A stretch of DNA of 64,000 nucleotides, taken from positions 25,454,017-25,518,016 of the forward strand of contig NC_088649.1 in NCBI RefSeq assembly GCF_964019385.1, in the 5' to 3' direction. The translations under genes and the position numbers were made by a program. This DNA comes from Sycon ciliatum (taxonomy: Eukaryota > Porifera > Calcarea > Leucosolenida > Sycettidae). This document shows positions 1 through 64,000 of the stretch, in pieces. The notes under the pieces are model-generated. The model was not told the DNA's origin. It searched no databases and saw only the letters and a program-made list of their open reading frames with translations. Position 1 is the first letter of the stretch. Each line of letters begins with the position of its first letter.

Positions 1-800
1 AACAGCTGCAGTTATCGAAGCGGTAACTTGCTCACAGGAAATTTCCTCCGTGATGATATCACCCCATTCCACGTTGAGAAGGTGCGCCCTGACGCGATCC
101 CAGTCTGCCCTGTTGTAGCAAAACACTGGGGGGGGGGGGGGGGGGGGTTCACGTCTATGGAGCACATCAGAAAAGTCTGGGAGTACAACTGCATGGTCAG
201 ATCTACCGAGGGTTGGAAGTGTACGTGTAGTTACTGGGGACGTGAATGTTGACATTATGAGGACTAGCGGGTTGTCTCCACGGGTGACATGCTGAAAAAA
301 AGATCGGCAACAGGTATCTTCGAGAGCCTCGCCTGCAGGCGTTGTTTTTCAGCTGTTCAACCAAGCCTGGTTGTGCACGTTGAAATCGCGAGCTAGGATA
401 ATGTGGGGGCCCTGCTCTCTAGCTTATGAGAGGATGGTGTCGGGATGGTCAATTAGGGTGAGTTCGCCAAGGGCACAGGACTCCGGCCGATACACTGCTC
501 CAAAGACGAAGCGGAGACCTGGGCCCAGCTGGAGAGAAAACCAGATGATCTCATGTGCGGGGGACATAAGTTCAGTGATGAGCATGGAGGGGAGTGACGA
601 CTTCACCCAGATGGCTACCCCTCCCTTGTGTACCGTTCTGTCCAACCAAAATGGTGAGCTGTATCCAGGGAAAGTAATGTCAGAGGGAAGCACTTTCCCC
701 GCAGTGAACTTCGTTTCTGTCACAATTGCGACGTTGGGCTGATGCTCCAGGAGTGCGTGCTGTAGGTCGGGAAGTTTGCTGGCTAGGCCGAAATACGTTT
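1..800 (-). pseudogene. CR1/L2-like non-LTR retrotransposon: APE endonuclease and start of the RT linker
   Basis: Read right to left, the minus strand encodes most of an apurinic/apyrimidinic-type endonuclease. An N-terminal segment near 800-690 ends in a TET motif, the core (GGVAIW... and VFGAVYRP) lies at about 640-470, a degenerate GDFN-type motif (RDFN) near 385, and the catalytic SDH triad motif near 200. A linker typical of CR1/L2 elements (YNRADWDRVRAHL) follows at about 130-60 and runs off the window edge, where the reverse transcriptase should start. Two defects are visible: an in-frame stop near 355 and a 19-base G run at 130-148 that throws the frame. The family is APE-type LINE. 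The exact clade (CR1, L2 or a relative) is inference. Confidence 0.75.
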
Positions 801-1084
801 GTGCAGAGAATATGAAGATGCTTGCTACACTTCATTGCAGGAGGAGGTAATTAAAAAGGGGAGTGGAATTTGGCATAAGGGGGTGCATGGCTACATGTAT
901 GGCTAAGGGTCCTAAAAATCTAATGAAATACCTAAAAGGAGTGGAGAACAACGTCACTGTAGGCTAAGATTGAGTATCCTGTCATACCAGTTTGCTGAGG
1001 CATGAGCCCTGTGCTGGGGCAAGGGGTTGGCTGTGGCCAGGGTCGATGTTGTTGCTTTTTTTTTTTTTTTTTTTTTTTGGAATT

Positions 1085-1720
1085 TTAGAAATCAGGTGAG
1101 GATTCCGCACTGGGACTGGTTCTCCTGCGTTGTTCGGAGCTAATCCAGTTTGTTGGCTGTTCAGACATGTCTGTGTTAGACACCAGTGAGGATAGGAGAT
1201 ATTCAGCAAGCGCCGAATCTGGGTGATTGCATGTTGTGGTGGTAGGAGTGGTTGTGTCGGTGTGCGGTGAGGTTGGATGTTGTCGTACCTGTACCTGTGC
1301 GGCCTGGCGGCGTTTCAGGGTGCACAGTCGTGCTGGTTGCCGACATGGGCGATATAATGTCGTGTTCGTACCGGTCGTTGACTGGGTCATTTGGTGCGAG
1401 CTGGAGAGCAGGTCCGCTTTCCGAGTGGTGTTGGCACCGTCGGAGGCGGTTTCGGAAACGGCGCTGGCGTGGGTCAAACTCTGGGCCGCTTTTGGTGCCA
1501 AATCGGTACGGTGAGAGTCAGTTTCAGCTCCGCTGTTCCGCTCTGTGCTGCCCGTGCTGCTGCCTCTCTGCCGGCATGCGAGGAGGTGTGTGCACTGCGA
1601 CAGTTTAGGCTTTATTCCGACAAGAATGGGTGAGACATTTTCGAAATTTGAGAAATACTTCAAAAACCACTCGTAGCGGTCATGACGAGTAGTCCCTCTG
1701 AACTCCTGAGACACGAACAT
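1085..1720 (-). pseudogene. Putative ORF1-like leader of the same non-LTR element
   Basis: This is an open minus-strand frame of about 210 codons, rich in Ser, Thr, Gln and Arg, with no recognised domain. It sits directly upstream of the endonuclease at 1-800. Its tail (RRRTSPSAESSPDF) resembles the tail of the low-complexity frame preceding another endonuclease at 46.9-47.4 kb (RRGRNASTESSPEL), so both look like the N-terminal region of one LINE family. A run of about 22 T at 1055-1078 separates it from the endonuclease. Function is not recognised, and linkage to the element rests on the shared tail and order. Confidence 0.4.
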
Positions 1721-2685
1721 GTTTCACATTGTCATGACTGGTCTCTAAACCAGCTCCCCCTTTGCGTAGAAGTTTCACGGCTTGCTAATGGTCCCTAGTC
1801 ATAACTCGTGACAGGTTGTCCTTCTCCTCTTTTAACGTAATTAACTTGGCTCACCATCCGAGTAAAACTATTTAAAATCATAACTTATTGTTTTACTGCT
1901 TATATAGACAGTTTCCTCCGAGACAAGAATGCGACAATACTCATAAAAAGGACTTCACGAAAATCTTGAAAGTTTTGGTTTCACAAGTATACTTTCACTT
2001 GAAGCCTTCTCATCAGGTGAAATAAAGGCAAAGGGAAAGGAAAAGGAACACTGAATTAAGTACGGTAAGGAGGTGGTCAAGCAGAGCAAAGAAGAAAGTA
2101 AACAGCGAAAATGCGTGACCTATACAGATAGCAATTATGACACAAAAGTGCAAGTGCGAGAAAACTCAATCAGCGTGACATGTAGTGCGACAACAAGAGA
2201 CAATCACTGGACATAACTAACGAGGTTTTGACAACCTACCGAACAGCCTACGTGTGAATTTAATTTGCTTTTGCTTGCTTGCAAAGGTTGGGTTTCTTTG
2301 AGTGGATGTATACGGCTTCAAAACAACCTAGCACTGCGTACACATAACACATCGCCGTCAGTGCCGATCTTTGCTGTTGCTTGACGTTGATGTCAGTGCT
2401 TTAGACTGCCATCACCATCGTTGCCGATCTTGTCAACATCTGGACGCACGCATCCGACAACAGGAGACGTCCAGCAAAGAATCATCCTGGTACAATATGA
2501 TCTAACGCAGCGACATCAACACCAAGCAACGTCACCTCACAATTAACTAGACCACCGGAAAAACAACCAGACAAGACACTTACTGGCATGGCAGTGACAG
2601 GAACAGCATCAACTAGAAGAATGACAAGATTGGCAACGACGGCAATGGCAGCAGGAGCAGTCTGAAGAACAAATTGCCTTACTCC
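1721..2685. other. No gene seen
   Basis: AT-rich sequence with short open frames only. I see no domain, splice-bounded exon or recognisable repeat. A short purine run lies near 2025-2060. Confidence 0.5.
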
Positions 2686-2691
2686 ACCAAG

Positions 2692-2766
2692 CCACGAACC
2701 AGGGACCCTCACTTGTAGCCAGCGATGCTGTAACCACTGAGCTATGGTGTAGTGGTCATCCCAGCA
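2692..2766 (-). repeat. tRNA-derived SINE head
   Basis: On the minus strand there is a box A-like TAGCTCAGTGGT followed about 40 nt later by a box B-like GGTTCGTGGCT, with a tRNA-like body between them. The T arm is degraded and there is no clean acceptor stem, so this is a SINE-type relic rather than a tRNA gene. A related but better preserved tRNA-like unit lies at 30210-30283. Confidence 0.55.
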
Positions 2767-2789
2767 GAAACCGTTCAACATTTTCTTCA

Positions 2790-3955
2790 GACTTCGTAAC
2801 TCACACTTTGTGTGAATCTATACAGGCGGGTGGGACGCATCCCTCACTGCAATCCACACACTCCACCTACAAACTAGCACGCAATATTCTTCCAGGATCA
2901 TACATCCTATCCAAATTCTACTTTGTTCTCCCAGAGATTTGGACAATAATCAACTCGTTCACCTACCTGACGGGCTGTTCAAAGCCACAACCAAATTAGA
3001 AGAACTGTAAGTCACATTGTGAATGTACCGTAAAAAGGCCTTTTTGTCCAAGTTCTTTTGAGATGTGGCAAATGGGATTTCGGGATATGGCATCTCGTTG
3101 ATTGATCCCATGTACCCTTTATGACCCGAAGCTGACGCCGCTCGTGGAAGACTCTTCCAGGTAGAACTCCGTGTTGGAAGCAAAGAGCTGACATAGTGTC
3201 TTTACAAGTTCCATTGCGCATTCCTTCAAGAAAGAAACTAGCTCCTGCGATTTTTTTCCACTTAGCCACCTATTTAACCTCTCCTTTACCACAGGCAAGT
3301 TCCCTACCGAATGGAAACTGGCTAAATTTTTGCCTATTTGCAAGTGCAAAGGCAGAAAATCCCAAGCGAGTAACTATCGCCCAATTTCCCTCCTGTCCTG
3401 TATTTCCAAACTTTGCGAACGGGTCTTCTTCAATCAATTATATAATCATATTTCTCCTGCTCTGGATCCCGCGCAATCTGGGTTTTGTCGTGGTGACTCG
3501 ACCGCTCTACAGCTCACCAAGCTGATCCAAAACATTGCCGACCATCCTCATATGGGGCGGAAAGTTGCCATGTGCTTTTTCGACCTCGAGAAAGCTTTCG
3601 ACACCGTGTGGCACTGTGCATTACTTGCTAAACTTTCCAAAGTTTTTGGTGTGTGTGGCGCAGCGCTAGAGTGGATAACAGACTACCTATCCGACAGAAC
3701 GCAAGTTGTCTTTGTAGTTGGACTTCTCTCAGATGCTTCACCTGTTCTGTCCGGAGTGCCGCAGGGATTCATCCTAGGGCCCCTCCTTTTCCTAGTGTAT
3801 ATTAGTGATCTTCCCAGTCATGTTGAAGGTGTGTCCTTATTTGCTGACGATACTGCACTGCTCCGGTTCAATGAGTGTCTAGAGAGGCTGCGAGACAGTC
3901 TCCAGCTCGGTATCAACGAAGTCCATCAGTGGATGACTACCTGGAGATTAAGACC
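2790..3955 (+). pseudogene. CR1/L2-like reverse transcriptase, 5' part (interrupted)
   Basis: From about 3270 the plus strand encodes a LINE reverse transcriptase: NYRPISLLS near 3370, QSGFCRGDSTALQL near 3480, the first catalytic Asp in FFDLEKAFDTVW near 3585, the VPQGFILGPLLFLVYISDL block near 3755, and the FADDTALL active site near 3840. Before 3270 homologous coding is interrupted by stops. The frame is cut at 3955, where a TA-flanked element (3958-4953) is inserted, and it resumes in register at 4956. The gene is dead: 5' part degraded and split. Confidence 0.85.
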
Positions 3956-3957
3956 TA

Positions 3958-4953
3958 CAGTCCGTTTCAAAAAGATTTACAATCCTGGCGATCGCCCGCG
4001 GAGTTTGGCGTCATACCGTATGAGCACTCGAGCGCTGCCTGGAAAAACTCACTGTGAACTCGAAGAAATATTCGCGCGAAAGCAGGAAAATTGACAACTC
4101 ACTCACGTTGTCACAGTCATGTACGTCTGGTTTACAACAAACGAGTTCTTCCTCGTATCGACAATGGAGTCAGAGAGGACATGTCGAAACGAAAGTGTTG
4201 TAAATGTTGACGAGCTGCATGGGTCCGTTTTGTGACCAAAATAGTTTCTCACCGTGTGACGAAAACGACATCGACACGGACTCATTCCCAAGGCCATGAC
4301 TTGGCAAAGCTATCCGTGTGACTTCGACGACATTTTGAGAAAAACAGACGCTTGTGAACGTTGATAGAAGACGGCGTTGACTGCTAAATTCAAATAAATT
4401 GGCGATCTTGAAATACTAAAATATATCTCAAAAAGCTACTGCGCGATGACTTCCATTATAATTCACTCACACCATTACAGTGTTGTGGGTGTGTTCACAT
4501 GGCATGAGCCAGTCAAGTGTCAGTCAGTTCGGCAGGAAGCGCGAGCTCCAACAACAAGTCGTTTGGTGTAACCATCTTCTTTGTCTTGTACCAGCTTGAT
4601 CACCTAAACAATGAAAAAAAAGTTTGACTTGAGGATAGGTTGGGATTTGAACTCACAACTTCATGGTCAGCAGACAGCATTCATAACCACAAGGCCAAAA
4701 AGGAAAGGATAAATCGTGGGTTTTGATAAAACATCGATACTGGCTTCCTGGGCAAATTGTAAACCATGGGAAAAGGCCAGAAACCTGGCCGAAATTCTAA
4801 CTTCTTAACGGTTGGTCCAATTGTTCTGAAACCTTCACAGAACACTTTGCCGTGTCCTAACAAGCCATTATATATACTTTGTTGTCCAAATTTCCCTTAT
4901 CTTCATACTTTTTAAGACCCAAAACTGATTGTAAATCTTTTTGAAACAGACTA
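3958..4953 (-). mobile_element. Tc1/mariner-like non-autonomous element (family C), TA duplication
   Basis: Inverted ends of about 27 bp beginning CAGTCCGTTTCAAAAAG pair with the opposite end near 4928-4953. The element is flanked by TA on both sides (3956-3957 and 4954-4955). It sits inside a reverse transcriptase reading frame, and removing it with one TA restores the frame, which independently confirms the borders. A second full copy in the other orientation lies at 43461-44504, and a partial copy at 6500-6813. No transposase is seen. A tRNA-like stretch with a box B-type GGTTCAAATCC motif (minus strand, about 4635-4690) is carried inside. Superfamily assignment rests only on the CAGT-type ends and TA target. 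Confidence 0.85.
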
Positions 4954-4955
4954 TA

Positions 4956-5591
4956 ATATCGCCAAGACTGAGATATTATTCCTGCCGAACTCAGAGCCAA
5001 CCTATGCATTTACTCTTCCCGGATCCCTCACAGACCTCACAGTGGTAAAGCAACACAAGCATCTTGGTTTGGTTATTGACTCAGACTTATCGTTTAGTAG
5101 ACATGTCGACTATATCTGTAGCAAAGTCAGTAAAGCTGTTGGCTAACTCGTGTCTCATTGCTCCCACCTACCGCTTGAATGCACTTGCCTTTTTTATCAT
5201 TGCTATATTCTCCCCATTTTTTCTATTACTCAACTGCCTGGTCATCCCTACTAAGTAAATCGTTAATGAGTACCCTGGAAGTCCACAATAAGAGGATACT
5301 GAAAGTCCTTTTCCGCAAACCTTCCCTATCTCTAGTCAAGCGGATCGAAAACTGTGTATTGCTGTTCATTCTATTCGTCTTGACAAAGCCCCGCCACACT
5401 TGCGTAAATATAACTGGTTTCTTCCCACTCGTTCTACGCGCAATCCCTGCACTTTACCTAAAGCCCGAACATCAGCCTATACCAGATCTCCGTTTTTCGC
5501 TGCCTATTCTCTCTGGCTGGCCCTGCCTCTATCAGTAAAATCGTCTTGTACCCTAAATGATTTCAAGGCCAATATGAAGCTCGTGTTCTAA
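4956..5591 (+). pseudogene. CR1/L2-like reverse transcriptase, 3' part
   Basis: The reading frame from 3955 continues after the inserted element with the thumb-side motif NIAKTEILFLP and KHLGLVIDSDLSF near 5050-5090. A C-terminal tail typical of CR1/L2 ends (Arg-rich, WLALPLSV..., then a Phe-Lys segment) stops at 5591. At least one frameshift lies between 5140 and 5300. Together with 2790-3955 it forms one LINE remnant lacking its endonuclease. Confidence 0.75.
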
Positions 5592-5895
5592 TAGAGAGGT
5601 TCTGCTTCACGTGAAACGCAGAGAAATCACGTAGAGAGCAGGTGTCTGGGTTAGAGTCTACAGCTCCATTATGTTTTGGGTCCAGATTTCTACGCGGAGA
5701 TGAGGTTCTCTATGTTGTGGCACACGCAAAGAAAATGTGTACGGATTGGCTGGGTATCGATCAACTGATGCAGAAAACTGCCAAATATAGAAGGGAAATT
5801 CCCAGTACTCATTCCTTGTGACTTCTCTACTTGAAGAGTAGAGCAGAACAGGATTTCTTTACGTTACGAGAACGCGTAGAGCAGAACCTCCCTAA

Positions 5896-6331
5896 TACCG
5901 TATTTTCCGGGGTATAAGCCGCACCGGGGTATAAGCCGCACCCCCCCCCCCTTTTTGAGGCAAAATATTGACTAAAAGCTGGTATTCGGAGTATAAGCCG
6001 CACCTACAAAACAAGATTTTCACACTCATTGACAAATGGCCTTTCTACAAATTTATTATGTATGGATGTGTGGAAACCGGCACTTGCAGTACGCAAAATA
6101 GAGTCCCCGTATACGCGTACCGTATGGTGTAGCCCGCGCCGTGACTAGAACAAGTAAAAGTGCCGGGATAGCAACACAGGGTCGAATGACATGTAACGTG
6201 ATGACAGCATGCATACTGATGTATGCTTAGCATTCATTCGCGCAAGCATATTTGGTGTATAAGCCGCAGGGGTGATTTTGGTCCGATTTTTAGCGAAAAA
6301 AAGTGCAGCTTATACCCCGGAAAGTACGGTA
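5896..6331. mobile_element. Miniature inverted-repeat element with TATAAGCCGC-type ends
   Basis: The left end (TACCGTATTTTCCGGGG, then TATAAGCCGC) and the right end (GCTTATACCCCGG, then AAAGTACGGTA) are inverted copies. The TATAAGCCGC word recurs near 5930, 5992 and 6258. A TA at each tip suggests a TA target duplication. A C run of about 11 is at 5940-5950. There is no coding sequence. End sequences of this type are widespread in animal genomes, and I do not assign a superfamily. Confidence 0.75.
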
Positions 6332-6499
6332 ACTGCTAATTCTTTATCGAGGTTTGTTTCTCTTTGCCTCCAGTAATGTGTAATATTTATTTTTCTGCTT
6401 TGTTTTTGTTTACTGCCATGGCTGGCTACTGCCCCCTCCCTCCATATTGGCCTATATTCTCTGGCCACGGTAAGGTGAAATAAATAAAAATAAAATAAA

Positions 6500-6813
6500 A
6501 TTGCATCACAGCTCAAAGAAACTATTTGATCGCAAAACGAAGTGGGACCCATGCCGCTTGTCAACATTTACAACACTTTCGTTTCGACAAGTTCTCTCTG
6601 ACTCCATTATCGATACGAGGAAGAACTCGTTTGTTGTAAACGAAACGTGCATGACTGTATCAACGTGAGTGAGTTGTCATTCTTCCTGCTTTCGCGCGGA
6701 ATATTTCTTCCAGTTCACAGTGAGTTTTTCCAGGCAGCTCTCGAGTGCTCATACGGTAAGACGGCAAACTCTGCGTGCGATCGCCAGGATTGCACATCTT
6801 TTTGAACGGACTG
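6500..6813 (+). mobile_element. Truncated copy of TA-flanked family C
   Basis: This segment matches the last ~310 bp of the copy at 43461-44504, including the terminal GAACGGACTG followed by TA. The other end is missing. It is a fragment with no coding content. Confidence 0.75.
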
Positions 6814-6904
6814 TAGGTCCTTCACATTGATTCAATACCGAATAGCTAATGTTTATTGCATGAACCATATAGCTGGCAGTACTTCTTGAAGAAATGAAGA
6901 AAAT

Positions 6905-7156
6905 CTATCTGGCCGCTTTTGGAAAACGCCCGGCGGAGTACAGATATTTGCGTTCGGAACCGAATGATTCTAGTCTATACATGTTGCCACTCACCGACTT
7001 ACAATATTTTATACTCGCTCCATAGCAAACCAGTCGGGCGAACTCATTCAAATCGGTGAGGACGACGGAAAGCGCCCCCTCAAGCTCCAACACCAGGCAC
7101 CGCTCCACACGCCAGCACGCCAAACACTGCAGCGTGGTCACCTCCACCGAGAGATG
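6905..7156 (-). repeat. Dispersed repeat, similar to 23010-23115
   Basis: About 100 bp on the minus strand closely matches 23018-23115 plus. Both translate to a similar Cys-rich stretch (VTTLQCLACW... then ELE.ALS). It is fused directly to the truncated retrotransposon copy at 7157. Nothing identifies a protein family. Shared translation may simply reflect recent common origin. Confidence 0.45.
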
Positions 7157-7601
7157 TTCAGAGTGTTCTGGAAGGCTTTCCAACTGGGGCTATTATCAGA
7201 TAGTGGTGTGGACGGTTTACTCGTAGCTGGACAGAAATCTGGATCCGAGAAAATTTGCTCACGAGAGGGATCTTCATAAAGTTTGGAGAAATACTCAAAG
7301 CAGGCCTGTTCCGAGAAAGTGGGTGTTACACGTGATCTGCTTTGGGACATGCGTTTTGCAAACCTGTAAGGGTCCTTAAGAAAGGCCGTCCGCTGTTTCT
7401 GCGCTTCACGGTCTTGCTCTTGTATTTGGATGATCTTTCTCAGTTTCTTGATGTCTTTTTGCACACGGTTGTAGTCTGATCTGATGGTATCAACCTCATG
7501 GACGGCAAGCTTATCTCTCCTTCGATATTGCTTACGCAGTGCACGGCGTTTGATGTAGAGCTCAGTTAAGCATTTGGACTGACATGGCTTCTTCGACCTT
7601 C
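7157..7601 (-). mobile_element. R2-type retrotransposon array, copy 4 (internal fragment)
   Basis: The minus strand encodes residues equivalent to about 248-388 of the full-length protein at 12679-16281: the basic linker before the reverse transcriptase (CLTELYIKRRALRKQYRRRD, then KDIKKLRKI), ending at SWKAFQNTL. The upstream side abuts a (TTC)n tract directly. The downstream side is cut and joined to an unrelated repeat near 7156, so it lacks RT, endonuclease and 3' UTR. Loss of the 3' end is not what target-primed reverse transcription normally gives, so a later deletion is inferred. Confidence 0.85.
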
Positions 7602-7663
7602 GAAGAAAAAGAAGAAGAAGAAGAAGAAGAAGAAGAAGAAGAAGAAGAAGAAGAAGAAGAAGG
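7602..7663. repeat. (GAA)n / (TTC)n microsatellite
   Basis: About 20 near-perfect GAA triplets separate retrotransposon copies 3 and 4. On the coding (minus) strand this reads TTC and immediately follows the 3' end of copy 3. Confidence 0.97.
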
Positions 7664-9470
7664 GAAATGCTCACCATCAAATGGTGGATAAAAACCGTTT
7701 CGACTGCTTTTTAGACAGTAACGGGTGAAGAAAAAAGGAAAAAGAAACTCATATAATGCAATTCGAAGAGATAGGCCCCCAGTACAGTTGGGGTGTGGTT
7801 GTGTCCGTATGGTATGGTGTGTCATGTACAGGTAGTTGCGTTGTGATGTATGGTAATTTGTAGGGCGAATGTCGAGAAGGCTATGAAAATAACGATTCGA
7901 CAAGAACAAGTGACTACGAGAGGTTGGCAAGGTTGGCGATCGTCCACCCCCGGCCCTTTAGAGGCCGGAATGGCGAGTTCAAATCTTGATTTTAAGGACG
8001 TCCAACTATCCTCGCTGGGTGGCCGATCGCCCACCAAGTGCTCTACAACAGGTTCACCAGACAGTTTTAATACAACGGCCAGTCGCGCCATGTTCGCTCC
8101 CTTCGCCTTAGCCATAGAACATAGCTTGAGTTCAGCGCTGCTTGGCGACAATTCCTCCGCAAGAGCCTGCGCTGTTCCTTAGTGCAGCGCAAGGATCTCG
8201 CGAAGGAATCCAAGCTGGTGGATATGGCGCCTCTCGCTCCCACCTCTGCTGTGTGACTTTCCGTATCCCAGCCATTCCTTACACACGCGCTATGAAGGTG
8301 ACGATAGCGTTCGATTTTGATTTCGCGCGATTGTGCAAAGCGATCTTCACTACATACCGTGAGTTCCAGCCACAGAACTCTTCTCAATTCTTTGGAGAAG
8401 AGCACTATGTCTGGACGACAGGTTGTAGGTGCTATGAAGTGGGGAAAAACAAGTTTCTCATCTTTCATGTCCACCAGGACCTGCCAGTCTGCTGAGCTAG
8501 TTACGAATTGGTCATTTAGCCGTTTGCGTTGGGAGGGGGGCTGTTTGGGGAGATTCTCTCCTGCCTTGCAGAAAGTTATGTAATCAATTCTCTTCTGTTT
8601 ACTCTGCGTTTCTGCTGATGCCGTGGCCTTTTGATAAGTTTGGATGGTTTCGTTTACTAGTTTTACTATGCATTTCAGTACGTTGTCGTGGCACCAGGTA
8701 TATCTGCCCTGGTGGAGGGCTGTTGGACATGCTGATAATATGTGACAGAGCGTAACTTGCCTGTTGCATAGAGGGCATTGTTGTTCGACCACAGAGTTAC
8801 CCCACCTCCTCAGATTGTCAACTGTTGGTAGTGTGTTTAATACACAGTTTAGTTGAAAGGAGAAAGTCCTCCCGTAGCCTTCGTACAACAGTTTTTTTTT
8901 TCACTGCTTTCAAGTGAGGTCTTCAAACATCGTGTCTCTCCACTTTAACCAGCTGCCTTGCATTTGCAGGCTTTTGAGGTGGGATAGCTGGTCTTGGCAG
9001 TCACCTTCATGAATGGTATTGAGTATTTGTTTTCTAGGTTTGATTTTCTCTTGTTTGTCATGCCTAAAGCCGAGTCCTGCCCTGCCTTGCCGGAGGTTAG
9101 TTGGACTAGCTTCAGAGATCGCTGCCTCGGCACATTCCATTTCTTTTATTGCGGAGTATTGTCTTGTGAGCAGATACTGTTGTTTGCTGTGATGTTGGTA
9201 CAGGTTTGCCATGTTCTTGTCGCTGCTGTTCTTGATGATATTCCATCTAATGACCTGTCGTTGCTTCTATAGCGTAGGGATGTACGTTAAACGTAGGCCG
9301 AAGCGCTCCCGAGCGCCGATGAAGAGTATTGCTGGTGCTGCGGGTCTGGGCAAGCCTGCCCATTTCTTTAAGAATCGAAGGCAAATTCTGTGTAGGAGTT
9401 TGGCGAAACTGTGGCTGAGATCAAGTATCTCGAGCTGCCATGCTATTTTGGGGATGATTTGATGCTGGTA
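7664..9470 (-). mobile_element. R2-type retrotransposon array, copy 3 (5'-truncated)
   Basis: The minus strand carries the C-terminal ~450 codons of the RLE-type retrotransposon protein plus a ~390 bp 3' UTR. Coding starts at the (TTC)n border near 9466 (equivalent to about residue 745). It continues through a CCHC finger (CPLCNRQ... HILSAC), near 8770, and the endonuclease CRPDIVLFSKELRRVLWLE near 8400, and stops at 8067. Frameshifts lie near 8890-8910 and 9260. The 3' UTR holds a conserved stretch near 8010-8040 and ends in a CACCAT/ATGGTG hairpin (7672-7686) just before the microsatellite. It is nearly identical to copy 2 apart from a short indel near 8640 and a different 5' truncation point. 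Confidence 0.9.
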
Positions 9471-9575
9471 GAAGAAGAAGAAGATGAAGAAGAAGAAGAA
9501 GAAGAAGAAGAAGAAGAAGAAGAAGAAGAAGAAGAAGAAGAAGAAGAAGAAGAAGAAGAAGAAGAAGAAGAAGAA

Positions 9576-9606
<31 letters not shown>

Positions 9607-9675
9607 AAGAAGAAGAAGAAGAAGAAGAAGAAGAAGAAGAAGAAGAAGAAGAAGAAGAAGAAGAAGAAGAAGAAG
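9471..9675. repeat. (GAA)n / (TTC)n microsatellite
   Basis: About 68 GAA triplets with a single interruption near 9575, lying between the 5' edge of copy 3 and the 3' end of copy 2. Confidence 0.98.
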
Positions 9676-11398
9676 GGAAAACTCACCATCAAATGGTGGA
9701 TAAAAACCGTTTCGACTGCTTTTTAGACAGTAACGGGTAAAGAAAAAAAGGAAAAAGAAACTCATATAATGCAATTCGAAGAGATAGGTCCCCAGTACAG
9801 TTGGGGTGTGGTTGTATGGTATGGTGTGTCATGTACAGGTAGTTGCGTTGTGATGTATGGTAATTTGTAGGGCGAATGTCGAGTAGGCTATGAAAATAAC
9901 GATTCGACAAGAACAAGTGACTACGAGAGGTTGGCAAGGTTGGCGATCGTCCACCCCCGGCCCTTTAGAGGCCGGAATGGCGAGTTCAAATCTTGATTTT
10001 AAGGACGTCCAACTATCCTCGCTGGGTGGCCGATCGCCCACCAAGTGCTCTACAACAGGTTCACCAAACAGTTTTAATACAACGGCCAGTCGCGCCATGT
10101 TCGCTCCCTTCGCCTTAGCCATAGGACATAGCTTGAGTTCAGCGCTGCTTGGCGACAATTCCTCCGCAAGAGCCTGCGCTGTTCCTTAGTGCAGCGCAAG
10201 GATCTCGCGAAGGAATCCAAGCTGGTGGATATGGCGCCTCTCGCTCCCACCTCTGCTGTGTGACTTTCCGTATCCCAGCCATTCCTTACACACGCGCTAT
10301 GAAGGTGACGATAGCGTTCGATTTTGATTTCGCGCGATTGTGCAAAGCGATCTTCACTACATACCGTGAGTTCCAGCCACAGAACTCTTCTCAATTCTTT
10401 GGAGAAGAGCACTATGTCTGGACGACAGGTTGTAGGTGCTATGAAGTGGGGGAAAACAAGTTTCTCATCCTTCATGTCCACCAGGACCTGCCAGTCTGCT
10501 GAGCTAGTTACGAATTGGTCATTTAGCCGTTTGCGTTGGGAGGGGGGCTGTTTGGGGAGATTCTCTCCTGCCTTGCAGAAAGTTATGTAATCAATTCTCT
10601 TCTGTTTACTCTGCGTTTCTGCTGATGCCGTGGCCTTTTGATAAGTTTGCTAGTTTTACTATGCATTTCAGTACGTTGTCGTGGCGCCAGGTATATCTGC
10701 CCTGGTGGAGGGCTGTTGGACATGCTGATAATATGTGACGGAGCGTAGCTTGCCTGTTGCATAGAGGGCATTGTTGTTCGACCACAGAGTTACCCCACCT
10801 CCTCAGATTGTCAACTGTTGGTAGTGTGTTTAATACACAGTTTAGTTGAAAGGAGAAAGTTCTCCCGTAGCCTTCGTACAACAGTTTTTTTCCAAGTGAG
10901 GTCTTCAAACATCGTGTCTCTCCACTTTAACCAGCTGCCTTGCATTTGCAGGCTTTTGAGGTGGGATAGCTGGTCTTGGCAGTCACCTTCATGAATGGTA
11001 TTGAGTATTTGTTTTCTAGGTTTGACTTTCTCTTGTTTGTCATGCCTAAAGCCGAGTCCTGCCCTGCCTTGCTGGAGGTTAGTTGGACTAGCTTCAGAGA
11101 TCGCTGCCTCGGCACATTCCATTTCTTTTATTGCGGAGTATTGTCTTGTGAGCAGATACTGTTGTTTGCTGTGATGTTGGTACAGGTTTGCCATGTTCTT
11201 GTCGCTGCTGTTCTTGATGATATTCCATCTAATGACCTGTCGTTGCTTCCATAGCGTAGGGATGTACGTTAAACGTAGGCCGAAGCGCTCCCGAGCGCCG
11301 ATGAAGAGTATTGCTGGTGCTGCGGGTCTGGGCAAGCCTGCCCATTTCTTTAAGAATGGAAGGCAAATTCTGTGTAGGAGTTTGGCGAAACTGTGGCT
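9676..11398 (-). mobile_element. R2-type retrotransposon array, copy 2 (5'-truncated)
   Basis: Same family and subfamily as copy 3, truncated about 60 bp further into the element (it begins at the equivalent of about residue 763). It encodes the post-RT region, CCHC finger and restriction-like endonuclease in broken frames: shifts near 10890 and 10650, and a break near 10481. Stop is at 10074. The 3' UTR ends in the CACCAT/ATGGTG hairpin at 9683-9697, followed directly by (TTC)n. High similarity to copy 3 with a different truncation point argues for two separate insertions of one active source rather than a simple local duplication. Confidence 0.9.
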
Positions 11399-12092
11399 GA
11401 AGAAGAAGAAGAAGAAGAAGAAGAAGAAGAAGAAGAAGAAGAAGAAGAAGAAGAAGAAGAAGAAGAAGAAGAAGAAGAAGAAGAAGAAGAAGAAGAAGAA
11501 GAAGAAGAAGAAGAAGAAGAAGAAGAAGAAGAAGAAGAAGAAGAAGAAGAAGAAGAAGAAGAAGAAGAAGAAGAAGAAGAAGAAGAAGAAGAAGAAGAAG
11601 AAGAAGAAGAAGAAGAAGAAGAAGAAGAAGAAGAAGAAGAAGAAGAAGAAGAAGAAGAAGAAGAAGAAGAAGAAGAAGAAGAAGAAGAAGAAGAAGAAGA
11701 AGAAGAAGAAGAAGAAGAAGAAGAAGAAGAAGAAGAAGAAGAAGAAGAAGAAGAAGAAGAAGAAGAAGAAGAAGAAGAAGAAGAAGAAGAAGAAGAAGAA
11801 GAAGAAGAAGAAGAAGAAGAAGAAGAAGAAGAAGAAGAAGAAGAAGAAGAAGAAGAAGAAGAAGAAGAAGAAGAAGAAGAAGAAGAAGAAGAAGAAGAAG
11901 AAGAAGAAGAAGAAGAAGAAGAAAAAGAAGAAAAAGAAGAAAAAGAAGAAAAAGAAGAAAAAGAAGAAAAAGAAGAAAAAGAAGAAAAAGAAGAAAAAGA
12001 AGAAAAAGAAGAAAAAGAAGAAAAAGAAGAAGAAGAAGAAGAAGAAAAAGAAGAAGAAGAAGAAGACGAAGAAGAAGAAGAAGAAGAAGAAG
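11399..12092. repeat. ~0.7 kb (GAA)n / (TTC)n tract
   Basis: About 175 uninterrupted GAA triplets (11399-11923) are followed by about 11 copies of a 9-bp variant (GAAGAAAAA) to about 12025. A mixed GAA stretch with one GAC ends at the 3' terminus of copy 1. The long frames through it (poly-Phe, poly-Leu, poly-Glu, poly-Lys) are artefacts of the repeat. Confidence 0.98.
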
Positions 12093-15000
12093 GAAAGTAA
12101 TTCGCACCAATAAAAACTGGTGGGTAAAAAACCGTCTCGACTGTTTTTTAGGCAGTGACGGAGAAAGTAAAAGGAGAAAAGAAAAAGAAAAAAGAAGCGG
12201 ATGCCACTGTGGGCCAATGCCTGGGGTTGAGCAAAAGCGGTGAAGGCTAAAAAGCTCTTCAGAGCGGGAGCAGGCCAGTGCTCAGCGTAGTGCAATATGG
12301 ACGAGACTGTTGTAGTGAAGTTGTGGACGAGACTGTTGTAGTGAATTTGTGTTGTGGCGTCGTGCAGCTTAACAGCAGCTTGGTGCAGCGAAAGCATACA
12401 GCGAATGGCAGCGCGCAGTGTTGTGGCTTCGTGCAATAGTAGCTCTAAGCGGCGAAAGCATCTACTGATAGACTCGCTCCAGCGCGGCGCAGCACAAGCA
12501 AGTAGACTAGAAAAACGAATAAAAACGAACGAAAGCTCGACTTGGTTGGCGAACACCCACCCCCGGCCCTTTAGACGCCGGTGTGGCGAGTTAAAACCAA
12601 GATTTGAAGGGTACCCAACTATCCTCGCTGGGTGGCTGTCCGCCAACCAAGTGCCAACAAATGGCCTCTCGGGGACTTTTAAAACAGTGGCCAGTCGTGC
12701 CAAGCCTCCTCACGTCGCCTCAGCCAGATAACGTAGCTGGAATTTAGTGCTGCGTTTCTGCAGTTCCTTCTTATTTGGCGCTGTTTTTCCTTACAACAGC
12801 ACAATGCCCCTGCCAAACCGTCCAGGCTGCTGGAAATGGCTCCTCTAGCTCCCACCTCTGCTGTGAGGGCCTCGACTTCCCAGCCATTCTTCACACACTC
12901 CTGTTTGAGGTGGCGATACCGTGACAGCTTCTTCTCCCTGGACTGGATGATGCGGTCTTCGCTACACACCGTGAGTTCCAGCCAAAGAACCCTTCTCAAT
13001 TTCTTCGAGAAGAGAACTATGTCTGGACGACACGTGGTAGGTGCAATAAAGTGTGGGAATACCAGCCTCTCGTCCAGATCTGAAAGAAGCTGCCAATCAT
13101 GTGATCCTGACAAAAAACCATCGCTCAGACCTTTCCGCTGAGGTAACTCGCCATGGGGGATGTTTTGACCCGGTTTACAGAAGGTAATGTATGTACCCTT
13201 AGTGGGAGTTTGCTCGGTATTTGACGACTTTTGCTTTGCTGATACTATTTCTGTCATGAATTTACTGATCTGTTTGAGGACGTTGTCATGGCGCCACGTG
13301 TACCTTCCTTGATGGAGTGAGGAAGGGCAGGCGGTGAGAATGTGCCTCAGTGTTGATGTCCGCTGACAAAGAGGGCAATTCTGGTCCACAACAGAGTTGC
13401 CCCATCGTCTCAGATTGTCAGGCGAAGGCAGAGTATTAAGTATCGCGTTCATTTGGAACGATATCGTCCTTCCATAGCCCTCGTATAAGAGTTTCCGCCA
13501 TATCATGTCCTCGAACATTGTGTCTGCCCATTTGGTCCAGGCCCCTTGCATTTGTAGGCCCTTTAGGTGCCGGAGCTGCTCCTGGCAGTCGCCTTCTCTG
13601 ACTGTATTGAGAATTTGTTTCCTTGGTTTTACCACGCGTGCTTTTGGTGTCACAAAGCCCAGTCCGGCTCTGGGCGGTCGCGAAGCTGGCGTGTCCCATA
13701 CGGCCGTTTCGGCACATTCCAATTCCACAACCGGCGAGAACCTACGGGTGAACGTTTGTTCTTGTTTTCTGTGATGGCAATACAGTTGAGCGATGTTGTG
13801 GTCTTTGCTGTGCTTGATAATGTGCCATTTAATAGTTTGCTGCTGCTTCCATAGTGTTGTGATACACATGAGCCGGAGGCCTGGCCTTTCTCGATTTCCG
13901 GTGAAGAGGATGGCGGTGTTTGCAGCCTTGGGTAGGCCTGCCCACTTTTTAATAAAGGAGAGGCTGATGTGATGAAGCATTTTTGCAAAACTGTAACACA
14001 GGTCAAGTATCTCTAGGTGCCATGATATTTTCGGGATGATCAGATGTTGATAGAGCCAGAGTTTCTGGTGACCGACAAGGTGGGTTTCATGCACCAGTTT
14101 TAAGAGGTATCTATGAAGGTCAACGAGATCTTTGCGTTGTTCCTCCTCTTTCATATTGTCCGTCAAATTTCTCCCCAGAAATTTGAATTGCCGACCATTT
14201 AGCGGCGGTACATCCTTGCCGGATATTGTAAGGCCGGGGTCGAAACAGGTGTACTTGTTGTTGATTAGTTTCGCCGCGTAGGTCCTGCATTTATGCGGGG
14301 CAGCTTTCATTTGAGACCAGGACAAAAACTTGTCCACAACATCTAGTTTCTTTTGTGCGCCATGGGTTCTGTTACTAAAAACGGCTAAATCATCTGCGAA
14401 ACCAGTGTTAGAAGCAGTGATATCCGTCTGCTTGAAATTGTATGAAAGTGCCTGTAGGGGTTTTGCCTGGAGGGCATCGAGGAGGACTTGGAAGGTAATA
14501 TTGAACAGTACTGGGGACAGTGGGCATCCCTGAAACACACCGATACTGTACCGGAACGTCCGGGTCTGGGGCTTTCGTACGGAAGCAGTGAGATGTTCGT
14601 AGTAAGAAAATACAAGTCTTCTGATTTTCAGTGGGATATGGTACCGATGCAATGCCGCTTGAATTAAATTGTGCTTTACTGATCCGAACGCGTTCTTTAG
14701 GTCTATCCACACAATGGCTATGGAGCGCTTGTTCCTCTTCGAGTCTTTCATGGCTTCGCTACACAGAGTAGCATGCTCAACACAGCCTGACATTCCCGGC
14801 AGGAAACCTTTCTGTGTCATGCCATCAAAATACTCATTCACCAACATATGGCGAGTTAGTATCTTGGACAGCATGGCAAAGAAGATCTTACCATCGCAGT
14901 TGGAGAGAGCGATTGGTCGGAACATTGCTGGATCTGACACACTGTCACTTTTAGCAATTAGTGTAACGAAGGCGCACTGCCAAGAGCGCGGGATGACACC

Positions 15001-16362
15001 AGTCTTCCAAACTGTTTCGAAGATGCTGAAAAGGATATTGTGCAGGCATTTGCATCGTTTCCAGATTATGTACGGAATACCGTTTGAACCAGGAGCTGAC
15101 TTGTTCCTGCATTTTCTTAGGGTATTTTGAAACAGGGTCCATGTTGGACTCCCGTCAGTTAACGGAGTGGACGGTTTGCTCGTTGCTGGAGAAAAATCCG
15201 GCAGGGAGAAAGTTTGCCCACGTTCCGGGTCTTCATACAACTTGGAGAAGTAATCAAAACAAGTCTGTTCTGAGAATTCAGGATTGACGGGCGTTCCTTT
15301 CCGGGATAGCCGTTTGGCAAACTTATGGGGGTCTCGGAGGAAGGCAGAGCGTTGCTTTTGTGCTTCGCGATCCTGCTCGTGTGTTTTGATGATTTTCCGC
15401 AGTTTTTTGATGTCCTTCTGCACCCGGTTATAATCCTTTCTGAGGATCTCAACCATATGCTCGTCTAATTGGTCCCTGGCTCGGTATTGTTTTCGTAGGG
15501 CGCGGCGCTCCATGTAGAGCTCCGTTAGGCATCTGGATTGGCGTGGTTTGGTCGACTGGCGCTTTGGAACTGCATCCAAGGCGGTGTAGTCAGTGAAGAA
15601 AAATCTTAAGAAAGACGTTAGTTGACCTAGGGATTCATCAGGGTCAGCATTCTTGATTTTTGACAGAGGAAAATGGCGCTTAATGTGTTGCTCAAGTTGT
15701 TGGTCTGCTTTTGCCCAGGCAAGGCTAGACCTTGGCAGGTACAGTTTGTTATTGGGCAGATCCTGATCCGGTTTATCATCATTTGCATGCAAAACTTGCT
15801 GGGAGCAATGCTCCATCCTCTCGGCTGTGACAATGTTGCCGTCAGCGCTGTGCTCAGGAGGCGGGCTGACTGGGTTGGCAACATGCGTGTTACCACTCCT
15901 ATTGCTAGGGGTGAGCGGAATGTCAATTCCCTTACTTAGGTAAACCTTACAGGATTTAAGGTGACGTGCCATGTTAGATTTGAATATGTTTTTCATGCAA
16001 TGCGGACATGGCTTTTTACTAGTACAGTCTTTCAAACTGTTTTGGTTGTTGGCTGCAGCGGCATCTATTGGTTGCTTTCCCGCAGGCGCAGCCCCTGGTT
16101 CTGCGGAAAATTTGATGAATTTTTTCGTCTGATAATGACGACTTAAGTTGTAGGCGTGGCTCAGGGTACTTCCGCACCTATCGCACACCACTCCACCTAG
16201 CTGCGAATTCGAAAAACTAAGGGCGGTCATCGGCTTTGACACGCCACTACCAGACCCGTAGCTCTCCCGGGTAGTTGGCATAAGTGGAGGGTCTGGACTT
16301 GATGGGCAGTCCAGGGAGGGGTTATGCTCCGCCCGCTTTCGCCCCCTCGGGCCAGCATCTCT
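12093..16362 (-). mobile_element. Full-length R2-type (RLE) non-LTR retrotransposon, copy 1
   Basis: This is a ~4.27 kb element on the minus strand, bounded on both sides by (TTC)n: upstream 16363-16515 and downstream 11399-12092. It has an 81-nt 5' UTR, one uninterrupted 1200-codon ORF, and a ~585 bp 3' UTR. The 3' UTR ends in a CACCA/TGGTG hairpin (12105-12122) next to the microsatellite. The protein differs clearly from copies 2 and 3, so it belongs to a sister subfamily. The single ORF with N-terminal zinc fingers, central RT and C-terminal restriction-like endonuclease is the R2/NeSL/Hero-type layout. Clade within that group is not resolved. Confidence 0.93.
12679..16281 (-). CDS. RLE-type retrotransposon protein: zinc fingers, reverse transcriptase, restriction-like endonuclease
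   Basis: 1200 aa with no internal stop. From the N-terminus: a degenerate C2H2 finger (C33, C36, H49; second His missing); a second finger C92-x2-C95-x11-H107-x3-C111; a basic coiled linker at about 245-310; reverse transcriptase about 390-700, with catalytic Asp527 (WIDLKNAF), the QGCPLSPVLF block near 584 and the FADD site at 628-631; a CCHC finger C969-x2-C972-x7-H980-x4-C985; and the endonuclease RPD (1085-1087) with Glu1102. In R2-like elements these recognise the target, nick it and prime cDNA synthesis from the nick. I chose the ATG at 16281 because the frame further upstream is only microsatellite. All key residues I can check are present, so this copy may be competent, though that is inference. 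Confidence 0.93.
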   Translation of the reverse strand: MPTTRESYGSGSGVSKPMTALSFSNSQLGGVVCDRCGSTLSHAYNLSRHYQTKKFIKFSAEPGAAPAGKQPIDAAAANNQNSLKDCTSKKPCPHCMKNIFKSNMARHLKSCKVYLSKGIDIPLTPSNRSGNTHVANPVSPPPEHSADGNIVTAERMEHCSQQVLHANDDKPDQDLPNNKLYLPRSSLAWAKADQQLEQHIKRHFPLSKIKNADPDESLGQLTSFLRFFFTDYTALDAVPKRQSTKPRQSRCLTELYMERRALRKQYRARDQLDEHMVEILRKDYNRVQKDIKKLRKIIKTHEQDREAQKQRSAFLRDPHKFAKRLSRKGTPVNPEFSEQTCFDYFSKLYEDPERGQTFSLPDFSPATSKPSTPLTDGSPTWTLFQNTLRKCRNKSAPGSNGIPYIIWKRCKCLHNILFSIFETVWKTGVIPRSWQCAFVTLIAKSDSVSDPAMFRPIALSNCDGKIFFAMLSKILTRHMLVNEYFDGMTQKGFLPGMSGCVEHATLCSEAMKDSKRNKRSIAIVWIDLKNAFGSVKHNLIQAALHRYHIPLKIRRLVFSYYEHLTASVRKPQTRTFRYSIGVFQGCPLSPVLFNITFQVLLDALQAKPLQALSYNFKQTDITASNTGFADDLAVFSNRTHGAQKKLDVVDKFLSWSQMKAAPHKCRTYAAKLINNKYTCFDPGLTISGKDVPPLNGRQFKFLGRNLTDNMKEEEQRKDLVDLHRYLLKLVHETHLVGHQKLWLYQHLIIPKISWHLEILDLCYSFAKMLHHISLSFIKKWAGLPKAANTAILFTGNRERPGLRLMCITTLWKQQQTIKWHIIKHSKDHNIAQLYCHHRKQEQTFTRRFSPVVELECAETAVWDTPASRPPRAGLGFVTPKARVVKPRKQILNTVREGDCQEQLRHLKGLQMQGAWTKWADTMFEDMIWRKLLYEGYGRTISFQMNAILNTLPSPDNLRRWGNSVVDQNCPLCQRTSTLRHILTACPSSLHQGRYTWRHDNVLKQISKFMTEIVSAKQKSSNTEQTPTKGTYITFCKPGQNIPHGELPQRKGLSDGFLSGSHDWQLLSDLDERLVFPHFIAPTTCRPDIVLFSKKLRRVLWLELTVCSEDRIIQSREKKLSRYRHLKQECVKNGWEVEALTAEVGARGAISSSLDGLAGALCCCKEKQRQIRRNCRNAALNSSYVIWLRRREEAWHDWPLF

Positions 16363-16366
16363 GAAG

Positions 16367-16397
<31 letters not shown>

Positions 16398-16547
16398 TGA
16401 AGAAGAAGAAGAAGTTGAAGAATAAGAAGAAGAAGTTGAAGAAGAAGAAGAAGAAGAAGAAGAACAAGAACAAGAACAAGAACAAGAACAAGAAGAAGAA
16501 GAAGAAGAAGAAGAGAGAGAGAGAGAGAGAGACACACACACACACAC
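16363..16547. repeat. Compound microsatellite flanking the 5' end of copy 1
   Basis: Reading plus: (GAA)n with GTTGAA variants, then (CAAGAA)n, (GAA)n, (GA)n from about 16512 and (CA)n to 16547. On the retrotransposon strand it gives (TTC)n immediately before the element's first base, matching the tract on its 3' side. Confidence 0.97.
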
Positions 16548-17445
16548 TCCCCTTATTCATGGCTCACACATGACGGGTTTACGTGGCTCTAGTTAAAAAA
16601 ACCTAACAGGTTAGTTGGGTAACTCCGCTCTTCTTCCTCGCTCACCGGAGGAATTTCTCTAGTCTCCTCGCGCAACTGGGGAGCACTCCAATGGAGAGAG
16701 AAAGATTTTTATAGGGCGGCTTGGTGTGAGAGGTGGACTGAGACTTGACGGCGCTAACGGCGAATATCAAGACCTTACGGCCACGGAGCTGCGGGACTCT
16801 GCGCTGGTCGTCTATCCGTGTGGAGGCAAAGCAAACGCGGGCAACATTCTGCTGAAGCGAGCGTGGAGCTGAAGCTGGATTGGTGACTGACGCACCTGCT
16901 TACTCCACAACACCGGCGCATAATGATGTGCATGTACAAGACTTCGTGAGTATTCAACTCAAATTCGTGTTCCGTCAGCGTCAGTATCAGCAAGTACAGT
17001 CATGTAGTACAATTTGTTCCCAAAATAACTTCGGGACAGTCTGTTCATGGTTTTCATTTGTATTGGACTCGTTCTCTACACTTGCGATAATTTAGCGGCA
17101 ATTCTAACGTTGTAGCGTTGTTCTCTTGTAATTTAGTGGAACCTGTATTGAGTAACTGAGTTTTATGTTTCGTTACATTGTCGTCAGATCTCCTGTGTAC
17201 CGGTTTTGTGGCACAATGATTATAGCCATTATATTTGGTCGTCTCCATTCTTGTGCAATCATGCGTACATGTATGTAGGTTGGTTCTCTTCATGTTATTG
17301 TGACCAATTTCATAGATGTTGGTTGCCTTGTTGCTTTCTCTCCCCTCTCCTCTCACCCAAGCCATTCTGCATAAGCGAAGCTGTGGACGCAGCATACTGC
17401 TGCTACACTTCAACGCGGGAATGCGTATAATAATAATAAGTTAAA
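16548..17445. other. No gene seen
   Basis: Mixed-composition sequence without a recognisable exon or repeat. A TATA-like run (TTTTTATAGGG) near 16709 lies in a GC-moderate stretch but nothing downstream supports a promoter call. Confidence 0.45.
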
Positions 17446-17880
17446 AAAACAAAAAAGAAACACACACACACATAAGCAGAGAGAGAAAACTGAGAAAGAG
17501 AGAGACAGAAGAAGAGGGAAAGAAACAGATAGAGAATAAAAGATAGAGACAAAGAAAAGTGACCGAGTGAGGGACAAAGAGAGACACACAGAGAAAGACT
17601 GAAGAAGAGAAGCAGACAGAGAAACAGAGACAGACGGATGGAGACAGAAAGACAGAGAAACAGAAAGGAAGACAGTCAGACAGATAGGGACAGGCACACA
17701 GACAGAACGAGATAGGCAGACAGCTAGAGTATGACAAAGACAGGCGTACAGACAAACCAAGACACAGACAGAGACACATAGACACGGAGAGAGAGAGAGA
17801 GAGGGGCAGACAGATAGATAGATAGATAGATAGAGAGATTAATAGAATAGAGAGACAGACAGAGACACATGTGGAGACAC
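17446..17880. repeat. Purine-rich GA/GACA microsatellite block
   Basis: About 430 bp of degenerate (GAGACA)n, (GA)n and (GATA)n on the plus strand (CT-rich on the minus strand). Apparent Ser/Leu/Cys-rich frames through it are compositional. Confidence 0.9.
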
Positions 17881-18254
17881 ACAGATACGAGATATTTCGT
17901 TCGTTACATTTCTAATACTGAAGTAGTATAATACAAGTAGGTAGCAGCATAATGCACACAGATCTAGAGTGCTGAGAGTTGTCAAATGCGGCGAAAGCAG
18001 AGTGTAGTAGACACTACAGGAGTGAAGCAAAGCTGTTTTGTTGTAATGCTGCCCGACTGCTTGCCTATGCTGCCTGATGATTGCACTGGGCAATGAACCA
18101 GCCTTGTACCACTGGTGTACTGTGTGCAAAAACTTATAATGAGGTGAACTCATAAAACAGTGAGCCGAAAAAATACGATTAAAAAGCCGATTCACAAACC
18201 AGGTAAAGACAGGAAGAGAAAGAAAGATATGTGTGCATATACCCTGCACCCGTG

Positions 18255-18268
18255 CATGCGCACACACA

Positions 18269-18311
<43 letters not shown>
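18255..18311. repeat. (CA)n microsatellite
   Basis: About 28 CA dinucleotides with a single TA-type interruption. The flanking 17881-18254 has no recognisable gene. Confidence 0.95.
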
Positions 18312-18313
<2 letters not shown>

Positions 18314-18535
18314 GGGAGTTGATAGGTGAAGAATTGCGAAAACAGGGGACCCAGTGTGCCCTCAAGGAGATAAAGAGATAGAGATAGATAAAGAGATATC
18401 TTTGGCAAAGTATATTCGGCCCTGGTTTAAATCTGGCTTTGGAATTTATTTTTCATTGCAATCAGGTTCGGCCTCATTTCTCTGTGCTGTGCTAATGAGT
18501 CCACAAAGGACGAAACAGTTCTGTCCCCAGATTGG

Positions 18536-18572
18536 ATAGATAGATATAGATGAAGATAGATAGAGAGAGGGG

Positions 18573-18630
<58 letters not shown>
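18536..18630. repeat. (GATA)/(GA)n microsatellite
   Basis: A short GATA-type start passes into a (GA)n run with few interruptions. Nothing coding is supported between 18631 and 19070. Confidence 0.9.
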
Positions 18631-18632
<2 letters not shown>

Positions 18633-19070
18633 GGTAGCTGTCTTGGTCATTATCATCCGATGTATTCCGTGTGGCGTAGACTAGGTGTGCATTGAGAATC
18701 CTTTCACAAGGCATCGCAATAATTATAATTATGGAATTGGGCAGTTACGTGGTGCTTGTCTTGACATGTTTAACTCAGGTCATGTCTGATATCGTTGTCA
18801 TAAGAGAAAATCAGTGGCTGTACATCCACTGCACTTGCAAACTTGCGTGTCTCTCTGGCAACGGATGCACATGGTACTTAGTCTCTGTATCAATTGGCTC
18901 ATTTTGCGGGCGAGTGGTCACTGCCTGAGTTCAATGTTGGAAAAGGTAAGTAGCTCTAGAGTGCAGTATAGAGAAACTTATGCCAAATACGCTGTCATTA
19001 GGAGAGACTATACCAGCAACTTCGACTCATATACTTCAATATCTAATTGGATCTGTATAGAAGACGCTGC

Positions 19071-19499
19071 TCAGTGGTATTGAAGTTGTGGTTGATCAAC
19101 AGTGTATCTTTTAGGTACATGTGGCATCCATCGGTCTTGTTTGAATGACACTAGGCATGCAACCGGACAACGTTGGTGAAAGGTTTCATTACCAAAGAAC
19201 TTGATTGGTTTGCCATTTAGCTTTCTGTGTGGCGTGACATTGTTTTCGTGCACTGGTTTAGATTCTTGCCCACGTTTCCAGGAATCCAGCCAATTAATAG
19301 AAGCCGAAGCTATTTGAATAGCCAGATTATGTCTTCTTATCTGATCTGCACTCCATCCGCTTGCATCAGTAAGCAATGCAAACGCGTTGTCCCCTGCACA
19401 GGCAAATGACTTCTGCAGGCAATTCGGGGAGAGCGTAACGTGGCAGGACGAATTACCGTGAAGTTGCCACATGATCTGAGTACAATCGTAGCACATCAA
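19071..19499 (-). other. Unrecognised 142-codon open frame
   Basis: This minus-strand frame has balanced composition (several Cys, Trp and charged residues) rather than the biased look of repeat translations, and ends with a stop. I recognise no family. A possible acceptor (TTGCCTGCAG) lies inside it near 19415, so it could be part of an exon. It may equally be chance or a degraded repeat. Comparison with a related genome would decide. Confidence 0.2.
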
Positions 19500-19708
19500 G
19501 TCTTGACACTACTTGTGACATGATCAATTCTGCTATGCTCTAATGCAGACTAGCAATAAGAGGCATTTGTCAGATACTAGTAACCATGAGGTACTGAGAT
19601 GATTCTCTTCGGCAAGCCACCCACTCTGCTAAAAAATGCTCAAAATAAACGAGAGAGCTTGGAAGCTCAGGGCCCTACGCTATGCTTTTTTGCCTTGATG
19701 ACCTAGAC

Positions 19709-20208
19709 AAAAAAAAGCATAGGGATGTTATAAATTCTTTAAAAAATTCCTTTTTTTTTAGACATAACCTGGGATTCGAACCCGCACTATCGCGCTCCCT
19801 GCATGCATCCCCCGATACACTTCGCATACATACTAATTCTTCCAAGTTGTTTCACATTGTGATCTTGCATTTGAAAGCCCTATTTGAATATTCATTGTGG
19901 CCAGCCGTCTTTGATGGCACGGTACGGTAGGGGATAGGTACGGGACAGGTACGATCGAGGGTAATACGACACCGTCTCCCGTACCGTACCGTACCATCAA
20001 ACACAGCTGGCCACATACAGCTGCCCGCAATATTCAAATAGGGCTTTCAAACGCAAGATAATAACGTAAAGCAACTTGGAAGAATGGGTATGAATGCGAA
20101 GTGTATGGGGGAATGCATGTAGGGCGATAGTGCGGGTTCAAATCCCAGGATATGCCTGAAAAAAAAGGGGAATTGAAAAATTTATAACATCCTATGCTTT
20201 TTTGCCGT
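19709..20208. mobile_element. Fold-back element with ~230 bp inverted arms
   Basis: The two halves are inverted copies around a short centre near 19945-19975, which is itself rich in GTACC/GGTAC repeats. Matching landmarks in order are AGCATAGG...ATGTTATAAA, a tRNA box B-like GGGTTCAAATCCC, a CACTATCGC word, TTCCAAGTTG and CCCTATTTGAATATT. Arms differ by scattered substitutions. No coding is seen. The box B-like motif in each arm suggests the arms began as a tRNA-related SINE that was duplicated in inverted orientation. Confidence 0.8.
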
Positions 20209-20209
20209 C

Positions 20210-21590
20210 AGATACGGATAGCGCCAGGCGTGACACAAACAAACACACAAACAAACACCAAATTAAAGCTGTGTGGACCCTGGCTAGCGCCAGACGTTAC
20301 TGAAGTAACGTCTTCTGCATAGCTACGGGAATAATCTGTCATCTGCCTGCTCCAACTTGATTGTCCTCCTGACAAGTGAAAACCGCTGGCGTTGTCCGGC
20401 CATAAACACCATTATTGGCATTAATCCAACGCATTAATCTAACGTCTTCGTTGCTCCTCATCTCTGCAGCTCATACCAATAGGTCTAGCACGTCGAAAAA
20501 CTAAAATACTTGGAGCTACAAGCTACATTTTCAGAGACAGGGGGTTGCAAATGCCAAGAAACTCAGCTTCCCTTCACGTGTGGCATCACGGGCAATGACC
20601 ATTTATCAGCAAGCAATGTTTTACTAGAGCAAAGGCACATGGCGGGAACAGAAACAGCAACGTTTCTTTCTCAGCAAAAACAAATAAAAAGGAAAGTAAC
20701 AAAAAAGGATCAACAACGTACCAGGGATTCGTCCATACCCGGTACCCAGGTCCGTACCCCTGGAAAGGCTCTCCCACAGATTGCAGCACAACGGCCACGG
20801 CCAAGTGTCCCACTGAGGTGCGGTCGCTTGCCCGGACCGCTGGGACGCGGACACCTACGAAGAGCAGCCTGTGACGTTTATTTTTTATGACAGAAAATCC
20901 GCAAAAAAAGTTGGGCTTGTCCCTTCAGCCTTTCGCTATATGGAACATGCTTTGTAATTTTGAACAAGTTGTATGTTGTACATGAAAAAGCATGCAAGCC
21001 CAGTTTGTACATTATATCTGTCTGGTAATGTGTACAGACTTATTTTTCAGGAAAAGGGCCGTAAGTCGTAGATTTCACGAAAAAACTGCTGTTTGATACT
21101 GACTTTCTTCTCATCGCTTTTCTTTCACATGTACTTGTACATGATGTAGTCACTTTTGCATGTAGAATATTCCATGTTTACTTTGACGCTAAGTGTTGCC
21201 TGAAATTCGACAATGACGAGGCATTCCCGATCTAGACGGTGTTTGATGATGACGAGACAGAAGAAATGCTGTTCCCTGCTCGGTCACCCTCCTTTATTTT
21301 GCCTTTCCCCTATTTTGTTGCTGGAAGAGGTTTGATGGAGTTGTGTGCATGTGCATGTGGCGGACCATTTTAGTGCCATCATGACTTTTTCAACACGTGG
21401 CTTCTTTCCTTTTTTTTCACATCACCCCATGTGGATCCGTGGAATCGATTCCGAATCGATTCCAGGAATCGATTCCAGGGCTCACGACATGGAAATCGAA
21501 CGACTTGAATGCATGCGAATGGATTTATGAATCAATCCAAGTGTGAAATCGAAAGCACTCAGCCGGGCCATCCTCCACTTGCTCTGGCGT
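20210..21590. other. No gene seen; possible SINE relic at about 20715-20870
   Basis: On the minus strand 20870-20715 there is a weak box A-like CCTCAGTGGGACA and a box B-like GGACGAATCCC at SINE-like order, plus GGTACC-rich words. A small cluster of GGAATCGATTCC-type words lies at 21435-21480. No exon is supported. A 126-codon plus frame at 20510-20890 has no recognisable content. Confidence 0.35.
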
Positions 21591-21599
21591 TTCTTGGCC

Positions 21600-22840
21600 G
21601 TAAGTCGCAGGATCTGCATTCTGGAACAGATCGACGGATTTGATCGAGTTGATCGACAATCAAGATCAGAATTAAAATCTGGACGATGAAGGCTGATTAG
21701 CAACACGATGTTTGCGTACATTTACCCGAGTTGCCGGAGTTCGCAGCATGCAGCAAGGTGTGGGTTTTCCTCGGGTTCGGTGAGGAGCGAGCGTACGTCT
21801 GCTTGCGGTAATTTTCTTGTCGAGCAACCTTTTGTCTCAAAAAGGTCGACACTCTAATCAGTGAGCTCATCACGTTATCTGGTTGCAGGAATATAGATCA
21901 GGTGGGAATAGAGACATTATGTCGATAGGAATCAACTTTATTCTCTTTGTCGAGCTATGTCGCTCCGGCAACAGATGTCATCCATGCGTGAAACACAAAA
22001 TATCTGTTGGCATCCTAAAAAAATGCACGAAACCCACGACCAACTTACCAGATACACGAAATAGCCGTGGATGCATTTCCGTACCCAGCAAGTCGATCTC
22101 TCCGGGGTGCACCTGAAAAGCAAGTGCTCGAACCTGTCATACCTGTCATACTGGCCAACTCTCCCGGTTTTCCTGGGAAAATCCCGGGAAATCAACACTA
22201 CTCCCGGGGTCCTGGGGATTTGAAGGAAAATCCCGGACAAGTCACAGTTTCGTCTGATACAGGATTTTCCTGAAAACTCCATGGATTTGGTTTGAATGTC
22301 CCGGTTTTTTCAAAAATATGTACGGTGCGCACTTGCACTTCGTACTGTAAATGGCACTTTCAAGACCTGACCACAAGATCTGCACTGACAGACGCTATAG
22401 GTGGGCGCCGACGCGCCGACTGATCGAACTGCAGTGCAGGGTTGAACTGTGCCGTACGCAGATCTGCAGAGTTGAACTTTTTTTTTTGGCGGGAAAAGCC
22501 CTTTTCACTTGTTTTTGTGCCATCCAGGGATTTTGCGAAAAATCCAGGGATTCTGCATGTATTGTCAAGGGATTGAGATTTTGGTGGTTGGGCAGTATGC
22601 TACGTGGTCGAAATTTCAAATGATATTCCTGGAAAACAGGTTGCAGCTAGATCCCAAATCATGAAGTGCAGGGCATCGTGCCTCTTCATGGTTTCATTCA
22701 TGCAGCATTCCATCATACATCACAGTAGTAGCATAGCAAAATATCATGTTGCTGATCAACCTGATCATCTAGATTTTGATTCTGATCTTGATTGTCGAAC
22801 AAATCGATCAAATCCGTCGATCTGCTATGTCACGCGGTGG
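21600..22840. repeat. Diverged inverted repeat pair
   Basis: About 70-80 bp at 21620-21695 (GATCGACGGATTTGATCG, then GATCGACAATCAAGATCAG) recur inverted at 22765-22835. The interior carries CCCGG-rich words (CTCCCGGTTTTCCTGGG and relatives) at 22150-22240. It could be the ends of an old DNA element. No coding and no clear target duplication. Confidence 0.45.
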
Positions 22841-22969
22841 TCGGCACACGGCCAGTTTCGGGACGCAAAAATATCGTGCTTGGATCGCACAAATCGAGAT
22901 TTGTTCAATATGTTTGCACTTCTGCAGAGCTTTGCTGCTAGTGAAATTCAAGTTCTTCAGGGAAGGAAA

Positions 22970-23650
22970 TGGTTGTTGTTTGGAGTGACAAGGGTTGTCA
23001 TTTCGAATTTCTTGTCAGACTCGGTAGAGGTGACCACGCTGCAGTGTTTGGCGTGCTGGTGTCTGGAGCAGTGCCTGTTGTTTGAGCTTGAGAAGGCTCT
23101 TTCCATCGTCGGGTATGAAATTGGCAATGTTGCAATGTGGTGAAGTGAAAATATTTGAATTTGTTTATTTCCAGAAAACCTGGAACCCTTTTTTTACGAG
23201 ACATGTCCTGGGTGGTAGTGGAGTATAGTCCACTATCCTGCAGTGCATGATTCAGAAAAATAGACGCCGTAAATGGCTCCCGCTATGGCCCTTGACATTT
23301 GGCTATTCTAGCGATGCAATTTAGTGTTATTTGGAGATGATGGCCATTGCTTTCCTGGATGTAGCCATGGCTCTATGTGGTGGTGATGTGAAGACTGCTC
23401 AGGTGAGGTAATGTTGGCATGGTGGTGGTTTGTTCTTAGCTCCATTGCGTACGCTATACCAGCGCTCGTTTTGGACCCAATATTCAGTTGTATTTTGGGC
23501 CCATTTTAGCCAAGGTGTTACGAGCCCTTCTGCATGATTGTTGTAGACCCCAAAGGAAACCTACTTGCAAATTTTGAATGAAATCAGAGAGATGGCCCGC
23601 CCAGCGTTTCTGGTTTTCTCAGATAATTATGCTCTCTTAAAAATGCTTTA
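22970..23650. repeat. Dispersed ~0.65 kb segment, paralogous to 49430-50100
   Basis: Both regions begin with GGAGTGACAAG and a CTTGTCAG, continue about 350 bp later with AGGTGAGGTAATGTTGG-like sequence and a GCGTACGCTAT-like word, and end with GAAATCAGAGAGAT and CTCTCTTAA. Spacing is preserved while the sequence has diverged. They could be copies of an old interspersed repeat or duplicated intron sequence. The copy here lies just upstream of the LRR exon. Confidence 0.5.
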
Positions 23651-23717
23651 AGATGAAAACCTTAAATTTCCCTGTCACACAATTTCCAACATTCCTTCAT
23701 ACTCTTTCCTTGTTCAG

Positions 23718-23789
23718 GTATTTGAAAAATAATAATCTCCGCTATCTTCCCGGTGGACTGCCTCATGACACACCTCAATTAACTAAACT
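23718..23789 (+). CDS. Leucine-rich-repeat exon (72 nt, phase 2)
   Basis: An exon of exactly 72 nt bounded by CTTGTTCAG and GTAAGTC encodes a single 24-residue leucine-rich repeat, YLKNNNLRYLPGGL followed by a stretch with the next-repeat Leu positions. Both borders are phase 2, the arrangement seen in LRR genes built from one-repeat exons (for example LGR-type receptors). That is family knowledge, and this exon's parent gene is not established. LRR units of this kind form extracellular binding surfaces. No second LRR exon is visible in the window, so the gene's other exons must lie outside it or have been missed. Confidence 0.7.
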
Positions 23790-24240
23790 GTAAGTCTTGC
23801 CTGACGAACAAGAATACAGAAAAAAATGTCACGGTTCGCGTGAGACTCGGCAAGAATACTGACATTACCAGTATTTCATGATTCAGCCGTTTGCTCTTCC
23901 TCTAAGGATCTCTGCAGACCTGGGATAAAAGGTAGGCTGGGGATGCTGTTTAGGATAGCCATCGGAAGTGGCCCTACTATTGTGACTATCGAGTATGCAA
24001 GATAAGTAACAAAGGATACTACTGTCGATGATGAGGAGTATGAGTGTGATTTGCTCAGTTTATGATTCAGTTTCATCACAAGCAGATCAAGACTTTGCAG
24101 TGTGTTGCAAATTCCTGTAGGAGGACGCATAGCTTCTTTCGGCTCATACCCACACCGTATTTTCATACATCTACTTCGAAAAACAGAGAGGTTCCAGGCT
24201 GTCCAAGAGAGTGCTCAATACCGAGTGGTAGAGCTGGTTC

Positions 24241-24378
24241 AAACAATAGGAGGACAGAGGAAGTGTTTTTACTCAGAGTTTCACGCGCTAAGCGATCATC
24301 AGAAAACAGCTGTTTTCTGATGATCGCTTAGTGCGTGAAACTCTGAGTAAAAACACTTCCTCTGTCCTCCTATTGTTT
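24241..24378. repeat. 138-bp near-perfect palindrome without spacer
   Basis: The two 69-bp arms meet at AAACAG|CTGTTT (centre 24309/24310) and differ at a single base. There is no loop. No known terminal-repeat family is recognised. Confidence 0.95.
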
Positions 24379-24429
24379 GTTTTTACATCTACTTCGAAGT
24401 AAGTTTATACATCTCTTATACATCTAAGC

Positions 24430-24595
24430 TGGAAATCGATAGGCACATCAGCAAGATGTGCAACCTCCGCCTAGAAGAAAACCTGCAGATCATCGCTGCA
24501 GACAAGACAACGCTACTGCATTGTAGGAGTGAGCTTGTATGTAAATGACTCGCCAACAAATTCCTACTCAAGAACCCCAATGCAGCCATGATATA
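24430..24595 (+). pseudogene. Penelope-like endonuclease C-terminal fragment
   Basis: The plus strand translates to the tail that follows a GIY-YIG domain in one Penelope-like lineage: CNLRLEENLQIIAADK, then RSELVCK and NKFLLKNP. A similar tail follows the GIY-YIG domain at 28928-29400 (KRSELVSKCPHQRKFLL). It is a short fragment with stops, cut on the right by the TTAA-flanked element at 24600. Confidence 0.6.
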
Positions 24596-25709
24596 TTAAC
24601 CCTTTGCGTGCTGAGTACGAGTTAACTCGCACTTTATGCATGACCTGATCCACTACGTACGAGTTAACTCGCAAAAAGTTCGCGCACTGTATCGCAGTGC
24701 ATAGACCAGTGTAAACTTTCGTAACTTCGTCAAACATAAACGCATCGCGACAATCAATACACCGTTGGAAAGATCTTCACCTCATCTTTCCGGGGATATA
24801 AAGTTCTTCGCGATCGAATAAGAATTCATTGAGCGGCGACAAGATGAACACGGAAATCACGGCCCAGAGTGAACGCGCGCTGTATCGCAGTGCATAGACC
24901 AGTGTACAAACTTTCGTAACTTCGTCAAACATAAACGCATCGCGACAATCAATACACCGTTGGAAAGATCTTCACCTCATCTTTCCGGGGGTATAAAGTT
25001 CTTCGCGATAGGATACGAATTCATTGAGCGGCGACAAGATGAACACGGAAATCACGGCCCAGAGTAAACGCGCGCTGTATCGCAGTGCATAGACCAGTGT
25101 ACAAACTTTCGTAACTTCGTCAAACATAAACGCATCGCGACAATCAATACACCGTTGGAAAGATCTTCACCTCATCTTTCCGGGGGTATAAAGTTCTTCG
25201 CGATAGGATAAGAATTAATTGAGCGGCGACAAGACGAACACGGAAATCACGGCCCAGAGTGAACGCGAATTTTTTTGTTCATAACTTCTTTTTGTTGCAG
25301 AGCGTGCCAGGGGATTTCCCTTTTGGCACGGCGCATGCGTGATGGACATCAAATGAAGCGCTTGGATCTGAGCTTTGCAGCGCAGTTTGAATTGTGAAAA
25401 TCTGTTGAATTTGGGCAAGAAGCCGAACAAGAATGTGAAATTGAGTTGTTGTGCCGTTCCGAGGCACGGTGGAGTAATTCGGAGAGGACCTGGATGTGGC
25501 CCTGATGTGTCTATGGAGCTGAGAGCTGCCAGGATGGATTCGCTTGGTCCTGATCTTTCCAACGATCCCAGGACGATGAAAATCCATCAAGGTTGAGTAA
25601 AATCAGAATAAATTTCGTTCGGAGCTGTGAGTGCATACTCCACCAAGAGAGTCAGTGCGCTGTACGGCCAGTGGATTGGAGAAAAGGGGCTCAGCATGCA
25701 AAGGGTTAA
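24596..25709. mobile_element. piggyBac-like non-autonomous element, TTAA duplication
   Basis: The target TTAA is present at both tips (24596-24599, 25706-25709). The ends are inverted copies, CCCTTTGCGTGCTGAG on the left and CTCAGCATGCAAAGGG on the right. A subterminal ACGAGTTAACTCG palindrome occurs twice on the left (about 24617 and 24660). TTAA targeting with CCCTTT ends is the hallmark of piggyBac. The interior is a three-copy tandem repeat plus ~430 bp of unrecognised sequence, and no transposase is seen. Confidence 0.85.
24682..25266. repeat. Three-copy ~195 bp tandem repeat inside the piggyBac-like element
   Basis: Units start near 24682, 24872 and 25069 with CTGTATCGCAGTGCATAGACC, and share AAACATAAACGCATCGCG, CACCGTTGGAAAG and GAGCGGCGACAAGA. 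They are almost identical with a few substitutions and a 2-base length difference. No coding. Confidence 0.95.
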
Positions 25710-25710
25710 C

Positions 25711-26035
25711 AGTTGTGCAACCACCCCTACATCGCAATTGTGTCTCTCACCCTCTACCTTCGCTCTCCTCCTTCTTCCCAAAGCCTCGTGCTGCCCGTTG
25801 TACGAGGGGCCAAACCACCCCATCCATTGCAGTGTACAGATTTCGTACTTCTGATGGTGTCAATTCTTTTTCGAACCGTGCTGCGTTGTTCTTTAATGAG
25901 CTACCCTCTGAACTCCGCAGTTCTTCACACACTCAGCATTTCATGCAGAAATTCAACAAGTTTTTGAAGGACCCAAAGCGCGTTAACCACTTTCTTAACT
26001 TCCTTTTTGGCCGCGTTACCAATGTGTGGTGAACT
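25711..26035 (+). pseudogene. Non-LTR reverse transcriptase C-terminal tail fragment
   Basis: The plus strand encodes a tail of the kind found at the end of LINE reverse transcriptases: YRFRTSDGVNSFSNRAALFF, then NELPSELR and a Phe-Lys-rich end, with stop near 26032. Only the tail remains, directly right of the piggyBac-like element. Confidence 0.55.
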
Positions 26036-26249
26036 TTGCTTATCCTTGAGTGACCGTTGTATATCCTTATTTACTTCTTTTTCATTGGTGCAAGGCACAC
26101 CCCATGTATGTTCTTCATTATCTTAACCTTTGCTGTGTCTTCACATTGGCTATAGCCTCATATTTTAACTTTTCTTCTTCCTTTTTGCCTCATCGCCGCT
26201 CTTTAAATTTGTTTGTCAACACTGTTGAGTTGTTCGATGTTAAATAAAT

Positions 26250-27566
26250 ACTATACACCACAGCCCCAGCGGGGACCATCATCGTTACAATGGACGTGGT
26301 CGCTCTTCACCCAAGTATCCTTATCGCTGAAGGGGTGGAGGTGGTTGCTAAAGTCCTGCAGCAGCACATCGAGTCTGTCGACACATTATTTTGGTTTATG
26401 CATGGAGCAGATCGAAGAGCTGTTAACCTTCGTTCTAAGATCCAATTATCTCAGATTTGGTGAGAAGGTCTACCACCAGAGGGAAGGCATCTCCATGGGT
26501 AACAACCTAGCGCCACCGTTTGCGATTATCTTCATGCATGACCTTGAAACCTCGCTGTTGCATAACGCAACTGGTGCTCCTGTACTCTTCAAGCGTTATA
26601 TTGATTATATCATTTTGCTGGGGACACTGGGGGCCGCACTTCTCCGCCAGCTTATTGCATTCTTCAATACTGCCAATGCGAGCATCAAGTTCACGTATCA
26701 ATCTTCGGAGGAAACTGGGTCGGTTGACTTTATGGACAGGACTATGCATGTCTCCTTCGAGGGCGCAATATCATTTGAGCTGTTCCGCAAAGCTTGCCAC
26801 AGTTGCCTCGTCTCAGACTTCAACTCGTGTGTTCCGCAGCAGCAAAAACTCGCCATCACATCTTCGGAATTCCTCCGTGCGGCCCCTGTCCTCTGATCCT
26901 GCAGCCCGCCAGCGAAGGGAGCAAAAGGTTATTGACACATTTAAACTCAACAACTTTCCTGACAAAGTTATCGCGACTGCTCATGAACGAGCCATACGAA
27001 CTGCTAAACACAAGAAAGACTATCGATCCACGTTGAAGTTACCATTCAAAACGGATGCCATCCACTACAGAATCCACAGTCTTCTAAACAAATACAACCT
27101 CAATGTTCAGATAATCTACAGGAATGCAAGGCTTTCCAACAGCGTCACTAAGTCCAGCCTCACTGGACCTTGCAGCCGTAAGTGGGTGGATCCCGCTGCC
27201 CCAAGGCGACGAGGAAGGCCTAAAGCCGCCTGCGTTGCATGCCAAACGAGCGAGGTAGGATGCATGGTTTATCGTCTGACCTGCAAATGCTCGCAGAAGT
27301 ATTTTGGAGAGACTGGCCGTAGTGTGGCAACGCGAACAAAAGAACACAATGTTTAGTCACCCAACAAGACGTCTGGAAAAGCCCTGGGCAAGCACTACCA
27401 ACTTCACCATGGTGGCGAGGTACTGCCGCTTGGTGAGTCGGCATTCAAAGAGGTTCCCGTCCTTGCCACTGAGTCGGATCGGGCCAGGAGGAGGATACGC
27501 GAAGCAATACAAATTCGCGACATGAGCCCCAGCATAAACATTAACGCAGGATGGGACCTCCTATGA
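26250..27566 (+). pseudogene. Penelope-like element: RT and GIY-YIG endonuclease (broken)
   Basis: The plus strand reads, in order: the RT motif A block VTMDVVALHPSI near 26312; motif B (GISMGNNLAPPFAIIF) near 26490; the motif C region with YIDY where family members carry YxDD, near 26600; a basic region with an AT-hook-like PRRRGRPKA near 27205; and the GIY-YIG segment VYRLTCKC...YFGETGRS near 27270-27330. A C-terminal tail with RRRIREA stops at 27566. Frames shift near 26390, 26790 and 27355. The Asp-to-Tyr change plus frameshifts make it inactive. Upstream sequence is missing. Confidence 0.8.
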
Positions 27567-27597
27567 AGTCTCTTGTGAGGTAATGCCTTGTACATTC

Positions 27598-27892
27598 ACG
27601 TATATTCTCTATTATAAGCACAGGTCTCCATTACTAGCACAGTCTCTAATACTAGCACACTGTGAGCACCTTTCGAAACATTATAAGCACAGTCTCTATT
27701 ATTAGCACGGCCTTGGTGGAAATCAATGCTGCATGCATAATATCTAGCATGTATTTCTTCTTGCTCTGTATGGATGTATTGGTTGAAAAATATACGCGCA
27801 CTCTCCAGTATAAGCGCTGTCTCCAATATAAGCGCGGGGTAGAGGGGTGTTGAAAAAATATAAGCACGGCGCTTATAATAGAGAATATACGG
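27598..27892. mobile_element. ~295 bp miniature inverted-repeat element (CGTATATTCTCTATTATAAG ends)
   Basis: The left end at 27598-27619 and the right end at 27870-27892 are inverted copies with at most one or two differences. The interior is full of ATTATAAGCAC and TCTCCAATATAAGC variants. No coding. The target duplication is unclear. Confidence 0.75.
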
Positions 27893-28129
27893 TATTTCTG
27901 GCCCTGACACTCGCTTTTCCTGGATAGTGGTGGTTTTGCACCCCATGCACTGTCACTACTACTGTTGTTGCTAGCGCCTGCAATAACATGTCTGCACGCA
28001 CCTAGTGTACATGTACATTCTGTTTGGTGCCTGTACCCGTGCCATATTTAGAGTTGCTGCGTATTGCGTTATTTCTACACCAGGTTTTTTGTGATGTTCA
28101 GTTTTGTCTTTTTTTCTCTCTCGTACAAC

Positions 28130-28620
28130 AACAACGCACATCAAGCAACATCTGTCAGCCCGTACCAATTGTCGTGAGTTGTACAGTGATAATGTGTTCT
28201 CAATATTGTCACGTGGTAGATGTGCGTTGCATCTGGCTGTGTTAGAAGCTTTGTATATCCATAAGTTAGATCCTGAACTTTGCGTACAGAAAGAAAATGT
28301 GTTGTCGCGACAATTGTTTGGTGTTACTCCTCGTCGAGGTGTTAACAATGTAACTTAATTTGCTCACTATGTTCTTGTCGCTATTATTATTTCCTTCGAG
28401 TTTTGTGTCGTGCTGAACTTGATACTTTTTCCACCTTGTCACGAGTGTTGTTATCTCATATCTTTACGCTATATCAGTTTTAGTCTTTCCAACTTGAGCC
28501 ATTCCCTGTATAATCCTTGATGAGAAGGGACCGAAAACGTTCGGATACTTTGACAAGTGCCTTATTTTGACTGGATGTGTGTTTGCGTGGATACTTACGA
28601 CCAAACACGTGCCTTCGTTA
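28130..28620 (+). repeat. Penelope-like C-terminus and 3' tail, copy a
   Basis: The end of a GIY-YIG protein (THIKQHLS..., then LHLAVLEALYIHKLDPELC, stop near 28355) runs into a ~260 bp tail with TTGATGAGAAGGGACC and a CCGAA-AACG-TTCGG hairpin near 28520-28550. The same block recurs at 33615-34040 (plus) and, shorter, at 35897-36135 (minus). Confidence 0.75.
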
Positions 28621-28927
28621 TTAAAGTATTATCCGCCTCCAACTTCTTGTAAAATTATTATTATTATTATGATTATTATTACACAAAGGCAAACAATGAA
28701 AACCTTGGCAAATTAATTCCGTTCTGACTCAGAGTTTCATGGCTGAAGGCAGCGCTGTATATCTAAGTGGAGAGAGGTGCGATAATACAATAGCGAGAGG
28801 AGTAATCGCGTGAATGTATACAGGGACAGGTTATTTCAGAGGCAGATGAAGTAGGCGCAGGTCTGGCACTAAAAAGCACTCGCTTAATCTCCCTCACACC
28901 CCACACCCACGATTATCAAAGGGCACA

Positions 28928-29400
28928 ATGCTGCCAAACCTCACTCGCGTCCGCCAGAGGGGAGTTGTGCCATGCAATTGTCAGGTCAAGGCGTCGTGCC
29001 GCCTCAACGGTGACTGCCAGTCTTCCGACGTCGTGTACGAGGCGCATGTAGCATCCAACGAAGTTAAGACCTACGTCGGCATGACAGCTACCACATTCAA
29101 GCAGCGCTACAACAAACACACTTCGGACTTCCGCCATGAAAAGTACGCCGCATCGACTAAGTTGTCCAAGCACATCTGGGATCTGAAAAACGAGAACCGC
29201 GGATTCGACATCAGATGGGAGATCAAGGATAGAGCACCTTCATACAGTAACATCAGCAAGAAGTGTGGCCTATGCCTCACCTAAAGGTTCCACATCCTGA
29301 AAGCTTCAAAATCTACCTCCCTAAACAAGAGAAGTGAGCTGGTATCTAAATGCCCTCACCAGAGGAAGTTTCTGCTGGCCACCCCTATAACATGGACAGC
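28928..29400 (+). pseudogene. Penelope-type GIY-YIG endonuclease fragment
   Basis: A 118-codon frame (stop near 29283) followed in another frame by its tail. Motifs are a Cys-rich lead (CNCQVKASCRLNGDC), VVYEAHV and TYVGMTATTFKQRYNKH (the GIY-YIG core), a TKLSKHIWDLK helix, and a CGLC finger ending in the KRSELVSKCPHQRKFLL tail at 29330-29380. This differs from the GIY-YIG lineage at 30.5-32.0 kb. No RT is attached. Confidence 0.75.
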
Positions 29401-29489
29401 TATGACCGCTGCGGGTTTTTTTGACGCGTGATTGCAGGAGTTTGTGTGCGCCTATAGATTTGTCATACGAACACAGATGCCTGTGTATG

Positions 29490-29790
29490 CGTGTGTGCGT
29501 GTTGACATGTGTGTGTGTATGTGTGTGTGTGTGCATATATCTATTGGTGTGTGTATGTGCGTGTGCGTGTGTATGTGCGTGTGCGTGTGTTTGCGCGTGT
29601 GCGAGTTAGGGTGTTGTGGGTGGGTGGGTGTATGTGTGTGCGTGCGTGCGCCCGTGTGCAAGTTATGGTGTTGTGGGTGGGTGTATGTGTGTGGGTGTTA
29701 GTGTGTGTGTGTATGTGTGTGGGTGTTACTATGTGTGTGCGTGTTGGCATGTGTGTGTGTGTGTGTGTGTGTGGGTGTGGTGTGTGAGCG
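29490..29790. repeat. Degenerate (GT)n / GTGTGC microsatellite
   Basis: About 300 bp of interrupted GT and GTGC repeats with an internal near-duplicate (AAGTTATGGTGTTGTGGGTGG / GAGTTAGGGTGTTGTGGG). Cys/Val-rich translations are compositional. Confidence 0.95.
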
Positions 29791-30164
29791 AGATTAAGCG
29801 CATGCTTGTTAGCGCTAGAACTGCGCCTACTGCCTCTGTCTCTGAAATAGCCTGTCCCTGTATACATTTGTCGTATCCATACTATTGACACGTGCCTTTT
29901 AGGCCTCTACGGGACAAGTATGCCTTATTTAGGTGTCTAATTATTTATCTATCTCCCGTAAACGGGTTCATAATCGTCTTTATTTTATATCTTCACACAA
30001 GGCCTAGGGCCTTCCTTATTTGGTATACGCTGTTATTTCCCCACATGGCTCCCGCTCTTTATGCAACAGTTCGTACACATATTTACTACGGTTTGATACG
30101 CTATTGCATGCGGTACCAGCAATCTCGTGGCCATGAATTTCCATAGCCGCAACTAGATAATATT

Positions 30165-30312
30165 GCTATCCGTCGGGGAAGTGAACTGCCTGAAAAGAGA
30201 AAAAAAAACGCCAGACCCACCTGGACTCGAACCTGGGACCCTGCTTGTCATGAGCAATGCTCTAACCACTGAGCTATGGGACCAGGCTGAACCTAGAAGT
30301 TCACTTCCCCGA
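30165..30312 (-). repeat. tRNA-derived SINE with inverted flanking arms
   Basis: A tRNA-like core (30210-30283) lies between inverted 16-bp arms, GTCGGGGAAGTGAACT at about 30172 and its complement at about 30297. A fragment of the same unit (CTTCTAGGTTCAGCCTGG) reappears inverted at 30497-30527, next to the Penelope-like element. Confidence 0.7.
30210..30283 (-). tRNA. tRNA-like unit, anticodon position TGA, probably SINE head
   Basis: The minus strand folds as a tRNA: 7-bp acceptor with one mismatch and one G-T pair, GCTC/GAGC D stem, 5-bp anticodon stem with loop CATGACA, and a T arm (TTCGAGT loop) with one mismatch. Box A (TAGCTCAGTGG) and box B (GGTTCGAGTCC) are good. The loop lacks the usual U before the anticodon and a related degraded unit lies at 2.7 kb, so I regard it as SINE-derived rather than a working tRNA-Ser. 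Confidence 0.45.
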
Positions 30313-30502
30313 CTGATCCGTTGAATTTGAAGTTCTCCCAATCCTTTCCAAATTTAATCACTTTCTTTCACCTCTGGTAGTTTCCAGAAACTGACCGTTG
30401 TTGGTCCCCTAGGGGAGGGAAAAAGACCCAAGTGCCATCAGTATGCGTGGCACGTGTTGTGAACTGCCTTTGGAGTGAAAAACTTGTCAGCGCCTTCTAG
30501 GT

Positions 30503-32033
30503 TCAGCCTGGTCCCATAGCTCCCACCAACACAGACCTCGAAGGAGGAGGGTCAGGGGGAGGCAGAGGTGCTGTCACCACTCGAGGCACAGCCCCATGCA
30601 AAGCACCCAGAGGTACAGACTTAGGCACACCCAAGGGCTGCACCACCTCCAAAGAGCTGCCAAGCTCAAGCCCGTCCAACACAGATGTCAGAGGGGGAGC
30701 GGCAGACAGCGGCAGGGAACTATCCTGCCGTGTAGGTGATGGGTTTTTCCTAGGCCTCCCGCGTTTGGGCCTCTCAGATTGCGCACTGGGTGGAAGGATG
30801 TGAAGTGGAGTGTGTTGTTTGATACGTGCGTTCAGGTGCTGAACAGTCCTACCAACATACCGACTAGCACAATGTCGGCATTCGAAGTTGTAGATAACAT
30901 GACTGAGGTGGAGGGTAGGTAGGACGTCCTTCCGCACCGTGAACGCACGCATTGTTGTGAAGACTGGCACAAAATTTACTGCATAATAAGTACGACGGAC
31001 GATAGACTTGACTTCGTGACACACTTTGATCGATTCCTGCCCCTTCCATGGCAAACATAGATAGACGGGACAGCGAGGTGGACCAATCAGCACCGATTTC
31101 GGTTTCTGCTCCATGGACAGAAACTTACGCAACAAGAATTCCGGATAGCCATTCTTCAAGAAAACAGATCGAAGAAAATCGAGCTCGGCCTGCAGCTTAC
31201 TGGGCGAACAAATACGTTTCGCACGGTCCACGAGGTTACGAACTAAGCTGACCTTGTATTGAGACGAACAATATGAATCGAAGGCAATGTACTGACCGGT
31301 GAACGTAGGCTTACGATACACAGAAGTCAACATTTCACAGCCAGTCTTCTCTACAAGCACATCTAGAAATGACAACTTACTAGACTGCTCGTGCTCACAA
31401 GTAAAGCGGAGGGAAGGATGTAGGCTGTTGAGCACATCGAGAAACAATTCACTGCTCTCAACACTGTCAAAATGCGTGAACGAATCGTCAACAAAACGCA
31501 CGTAGAACGCGAGCCAAAGCGACTCATCAATCTTGCACTCACAATAACCAACGAATATATTGGCGAGGACGGGACCAAGAGGAGATCCCATCGCCACACC
31601 ATCCACTTGCTTGTACATCACATTGTTGAACGAAAATTCGACATCAGTTGTAACTGACAGCATCAAATGAGGAAACGCCACTTCCGATACCCATGGAGTA
31701 TCAACATCATCGTTACGGTACAATACATCCATACAGATGTCAACAGTCTCATCAAGAGGAACATTCGTAAAGAGCCTTACAACATCGAAGGAACACATGT
31801 GTGCATTGAGAGGGACCGGACTATCACGAAGCCTCGCACCAAAGTCGAAGCTATCCTTCACAGTGCGTTTGCAATAGTAAACTTGAACAGGCTGTAGGTA
31901 GATGCACAGCCATTTCGAGATAGAGTATTGAGGGGAGGCGGTCATGGACACTATTGGTCTAACAGGGCATGTAGGTTTATGGATTTTAGGAAGGCCATAG
32001 ATAAGCCGAATTTGTGTGTCCAGAAAGATACCC
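30503..32033 (-). pseudogene. Penelope-like element: long open RT plus GIY-YIG frame (5'-truncated)
   Basis: About 510 continuous minus-strand codons without a stop. Motifs in order are IYGLPKIHKP near 31995, motif A (CSFDVVRLFTNVPL) near 31795, motif B (GVAMGSPLGPVLANIF) near 31575, motif C (FYVRFVDDSF) near 31490, KLSFLDVLV near 31350, and the GIY-YIG core (YNFECRHCASRYVGRTVQHL) near 30875. A Pro/Ser-rich tail with an AT-hook-like KRGRPRK near 30750 follows. The frame ends inside a SINE fragment near 30503, so the natural C-terminus is uncertain. The N-terminal RT part is missing: a stop precedes 32033. Catalytic Asp residues are all present. Confidence 0.85.
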
Positions 32034-32329
32034 TAAAATTGTTCAAATAATGTTCTTTTGTGTAGTGTGGCAACGTTGTTGCCACTTGTGCCTAAATGTG
32101 TTTTGTCACCTTCTTGTTTATTATTGTTATTATTATCATTCGTTCTCACTTTTTTGTTTTTGTTGCTGATACACACTTGTCACGCTTAGTTCTTACTTGT
32201 ATACCCTTGTTTTCTGCACACTTTTGTGAGAAATCGCACCTCGATATTCCAGTGCTGTCATTGTATCGTGTCACCCTACCTTGATTGCTATATTATTAGT
32301 ATTATCATTATTATTAGAAACTCGGGTAT
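32034..32329. other. No gene seen
   Basis: AT-rich sequence with ATT/TTA-rich runs near 32120 and 32290. Confidence 0.5.
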
Positions 32330-32545
32330 TGAGCCAATAATAAGAGTAGAAAGGAAAAGGACATATGGAAACGAGTTAAGAGTAACTCTCCACCGCTGTA
32401 ACTAGATACTATATACAGTCAGAAAGTGCAACAACTGGGCACAAAACTGACAGAGTACTGAGACATTCGACGTCCTGACACCTAGCTTCAACACATTCCC
32501 GTAGCGCTAACCGACAGCCTTCCAACTTGGAAGGTTCAATTATTA
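32330..32545. repeat. Repeat R1 (Penelope-associated leader), copy 1
   Basis: A ~200 bp block (AAGGAAAAGGACAT, GAGTTAAGAGTAACTCTC, ACAGTCAGAAAGTGCA, then GCCTTCCAACTTGGAAGG) recurs at 37038-37240 and 37610-37775, with a tail remnant at 38785-38830. At 37 kb it abuts the truncated 5' edge of a Penelope-like ORF. That suggests it is the element's terminal repeat or leader, which is inference. GAGTTAAGAGTAACTC is itself an imperfect palindrome. Confidence 0.65.
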
Positions 32546-33029
32546 TTATTATTATGGAGTTGGCTTTATTTCACTCACGTTGTCATGACATGAGGTAAGA
32601 ACCCCATCACCGGGTCAAAAGAGACCAAGGGTAATGAGAGAAAAAGAAAAAAAATAGATAAATGGCCAACGCAATGAAGACCGAAGCAAAAAGGATTGTA
32701 AAAATCAAAGCAAAAATATTGAAAGCCGACGCAGAAACTGAGAGACGGACAGAAATAAGCAGAACGATGGGGGATGCCAGGACATATTCGAATACAAAAA
32801 GATGGAGGAGGACAGGACATATTCGAATACAAAAAGAGTAATCACAAAAATGGACTACCAGTACAGGAATAGACCTGTAGAAATAGAGGAAGAGATGAAT
32901 GCCGGACATACTCAAATGGCAAGAGAAAAATCAGGCTGTGAGAACCGTCGTACTGCACATTCATGGATGTCAAAGCAAATGCGGCATTGGAGGTTTATAC
33001 AGACTAGCTCTACCCGTAACATGAGGAGC
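32546..33029. other. No gene seen; short duplicated word
   Basis: Purine-rich. The word GGACATATTCGAATACAAAAAG occurs twice, near 32779 and 32815. A 112-codon plus frame is compositional. Confidence 0.5.
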
Positions 33030-33614
33030 CTAATGCGGAATGCCAAGAACCGACTTGACGATGTTCAGCGTGCCCAGGATAGCACATTGCTGAGCCCTTT
33101 CAATGCGCAGGGTGCCTGCCAATGCCAACACAAAGTGTGACAGGGACACACCAGTCAGTCCACCAAGCGCCCCAACAACCAGGGACACAACGCGGACATC
33201 ATCCACATGCCAGATGCACCGCAGCTCTTGGCAAAGGGAAGTGTACTTTGTTATTTTTTCGGCGATTTTTGTGGGCACATTCTGGTCCAGTGGAACACTG
33301 ACATCCATCAGCAGCACCTGTGTGCTGGACCGCAACACCAGGTCTGGACGGTTGTGGCGCACTTGCGTATCCGTGGGAATATTGAACTCCCACAGGAGCT
33401 TCATGTCAGGATTTTCCGTGACAGGCACAAGATGATGCTTCAGCGGGTTGCTTCCCGGCTGACCCAGACCATGCCGCTTGCATAGTGCCCAATGCACCAA
33501 CTTGACGAGCGTGTCATGCCGTTCGATATACAGTGTTTTGGCGAGGGCTGGGCAACAGGCCACAATGTGATCAACTGTGTCTCCGCGAGTGCCGCAAACT
33601 CGACAAATGTCCAC
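33030..33614 (-). pseudogene. Second RLE-type retrotransposon, C-terminal end
   Basis: A 194-codon minus frame with a CCHC finger (C4-x2-C7-x8-H16-x4-C21), RHDTLVKLVHWALCKRHGL, and a restriction-like endonuclease core (HNRPDLVLRSS, then LLMDVSVP). It continues with KIAEKITKYTSLCQEL, typical of RLE-type LINE C-termini. The sequence is clearly distinct from the (TTC)n-associated family at 7-16 kb, so it represents a separate lineage. The upstream side is cut at about 33615 and joined to a Penelope tail. No RT remains. Confidence 0.75.
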
Positions 33615-34040
33615 AACATTAATGTTTTCTCAAGATTGTCACGTGGTAGATGTGCGTTACATTTGGCTGTGCTAGAAGCTTTGTATATCCGTAAGTTAGA
33701 TCCTGAACTTTGCGTACAGAAAGAAAATGTGTTGTCGCTACAATTGTTTGGTGTTACTCCTCGTCGAGGTGGTAACAATGTAACTTAATTTGCTCACTAT
33801 GTTGTTGTCACTATTATTATTTTCCTTCGAGTTTTGTGTCGTGCTAAACTTGATAATTTTCCACCTTGTCACGAGTGTTGTTATCTAATTATCTTTACGC
33901 TATATAAGTTTTAGTCTTTCCAGCTTGAGCCATTCCCTGTATAATCCTTGATGAGAAGGGACCGAAAACGTTCGGATACTTATGACAAGTGCCTTATTAT
34001 GACTGGATGTGTGTTTGCGTGGATATTTGCGACCCATAAC
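33615..34040 (+). repeat. Penelope-like C-terminus and 3' tail, copy b
   Basis: Closely matches 28190-28620: the same protein end (LHLAVLEALYIRKLDPELC), stop, and tail with GATGAGAAGGGACC and the CCGAA...TTCGG hairpin near 33950-33975. A short (ATT)n run follows at 34055-34080. Confidence 0.8.
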
Positions 34041-34309
34041 TTACCTTCGTTTTAAATTATTATTATTATTATTATTATTAAAGAGAAATGGAGTGAGAAG
34101 AAACAACACCTATGAAAATGATAATCCTAGCACTAAGGTAATAACAGGGAAAACTGCGAAAGCACTAAACGAACTTGTATACTGTGACACAAGATATGAC
34201 ACCATGGCCAACTAGAGCCAAACAGACAGAACAAGCTGCTACTAAAACAATTTCAAACGAATAATGCTGTCCTTCTGGACACACAGATTAGGCTTATGAA
34301 TACGTTGAC

Positions 34310-34860
34310 AAACAGCTTCTAACACACTCAACTGCAACTTATACCCATGACGAGCACGGCACAAAACAGAAAAAGAAGAATCAGAATAAACCTTGCATCA
34401 ATCAGGACGAGATGCAAGATGCTTATACACTGATGACTTCCTACTAGAAAACACACGCTCGTACCCACTCTTACTCACACAATCATTCTCGCTCTCACAC
34501 TCACCGGAATCACTGGACTCACTGGCCGAATCCTCCTCAATGCGTCCTGCCTCGGAGCAATCAGGTCCCGTCTCCTCCCATCCCTCGTCTCACGTTCCTG
34601 TTGTGTATTCCGTTGGCTCGGTACTTCCGTACTGAAATAGGTCATGGTGTAATTAGCAGTTGTTCTTCTGGGTCTCGTTGATATTGAGGTAGGTATTGTT
34701 GTCGTCTCTGCCGGTGATGCAGCAAGCGATGCTGATGCGAACGTGTCTGCATGCAACACACGTGGCGTCGCCAAAGCCACATCCACCTCCGCTGGTGGAG
34801 GGAGTGACTTGGTCATGGTTATAAGTTGCAGTTGAGTGTGTTAGAAGCTGTTTTAAACGT
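34310..34860. repeat. Inverted repeat pair, ~42 bp arms
   Basis: AACAGCTTCTAACACACTC... at about 34312-34352 recurs inverted at 34810-34853. A relative of the left arm and its neighbour sequence lies at 48670-48780. A 113-codon minus frame between the arms (Thr/Arg-rich) has no recognised domain. Confidence 0.6.
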
Positions 34861-34869
34861 TTTCGTCGC

Positions 34870-35896
34870 CATCTCATCAGAGGATTACTGGCAAATCTGG
34901 CAAATCAACAATTCTCTCACCAGTCACCTGGTCACCGTGCCTGCAGGGTACAACTTACTAGCCTGTTTGACCTTTTTTGGGTGCAGTCCTGTCACTTGAG
35001 TTGAACTCGAGTTGAACCTTGGTGTGAAAGTTATCACCTGCTGGCGTGGTGACCAGGTGATTTGGGCACCCAGGAGCACGTGACCGCTTCTTCAACCATG
35101 TTCGATTGGGAATAAAGGAGGAACGCTGCATCGCAGCCTTTTCGGACCAAAACCAGTCGACTCAGCATCCAAAAGACTACAACATATGGGCCCATCGCGG
35201 TCATCCGTGCTTTTATAAGAACGAAATGGCGCTTTTTGTGACATTTTGCATACAAATCCCCATCTAGTAGGGCGCAGTCACCCAGTTTCGGTGGAAGTGC
35301 GCGAGTTCGATTGGGATTCAAGTAGGAAGGGAGCGTCTCAGCTTCCTCGGACCAAGACCATTCGACTCAGCACCCCGAAGACTGCAACTGGTGAAATTTT
35401 AATTTTTGCCTTAACTTCCCCTTTAAAGTTCGTTGGAATCAGCAAGAAAGGGAGCACGGGACAGGACGTTGCTGATGTTGGGGCTCACGAAATGAAAACA
35501 CATCATTTTCGACTTGCAAAACAAACGTTCGTGCGAAAATTCGACATTTTGATGTTCGACAAATGACCGAAGAACGCCGAACCGAAATTCGGAATGCAAA
35601 ACCTCACTAGTGATGGTAAATCTATCCTTCTTCGATCAATCCATATCTGGCTTGCATCATACTGGCAACTAACACCAATCAAGAGGGCCCTCGGCCATTC
35701 GCTTGATATCATGGGGAGCGCATCAAACTATGTCCACTGCGAGCAAATACAAATTGCAATTTCAAATTTGGACTTCACGGAGAATTTCAAAGTTTTAGGA
35801 AATAAGAGGCCACATGCCACGTACTGATCTTTTCTGTCCAAAACTCAACACTTGGAAGCCAGATATGAAAGAAAGGAAAATCATATGAAAAAAATT
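34870..35896. other. No gene seen; diverged direct repeat
   Basis: Two ~90 bp stretches at 35100-35185 and 35300-35390 share TTCGATTGGGA, CGGACCAA and CGACTCAGCA in the same order. No exon or known element is recognised. Confidence 0.4.
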
Positions 35897-36135
35897 AAGT
35901 TACATAGTGAGCAAATTAAGTTAGATTGTTAACACCTCGACGAGGAGTAACACCAAACAATTGTAGCGACAACACATTTTCTTTCTGTACGCAAAGTTCA
36001 GGATCTAACTTGCGGATTTACAAAACTTCTAACACAGCAAAATGCAACGCACATCTACCACGTGACAATATTGAGAACACATTATCACTGTACAACTCAC
36101 GACAATTGGTACGGGCTGACAGATGTTGCTTGATT
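35897..36135 (-). repeat. Penelope-like C-terminus, copy c (inverted)
   Basis: Inverse match to 28140-28360, covering the protein end and stop but not the hairpin tail. It begins where an unrelated sequence ends at about 35897. Confidence 0.75.
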
Positions 36136-36626
36136 GACGAAGTGCGATTCTTAGCTCCGTTGAGTGGTGTCTCCTCCAATATTCCGTCATCTCGCCTCTT
36201 CGTGGCATCACCACTATCCGTCTCTTCGCGTTTCCGCGGCCTTCCACATTTCTTGACACTAGCCGTTGGGTGCGCGATGCCCAGTGTCCTTTCAGTTTCG
36301 TCTCCTCCATTGCGGATTTCTATTGAGCTTCTTACTCCAACTTGTCCGGTGTCCGGTATTGAGGTGCGTTTTCGCGGTCTACCATGTTATCGAATATTGA
36401 CTGTTGTTGTCACTTCCGTTGTCATTGTACGTGTCCTCACCAGTCCGTATTTTTATTTGGCTTCGCGTCACCCTTCCCGACGCCGACGGTGGTTTACATG
36501 TCGGTCTTTCACCATCTTTCACGCTGTTCTCTGCTGGCCCCTGTCCTACACACGCAGAGGAGGACGTGCATGCAGTCACATCACGGGAAGAGGATGATCC
36601 ACTGATGGACAGGACAGGACAGCACA

Positions 36627-37035
36627 TTATGGAGGACGACCACGGCGAGGACGACAATCGCGCACATCAAGCGGAAAACAACTTAACGGCACATGTTGAC
36701 GAGTGCGTGTGCCCAGGAGCTGGAGGGTTCTACCTAAATGCCGATCTTCACATTGTCGGCATTGAAAGAAATAGATAAGGTTACTTTTACTAAGGGTAGG
36801 TAGAACATCCTTCTTCACACTGAACGCACACACTGTCCCAAATATGACGTACAGCTTGACACACGGATATGATGGACGTACGATACCACGAACATCCTTC
36901 TCCACGCGCGCAGAACCGGCGCCAACCCAGGGTAAACGGAGCACCACTGGGCAGCGGTCAGGTCCAAATTGGATAGTCTTGTCTGTCACCGGTTTTTCGT
37001 TGGTTACCTAGGCCAGAAATTCCTTTGGATAGCCG
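36627..37035 (-). pseudogene. Penelope-like element, C-terminal fragment with GIY-YIG
   Basis: A 120-codon minus frame with the post-RT block (CPVVLRLPWVGAG), KKDVLPTLSKSNLIYFFQC and the GIY-YIG core (CEDRHLGRTLQLLGTRTRQH), followed by PRRGRPP (AT-hook-like). It resembles but is distinct from the element at 30.5 kb. The core His in place of the usual Tyr (RHLGRT versus RYVGRT) suggests decay. The 5' side stops at repeat R1 (37038). Confidence 0.75.
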
Positions 37036-37037
37036 TT

Positions 37038-37240
37038 GTTGAAAGGAAAAGGACATCAGGATACGAGTTAAGAGTAACTCTCCATCACTGTGACTGCATA
37101 CTATAATACAGTCAGAAAGTGCAATTACCAGGCACACAACTGACAAGAGTACTGAGACATTCGACGTTCTGACACCTAGCTTCAACACATCTCCGTAGCG
37201 CTGACCGACAGCCTTCCAACTTGGAAGGTTCAAGGTTATG
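37038..37240. repeat. Repeat R1, copy 2
   Basis: See 32330. It lies immediately upstream of the Penelope-like fragment on the minus strand. Confidence 0.7.
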
Positions 37241-37355
37241 GAAAGATCAAAGAGGGGAAGGCAAGCGCAACGAAAACGAGCAAAAGCTACAGCCCCAACG
37301 GAACAAAGAATTTCGATTCTTACTGGACGATGACGAGACCAGTACGATATTTGAC

Positions 37356-38910
37356 AAAGCGGCCTAACTACAATTCGAAGCAGCAAAGCAGCACACCACC
37401 CTACTTGGGTCGGTCATAAATATCAAAGATAAGCAAAGAAAGGGGAAGCTTTGCGAAAACGAATTGTACAAGCCGAAAGCCAAACTCCTACAGTACTCCT
37501 CATGCATGACATTGTGATGGACTAGTTGACTACAAAACAAGTTGTTTCACACGACGTACGTTTCGCCGTATGGTTCGTGACGGCTTATAAGGTGTGCAAT
37601 TTGAAACTCGGATGTTGAGCCATAAATAAATGTAGAAAGGAAAAGGACATAAGGATACGAGTTAAGAGTAACTCTCGATCACTGTAACTGGATACTATAA
37701 TACAGTCAGAAAGTGCATTAACTAGGCAAACAACTGACAAGAGTACTGAGACATTCGACATCCTGACACCTACTTCCTCCGCGTCATCGAAATTGTCGCA
37801 GTTTGACTTTTGATATAAAACGGGGTATTTACTCACCAGCACTCGTACCAGAGGCAAGGAATCGGACATAGGTGATAGTCATCAGTATAGGGTGACGGCA
37901 AAGTTCTATTTTCTGTTATTGGAAGCTGGAATTTTTGAACTAGACGCAATTTCTTCGCTGATGTCGCTGCGATGGTAATTTCGACTCGCTGAGATCAGTC
38001 AGGCGTTGCAGACTGCACATTTCTCGTGCTTATGGCCATTCACTCAAGCCTCATCACTGTTTTACCTTAGCTGGAGTGAGAAAGACTTCGTGGAACAAGT
38101 GTCAGCGCTTGGAGAAACATCGAGGGGTCAGCAAACTAGATGCCTGCAACAGCGATAAAATTTGTCGCTCTGGCCGAGACACTCAGTACATGATTGTACC
38201 TGCAAGAGCCGTGTAGACTGTACACGTAGTGCTAGTGATGCACGCGCAGGTACCATACCATGGTATACCAGTGATGCTGAAAAAGAGGGCGCGCTGGACG
38301 TGATAGTACACTTACCTGCATGAGCTGTGACCACACAGCTAAAATATATGGGCATGCCACGGCTAAAAAAAAGTTCATTTCAAGATCGAGGTGATTCCGC
38401 CGACGGTAATCAACCGACCTCGCAACGATCGTGTATTCTTACTAGGCTTCGTTGGTGGTGAAGTAGAAATCATCCAGAGCTAGTAGGCGACAAGCATAGC
38501 AGCTCTTGTCCTGTGGAGATAGTCAAAGCGTTTGGGATGAGGCGCGACCAACTTTCAACCTTCCCTTAAACATTTCGGAACGATATTTTTGCGTCCATTG
38601 ACATCAGCGACGGCGAGGACTTCATCTCTGCATTAAAACTTTCAGTCCAACTGTCCTGGTACGTTACTCTAGTCTTCAGACTATCAAAACTGTGTAATTT
38701 TGAATGGCTTAGCTTATGGAGTTGTCAGTGACAAATGACAAGTAACTAGTCAAACTGCGACAATTTCGATGACGCGGAGGAAGTAGCTTCAACACATCTC
38801 CGTAGCGCTAACCGACAGCCTTCCAACTTTTACTTATCTTTGATATTTATGACCGACCCAAGTTGGGTGGTGTGCTGCTTTGCTGCTTCGAATTGTAGTT
38901 AGACCGCTTT
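37356..38910. repeat. Inverted ~80 bp arms with R1 copy 3 between
   Basis: AAGCGGCCTAACTACAATTCG... at 37356-37437 is found inverted at 38828-38910. Repeat R1 copy 3 lies at 37610-37775 and an R1 tail at 38785-38830. The remainder (37780-38780) has no recognisable coding. Confidence 0.6.
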
Positions 38911-39054
38911 ATTCCGTGATATTTGTACATCCAGGAAGGATAAGCTGCCGTTTTTTTCTGCTTCCGACGTTAATCGCAACGCCGGGGTGGAGGCTATTCA
39001 GAGTCAATAGAAAAGTTCCACAGACATCCCCATCCTCATCGTGACAGTACACAA

Positions 39055-39952
39055 TGACAGTACATAGAGGGCCACAATGGTGGACTAATGGACGCTTCAC
39101 AGAATCCTACAAATATATTAGCCAATACAGGACCAAGCGGCGAGCCCATGGCAACGCCATATATTTGTTTATACATAATGTTGCCAAATGAAAACTCAAC
39201 ACCCGACTACCATAACCAGTAGTTTCACTCGACGTACGTTTCGCCGTATTGTTTGTGACGGCTCACCAGGTGTGGAAAATTGAACTCGGACAATGAGCCA
39301 GTATGATTTGAAAACTAGAAGAAAACACGGAAATCGAGTTATGTTTTTATCTCTGATATTGCTGACCCACCCAAGTTGCGTCGTGTGTTGCTTTGCATAG
39401 CTACGGGGATAATTGTAGTAGATAATTGTAGTTGTCATGTTATTGTCATGTAGTTGTCATGTTATTAACTGGTCTCGTCATCGTGCTGTAACACACGGCA
39501 TTCTTTCTACAAAATGACAGTACATAGAGGGCCACAATGGTGGACTAATGGACGCTTCACAGAATCCTACAAATATATTAGCCAATACAGGACCAAGCGG
39601 CGAGCCCATGGCAACGCCATCTATTTGTTTATACATAATGTTGCCAAATGAAAACTCAACACCCGACTACCATAACCAGTAGTTTCACTCGACGTACGTT
39701 TCGCCGTATTGTTTGTGACAGCTCACCAGGTGTGGAAAATTGAACTCGGACAATGAGCCAGTATGATTTGAAAACTAGAAGAAAACACGGAAATCGAGTT
39801 ATGTTTTTATCTCTGATATTGCTGACCCACCCAAGTTGCGTCGTGTGTTGCTTTGCATAGCTACGGGGATAATTGTAGTTGTCATGTTATTGTCATGTAG
39901 TTGTCATGTTATTAACTGGTCTCGTCATCGTGCTGTAACACACGGCATTCTT
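39055..39952. repeat. ~459 bp tandem duplication carrying a Penelope-like RT fragment
   Basis: Unit 1 (39055-39505) and unit 2 (39514-39952) are nearly identical. Unit 1 has a short extra GTAGATAATTGTA stretch. On the minus strand each unit encodes the RT motif B segment GVAMGSPLGPVLANIF, so the duplicated block contains a Penelope-like fragment. The high identity means a recent local duplication. Confidence 0.85.
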
Positions 39953-40082
39953 TGTTGCCGTGTGACCAAGCTAGTGCTCATTTCCGCTGCGCCCACCTTC
40001 CACTCTTTGGTTCTACCCAACGGATCGCAAAGGAACCGTAGAATTGACTTTGTCGTAAATGTGTGGAAGTATAGACTTATTA

Positions 40083-40450
40083 GACACCCTTAGCAAACAA
40101 GGTTATGTTCCCTCAAACCAGTTAACAAGGTTATGTTGTAACGGTATTATCGTAAGGGGGAAAATACCGTGATTTGGGCTCGACCTTTTAGCAAGATGCA
40201 CGCTGTTTTTAGTACGCTGTTGCCACGAGAATAGCTTTTACTTCGCGCGGTACAACCATTTATGTCATCATCTATGCGATACAAGGTGAAATTCGTACGG
40301 TCTATGCAATATTTGGCCAAAACACGTACCTTTGGTCACAACGATAAATCATCCCCCATAACGTTTTTACGCTGCAGCTTCAACGCTATTTGGGTGATCA
40401 AGGTACGAGTACCGTAAAAAATAGTGTTACCGTTGTTTGTTAAGGGTGTC
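40083..40450. mobile_element. 368 bp TA-flanked miniature element
   Basis: Ends GACACCCTTAGCAAACAA and its inverse (TTGTTTGTTAAGGGTGTC) are flanked by TA at 40081-40082 and 40451-40452. No coding. Confidence 0.8.
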
Positions 40451-40452
40451 TA

Positions 40453-41570
40453 TTGGGTGCAGGCGGTAGTTTGTCAAAAGTAATGTCGTCAACGGTAGTG
40501 CGTGTCTGTCTGTCAAGATCGCAGACGGCTATATCGCACTTTTCATTATATTTTGTGTCCTTTGCATGCACAGTCTTCTTTACAACGGAGTTTCACACAA
40601 CCTTCGCTTGTGCGCTTTCAAGTTTCCTACGGATTTTTCAAATGGCAACATCTTAGATTCAGGTGGTGAAAAGAATTATATTGCTTCAAGTAAGTAACCC
40701 GTTTATACCACATCATACATTCCAGGGCTTACCGGTGGCCAATAAGTCAGTGGCCAAAAAGAAATAATAGTGTGAGAGAGGAGAAAGAGTGAGGAAGAAT
40801 TGGATGGGCACGGCCTAGGGGTTAATGACTACTTTAGTTTACGGGCAGAGGTGGTCGCTACAGGTGCACACAGAGTTGTGCAACAGCAGGGACATCAGGG
40901 ATTTGAAGAGAGTACGAGAAGAGATTTCGTGAAGCTGGGTGGGCAAGCAATTTTAAAAAGTAATGAAGGGCTTTGTTCAGGGGAGAATGGAGACAGCAAG
41001 CAGGCCGCGGTGTTGGCAAGTGCCAAGTACGAGAGCGACGTAAATTATACGAATATTGTACGCTGCTAGCAGTATGCAGCGAGAGTATAATTATGTGATT
41101 GGGCATAGTTGTGGCGCAGATAATGTGCGAAGAGTATATGTTTAACTTTAAAGCGTGAACATAATGTTGGTCATTTGATGCAATGCAAAAGTGTGAGAAT
41201 ATATGTAGTATGTATGTCTGATAGATGTGAGATAAAGAATCACTGGTGGGTATAGACCTTTGACTATGTATTCAACATGCTCCGACCAATGGAGGTCATG
41301 CTGAAAGATTAATCTGAGGGGTTTGTGTTTTTGTGCTCCGGTAAGCCAACTATTCCTGAGGGTGATGTGGGATGACGGTTATTGTGGTGGACGGGAGGAT
41401 GAGTGTTTTCTTCGTGGTAACTACCACATACTGAAGCTGATAGGGCAGTTTGCTTTTTTCGAGCTCCGTAGTTTTTCGCAGGTTTTGTAGGAGCCAGCCG
41501 GCAGCAGGCCGGTCTGGAGCAGGGTAGGGACTGGATAATTTAAAATTAGGTAGTAGATAGTTAGAGCGTT
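40453..41570. other. No gene seen
   Basis: Mixed sequence with short frames only. I see no domain, repeat or exon. Confidence 0.5.
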
Positions 41571-41576
41571 CCAAAA

Positions 41577-41996
41577 TGCCCACGTCCGGTGAAAATTGCA
41601 GTTGGAATTTGGTCTCTCCGAAAGTTCTAAAGAGGAACACGGGGACTTTCCACGTTCCACTGCACACAAAAACCCTCGAAGTTGCTGAGGCCCTGATTGA
41701 ACATGGCTACCCCGACCCGATATCCGTGCAGCTGACTACAGTAACGTGAGCTGCAAGGCCACGTTTCATTCCCGAGACACTCTGACACGACTTTGCCGAA
41801 ACAGTTTCCATCTCATGTCAGTGGAAGTGCATGTCACTCAACTGGTGCCTGATTCCCTGGAAATCCAAATCCACGTTGTGCCCATCTGGGTCCAAGACGA
41901 CATTATTATCGAAAGCCTGGGTGTCTTTGGATCGGCCGTTGGGCTTCTTCGCCATGGATTTGTCAAGACGAAGTCAGGGCTCGCCATTGCCACTGG
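41577..41996 (+). pseudogene. Non-LTR ORF1-like (gag-like) segment, part 1
   Basis: The plus strand encodes a gag-like ORF1 in frames broken near 41745, ending in FVKTKSGLAIATG at the point where a DNA element is inserted. Continuation is found at 44930-44948 and 46225-46460, where a CCHC zinc knuckle follows. The family is inferred from the zinc-knuckle order and from the LINE endonuclease downstream (47.5-48.2 kb). Confidence 0.6.
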
Positions 41997-42286
41997 TAGC
42001 CCTTGGCGGATTATGCCGGCATAATATTTGGCATAATCTGGGAATTTCATCAAAAAATTATGCTGCGGCACAATATACGGATTCCAACGCGTAAGGTCGG
42101 CATAATCTTTCGGTTCAGACAAAAATTATGCATAGTGGCATAATACAGCTTTGTCAGGAAGCCTGCAGATGTTTTTTTTTAATACCCCAGTCAACGACTC
42201 CTTGTCATAGCCCTTGGCGGATTATGCCGGCATAATATTTGGCATAATCTTTGGATTTTGTAAAAAAAATATGCTCCGGCATAATA

Positions 42287-44533
42287 TGAGCCGCGCCAAG
42301 CTAAAAAGTGGCTTCGTGTTTTGCCAACAAATCGAGAAAATCACTAAAAGTCACAGTTGCTTTCTAGTTTGCAAGCGGATGAAGAGAGAAGCCTTTTTTA
42401 TGTTTGAGCAACACTTCTTCAGTGTTCCCTCTTTCATCGTTGTGGAGATTCCTCAGTGCTGCCAGAGATCGTAATGGAGCTTCTAGAGACTGTGGAGGTG
42501 AGCAGGATGACATCTGTATCCGTGTGAGCCAAAATCTACTTGACGAGGAAGAGTCGCTCATTCATAGTGGCTGTGTTTCTTATCGTGGCCACGACTAGAG
42601 TGGCGAGTGTAGCTATGGGGATACGTCTACAAGCCTTCCTACTATCATTCTGACAAGCGACCTGGTGAGTTGGCTCTTGCTGCGATGTTTCACTTTGTTC
42701 CGGCTACCTTCAATTTAGTGTTCATGACGTGGCGTACTGGATTCCAAAATTTCCTCGTTTCAAGGAAATAGTGCCACACGACGAAGCGATGCATTGACTC
42801 TACCTGCTAGCACATTGTTCCGTGGCGCCTTCTACCAGTATCCTTGGCAGGGAAGGAGAATGACATGGACTGGGATGGACAAAGAATCAGTGCCGTTTGT
42901 TCGCGATGTGCAGTCTACTGGACCTATGCAGGTGCGAGGGCAGTACACCGATGGAGCTAGATCTCTGGCACAGCACTACGAGCTAAATGAAAGGATTAAT
43001 TCATCCTGGCATAGGTGATTGGAGAGAGGATGACGGACTGTCTTCCCCAACGCAGCGAAACATCTAGTCCCAAAACCATCATGTTGAATGATATGAAAAA
43101 TTGTATTGCGTAATTAAATGACATGAGTCATGATGAAAATTTAATGTAGATCTGTTATTTCTTCTTTCTTGGATCTTCTCATTAGAACACAAGTGCCCAT
43201 TCTTCTTTTATTGCTTGCACACCTGCTAAGCTTTGTCTCTACTTGGTGTCCCATGTTTTCTTGGAGTTTGGGAAGGTCTTGGAATCCTTAGTGGCATTGA
43301 TACCAGCCATTCTGTGACATGTGCACAATGTATGCTTATTTATGGGGGATAAATTATGGCACATATACATTTCAGATTGGCACCAAAATTTCCATGATGG
43401 AAGTTGGATATATAGACATCACTTTGGCATGAAAAAAGAAATTTCCAAAAATAATGCCTATAGTCTGTTTCAAAAAGATTAACAATCAGGTTTGGGTCTT
43501 AAAAAGTATGAAGATAAGGGAAATTTGGACAACAAAGTACATAGAATGGCTTGTTAGGACACGGCAAATTGTTCTGTGAAGGTTTCGGAACAATTGGACC
43601 AGCCGTTGAGGAGTTTGAATTTCGGCCAGGTTTCCGGCCTTTTCCCATGGTTTACAATTTGCCCAGGAAGCCAGTATCGAGTATCAAAACCCACGATTTA
43701 TCCTTTCCTTTTTGGTCTTTTGGTTATGAATGCTGTCTGCTGACCATGAAGTTATGAGTTCAAATCCCAACCTATCCTCAAGTCAAACTTTTTTTCTTCA
43801 TTGTTTTGGACTTTTGGTGATCAAGCTGGTACAAGACAAAGAAGATGGCTGCACCAAACGACTTGTTGTTGGAGCTCGCGCTTCCTGCCGAACTGCCTGA
43901 CACTTGACTGGCTCACGCCAAGTGAACACCATGAACACACCCACAACACTGCAATGGTACGTGGTGTGAGTGAACATGGAAGTCATCGCGCAGTAGCTTT
44001 TTGAGATTTATTGTAGTATTTCAAGATCGCGAATTTATTTGAATTTAGCAGTCAACGCCGTCTTCTATCAGCGTTCACAAGCGTCTGCTTTTCTCAAAAT
44101 GTCGTCGAAGTCACACGGATAGCTTTGCCAAGTCATGGCCTCGGGAATAAGTCCGTGTCTATGTCGTTTTCGTCACGCGGTGAGTAAATTGTATCGCAGC
44201 TCAAAGAAACTATTTTGGTCACAAAACGAATTAGGACCCATGCCGCTCGTCAACATTTACAAGACTTTCGTTTCGACATGTCCTCTCTGACTCCTTTATC
44301 CGATACGAGGAAGAACTCGTTTGTTGTAAACCAGACGTACATGACTGTATCAACGTGAGTGAGTTGTCATTTTTCCTGCTTTCGCGCGGAATATTTCTTC
44401 GAGTTCACAGTGAGTTTTTCCAGGCAGCGCTCGAGTGCTCATACGTTAAGACGCCAAACTCTGCGGGCGATCGCCAGGATTGCAAATCTTTTTGAAACGG
44501 ACTGTAAGCCACCTTTTAGCTTGGCTCGGCTCA
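42287..44533. mobile_element. Element B, TA duplication, 28-bp inverted ends, nested in A
   Basis: Ends TGAGCCGCGCCAAGCTAAAA and its inverse at 44506-44533 are flanked by TA on both sides. The uninterrupted version of the target (CGGCATAATATACGG) is present in the sister copy at 44688, which confirms the borders. The interior shows frames of 70-85 codons with no recognised domain. It is interrupted by element C at 43461. Confidence 0.8.
43461..44504 (+). mobile_element. Family C element, full-length copy nested in B
   Basis: TA at 43459-43460 and 44505-44506. Inverted ends of about 27 bp (TAGTCTGTTTCAAAAAG / CTTTTTGAAACGGACTG). It matches 3958-4953 in opposite orientation over its length. 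A tRNA-like stretch with GAGTTCAAATCCCAACC (box B type) lies near 43750-43775. No transposase. Confidence 0.87.
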
Positions 44534-44948
44534 TATACGGATTCCAACGTGTAAGGTCGCCATAATCTTTCGGTTTAGACAAAAATTACGAAGTCAGGGC
44601 TCGCCATTGCCACTTGTAGCCCTTGGCGGATTATGCCGGCATAATATTTGGCATAATCTAGGAATTTCGTCCAAAAATTATGCTCCGGCATAATATACGG
44701 ATTCCAACGTGTAAGGTCGGCATAATCTTTCGGTTAAGACAAAAATTATGCTTAGGGCATGGCCGTGTGTGTATGCGTGGTTTCTCAATCCTCTATGTAC
44801 AGCGTGAATACATAGTGGAACCGAGCATAATTCAGCATAATTCAGCATATTTGTTGGCATAATTGTGGCATAATCAAAAGCATAATTTGACGATTGGCCG
44901 AGCATAGTCCGCCAATGGCTAGCCACTGGTATCCGCTTCGCCACATTA

Positions 44949-46224
44949 GGGACCTTTCGCATTTGCTACGAATCGAATGCGAAACGAAAGTTTGATTCGG
45001 CTCGTATCGTTTCGTTGAAAACAGGATTCAGGTTTCGCAAGTCGTCATGCAAATGTGCATGGCAACTACGAATATGGCCAGTAGCTTAGCGTACGGGTGT
45101 TTACACGCACACGTGCATGGATCATGGAATCAAGGGAAAAAGGTTTCCCGTATGTGACGTGATTGTCGCCTTGGAGTTGACCAATGACAGATCAAACAGC
45201 GTGGGCTGGAAAGCGCGGTCCTGCCTGCTCAAAGTAATGATGGAACTGGATCCGCTGCCCGTCGTCAAGTGACGACGGTCAGGAACGGATTCCACTGCCC
45301 GTCGTCACTTGACGATGGGCAGGAACGGATTCCACTGCCCGTCGTCACTTGACGACAGGCAGGAACGGATTCCACTGCAAGTGACGACGGGCAGTACCCA
45401 CTGGACTGACTATCTACTTCATGGTCTTTCATTGGTTACTAATAACATAACTACAAAAGTCTAAAGCAGAAGAGCGACTGTTTGCAACCACAACTGTCAT
45501 CATGGGGCTCCAACATTTGATCTGGAACTGGGAGAAAAGAAGCCCCTTTGTTGAACGATATTGGCGATGTGAATGAGCTCCTCTGAAAAGTTGAAGGAGA
45601 TCTTGCACGAGCCGGATGAGCCTCAACCAAAGCGCACAATGCTCAGCAACCTGCAGGACCCGCACAATTTGCCGAGGTGTCCGATCAAGACCTGAGAAAA
45701 ATCCGTAGGAACAGAACTGTCAGACTGCCCGATGCACAGTCGACAATGTCAATGGCACCACGAGAAAAAAAGCACAATGGGCTACTACAAAAAACTGTAG
45801 ATCTACCAGAAAACAATCACAAGACACAAAACACAATGCATGCAGGTGTGTCTACACTTTGTAGTCTGTCATGTATCTCTTTATTTGGCTTGGGTGCACA
45901 CGGGAAACACGTTCCAATCACTCATACTCGCCCAGTACCGCTGTTCATCCAGCTCTTGCCGCTATCGCGGCGTGGGCTGGATTCCGCGGTACTGCCCTCG
46001 TACTCGTGCAGGAACCTGTACGTACCTGGCAAAACATTTGTATCTGGCCAAATAAATGTGTACCTGGCCAAATAAATGTGTACTTGGCGGATTCGGAGCG
46101 CGCCACGAACAAAGAGGCTTCCATTCGTGAAAACGAGCTCTGCACAGGGACTCTGACGAATCCTCGAACCCAGGTGGCGAATCAGCATTCGTTTCGTATC
46201 CGTACGCGGGGTGCGAAAGGTCCC
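44949..46224. mobile_element. Element D, TA duplication, GGGACCTTTCGCA ends
   Basis: Ends GGGACCTTTCGCA and TGCGAAAGGTCCC are flanked by TA (44947-44948, 46225-46226). Removing it with one TA joins the ORF1 frame of the host LINE, which supports the exact borders. The interior carries a hairpin tandem repeat (45244-45396) and a ~21 bp tandem word (46030-46085, GCCAAATAAATGTGTAC). No transposase. Confidence 0.8.
45244..45396. repeat. Tandem repeat of a palindromic ~49 bp unit
   Basis: Three to four units of GGAACGGATTCC followed by CTGCCCGTCGTCACTTGACG, each unit containing the complementary halves GTCGTCA/TGACGAC. Every unit can therefore form its own hairpin. Located inside element D. Confidence 0.85.
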
Positions 46225-46226
46225 TA

Positions 46227-46460
46227 ATCTCTCTTCGCCCCAACATGCAGATTCCGGCGTATATGAAAACATCTACGAACAACTTTTTTCGTGTACGCTA
46301 CGAAGGCCAGCCTGCAACCTGTCGTAATTACGTAAATGCTCCCAACCGGGACACATCGCTGCAGCTTGCAAACTCGCCACAGGAACGACATACGCCAAGC
46401 AAACCGCGCACACCAGAACAAGCGCAACTGCAACTGTCGGAGTGCAACCTGGTGAACTTA
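46227..46460 (+). pseudogene. Non-LTR ORF1-like segment, part 2, with CCHC knuckle
   Basis: Continues part 1: the VRYEGQPATCRN motif near 46296 followed, after a frame slip, by GHIAAACK. Together these form a Cys-x2-Cys...His...Cys zinc knuckle like those of LINE ORF1/gag proteins. It is interrupted at 46460 by element E. Confidence 0.6.
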
Positions 46461-46873
46461 GGCGGTGTTTACATGAGGCGTTTCAACCCGGGTCAGATTT
46501 CAACCCGCCATGTGCATAAAATGAATGGCGCGTTTACATGACGCATTGCGCTTGACCCGAGTTGAAATTTTGCCCCGGGTTGATTTCAACCTCCCCCAAG
46601 GGGAGGGTTGAAATCAACCCGGGTCAAGAAAATCGTACAAACGTACCTCTGTGCGTATCTCGTGCCAGGTTTGAACGGCACTGCAGATGCAAATTTCGCG
46701 CAAACGGATTCACGTGACCGTACAGGACTGTAGAAGTGGACTTTTGGCGGCATATCAGTATTTGACCCGGGTCAACTGTCTTCATGTAAACGCTCACCTC
46801 TTTTGTTTATCGTACAGACTTTCAACCCGGGCTGAACTCGACCCGGGTTGAAATTTCTCATGTAAACACAGCC
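46461..46873. mobile_element. PIF/Harbinger-like miniature element E, TTA duplication
   Basis: TTA at 46458-46460 and 46874-46876. Ends GGCGGTGTTTACATGAG and CTCATGTAAACACAGCC are inverted. The interior repeats the palindromic CCCGGGTTGAAA word at least seven times. A 3-bp TWA target with GGC-type ends is typical of PIF/Harbinger. No coding. Confidence 0.8.
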
Positions 46874-46876
46874 TTA

Positions 46877-48290
46877 CAGTACAGACCGGAGTCCAAAATG
46901 AGTTGCCCGACTCGGCACGCTCCAGTTGCCAGGCAGCAGCAGGCCCAGCACCAGCCCGAGTACTCTCTCGAGTATTGGATGTAGTACGAGTGCAACTCCT
47001 GTGGGGTCAAATGTTGGAGAACCCGCAGTCAGCACTGAAGTGTTCGAAACGGATTTGAATTTGAAAACTACGAAAGTCGAAGAGGGGACTTTGGAGGTTA
47101 CTTCAGCGTTGAAAAACCTGACAGATACTGAGCCAGACATGTCGTCTGCACAGGGATCGCTGTCAAGCATGACTGCACACCCCAGAACTCCCCTCGCGGA
47201 CGTCGAAGTAGACACTGCAGAGCAAGATCTAGAACGCACAGAGCGACTCCTATCAAAAGTGGCATCAAACATCAACACCGAAGCGATCCACACTTGGTTC
47301 AGGCCTGAACGTCGAGGCAGGAATGCCAGCACTGAGTCCTCACCAGAGTTGGCAACTGGGGTGAAGAAGAAGGATTCTCGGAAACTAACAAATCTAGCTC
47401 CAGGCTCACGATTTAGTCCGCTTGCCAGAGTCTGATCGTGACTTGAAAAATAAAATAAAATAAATGCAGAACTATAACTATAATGTAACACCCACAGCAC
47501 CACCTACCCCCTCGGTCCAGTCACTCAGTGTGGGATTTCCGAATGTGTGTAGTGTTCGGCGGAGGGTAGCAGAAGTTCAAACGTTCATCGCAACACGAGG
47601 CATTCATGTTCTCGCAATAGCCGAGACATGGTTGACCCCGGATGTGTCCGACCAGGAGTTGTCCATACCGCACTTCAAACTATACAGAAGAGACAGACCT
47701 GATCAGCGAGGTGGCGGAGTTGCTGTGTACGGTCATGAGTCACTGGCTGTTCGACAACGGGCCGATTTAGAGTGCGAGCTAGAGATGCTGTGGCTGGACA
47801 TTCTAGCCCCGGGTCGACATGAAACGCTCCTCGGCTGTTGTACAGCATCCAGTGCTGTTGGACAGCACTGGATCAGAACATTGAGGAAGCTGTTCAGGGA
47901 TGTCAGCAGTCCACTGTGCTACTTGGCGACTTCAATGTTGATTTTAGCAATCCAACTTCTCCATCTGCATCCGCTTTGTACAACATACTTTCCCACTACA
48001 ATCTCTGCAATTATGTTACATCTCCAACACGAGTCACGGCAACATCATCCACGATGCTAGATTTGTTCCTCTCATCCTCCCCATTGGATGGTACCTGTGA
48101 AGCAATACACTTAGACATAAGTGATCACTTTGCTGTGCCGGCCCGGCTGAGCATTCACACACACCAGCACGTGTCATCGTCAGTAAAAACCACGGTTCAT
48201 TCGGTTCATAAGCAGATGACACCCATATTATTCGTCATAAGATCAAAGTCACTGAGCGAAATGAATTCGGAGGAGTTTCACAAGAAACTG
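46877..48290 (+). pseudogene. Non-LTR element: Ser/Thr-rich leader and APE endonuclease (no RT)
   Basis: A 170-codon Ser/Thr/Glu-rich frame (46926-47435) is followed by AATAAA-rich spacer and an APE-type endonuclease. The latter has VLAIAETWLTPD near 47610, RRDRPDQRGGGVAVYG near 47690, LLGDFNVDFSNP near 47925 and the SDHFAV motif near 48123. A frameshift lies near 47845. No RT follows. With 41577-41996 and 46227-46460 it forms one LINE, missing its 3' half, that was hit by DNA elements A-E. Confidence 0.75.
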
Positions 48291-48802
48291 CTCTCAGCAC
48301 TGTATTTGATCACAAAGGCGAACAATTGTACAAAGGCCAAGAACGGCAAATCATTCAAAAACAAACAGAACGACGACCAGCTAGCCGTGAACAGGAGATG
48401 GAACGCGAAAACAACAAAAGTGGCTTTCAAAAGGGATACGCTGGTTGCTTGTTGCTTTTCTTTCTCGTTGCCAAGTCAATTTCTATTGTAGCGCCGTTTG
48501 TTCCGGATTTTGTACCTGTACCTAGTGTGGTTGCCACCGGATATACATAATGAACATGTAAAACATATTATTGGTTATTCCAAGTTATAATGATGTTGAT
48601 GAGTGATCTGCAGACCTACGAAAACAACTTCAGATCAACAACTGCCTTCTTCTGTTTAAAAGAACAGGCTTATACGGAAACGGACAGCTTCTAGAACATT
48701 CAACTGCCTCACATAACTAGCACGAGAAAGAACAGAGAATTAAGCTTCACCCAAACGGTCCGGACGAGATAATAACTGATGGTTTTGTCTTCTTTCACAT
48801 AG
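48291..48802. other. No gene seen; repeat relative at 48670-48780
   Basis: A stretch at 48670-48780 resembles 34290-34420 (CAGCTTCTA...CATTCAACTGC...ACGAGATA). The rest is unassigned. Confidence 0.4.
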
Positions 48803-48901
48803 GTTTGAATGAGACCATTTGCCGGCAAAACTGTAGCATCATTTCCGACCTGGACAAATGCGATTTGTGTACCGGTTATCTGTACAACTACACTTGCATA
48901 G
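48803..48901 (+). CDS. Cys-rich exon (99 nt, phase 1-1), probable extracellular domain
   Basis: Bounded by TTTCACATAG and GTGAGTAG, this open exon encodes about 33 residues with six Cys: ICRQNCSII, then KCDLCTGYLYNYTCI. Both borders are phase 1, as in the EGF exons at 56.6-63.7 kb on the same strand, so it may belong to the same modular extracellular gene. The spacing (C-x3-C-x8-C-x2-C-x8-C) is not a textbook EGF. I base the call on splice sites, open frame and Cys content only. Confidence 0.5.
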
Positions 48902-49429
48902 GTGAGTAGTGGTATTCGATTAGTACGTACAGTATACTGTATGAGGTGACTTCAAGAGTTCAAGTACCGCTTTGAGCCAAATTCTGACTTTGGGGCTAAT
49001 AATATGGCCGAATTTGGACATTGTCTTAGCCGATCGAAAAGCCGATCAGGCAGAACCAATCGGGCCGATTTTGGAAATGCCTGAACACAGCTTCCCCATC
49101 ACTCTCTCTCTATTTATATACTTCTTTGAAGCATATATAGGTATGGTCAGGGAAAGTCCCGGTTCGCAGGCTTACAACACGGTCAGCGTGTTCTTGAGCG
49201 CAGTAACAACACAAGTGTGATTACTTCCAGACCAACGGGCGTTCAAGGCGAGTAACAAGCGCACTTGACGAAGGTGACTCTGAAATCTCGTGAGCCGTGA
49301 TCCACGCGACTTGGCATTCTTGCGTCACAAGGCACGTGATTTCACCGTAAAATTCAAGAATTGCGCTCATTCCTTCAGTCACTTTTGCATCAACAGTCGC
49401 ACAAAAAATTATTGGTGGCGCAAGGAGAA

Positions 49430-50100
49430 GCTTGTCGTTTGGAGTGACAAGTGATCACCGCTGCTTTTCCTTGTCAGAGCCAACAATACACTTTGTTCTG
49501 CGGCCTTGGAGTAGTGTTGGAGTAGAAATTGCTGAGGATACGTCGCGGAGGCTTTGGCCGTATTTCAGCATGGTCGAGTGGAAAAATCTAAAAAATATTT
49601 TTTTTCAAGAAAACCCCAAAAGGAAGATGGGGGGCATGTCCTCAGCGCTAGAAGAGGTGTTCTACTATCTGCCGGTGTATAGTTCTGGCCAATTGAGGAC
49701 GTAGCTGGCTGTTTTGCCAGCGTTTGTAAATTGGCTATTTTCAAGACGATCATTTGTGGCGTCAGGGGGTGATGGACCTTGTCTTCTGGGATCCTGGCGT
49801 GGCTAAGCGGTACTGCTCCATGAATTCTTCTAAGGTGAGGCAATGTTGGCTTGATGGAGTTTTGTTCATAGCTTGTTCGTATACGCTGTGGCGTGACTCG
49901 TTTCTAGACCTATAAATAATGTGATATTTCGGCCATTTCTGAGGGGTATCCAAATTTCAAGGTTCCCTTCAGAAACTTTTTCAAGGGCTTTGCACAATCG
50001 ATCTACACCCCAAAGGGAACCTACCTGCATTTTTCGAGCGAAATCAGAGAGATCCACTTGCACATATACTTTGGTATTCTCAGACATACTCTCTTAACAA
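49430..50100. repeat. Dispersed segment paralogous to 22970-23650
   Basis: Same landmarks in the same order as at 22970 (GGAGTGACAAG..., AGGTGAGGCAATGTTGG, AAATCAGAGAGATCC, CTCTCTTAAC). There is no exon after it comparable to the LRR exon. Confidence 0.5.
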
Positions 50101-51380
50101 TTTACAGCCATTCTTCCTTTTCTGTCTCAAACCAAGATCATTACATCCCTTTCATAAGCGTCATTATCAGCATAATAAAGGCAATTATTGGAGCATTTTT
50201 GCTAGCATTATACAAAAGTTTTCGTAGCTTTATCCGCTGGACCCAAGACGTGCACATGTTCAAATTACTATGACGCAATCAGAACTGGTAAATGGCGCCA
50301 GGTTTTCACTTTGGGTTGGGTTTCACCGAGCCCAATTGTATGTGGTACATACATAGTAACTCCTCCATCAACATTGTCTTTTATTTCCGCTCCCATAACC
50401 ATGACTTGTCGTAGATGTTGCTGATGTTGTCGGTATCGTTTTTGGAATCTTTCATTTTTATTTTCGTAATAACCTGTGGTCACAGAGAGCAGAAGGAACA
50501 CAGATACGGAATCAAATAAAAAATATGTAAAAAAACACTGCTTTCTAAATCGCAACGATACCAATTAAAAGTTTATGGAGTGCAGCGGTGTGGTATAATG
50601 AGGCTATAGTTACGATAAGCTATGCGAGAAGTTACATACCGAAGAGATAAAGATACGCAGGCTTTGAAATCATATCTGTGCTTGATTTACGATGTAGGGA
50701 AGCTGGGGAGTTTCTTAACCTTCTTGTGCGTTTTGTGGGTACCTCAAAGATTCAGAAGATTCTTAGGTTGCGAATGAGTTGGATTCGGAGTAGATGGATT
50801 GCAGGAATGTATGGTGGTGCACATCTAGGATGCTGGCTGTGTGCAAAAATGAATTAGCAGAGATTATGGCAGCTGCTAGATGAGTGTGCCTTCGAAGAGT
50901 GTGCCTTCGCCTGTAGTCCATTTGGGTGACTGTACCATGCCAAGCTTTGTTGTTCCATCTTAAACTTGAATTGTGTGTTCTATTTATGGCCACGTCATCC
51001 ACGTTTTATGATAATTATTTTTTGTTCCCTCTCTTATTAACATTTCTGTTGTTTTAAAGTGATAGCGGCTGTCGTGAGTTCCCTTCGGGAAGGCACGCGA
51101 TAATTTACTCTGTACTTTTTTTCCTTTTATATTTTTGTTTCACGGAGAAGACGTGGTGTTGGCAGCTGAGTTGTTAGTTTCTAGTCGAGAATAAAAAAAC
51201 CATGGCGAAATGGGTTGTCTTTTTGCTTTTGTTCCCATGGTTTCACGCAATTAGCCCTTTGTGAAATAAAGTTTAAGTGCATTCTCAAGTAAGTGAACTT
51301 GTAGCAGTCAAAGGGCGTTGGCGTCTAATGGATAGGTACCAGGAGTGATTCCATTGAATGAATGCATAAGCGTGCGCACG
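50101..51380. other. No gene seen
   Basis: AT-rich sequence with short frames. No exon, repeat or RNA signal I can support. Confidence 0.5.
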
Positions 51381-51382
51381 CA

Positions 51383-51387
<5 letters not shown>

Positions 51388-51446
<59 letters not shown>

Positions 51447-51452
51447 CACACA
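51388..51452. repeat. (CA)n microsatellite
   Basis: About 30 CA units with one AA interruption, flanked by CACGCACGCG. Confidence 0.97.
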
Positions 51453-51696
51453 GCCAGGTCACAAGAGAAGCATGAAAATCTCCAAATGTACATGATATAC
51501 ACCCAAGTCTGTGGACAGCAACTGTTTCGCTCTGTTAGAGCTCATCAGCACAGCTCAAAGGACCGAAGCGCAGCTCTTCGCAATGAAATATATTTCCATG
51601 AAGCAAAGCATTTTTATAAAGAGCTGCAAACCCCGCCAAGAGTACTCTAAATGATATACACCCATATATTTTCTCTTATAGCAAAGATAGGCTAGA

Positions 51697-52094
<398 letters not shown>

Positions 52095-52157
52095 GCTCAC
52101 ATATAGGCACAGCGGCACTCGTATACAACACAGAAACAAGGACTTGACATATTTCAT

Positions 52158-53259
52158 TTATATTTTCTCAATAACACGAGCCATCATTTGCATAAACAAC
52201 TGTTGTTCTTTTCTATCATCTTCCTTCTTCTGCCTGTCATTCTTAGCCTTGTCTTCCTTTTCTGCCTTCTCCACATCCAAATTCTCCGAAGCTAGGCGCT
52301 GCTCCTCTCTCTGCACTTCGAGCTTTTCCTTCTCCAGTGCCAGCCGCGCCCTCTCCAGCAGTACTGAGGCATCGTTCTTTGTTTGGAGGTAAGATAACAC
52401 GGAGTCTGGCTGGCTCAGCCTGCTCCGTTTTGCTGGTGGCTCCGCCAACTGTCCTTCTGCTCCTCTCTCAACTTTTTCCCCAAGTGTGGCGCAGGCATCC
52501 TCACGTAGCTGAGCAGCTTGCTCTCGTTGCTGTTTCGCAGCTTGGTTGTCCTTGTACATGACCTGCTCCTTTTCACGCTGCAACTCCACCAGTTCATTCA
52601 GGAGGGTCTCCTTTTCTGCAAACTCATCAGCTGAACCACACCTGCACGAAAGGAAAATAACACATTGTACACATATGGTCAGGGCGTAAGCATGATGTAG
52701 CCATACACATTTTGTTTTACATGCACAGTTTAATGCTGAACTATGATGCTGCGTGGATTCTGTTATACAGAATCTGCAGACAGCAGTCATGTCAAAAGTC
52801 AGTCAAATGGAATTTGTAAAAGACAAGTACAAAACTGAAATCAACCACAGCACTGTTTGTTTTGATTTTGCAATGAATGTTTTCCTCACTAGTGATACAT
52901 TACTGGTACATATACGGAGGGCACCTGAAAACTTACAGCCGTTTTGCCCAGTTCTCCTTCTTCGTGTGCTGCTCCATGCACTTCAGCACGCGATCCCTAA
53001 CCGCTTTCTTCGACACCAACCCAAATTTCCTGGGAGCTGGCAGCTCTGCCGCCACAGTCTCAAACGCAGAGGAGCCACACTTGATTGGGGCGTCCTGTGC
53101 ACGGAGCTGGCGTAGCATACACAAATCCATTTGGAGATCGAACCTCACTTGGGACGGTGTTGAGGGCAATGTGGGGCTTGGTGGGGTAGTCGTCATCGCA
53201 GGCTCAGCAGACACCGGTGCTGCGGTGGATGAAGACGCAAGGGTCCACTGGCCAGCCAT
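52158..53259 (-). CDS. Myb/SANT-like DNA-binding protein with C-terminal coiled coil, two exons
   Basis: Exon 1 (53259-52937) starts at ATG and ends at donor GTAAGT. The 295-bp intron (52936-52642) ends TTTCGTGCAG. Exon 2 (52641-52158) ends in a stop. The intron is phase 2 and the join is in frame, giving 268 aa with no defect. Residues about 35-108 resemble the trihelix/Myb-SANT-like domain of a multi-copy invertebrate family (FDLQMDLCMLRQL, then KKAVRDRVLKCM and NWAKRL). Then comes an acidic DEFAEKETLLNELVEL segment, SYLQTKNDAS, and a long charged coiled coil (about 195-265) ending FMQMMARVIEKI. The role is unproven: DNA binding plus oligomerisation is inferred, and such genes are often dispersed like mobile genes. 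Confidence 0.72.
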
Positions 53260-53639
53260 TGCGAAGATTAAACAAGTATGAAAAGGAAAGGAAACTGAAC
53301 GTCAACCAGTCACGATCACTTCTGTTCACTGTACTGCTGTGCCATGTGGTGTCCGGCAGAATTTATTTCATATCGGGCAGGGAGACGATGAAAGCTTCAT
53401 TCTCAACACAAAAGGAAAGTGTGTACGAACACAAAAGGAAGCATGAGCTCTGGCGCGCGCATACGGGGTAGATCTACGGGAGTTCTACCATAAATGAGAG
53501 TGCATCACGTACTGAGGAAGTAGAAAGTAACTTTCGCAAACCACTGCAACTTCGCGTCCAAGTTTTGGAAGTTTCGAAGTTTGTTTCTGTACTCATTCCC
53601 AGACTCGAATTTTCTTTCGAACTTTTGCTTTGCTAAACG

Positions 53640-55430
53640 TCCTTATTGCCAAGTCTCGCGGGTATGCAATTAAGGTTCCGTGAATATAAGAGCGCGCTGC
53701 AAGTGGACATCCGCAAGGCTTTCTTCATGGTCGTGGTTAATCCCGAAGACCGTCCGTACCTGCGTTTCCTTTGGACCGGTCGAAGTGACACGAGTTTCTA
53801 CGTTGACGATTTGGTCTCTCGTGTCTCAAATGCCCCGGAAGCCAAGAAGATGCAAGAGTTCAGCGTGCGTGTGCTTACAGATGCTGGCATGGAGTTCCGC
53901 AAGTGGTGAGGGGACGAATTACCAATGCGATCCAGAGGCTGGAGAGAAAGTCCTCAGTCTGAAATGGAAATCCAGTGATGAGTCCGATAGACCACCTGTT
54001 TGAACACGGCGATCCCTCCTAAGTGTGTTGCGTCAGTGTTTGATCCGCTAGGTCCAGCAGCACCTACAGTTGTGCCGGTAAAGATGCTGCTACAGCAAGC
54101 CTGGAAATTCGGTGGCGCCTGGGATAATAAGTTGCCTGATGGCATCGCAGCCGCATGTGCGCAATGGCGGGGAGACTTGGCCGAAGTGGTAGGCTTTGAC
54201 ATACCACGTTGGTTTTGCTGAAATCTTGACATGCCTATTGCGCTTCATGCCTTCGCGGACGCCAGTGAGAAAGCGTTTCGATGCTCTTTGTATGCAGTCA
54301 TCAATGGACAGTCACACTTGGTATTTGCCAAGGCCAAAGTGGCAAGGGTGTCTCCGCCAACGTTAGCCCGCCTTGAGTTACATGCAGTATGTCTAGCGGC
54401 TTGCTATGCTGAGTTTGTGGTGAAGCAGCTGCGTGTGACCTTCACGCAAGTCTATGGCTGGACTGACAGTCTCACTACCGTTTATTGGATCGGTAATCTA
54501 TCGTACAAATGGAACACATTTGTGGTGAACCGCGTCCGTCAAGACCAAGAGATATCGAAGAAGGTCGGCTTTGTGTGGAACCATTGCCCGGGCCTTCACA
54601 ACCCGGCAGATTTTCCGTCACGTGGGAGTAATGCACAGCAGATCCGTAGTCTGTTCTTGTTGGGCGGGCCAACCTGGATCACGGAGCCCAATGACTGGCC
54701 CACCACATCCTCAACCGCTGGTACTGATGAGTCCAGTGTAGAAGTGCGAGTGTCACCCACCACCTGTAGTCGAGAAACTGATAATGAATGGTGGCTCCGA
54801 TTCAGTAAGTGGTCGTGGGCACAGGGCATGGCGACTCGAATGTTGCAGTGGAAGCACACTGAGCCTCTTGCTAAACTATTTTGCAGCTGACAACGTATTG
54901 TACTGCATCGTTCAAGCCAAATGTTTCGCTGAGGACCTTGAGCTGATGAAGCAAGGTCAACCATTGAAGGCTGGGTCGAAGGTGTATCATCTTGCACCGT
55001 TTCTGGATGAGCATGGGTAGCTCAGAGCCGGGGGACGACTCCACTACAGCGAGTTGGCGTATGGAGCCAAGCACCCAGTTCTAATAGGTAAACATCATCT
55101 GACCGAGTAGCTGTTGGAGAAAACGCACGTCGAAAGCATGTACCAAGGTGTAGAAGGGGTCTTGTTGTACATCCGTCAGAAATTCTGGATTATCGGCGGT
55201 CAACGAGCGCTACGCAAAATTACTCAGTGATGTGTTATATGCCGCCGCTACAAGGCTGAGGCTGCCTCCGAAGTCTGCCCGCCGCTGCCAACAGACCGAG
55301 TTGTTCACGAGAGGCCGTTCGCAACTACCGGCATCGACTATGCTGGTTCGTTGTACGTTTGACGTGGTGTGTTATCTCCGAAGGTATTGATAGCATTGTT
55401 TGTGTGTGCCACCACCAGAGCAGTTCAACA
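53640..55430 (+). pseudogene. BEL/Pao-like pol remnant: RT, RNase H, start of integrase
   Basis: In order: RT motif A (VDIRKAFFMVVV) near 53705, a deletion of the motif B region, motif C (SFYVDDLVS) near 53795, a PLGPAAP segment near 54040, and RNase H (FADASEKAFR, RLELHAV, GWTDS) at 54240-54480. NPADFPSRG follows near 54600, then an integrase finger region (KFWIIGG, then CVICRRYKAEA, and the PLPTDRV and GIDYAG motifs) at 55170-55350 with a stop near 55228. Several frame changes show it is defective. Gag and protease of a BEL/Pao type lie separately at 59.2-59.8 kb on the same strand. Confidence 0.8.
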
Positions 55431-55561
55431 CACTAAGACTCATGGGTACATGGACGATGGAAAGTTATAATTCCAGACAAGACAAGTACTTCCCAGTTTC
55501 CATGCCAGGGTTTCCAGCATAATCCGACTTCAAGTGGGTGAAAATTTGTTCCATTTATGTA

Positions 55562-56446
55562 CAGTACGGATCGGCTATAGCGTTGGTGTTTGATTTTCGT
55601 GAAAATATCACTATAGGCGATATATTACTATAGGCGATATGCATACTTAGGTATGCCTGACAAATGCGTGTATGGTGTCATTCGAATCAGTGCAACGTGC
55701 AGAGCTACTTCCTGCGGAAACAAAAACTTCGTGATTTTTTGACATGAGTTTTCATGGAGTTGCTGTGTTCAACAAATGTGTTCTTTTGGAAGAGAAACAC
55801 TTCAACACATTCAATCGACATAACAATATCTACAGGATCGATTAGTGGGAGTAGAGTCTCAGTCTGGGTCGCCATCGCTCGACTCATCACCGCTGAAACC
55901 GTTCCAAGTAGCAGGTCGATCGTATTTCACGGAGAAGCTTCTCGGCGTCCTTGATTGTCTTCGCTGTTACCTGAATGCCTTCTCCAACATCTCGACGGAG
56001 ACCACGGTAGCGCTTCAGCGCTGGTACTCATTACTGCCTCCGATCTCGCTCGAGGATGCCCGGGAACAACAAGCACAGCCCACGCCAAAGATTTCGAATT
56101 ATTTCCTCCGAGGGATATCATAGTCGTACCAGCGCTTCCTGACTGCCGCGATCAGATCTCGCCATGTACGATGTATAATTGTTTATGATCATCACTATAG
56201 CCGATGAAAAATGTTTGCAATAAGATCATTTTGACAAAGAAATCGTATCATTATAGCCGATATATTACTATAGCCGATTATTACTATAGCCGATTATTAC
56301 TATAGCCGATTATTACTATAGCCGATTATTACTATAGCCGATCCGATATGTATAGAAAGGGGTGGTTTACGAAAATGAATTTGAGAATACGATCACTATA
56401 AGAGGCATATTACTATAGCCGATAACCCTATAGCCGATCCGCACTG
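55562..56446. mobile_element. pogo-like element with transposase C-terminal relic, TA duplication
   Basis: TA at 55560-55561 and 56447-56448. Ends CAGTACGGATCGGCTATAG and CTATAGCCGATCCGCACTG are inverted with one mismatch. The interior plus frame 55845-56123 encodes about 92 residues ending in TPKISNYFL, like the PCNA-box-type tail of pogo/Tigger transposases. The right flank is an array of ATTACTATAGCCGAT words at 56250-56345, derived from the end motif. No DDE domain is left. The family call is inference from the ends, TA and tail. Confidence 0.65.
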
Positions 56447-56646
56447 TACAAGAAAAGATTCGAATGAGTATGATTCGGATATACCTGGGATTGGTGAATG
56501 AGTGTTTTAAATAGGTATTTTGAGGTCTAGACAATCTCATGATGATCAAAATATATGCAGCAACTTCTTGAGAATCCAATATACTATGTTCTATTTCCAT
56601 TTGTGTGCTTTGGATAATACGTGTATACACCCAATCACTGCTGCAG

Positions 56647-56733
56647 TATGCAATTGCTTGAATCACGGTCAGTGTACTGAAGATGGCACCTGCAACTGCC
56701 AGAAAGGATTCCACGGAGACAAGTGTCAGCATA
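56647..56733 (+). CDS. EGF-like exon (87 nt, phase 1-1)
   Basis: Bounded by CACTGCTGCAG and GTAAGTG. Encodes one short EGF-like unit of 29 residues, CNCLNHGQCTEDGTCNC followed by QKGFHGDKCQ, with six Cys in the C-x-C-x5-C-x5-C-x-C-x8-C pattern. EGF modules mediate extracellular protein contacts. The symmetrical phase 1 borders allow tandem shuffling. Exon and preceding ~200 bp of intron are duplicated at 63430-63656. Confidence 0.8.
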
Positions 56734-56762
56734 GTAAGTGAAGTGAATACGCATGCTTCTTA

Positions 56763-57159
56763 GGGTGCGTTTGGTTGGTATGACCTAGAACAGGATTCAC
56801 CAGAACAGCGTGTTTGGTTGGGACTGCACCTGTTCTGGGTCGACCAGAACATGTTCTGCTAGCTCCGGCCTCGAGGCCGGAGAAGACCGAGCAGTTTCAC
56901 TTGTTCACAGTAAAACCTGGCAGGAACATCGATTTTGGTCCCAAAATGATCACGTGCATACGTTTTTTTGGGTTGAACTCGTTGTACCGTACAAAATGAC
57001 CATGGTGACTCATAAACATTTTGAAGAATGAACAAAGTTTGGCACATTTTTCACAAAAAAATGTGCTCTGTTTCTGGAGTACCGTTTGGTTGGCATGAGG
57101 CTGCTCCATGTGCACCAGCTGTCCGATCCTTTTCTAGTTTGTACAAACCAAACACACCC
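56763..57159. mobile_element. PIF/Harbinger-like miniature element (GGGTGCGTTTGGTTGG ends)
   Basis: Left GGGTGCGTTTGGTT and right AACCAAACACACCC are inverted. It is flanked by TTA on the left and TTT on the right, so the 3-bp target duplication is imperfect. The interior has CCAGAACAGG/CCTGTTCTGG words and no coding. The element has landed one intron segment after the EGF exon. Confidence 0.65.
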
Positions 57160-57507
57160 TTTACTGTTAGGGTAACATGAGTATGTCCAATACTCAATCC
57201 CTCTCTTGAAAATTTGAAATGAGCGAGTCGTTGTTTCGCAAAAACTACTGTCAGTAGTATGACCCCAACATGTAATATTACTTGTCCCTACTTAGCAGAA
57301 TAACACAGTAGTTGCGAGTATTTCCCGAACTAGGCTGCTAGCAAGACTACAATCATGCGTACCAGGTGTGCTGCGTTTGGTTTTGCAAGTGTGTAGGCGT
57401 GCATTGTTTTATGTCTGGTCAATAGAATACTCGTATTCGTTTGAATACTCGCTAGTTTTCTCAAATACCACTCGAGTCGATGATTATGGCACACAGTTCA
57501 ATCATAC

Positions 57508-58023
57508 TGTTGCGGATTTCTGATCGACTATGATTTACGCATGTTGTTGTATTTGGCTCTTGGCTGGTGGAGTCCAGTGTCTGATGTCATATATGGTCTA
57601 AGTGTACGCGCGAATATGGTGTGATGTGTGACGTTTATGGTATGTGGTGCATGCAAGAATACGCGTTGTCAGAGAGTGAGGATGTACTTCCGTCTGTGTG
57701 AGAGTGACTGTCAAATGAATGCTGTACATGCGCAGTGCTAGTTTGGTCTGGGAATGAGAGTCATGTGTGACTCGTCCGTGGTCTGGTTGTCTTGGTCGGG
57801 TCATGTGTTCTGTACGTATTAGTCCCTGATTGGTCGTTTCGATGTGTTCGCCCTTTTCTCTGTTGGTTGTTAATTATTTCTTTGTCTTTTCTCCCCCGTT
57901 ATCCCGCCCACCAGTTATTTATTTATTCCGAGAGATATTGTTCAAGTAACTGTGTCGTCCTCTTGCCCACGTGAATGAGTCAGAGAGTGGTTGTTTGGCG
58001 GGGAGCGGGGGAAATTTCACAAC
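57508..58023 (+). mobile_element. Possible LTR preceding a tRNA-Lys primer site
   Basis: The segment can be bounded by TGTTG (57508) and CAACA (58023), matching inverted tips of LTRs, and ends 2 nt before a sequence complementary to tRNA-Lys. The 5' limit is uncertain and no second LTR is seen in the window, so it is a proposal that rests mainly on the primer-like sequence. Confidence 0.4.
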
Positions 58024-58025
58024 AT

Positions 58026-58083
58026 TGGCGCCCAACGTGGGGCTCGAACCCACGACCCTGAGATTAAGAGTCTCATGCTCTAC
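58026..58083 (+). other. 58-nt complement of tRNA-Lys(CTT) 3' part, including CCA
   Basis: The plus strand begins TGGCGCCCAACGTGGGGC and continues as the exact complement of the conserved animal tRNA-Lys(CTT) from its CCA end through the T arm, variable loop and anticodon (CTT) arm to the start of the D-stem 3' strand. It then stops matching. The TGG at the start corresponds to the untemplated CCA, so it cannot be a plain tRNA gene half. Retrovirus-like primer sites are normally about 18 nt, so this one is about three times longer. Confidence 0.8.
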
Positions 58084-58525
58084 TTGATGATGGTGTGCAG
58101 TGTTTGCAAACCAAACCATTTCCTGTTTTCTTGTGTGGTATTGAAAGCTGGTCAGAGTTCCTTTTTGTGTTTGTTCGTTCTTTGCCGCATCCTCTGCTGC
58201 TTCTGCCATAACACCCCACTGTCCGCTGAAATGATCTGTGCAGCAGCAGTTTGCATGATTTATCTGTGCACATGTTCTGCTGGTTTCAGAATTTGGACAA
58301 GTATAGATTATAGCAGAGTTTGTAGAATCAATCGACAGCGACACAAGTGTTTATAATCTCAAGAAAAGATCAAATTGTTTTCGCAGCAATTGAGATTGAG
58401 GCTATTAGATCTGTCTGATGAATTTGAATTGTTTTTGTTGTGCCTATATGACGCTGGCCATGGTTACAATGCAGTATGTAATCAGTTAGTAACCCCTTGC
58501 ATTCTGCTTACCTACTGTTGTTCAG
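58084..58525. other. No gene seen (intron of EGF gene)
   Basis: Mixed sequence between the tRNA complement and the calcium-binding EGF exon. Nothing like gag follows the primer-like sequence. Confidence 0.5.
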
Positions 58526-58645
58526 ACATTGATGAATGTTTGTCGGCTAGCCCATGCCATGTCGATGCTATCTGCATTGATAATGATGGCGGATACATGT
58601 GTCTGTGCAAGTCAGGTTACCACGGAAATGGAACTCAATGTCAAG
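58526..58645 (+). CDS. Calcium-binding EGF exon (120 nt, phase 1-1)
   Basis: Bounded by TTGTTCAG and GTCAGTC. Encodes a 40-residue calcium-binding EGF module: DIDECLSASPCHVDAICIDN, then GGYMCLCKSGYHGNGTQC. The D-I-D-E lead, the D/N at the beta-hydroxylation-type position and the aromatic before CLC fit the cbEGF consensus. Both borders are phase 1, so it can splice in frame with the EGF exons at 56647 and 63120. Confidence 0.87.
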
Positions 58646-59230
58646 GTCAGTCAGCAATTTGTAATGAGTACAGAGGTGTCGGCACAGTCAAATTGTCCGG
58701 GATGTGGAAACTCCAAAGTTATGCTCATTGCGCCAATTTCCAGAGACCAATTTTGTTGGCAGCACTTTACATGTGGCTGATAGAAGCCTGCCATTGTCAT
58801 GCGTTACGGAGCGTCTTTATATTTTCCGGCTAGGTACTCAAGATCCAGCTGTTAGCCTGTGTTTTTTCCTCTAGTCCTGCATCTATCAGGGTGTGTTAAG
58901 AGTATGTTTACAGTCTACTCATGCCAATTAAAACCATGCAATAGCATTCAGGTACCTAGGATGGGGTCCCGGCTTCAGACCAGCAATGTTCTTGTTTTCC
59001 AGATTTCAGCTTCTTGTTCTTATTGTATTTCGCTAGTGTCCGAGAGTGGATGTGAACTGTTCAAAGTTACTTTACATGAAACCCCGTTATTCCTGAGTTT
59101 AGTGTTCAGCCTGTTTCATTACAAAAATTGTAATCTTTTTGTTCTTCAAGAGTAAGGCATTTGAGCTGATGAGCTTGTTACCTACTCTCGGCAAAACATT
59201 GAAAGCTATTTTTTGCTTTTGTCCGTCGTC
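58646..59230. other. No gene seen (intron)
   Basis: No exon or element recognised. Confidence 0.5.
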
Positions 59231-59239
59231 AGGTGAAAG

Positions 59240-59800
59240 TTCAAGCTAGGAAAAGGAGAGTTGTTCTTCGGCACTCAATGTTACTGCACATAATGAGTAC
59301 TTTCTCACCTAGTCGCAGATGCAGAGAAGCAGCTAAAGTCGATGCCACAGGAAGGGAGAAAGGTTTTCTGCAGCGAGAGAGACTCTGCTGGAACTGCCTC
59401 AAGTATGGCCATGTGGCAAGGGACTATCGGTCAGGCTTGAGGTGCACAAAATGCCAGGGGAAGCACCATCTGCTAATAAATGATGTGTTGAATGGAGCAG
59501 GTTACAGCCGGGAGAAACCGACTTAGATAGTAACAGAGGAGAAGGTTGGATCGTGCTGTCTACACTCAGCAAGTGTGCGGCTGATGAGCGGAGTTGCACA
59601 AGTTGAGGGAAGAACTCGAAAGGCGAAGGTTCGCGTGTTCCTGGACTCCGGTGCTGAGGCGTCATTTGTGACTGCAGCGTTGGTGTCAACAACACACGTT
59701 GGTGTTGTAAATGTACAGGTGAAGCCGTTCGGCGAGGAACAAACCCAACAGCGCATGGATAAGTACGCCATCACGATCCAAGGTAGCTGCGCTACGCTAG
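59240..59800 (+). pseudogene. BEL/Pao-like gag zinc knuckles and protease fragment
   Basis: Frame 1 ends with a double knuckle (LCWNCLKYGHVARD, then RCTKCQGKHH) typical of BEL/Pao gag. A second frame holds the aspartic protease (KVRVFLDSGAEASFV). Stops and a frame change separate them, and the protease frame runs into a (CT)n tract at 59820-59895. It could be the front part of the BEL/Pao element whose pol lies at 53.6-55.4 kb, displaced, or a separate copy. Confidence 0.7.
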
Positions 59801-60299
59801 CATTCCGGTACGTGCGTTCGTGCTCCCTCCATCTCGCTCTCTCTCTCTCCTCTCTCTCTCTCCCTCTCTCTTTCTCTCTCTCTCTTTCTCCTGGGCCTGT
59901 ACTACGCGCCACGTGCTTGTCACTTGTCGCGTAGCGCTAGACCAGGACGTTACACGTATACACCTGGAGGCACGACAACGTACTCGGGGTCATCGACAGG
60001 AACATGCGTGAGGAGATTCGAATCCGCGCTGCTGCAAACACTGTACAAACCGAAAATTCAAATGAGCTTGACTTCATCTTATTATTTCTTTTCTATAATT
60101 TCCCTAACAGTTGCTGTGAACACCTGGAGTGGAGAGCGCTTGCTCGAGCGTTGACCCGGGTTCTTAATCCACCATACCCAGTTCGCAAGGCTGGACCGGG
60201 TTGTGCGGAGCAGGCTTTCATTTCATCTTTTCTTATTATTTCTGCTTTTCATCACAATACAAAGAAATTGCTTAGAGGGGGACAGACGGTAAGAGTCAC

Positions 60300-62709
60300 A
60301 GTTCTGCGAGGAAGTGGACATGTTGATCCGCAATGGATGGTTGGTACCCCATGACCAAGCAGTCCATGGTGAGCCTGGTGCTGTGTTTCCCTTGTTGGCG
60401 GTGTTCCAGACACACAAGGAGTCCACCCCTGTCCGCCCGCGTTTGGACTACCGGCAACTCAACAAGTTGATTGTGTCGCATCCAGGTTTGGACGTGCCTG
60501 TTTGCCAAGAGAAATTGCGTCAGTGGAGGTCTATTGGCAACGCCGACAGCCACGTGTTGCTGGACATCAGCAAGGCTTACCTCAACATCCGCATCGCGCC
60601 AGCTCTCGCCAAGTTACAAACGATCGTCTGGAAGGGCCAGCTGTTCGCAATGGAGAGGATGGGCTTCGGTCTATCGATTGCGCCCAAATTCATGGACATA
60701 ATCGTCAAGTGCGTCCTCCGTGCGTATGCTGATGTGGATAACTATGTCGACGATTTGTATGCTCCGAAGCCTCGTCTGCGTGCTGTCACCGATCAGTTGT
60801 CGCAGTACAGATTGCCCACCAAGCCAGCGGAGCCAGTCGTCTCTACTACGGTACTCGGCCTGCTGCTGTCAGAGTCTGCAGATGGCCAAGTGAGGTGGAA
60901 GCGTCGTGGTGACGTCATGCCGACCTGTCAGCCCGATGCCGTCACAAGGCGCGAGATTTTCAACTGGTGTGGCAAGCTGACCAGCCACTATCCTGTCGGC
61001 TCCTGGCTGCGCCTGGCGTGCAGTTATCTGAAGCGTCTGTCTAGCCTTCAGCCTGGATGGGACGATCCAGTGTCTCATGAAGTCGTCGCTTGTTGTGCGG
61101 AAGTCATTCACCGTCTGCAGACCGATGACCCTGCGCAAGGTGTGTTGTCAGTTCCTGAAGACGCACAGTGGTCGTTGTGGTGTGATGCTTCGGACATCAC
61201 ACATGGTGCTGTCATTCAGGCCGATAGTAGGATTGTCGAGGATGGCTGATGGCTGCGGCAGAAGGACGACCGGCGACACATTAACATCGCTGAACGTGAC
61301 GCTGTGATCAAGGGGTTGCACCTTGCCATGCAGTGGCAAGTGAAGGAGCTCACACTATTCACCGGTTCCAAGACTGTGGCTGCTTGGTTGCAATCGGTGC
61401 TTGGCAAGGTGTCTCGTGTTCGCGTCAGCGGCCTGCAGCAGGTACTTGTACAGCGCCGTCTCCAGATTATCACTGATCTCGTCGCTGTCACGGGCTTGAC
61501 AGTCAAGGTCCAGTGGATCAGCAGTCAGCAGAACAAAGCGGATCAATTGACCCGTGTTCCCAGCAGCTGGATCCGATGTGGCAAGACGCTCCTTTCTCGG
61601 ATTGCACCGTCCGTCACCGCTGCGGTTGTGACCGTTAGTCCATTCTCATTGGACAGAGTATGTGCTGCTCAGAATGCAGATCCTCAGATTGTTGCGACTT
61701 GCCAGCAAGTCATCGATGGTGACCCAGTTACTGATCCTGCGTTTGTCAAGGTCAAGTCACAGCTCGTAGTCCATGATGGTATGCTGTGTCGAAGTGTGAA
61801 GTTGCCGCCCAATGATGCAGTCGTCATTCCTGTTATTCCTAGTTCACTCGAGTCCGATGTCGTTCGTGCTGCTCATGTGAACTGTGGTCATGCGTCTTGG
61901 GAGGGTACATTGCGCTTCCTCCGCTCGAAGTGCTATTTCCCGAACATGGCTGCCCAATGTCAGCAGTTTTTTTGTGCGCCACTGTTCGCCGTGTGCTGCT
62001 GCCAGCCCAACCAAGGGCGTTTCGGCGGATGCCAGTCGCCCTGTGGTGGCTGATGGCCCAATGGAGTGCTGTAGTAATAGATACTCTGGAACTGGGCGTC
62101 GATCAGAGTGGAGAGTACCATTGTGTTCTCGTCTGCATGGATACTTTCACCAAGTGGGTGGAAGTGGTTCTGCTCCGTCAACATGACGCGGCATCAGTGG
62201 CCGAGGCATTTGTCGGCCTGTGTACGCGGTGGGGCCCGCCCCGAGTGGTCTGCTGTGATAATGGCACGGAATTCATCAACGCCATGATGTCATCGCTGTT
62301 TGACACGTTTGGTGTGACAGTGCTCAACGGTGCCGTGCGTCATCCCCTATTACAGAGATCTGTTGAGTGATTTAACCGCACTCTCCTCACCTTAATTCGG
62401 AAGGTGTTGGATGAGGCTGATGATTGGCGATCTGAGCTGGACGTGTTACTGTATTTCGACCCTATTCGTGCGCACTCTGTCCTCAAGATTTCTCCTATGT
62501 GTGCGATGCTTGGCTGGGAGCCCTCCGGTGTTCTCTTGTCGGCTACTCCTGGGCTGGGCCGGACTCCATCTGATCTTGAACGCCAGGCTGCTCGGATCCG
62601 TGATTTTGTGGAAGCTGAGCTGTCCTCCAAGGACTTTGTTGAGTCTGAAGCTGATAACTGTCTGTTCGCCGTTGGTGATGCCGTTCTTCTACGTCGTGAA
62701 GTAGAGTAA
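60300..62709 (+). pseudogene. Ty3/Gypsy-like pol: RT, RNase H, integrase
   Basis: RT: LDYRQLNKLI near 60450, LLDISKAYLNIRI near 60560, GFGLSIAPKFM near 60665, DNYVDDL near 60740. RNase H: WCDAS near 61180. Integrase: a His/Cys finger (HVNCGHASW...), then the D,D-35-E core with VIDTLELG near 62080, CCDNGTEF near 62255 and SVE near 62362, and a C-terminal tail ending 62709. Defects are a TGA at 61247, a frameshift near 62030 and a TGA at 62368 right after the catalytic Glu. Order RT-RNase H-IN is the Ty3/Gypsy order. LTRs are not found. Confidence 0.82.
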
Positions 62710-62767
62710 CCCTCTTGCGCATGTTGTATGTAATGTAATGATTGATACGTACTTTCGATATTGATTT

Positions 62768-62836
62768 CGCTGGTGCACACGTTGGTGCAGCGCTGGTGCA
62801 CACGCTGGTGCACGCGCTGATGCACACACTGGTGCA
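62768..62836. repeat. 12-bp tandem repeat
   Basis: About five degenerate copies of CTGGTGCACACG. Confidence 0.85.
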
Positions 62837-63119
62837 GCCAGTTGTTTTGCGTTGTACGTGATGCAGCTTGTTGAGGAGAAGGGTTTTCAATCTCTTGTGT
62901 TCAGTTCTTCTTGCTTCTGGCCTGGTCGAGTTCGTGCTTTTTTCTTCTGTACACTTCTTGTGCATTTTGGAATTGAAATTAATAATTATAGTCCAACTTA
63001 TATCCTTGCGCTGGTCTGGTGGTGGATAATTCCACAACACTCTCGTTTTGTCTGTCCATTTTGTGTATGGCTGATCCGCTCTCTCATTTTGTCTTCTCTG
63101 TGTGTGATATGTAATGCAG

Positions 63120-63200
63120 CTGTGTGCACAAATCCCTGGGTGAAAAAGAACAAAGCATGTGAATGTAAACCGAGACCAGACGGACCCATCTGCACAGAAG
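63120..63200 (+). CDS. EGF-like half-module exon (81 nt, phase 1-1)
   Basis: Bounded by TGTAATGCAG and GTAAGGG. Encodes about 27 residues with four Cys: VCTNPWVKKNKACECKP then PDGPICTE. Spacing C-x10-C-x-C-x8-C suits the second half of an EGF module. Symmetrical phase 1. It precedes the EGF exon at 63570 by 370 bp, which suggests they are consecutive exons of the same transcript. Confidence 0.65.
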
Positions 63201-63569
63201 GTAAGGGCTAAAGAAGGCTGCTGCCATTTTAGCCCGCGTGTCAAAGAATATATGACCCATGCATACCCGCGTGCTGGACTGTTGTTTTTGAAGACAAGAA
63301 AAAGTACTTCCCAGCGTTTATGCCTGGTTCTCCAGCTTATTAGCTGAACGTGTGTTCTATTCAAGTACGAAGCATGATTATAAGTTGGTTATACCTGGGA
63401 TTGGTGAATGGGTGTTTGTGTTAGTGTTTGTGGTGATGTTGAGGTCTATACAATGTCATGATGATCAAGATACATGCGACAACGACTTGAGAATCCAATA
63501 GGTTATTCAAGTTCTATCCCTATTTGTGTGTTTTGGGAAATACGTGAATGCACCCAATCTCTACTGCAG

Positions 63570-63656
63570 TGTGCAATTGCTTGAATGATGGTCAGTGTAC
63601 TGAAGACGGCACCTGCAACTGCCGGAAAGGTTTCCATGGAGACCAGTGCCAACATG
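63570..63656 (+). CDS. EGF-like exon (87 nt, phase 1-1), duplicate of 56647-56733
   Basis: Bounded by TCTACTGCAG and GTAAGTAA. Encodes CNCLNDGQCTEDGTCNC then RKGFHGDQCQ, differing from the exon at 56647 at only a few residues. Same length and phase. The upstream intron from about 63280 also matches 55470-55560 plus 56450-56646, so a block of about 370 bp including the exon was duplicated. Confidence 0.83.
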
Positions 63657-64000
63657 GTAAGTAACTTCTAAATGAAGTGAATACTCGTGTTTCTTTGATT
63701 CACATGCTCCTGGGAATTGTGACCATTCATGTACATGCATACATCAACAATTATTCTTAAGTTATGAATCGGTTCGGAACCAAATTTGGGTTCCGAACCG
63801 ATTCATACCTGTGTTTTACCACCCCCCCCCCTTCTTTCGGACACAGGAAGCTAGTGCTTGAAGACAGCATGCTTTTCTGGAGACCAGCTCAAGATCTGTC
63901 TGACTTCCTAAGAGGCGATTTACGTGACGGCAGTGCATCCCGCCGGGAAGAGAAGCACATGATCCCGAGAGCTTGCAAAACAGACCACGGAATGTCACGA
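63657..64000. other. No gene seen
   Basis: Contains a GAACCGATTCATA-type inverted pair near 63768-63806 and an 11-base C run near 63823. No exon is recognised up to the window edge. Confidence 0.5.

Follow-up and report, generated by a model that had tools for sequence, protein, structure and literature searches.

A mixed array of two element families in a TTC repeat

The window, i.e. the whole 64-kb stretch of Sycon ciliatum DNA analysed here (C8:25454017-25518016; assembly size 538 Mb), harbors an array of four element copies, all on the minus strand and interspersed with tracts that read TTC on the sense strand. In the sense direction of the elements, the features are as follows:

16363-16514, minus strand: imperfect TTC tract 5' of copy 1 (TTC on the sense strand)
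12093-16362, minus strand: copy 1, family B, ORF-complete, without 193 nt of the 5' UTR
12679-16362, minus strand: open frame of copy 1, 1227 codons starting at 16362
12541-12651, minus strand: 3' UTR hairpin of copy 1 (from folding of 12530-12660, z -6.9, and A/B comparison)
11399-12092, minus strand: TTC tract between copies 1 and 2 (TTC on the sense strand)
9675-11400, minus strand: copy 2, family A, 5'-truncated (A:2484-4214)
9938-10045, minus strand: 3' UTR hairpin of copy 2
9470-9675, minus strand: TTC tract between copies 2 and 3 (TTC on the sense strand)
7662-9472, minus strand: copy 3, family A, 5'-truncated (A:2430-4214)
7931-8038, minus strand: 3' UTR hairpin of copy 3
7602-7662, minus strand: TTC tract between copies 3 and 4 (TTC on the sense strand)
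7157-7602, minus strand: copy 4, family A, internal piece (A:920-1364) lacking the 3' end

Copy and tract edges overlap by 1-2 bases because some letters are shared by the alignment and the tract. Positions 16515-16547, outside the TTC tract, are (AG)n/(AC)n, and no TTC/GAA run of more than 9 bases was found in the remainder of the window.

The initial annotation described copies in the same orientation with only TTC between them, and this layout was confirmed. It also assumed a single family, which did not hold: copies 2-4 belong to family A and copy 1 to family B (about 70% identical in DNA), and therefore the stack is mixed. A 3' end abutting (TTC)n, claimed for all four copies, is present in copies 1-3 but not in copy 4, an internal piece (98.4% identical to A:920-1364) whose 5' side adjoins TTC and which is followed by other DNA from 7156. 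Likewise, of the three different truncation points ascribed to copies 2-4, those of copies 2 and 3 were verified, while copy 4 is not simply cut at its 5' end. Copy 1, previously regarded as full-length at its 5' side, has a complete ORF yet lacks the 193-nt stretch of 5' UTR that is present in three fused B copies elsewhere.

The open frame of copy 1 contains zinc-finger-like Cys/His motifs at the N-terminus (read by eye), a LINE-type reverse transcriptase (RVT_1, E 2.5e-26), a zf-RVT-like motif and a restriction-like endonuclease (RLE) fold; the last is predicted from a model of the C-terminal part only and is the C-terminal domain characteristic of RLE-encoding non-LTR retrotransposons. R2 was the best PDB relative by sequence (E 3.7e-33). 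The proteins of A and B share 65% identity across 672 residues, and 50-83% in other pieces. A and B are two related families of RLE-encoding non-LTR retrotransposons. The earlier label "R2-type" is appropriate at the level of the reverse transcriptase and the endonuclease fold, but not as membership in R2 proper: no 28S rDNA insertion was found among 54 B 3' ends, which lie at TTC or at the other sites described below. Affiliation of A and B with HERO/NeSL is our guess from motifs.

A third RLE LINE family, C, is represented by P0004 (LOC135828238, Sycon ciliatum) and has many open frames; most of the 90 matches listed showed 97-99% identity, and several copies lie close together, e.g. at C3:5085615-5099382. 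The window also holds three other reverse transcriptase pieces, labelled by eye in the order of their coordinate listing: 30503-32032 (minus strand, RVT_1, Penelope-like), 60293-61249 (plus strand, RVT_1 and DUF7047, BEL/Pao-like) and 3192-4094 (plus strand, RVT_1, LINE-like). Tandem repeats occupy 24681-25267 (195 bp, 3 copies) and 45242-45378 (40 bp, 3.4 copies).

Repeat flanks and stacking of the copies

Window positions 12100-12600, which contain no TTC tract, were used as the query for flank analysis. Of 247 first-look candidates, 40 were scored and gave 47 matches, and the 24 segments read (271,570 bases) contained 69 insertions, including fragments and split copies. A flank was scored as TTC when a tract of at least 9 bases began within 11 nt of the alignment edge, and a tract between stacked copies was counted for each of them. 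TTC was present on the 5' side in 59 of the 64 visible ends, on the 3' side in 55 of 64, and on both sides in 47 of the 59 insertions with both ends visible. At every junction with a tract in these segments, the sense strand read TTC. Repeat on both sides of most copies in one orientation is the arrangement of a microsatellite-targeted LINE, and it is also the outcome for which the initial annotation had suggested tabulating both flanks. The opposite outcome, most copies lying in unique DNA on both sides, was not observed, as only one unsplit copy of the 59 (C125:8519) was TTC-poor on both sides, and its 3' side is a one-unit tail of the repeat R described below.

The five misses on the 5' side are C125:8519, C1:59.01M, where a telomere-like repeat intervenes, and three at C5:33.4M, among them part of a copy that another insert has split. 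Of the nine misses on the 3' side, four are fragments or copies truncated at the 3' end, and one belongs to that same split copy.

Several individual copies were rearranged. At C1:59.01M, five CCCTAA telomere-like units lie between the TTC tract and the B 5' end (L038, right of 2559). At C5:33404327-33405309 (segment C5_33388000, 16328-17310; L037) a B copy is interrupted by an insert of ~980 bp that we take to be piggyBac-like, its ends reading CCCTTT...AAAGGG and TTAA flanking it at either side; in another B copy the interruption is a 67-bp insert (L035:3156-3222) that ends in (AAT)n and is flanked at either side by AAATA. Two copies are partly inverted (C12:23771903-23775407, at 2056-2404, and C11:22224738-22228243, at 2736-3506), presumably resembling the products of twin priming. 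Internal deletions were found in single copies at C1:14.99M (B2449/3507), C8:32.08M (B3574/4107), C12:23.77M (A3356/4148) and C5:33.40M (A2295/4168), which perhaps reflect jumps of the reverse transcriptase within one RNA.

Genome-wide, 54 B 3' ends were found with at most 3 mismatches (pattern control, 0), and (TTC)n adjoins 43 of them; the remaining 11 were inspected singly. Four GAA units were attached to 42 B ends genome-wide, 38 of them among the 54. All 16 ends outside this four-GAA pattern were read: 5 have TTC following a junction change, in 5, other DNA follows after no more than a single TTC unit (one of these is an R tail and two represent one duplication), 4 continue directly into another B copy, and 2 continue into (TTG)n or a mixed pyrimidine repeat (L056, L058). 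For family A, 125 3' ends were found (pattern control, 0); four GAA were attached to 83 genome-wide, counting one end variant only, and to 64 of the 100 ends listed.

When the 54 B ends were pooled with the 100 listed of the 125 A ends, the 154 ends formed 72 clusters, with 120 ends inside multi-copy clusters and 15 clusters holding both A and B. Neighbour pairs closer than 10 kb numbered 82, against a chance expectation of 0.44, and 81 of the 82 were in the same orientation. The longest tract in the stacks was 723 bp, and at several stacks other DNA was seen outside the TTC on both sides.

Such clusters might also arise by recombination, the stacks being mostly tandem or segmental duplications through unequal exchange between TTC tracts. 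Plain duplications do occur, namely the twin copies at B:2951 at C5:33.40M and the loci C12:2.80M/2.82M and C8:31.8M/32.08M with shared flanks, along with L072/L073 and L057/L060, and the equal spacings of A copies described below could have been multiplied in this way. Because some loci are duplicated, our counts overstate the independent events. As a general account of the stacks, however, recombination is quite improbable: truncation points differ among most stacked copies, the two families are mixed in the 15 clusters mentioned above, and the unique outer flanks differ between unlinked sites.

Empty repeat tails and the mode of insertion

Four B copies at different places adjoin (TTC)nGGTAACTACAAG... 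or a close variant. On the other strand this repeat, R, reads ...HLLLACPARHSSRAATRL...LEKLI stop, followed by a short 3' UTR and a (GAA)n tail. Judged by its sequence, R is apparently the end of a LINE reading frame; no Pfam match was obtained for its 85-residue piece. At least 40 R copies exist in the genome (78 candidates), and 20 of 40 tails were read; the 20 omitted were five next to known B ends and 15 more. Of the tails read, 16 were empty, with the structure other DNA-(TTC)4-21-R, i.e. 4-21 units and no A or B. The other 4 were occupied: a 3' end of B or, in L074 and L081, of A abuts the tail directly; L072 and L073 look like one duplication. A and B thus enter the (GAA)n tails of R in one orientation, and the repeat is present before insertion, as judged from paralogous R tails rather than from alleles of the same locus. 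Microsatellites generated by the 3' ends of RTE are described in PMC2887409, a parallel to R in that the microsatellite is made by a LINE 3' end.

Since the (GAA)n tails occur empty, the repeat pre-exists and is the target, and a templated TTC tail becomes needless. Under such a tail, the RNA would end in (UUC)n, and the element would carry its own TTC to random sites and stack by nested insertion. It would account for the observation that most 3' ends are followed by TTC in one fixed phase, but we regard it as highly improbable: the 5' side also carries TTC in 59/64 ends, several 3' ends have only 0-1 TTC units, the fused copies described below are flush after ...TTTCC and so reveal the RNA end, 16/20 R tails carry the repeat without A or B, and no A/B copy in the 24 segments was interrupted by another A/B copy. 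Of the two options in the initial annotation, an appended (TTC)n tail is therefore superfluous, and a family that targets (TTC)n/(GAA)n, with each insertion leaving new target, is supported by both flanks and by the empty tails.

We conclude, with a probability of about 0.88, that A and B insert into pre-existing (GAA)n/(TTC)n via their RLE and that the stacks grow in one direction. Flanks, phase, orientation, mixed stacks, and empty and occupied R tails were all seen directly. In the proposed mechanism, the endonuclease would nick the GAA strand at a fixed phase, and the GAA 3' OH would prime reverse transcription exactly where the element RNA ends, at ...TTTCC for B and at ...CCC for A; the expected RNA 3' end is ...UACUUUCC without a UUC tail. 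Synthesis would usually stop early, and therefore a truncated 5' end would be joined to the upstream TTC. As TTC is kept on both sides, the site is still a target, so that same-orientation stacks of A and B would grow.

Almost every end that was read had a single 3' junction phase for its family, CC|TTC for B and CCC|TTC for A, while 5' junctions were variable, with slight microhomology; over 54 junctions, counting duplicates, it was 1.28 nt, versus 0.65 at random breakpoints (P 0.001). A fixed 3' phase with a variable 5' junction is what target-primed reverse transcription with a phase-specific nick of the GAA strand would predict. Some observations speak against the targeting model. Tracts in stacks reach 723 bp, compared with 4-21 units in empty R tails, and therefore, beyond simple splitting, tracts get lengthened or long ones are selected. 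Furthermore, 11/54 B ends lie away from (TTC)n, and the 5' side of C125:8519 has no TTC.

GAA repeats form unusual structures and break, and a loosely selective endonuclease might enter such breaks with no sequence-specific nicking at all; two of the 54 B ends, L056 and L058, which adjoin (TTG)n or a mixed pyrimidine repeat, would fit. This is nonetheless unlikely in view of the single orientation, the 3' junction phase in 38/54 B ends by pattern and in 83 A ends, the predicted RLE fold in the element protein, and R-tail targets as short as 12-63 bp.

A strong 3' UTR hairpin, possibly a handle for the reverse transcriptase, is common to A and B. The whole 608-nt 3' region gave a z of only -1.07 when folded, compared with -6.9 for 12530-12660, and hence the hairpin block alone stands out. 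Covariation was weak, with two double changes between A and B and a score matched in 40/500 shuffles. Truncation at B:3711-3713 recurs at four unlinked loci (C1:59.0M, C4:12.9M, C8:9.13M and C9:13.6M), and truncation at A:3869-3874 in four copies at three places (two at C125, and C4 and C8:31.8M). These recurrent 5' truncation points fall at or inside the hairpin. The hairpin was also compared with known RNA families and self-cleaving ribozymes, and Rfam gave chance-level matches only.

Flush fusions and relation to known elements

A minority of joins contain no TTC. At three B 3' ends the next sequence, joined flush, is the 5' end of a full-length B copy; in one case a 22-nt piece of the 3' end intervenes. 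In L051 a B end is joined to a truncated B copy, and one TTC lies between them or is part of the copy. The genome holds 7 full-length B 5' ends, four of which start 8, 8, 8 and 30 nt past a B 3'-end match; the 8 nt are the element's own last bases. A fifth (C1:59.01M) fits a fusion by extrapolation from L038. The one on C10 lies 264 bp beyond an A end with GAA, according to end positions, and for the one on C3 the nearest B end is 2170 bp off. In family A, 7 pairs of ends are spaced 4298-4334 bp apart, four at exactly 4334, as known from the spacing and not from junction letters. The upstream end was without a GAA tract in 7/7 of these pairs, versus 29/93 of other A ends (P 0.0005).

The flush fusions are best read as template jumping, in which, during a single insertion, the reverse transcriptase would reach the 5' end of an RNA and continue at the 3' end of another. 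Template jumping predicts a full-length downstream member, and this was observed in the fused copies. Insertion exactly at the boundary of tract and element, or recombination, is a serious possibility too, if short of even odds. In L061 a 3' end has no TTC left at non-element DNA, which makes an edge insertion possible, and a single fusion could be multiplied by equal or unequal exchange. Against these routes, the downstream member is full-length in 3/3 flush joins read, the joins recur on several chromosomes, and the truncated copy of L051 has one TTC between or within the copy.

R2 resembles A and B in its reverse transcriptase sequence and in its linker/RLE fold (only the C-terminal part being modelled here) and undergoes 5' truncation by target-primed synthesis; it differs in its 28S rDNA target, met at no end read here. 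Dong of Bombyx (R4 clade) targets (TAA)n and is likewise an RLE LINE in a trinucleotide microsatellite, but the repeat is another one, the target here being (TTC)n and not (TAA)n. The MoTeR LINEs of Magnaporthe pile up on themselves at telomeric repeats, whereas A and B do so at dispersed GAA/TTC sites. Microsatellite-specific RLE LINEs are described in passages of PMC4640811, namely Togen of fish, which differs in its (TG)n target from the (TTC)n/(GAA)n target found here, and some HERO families of leech, whose target repeats are not named in those passages and might overlap with GAA. According to PMC5907723, SaTar MULEs of guayule and rice form linear non-nested arrays through microsatellite targeting; the arrays are alike, but SaTar MULEs are DNA transposons and A and B retrotransposons. 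Zepp of algae, in passages of PMC3446292, also shows LINE self-stacking, in nested pile-ups of about one cluster per chromosome, unlike A and B at their dispersed sites. No GAA/TTC-specific RLE LINE was found in searches of the open-licence PMC literature, a scope outside which Repbase Reports falls. Microsatellite-targeted RLE LINEs are thus already known, and the GAA/TTC target is an addition.

Taken together, we tentatively propose, at slightly less than even chances, a two-tier parasite. The LINE R would scatter (GAA)n tails, which would serve the two RLE families, along with further GAA/TTC repeats, as target sites that renew themselves; these families would lengthen the repeats and form arrays without nesting. 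Where their reverse transcriptase jumped between RNAs in the same insertions, full-length copies would be left joined flush, a record in vivo of template jumping like that of R2.

With GAA/TTC, the repeat class of Friedreich ataxia is added to those that RLE retrotransposons target, and both empty and filled sites that can be used for tests occur naturally. A site-specific nickase and reverse transcriptase for GAA repeats would serve as a tool. The flush concatemers open template jumping in vivo to testing, and the stacks illustrate how an element with a specific target can keep from exhausting its sites.
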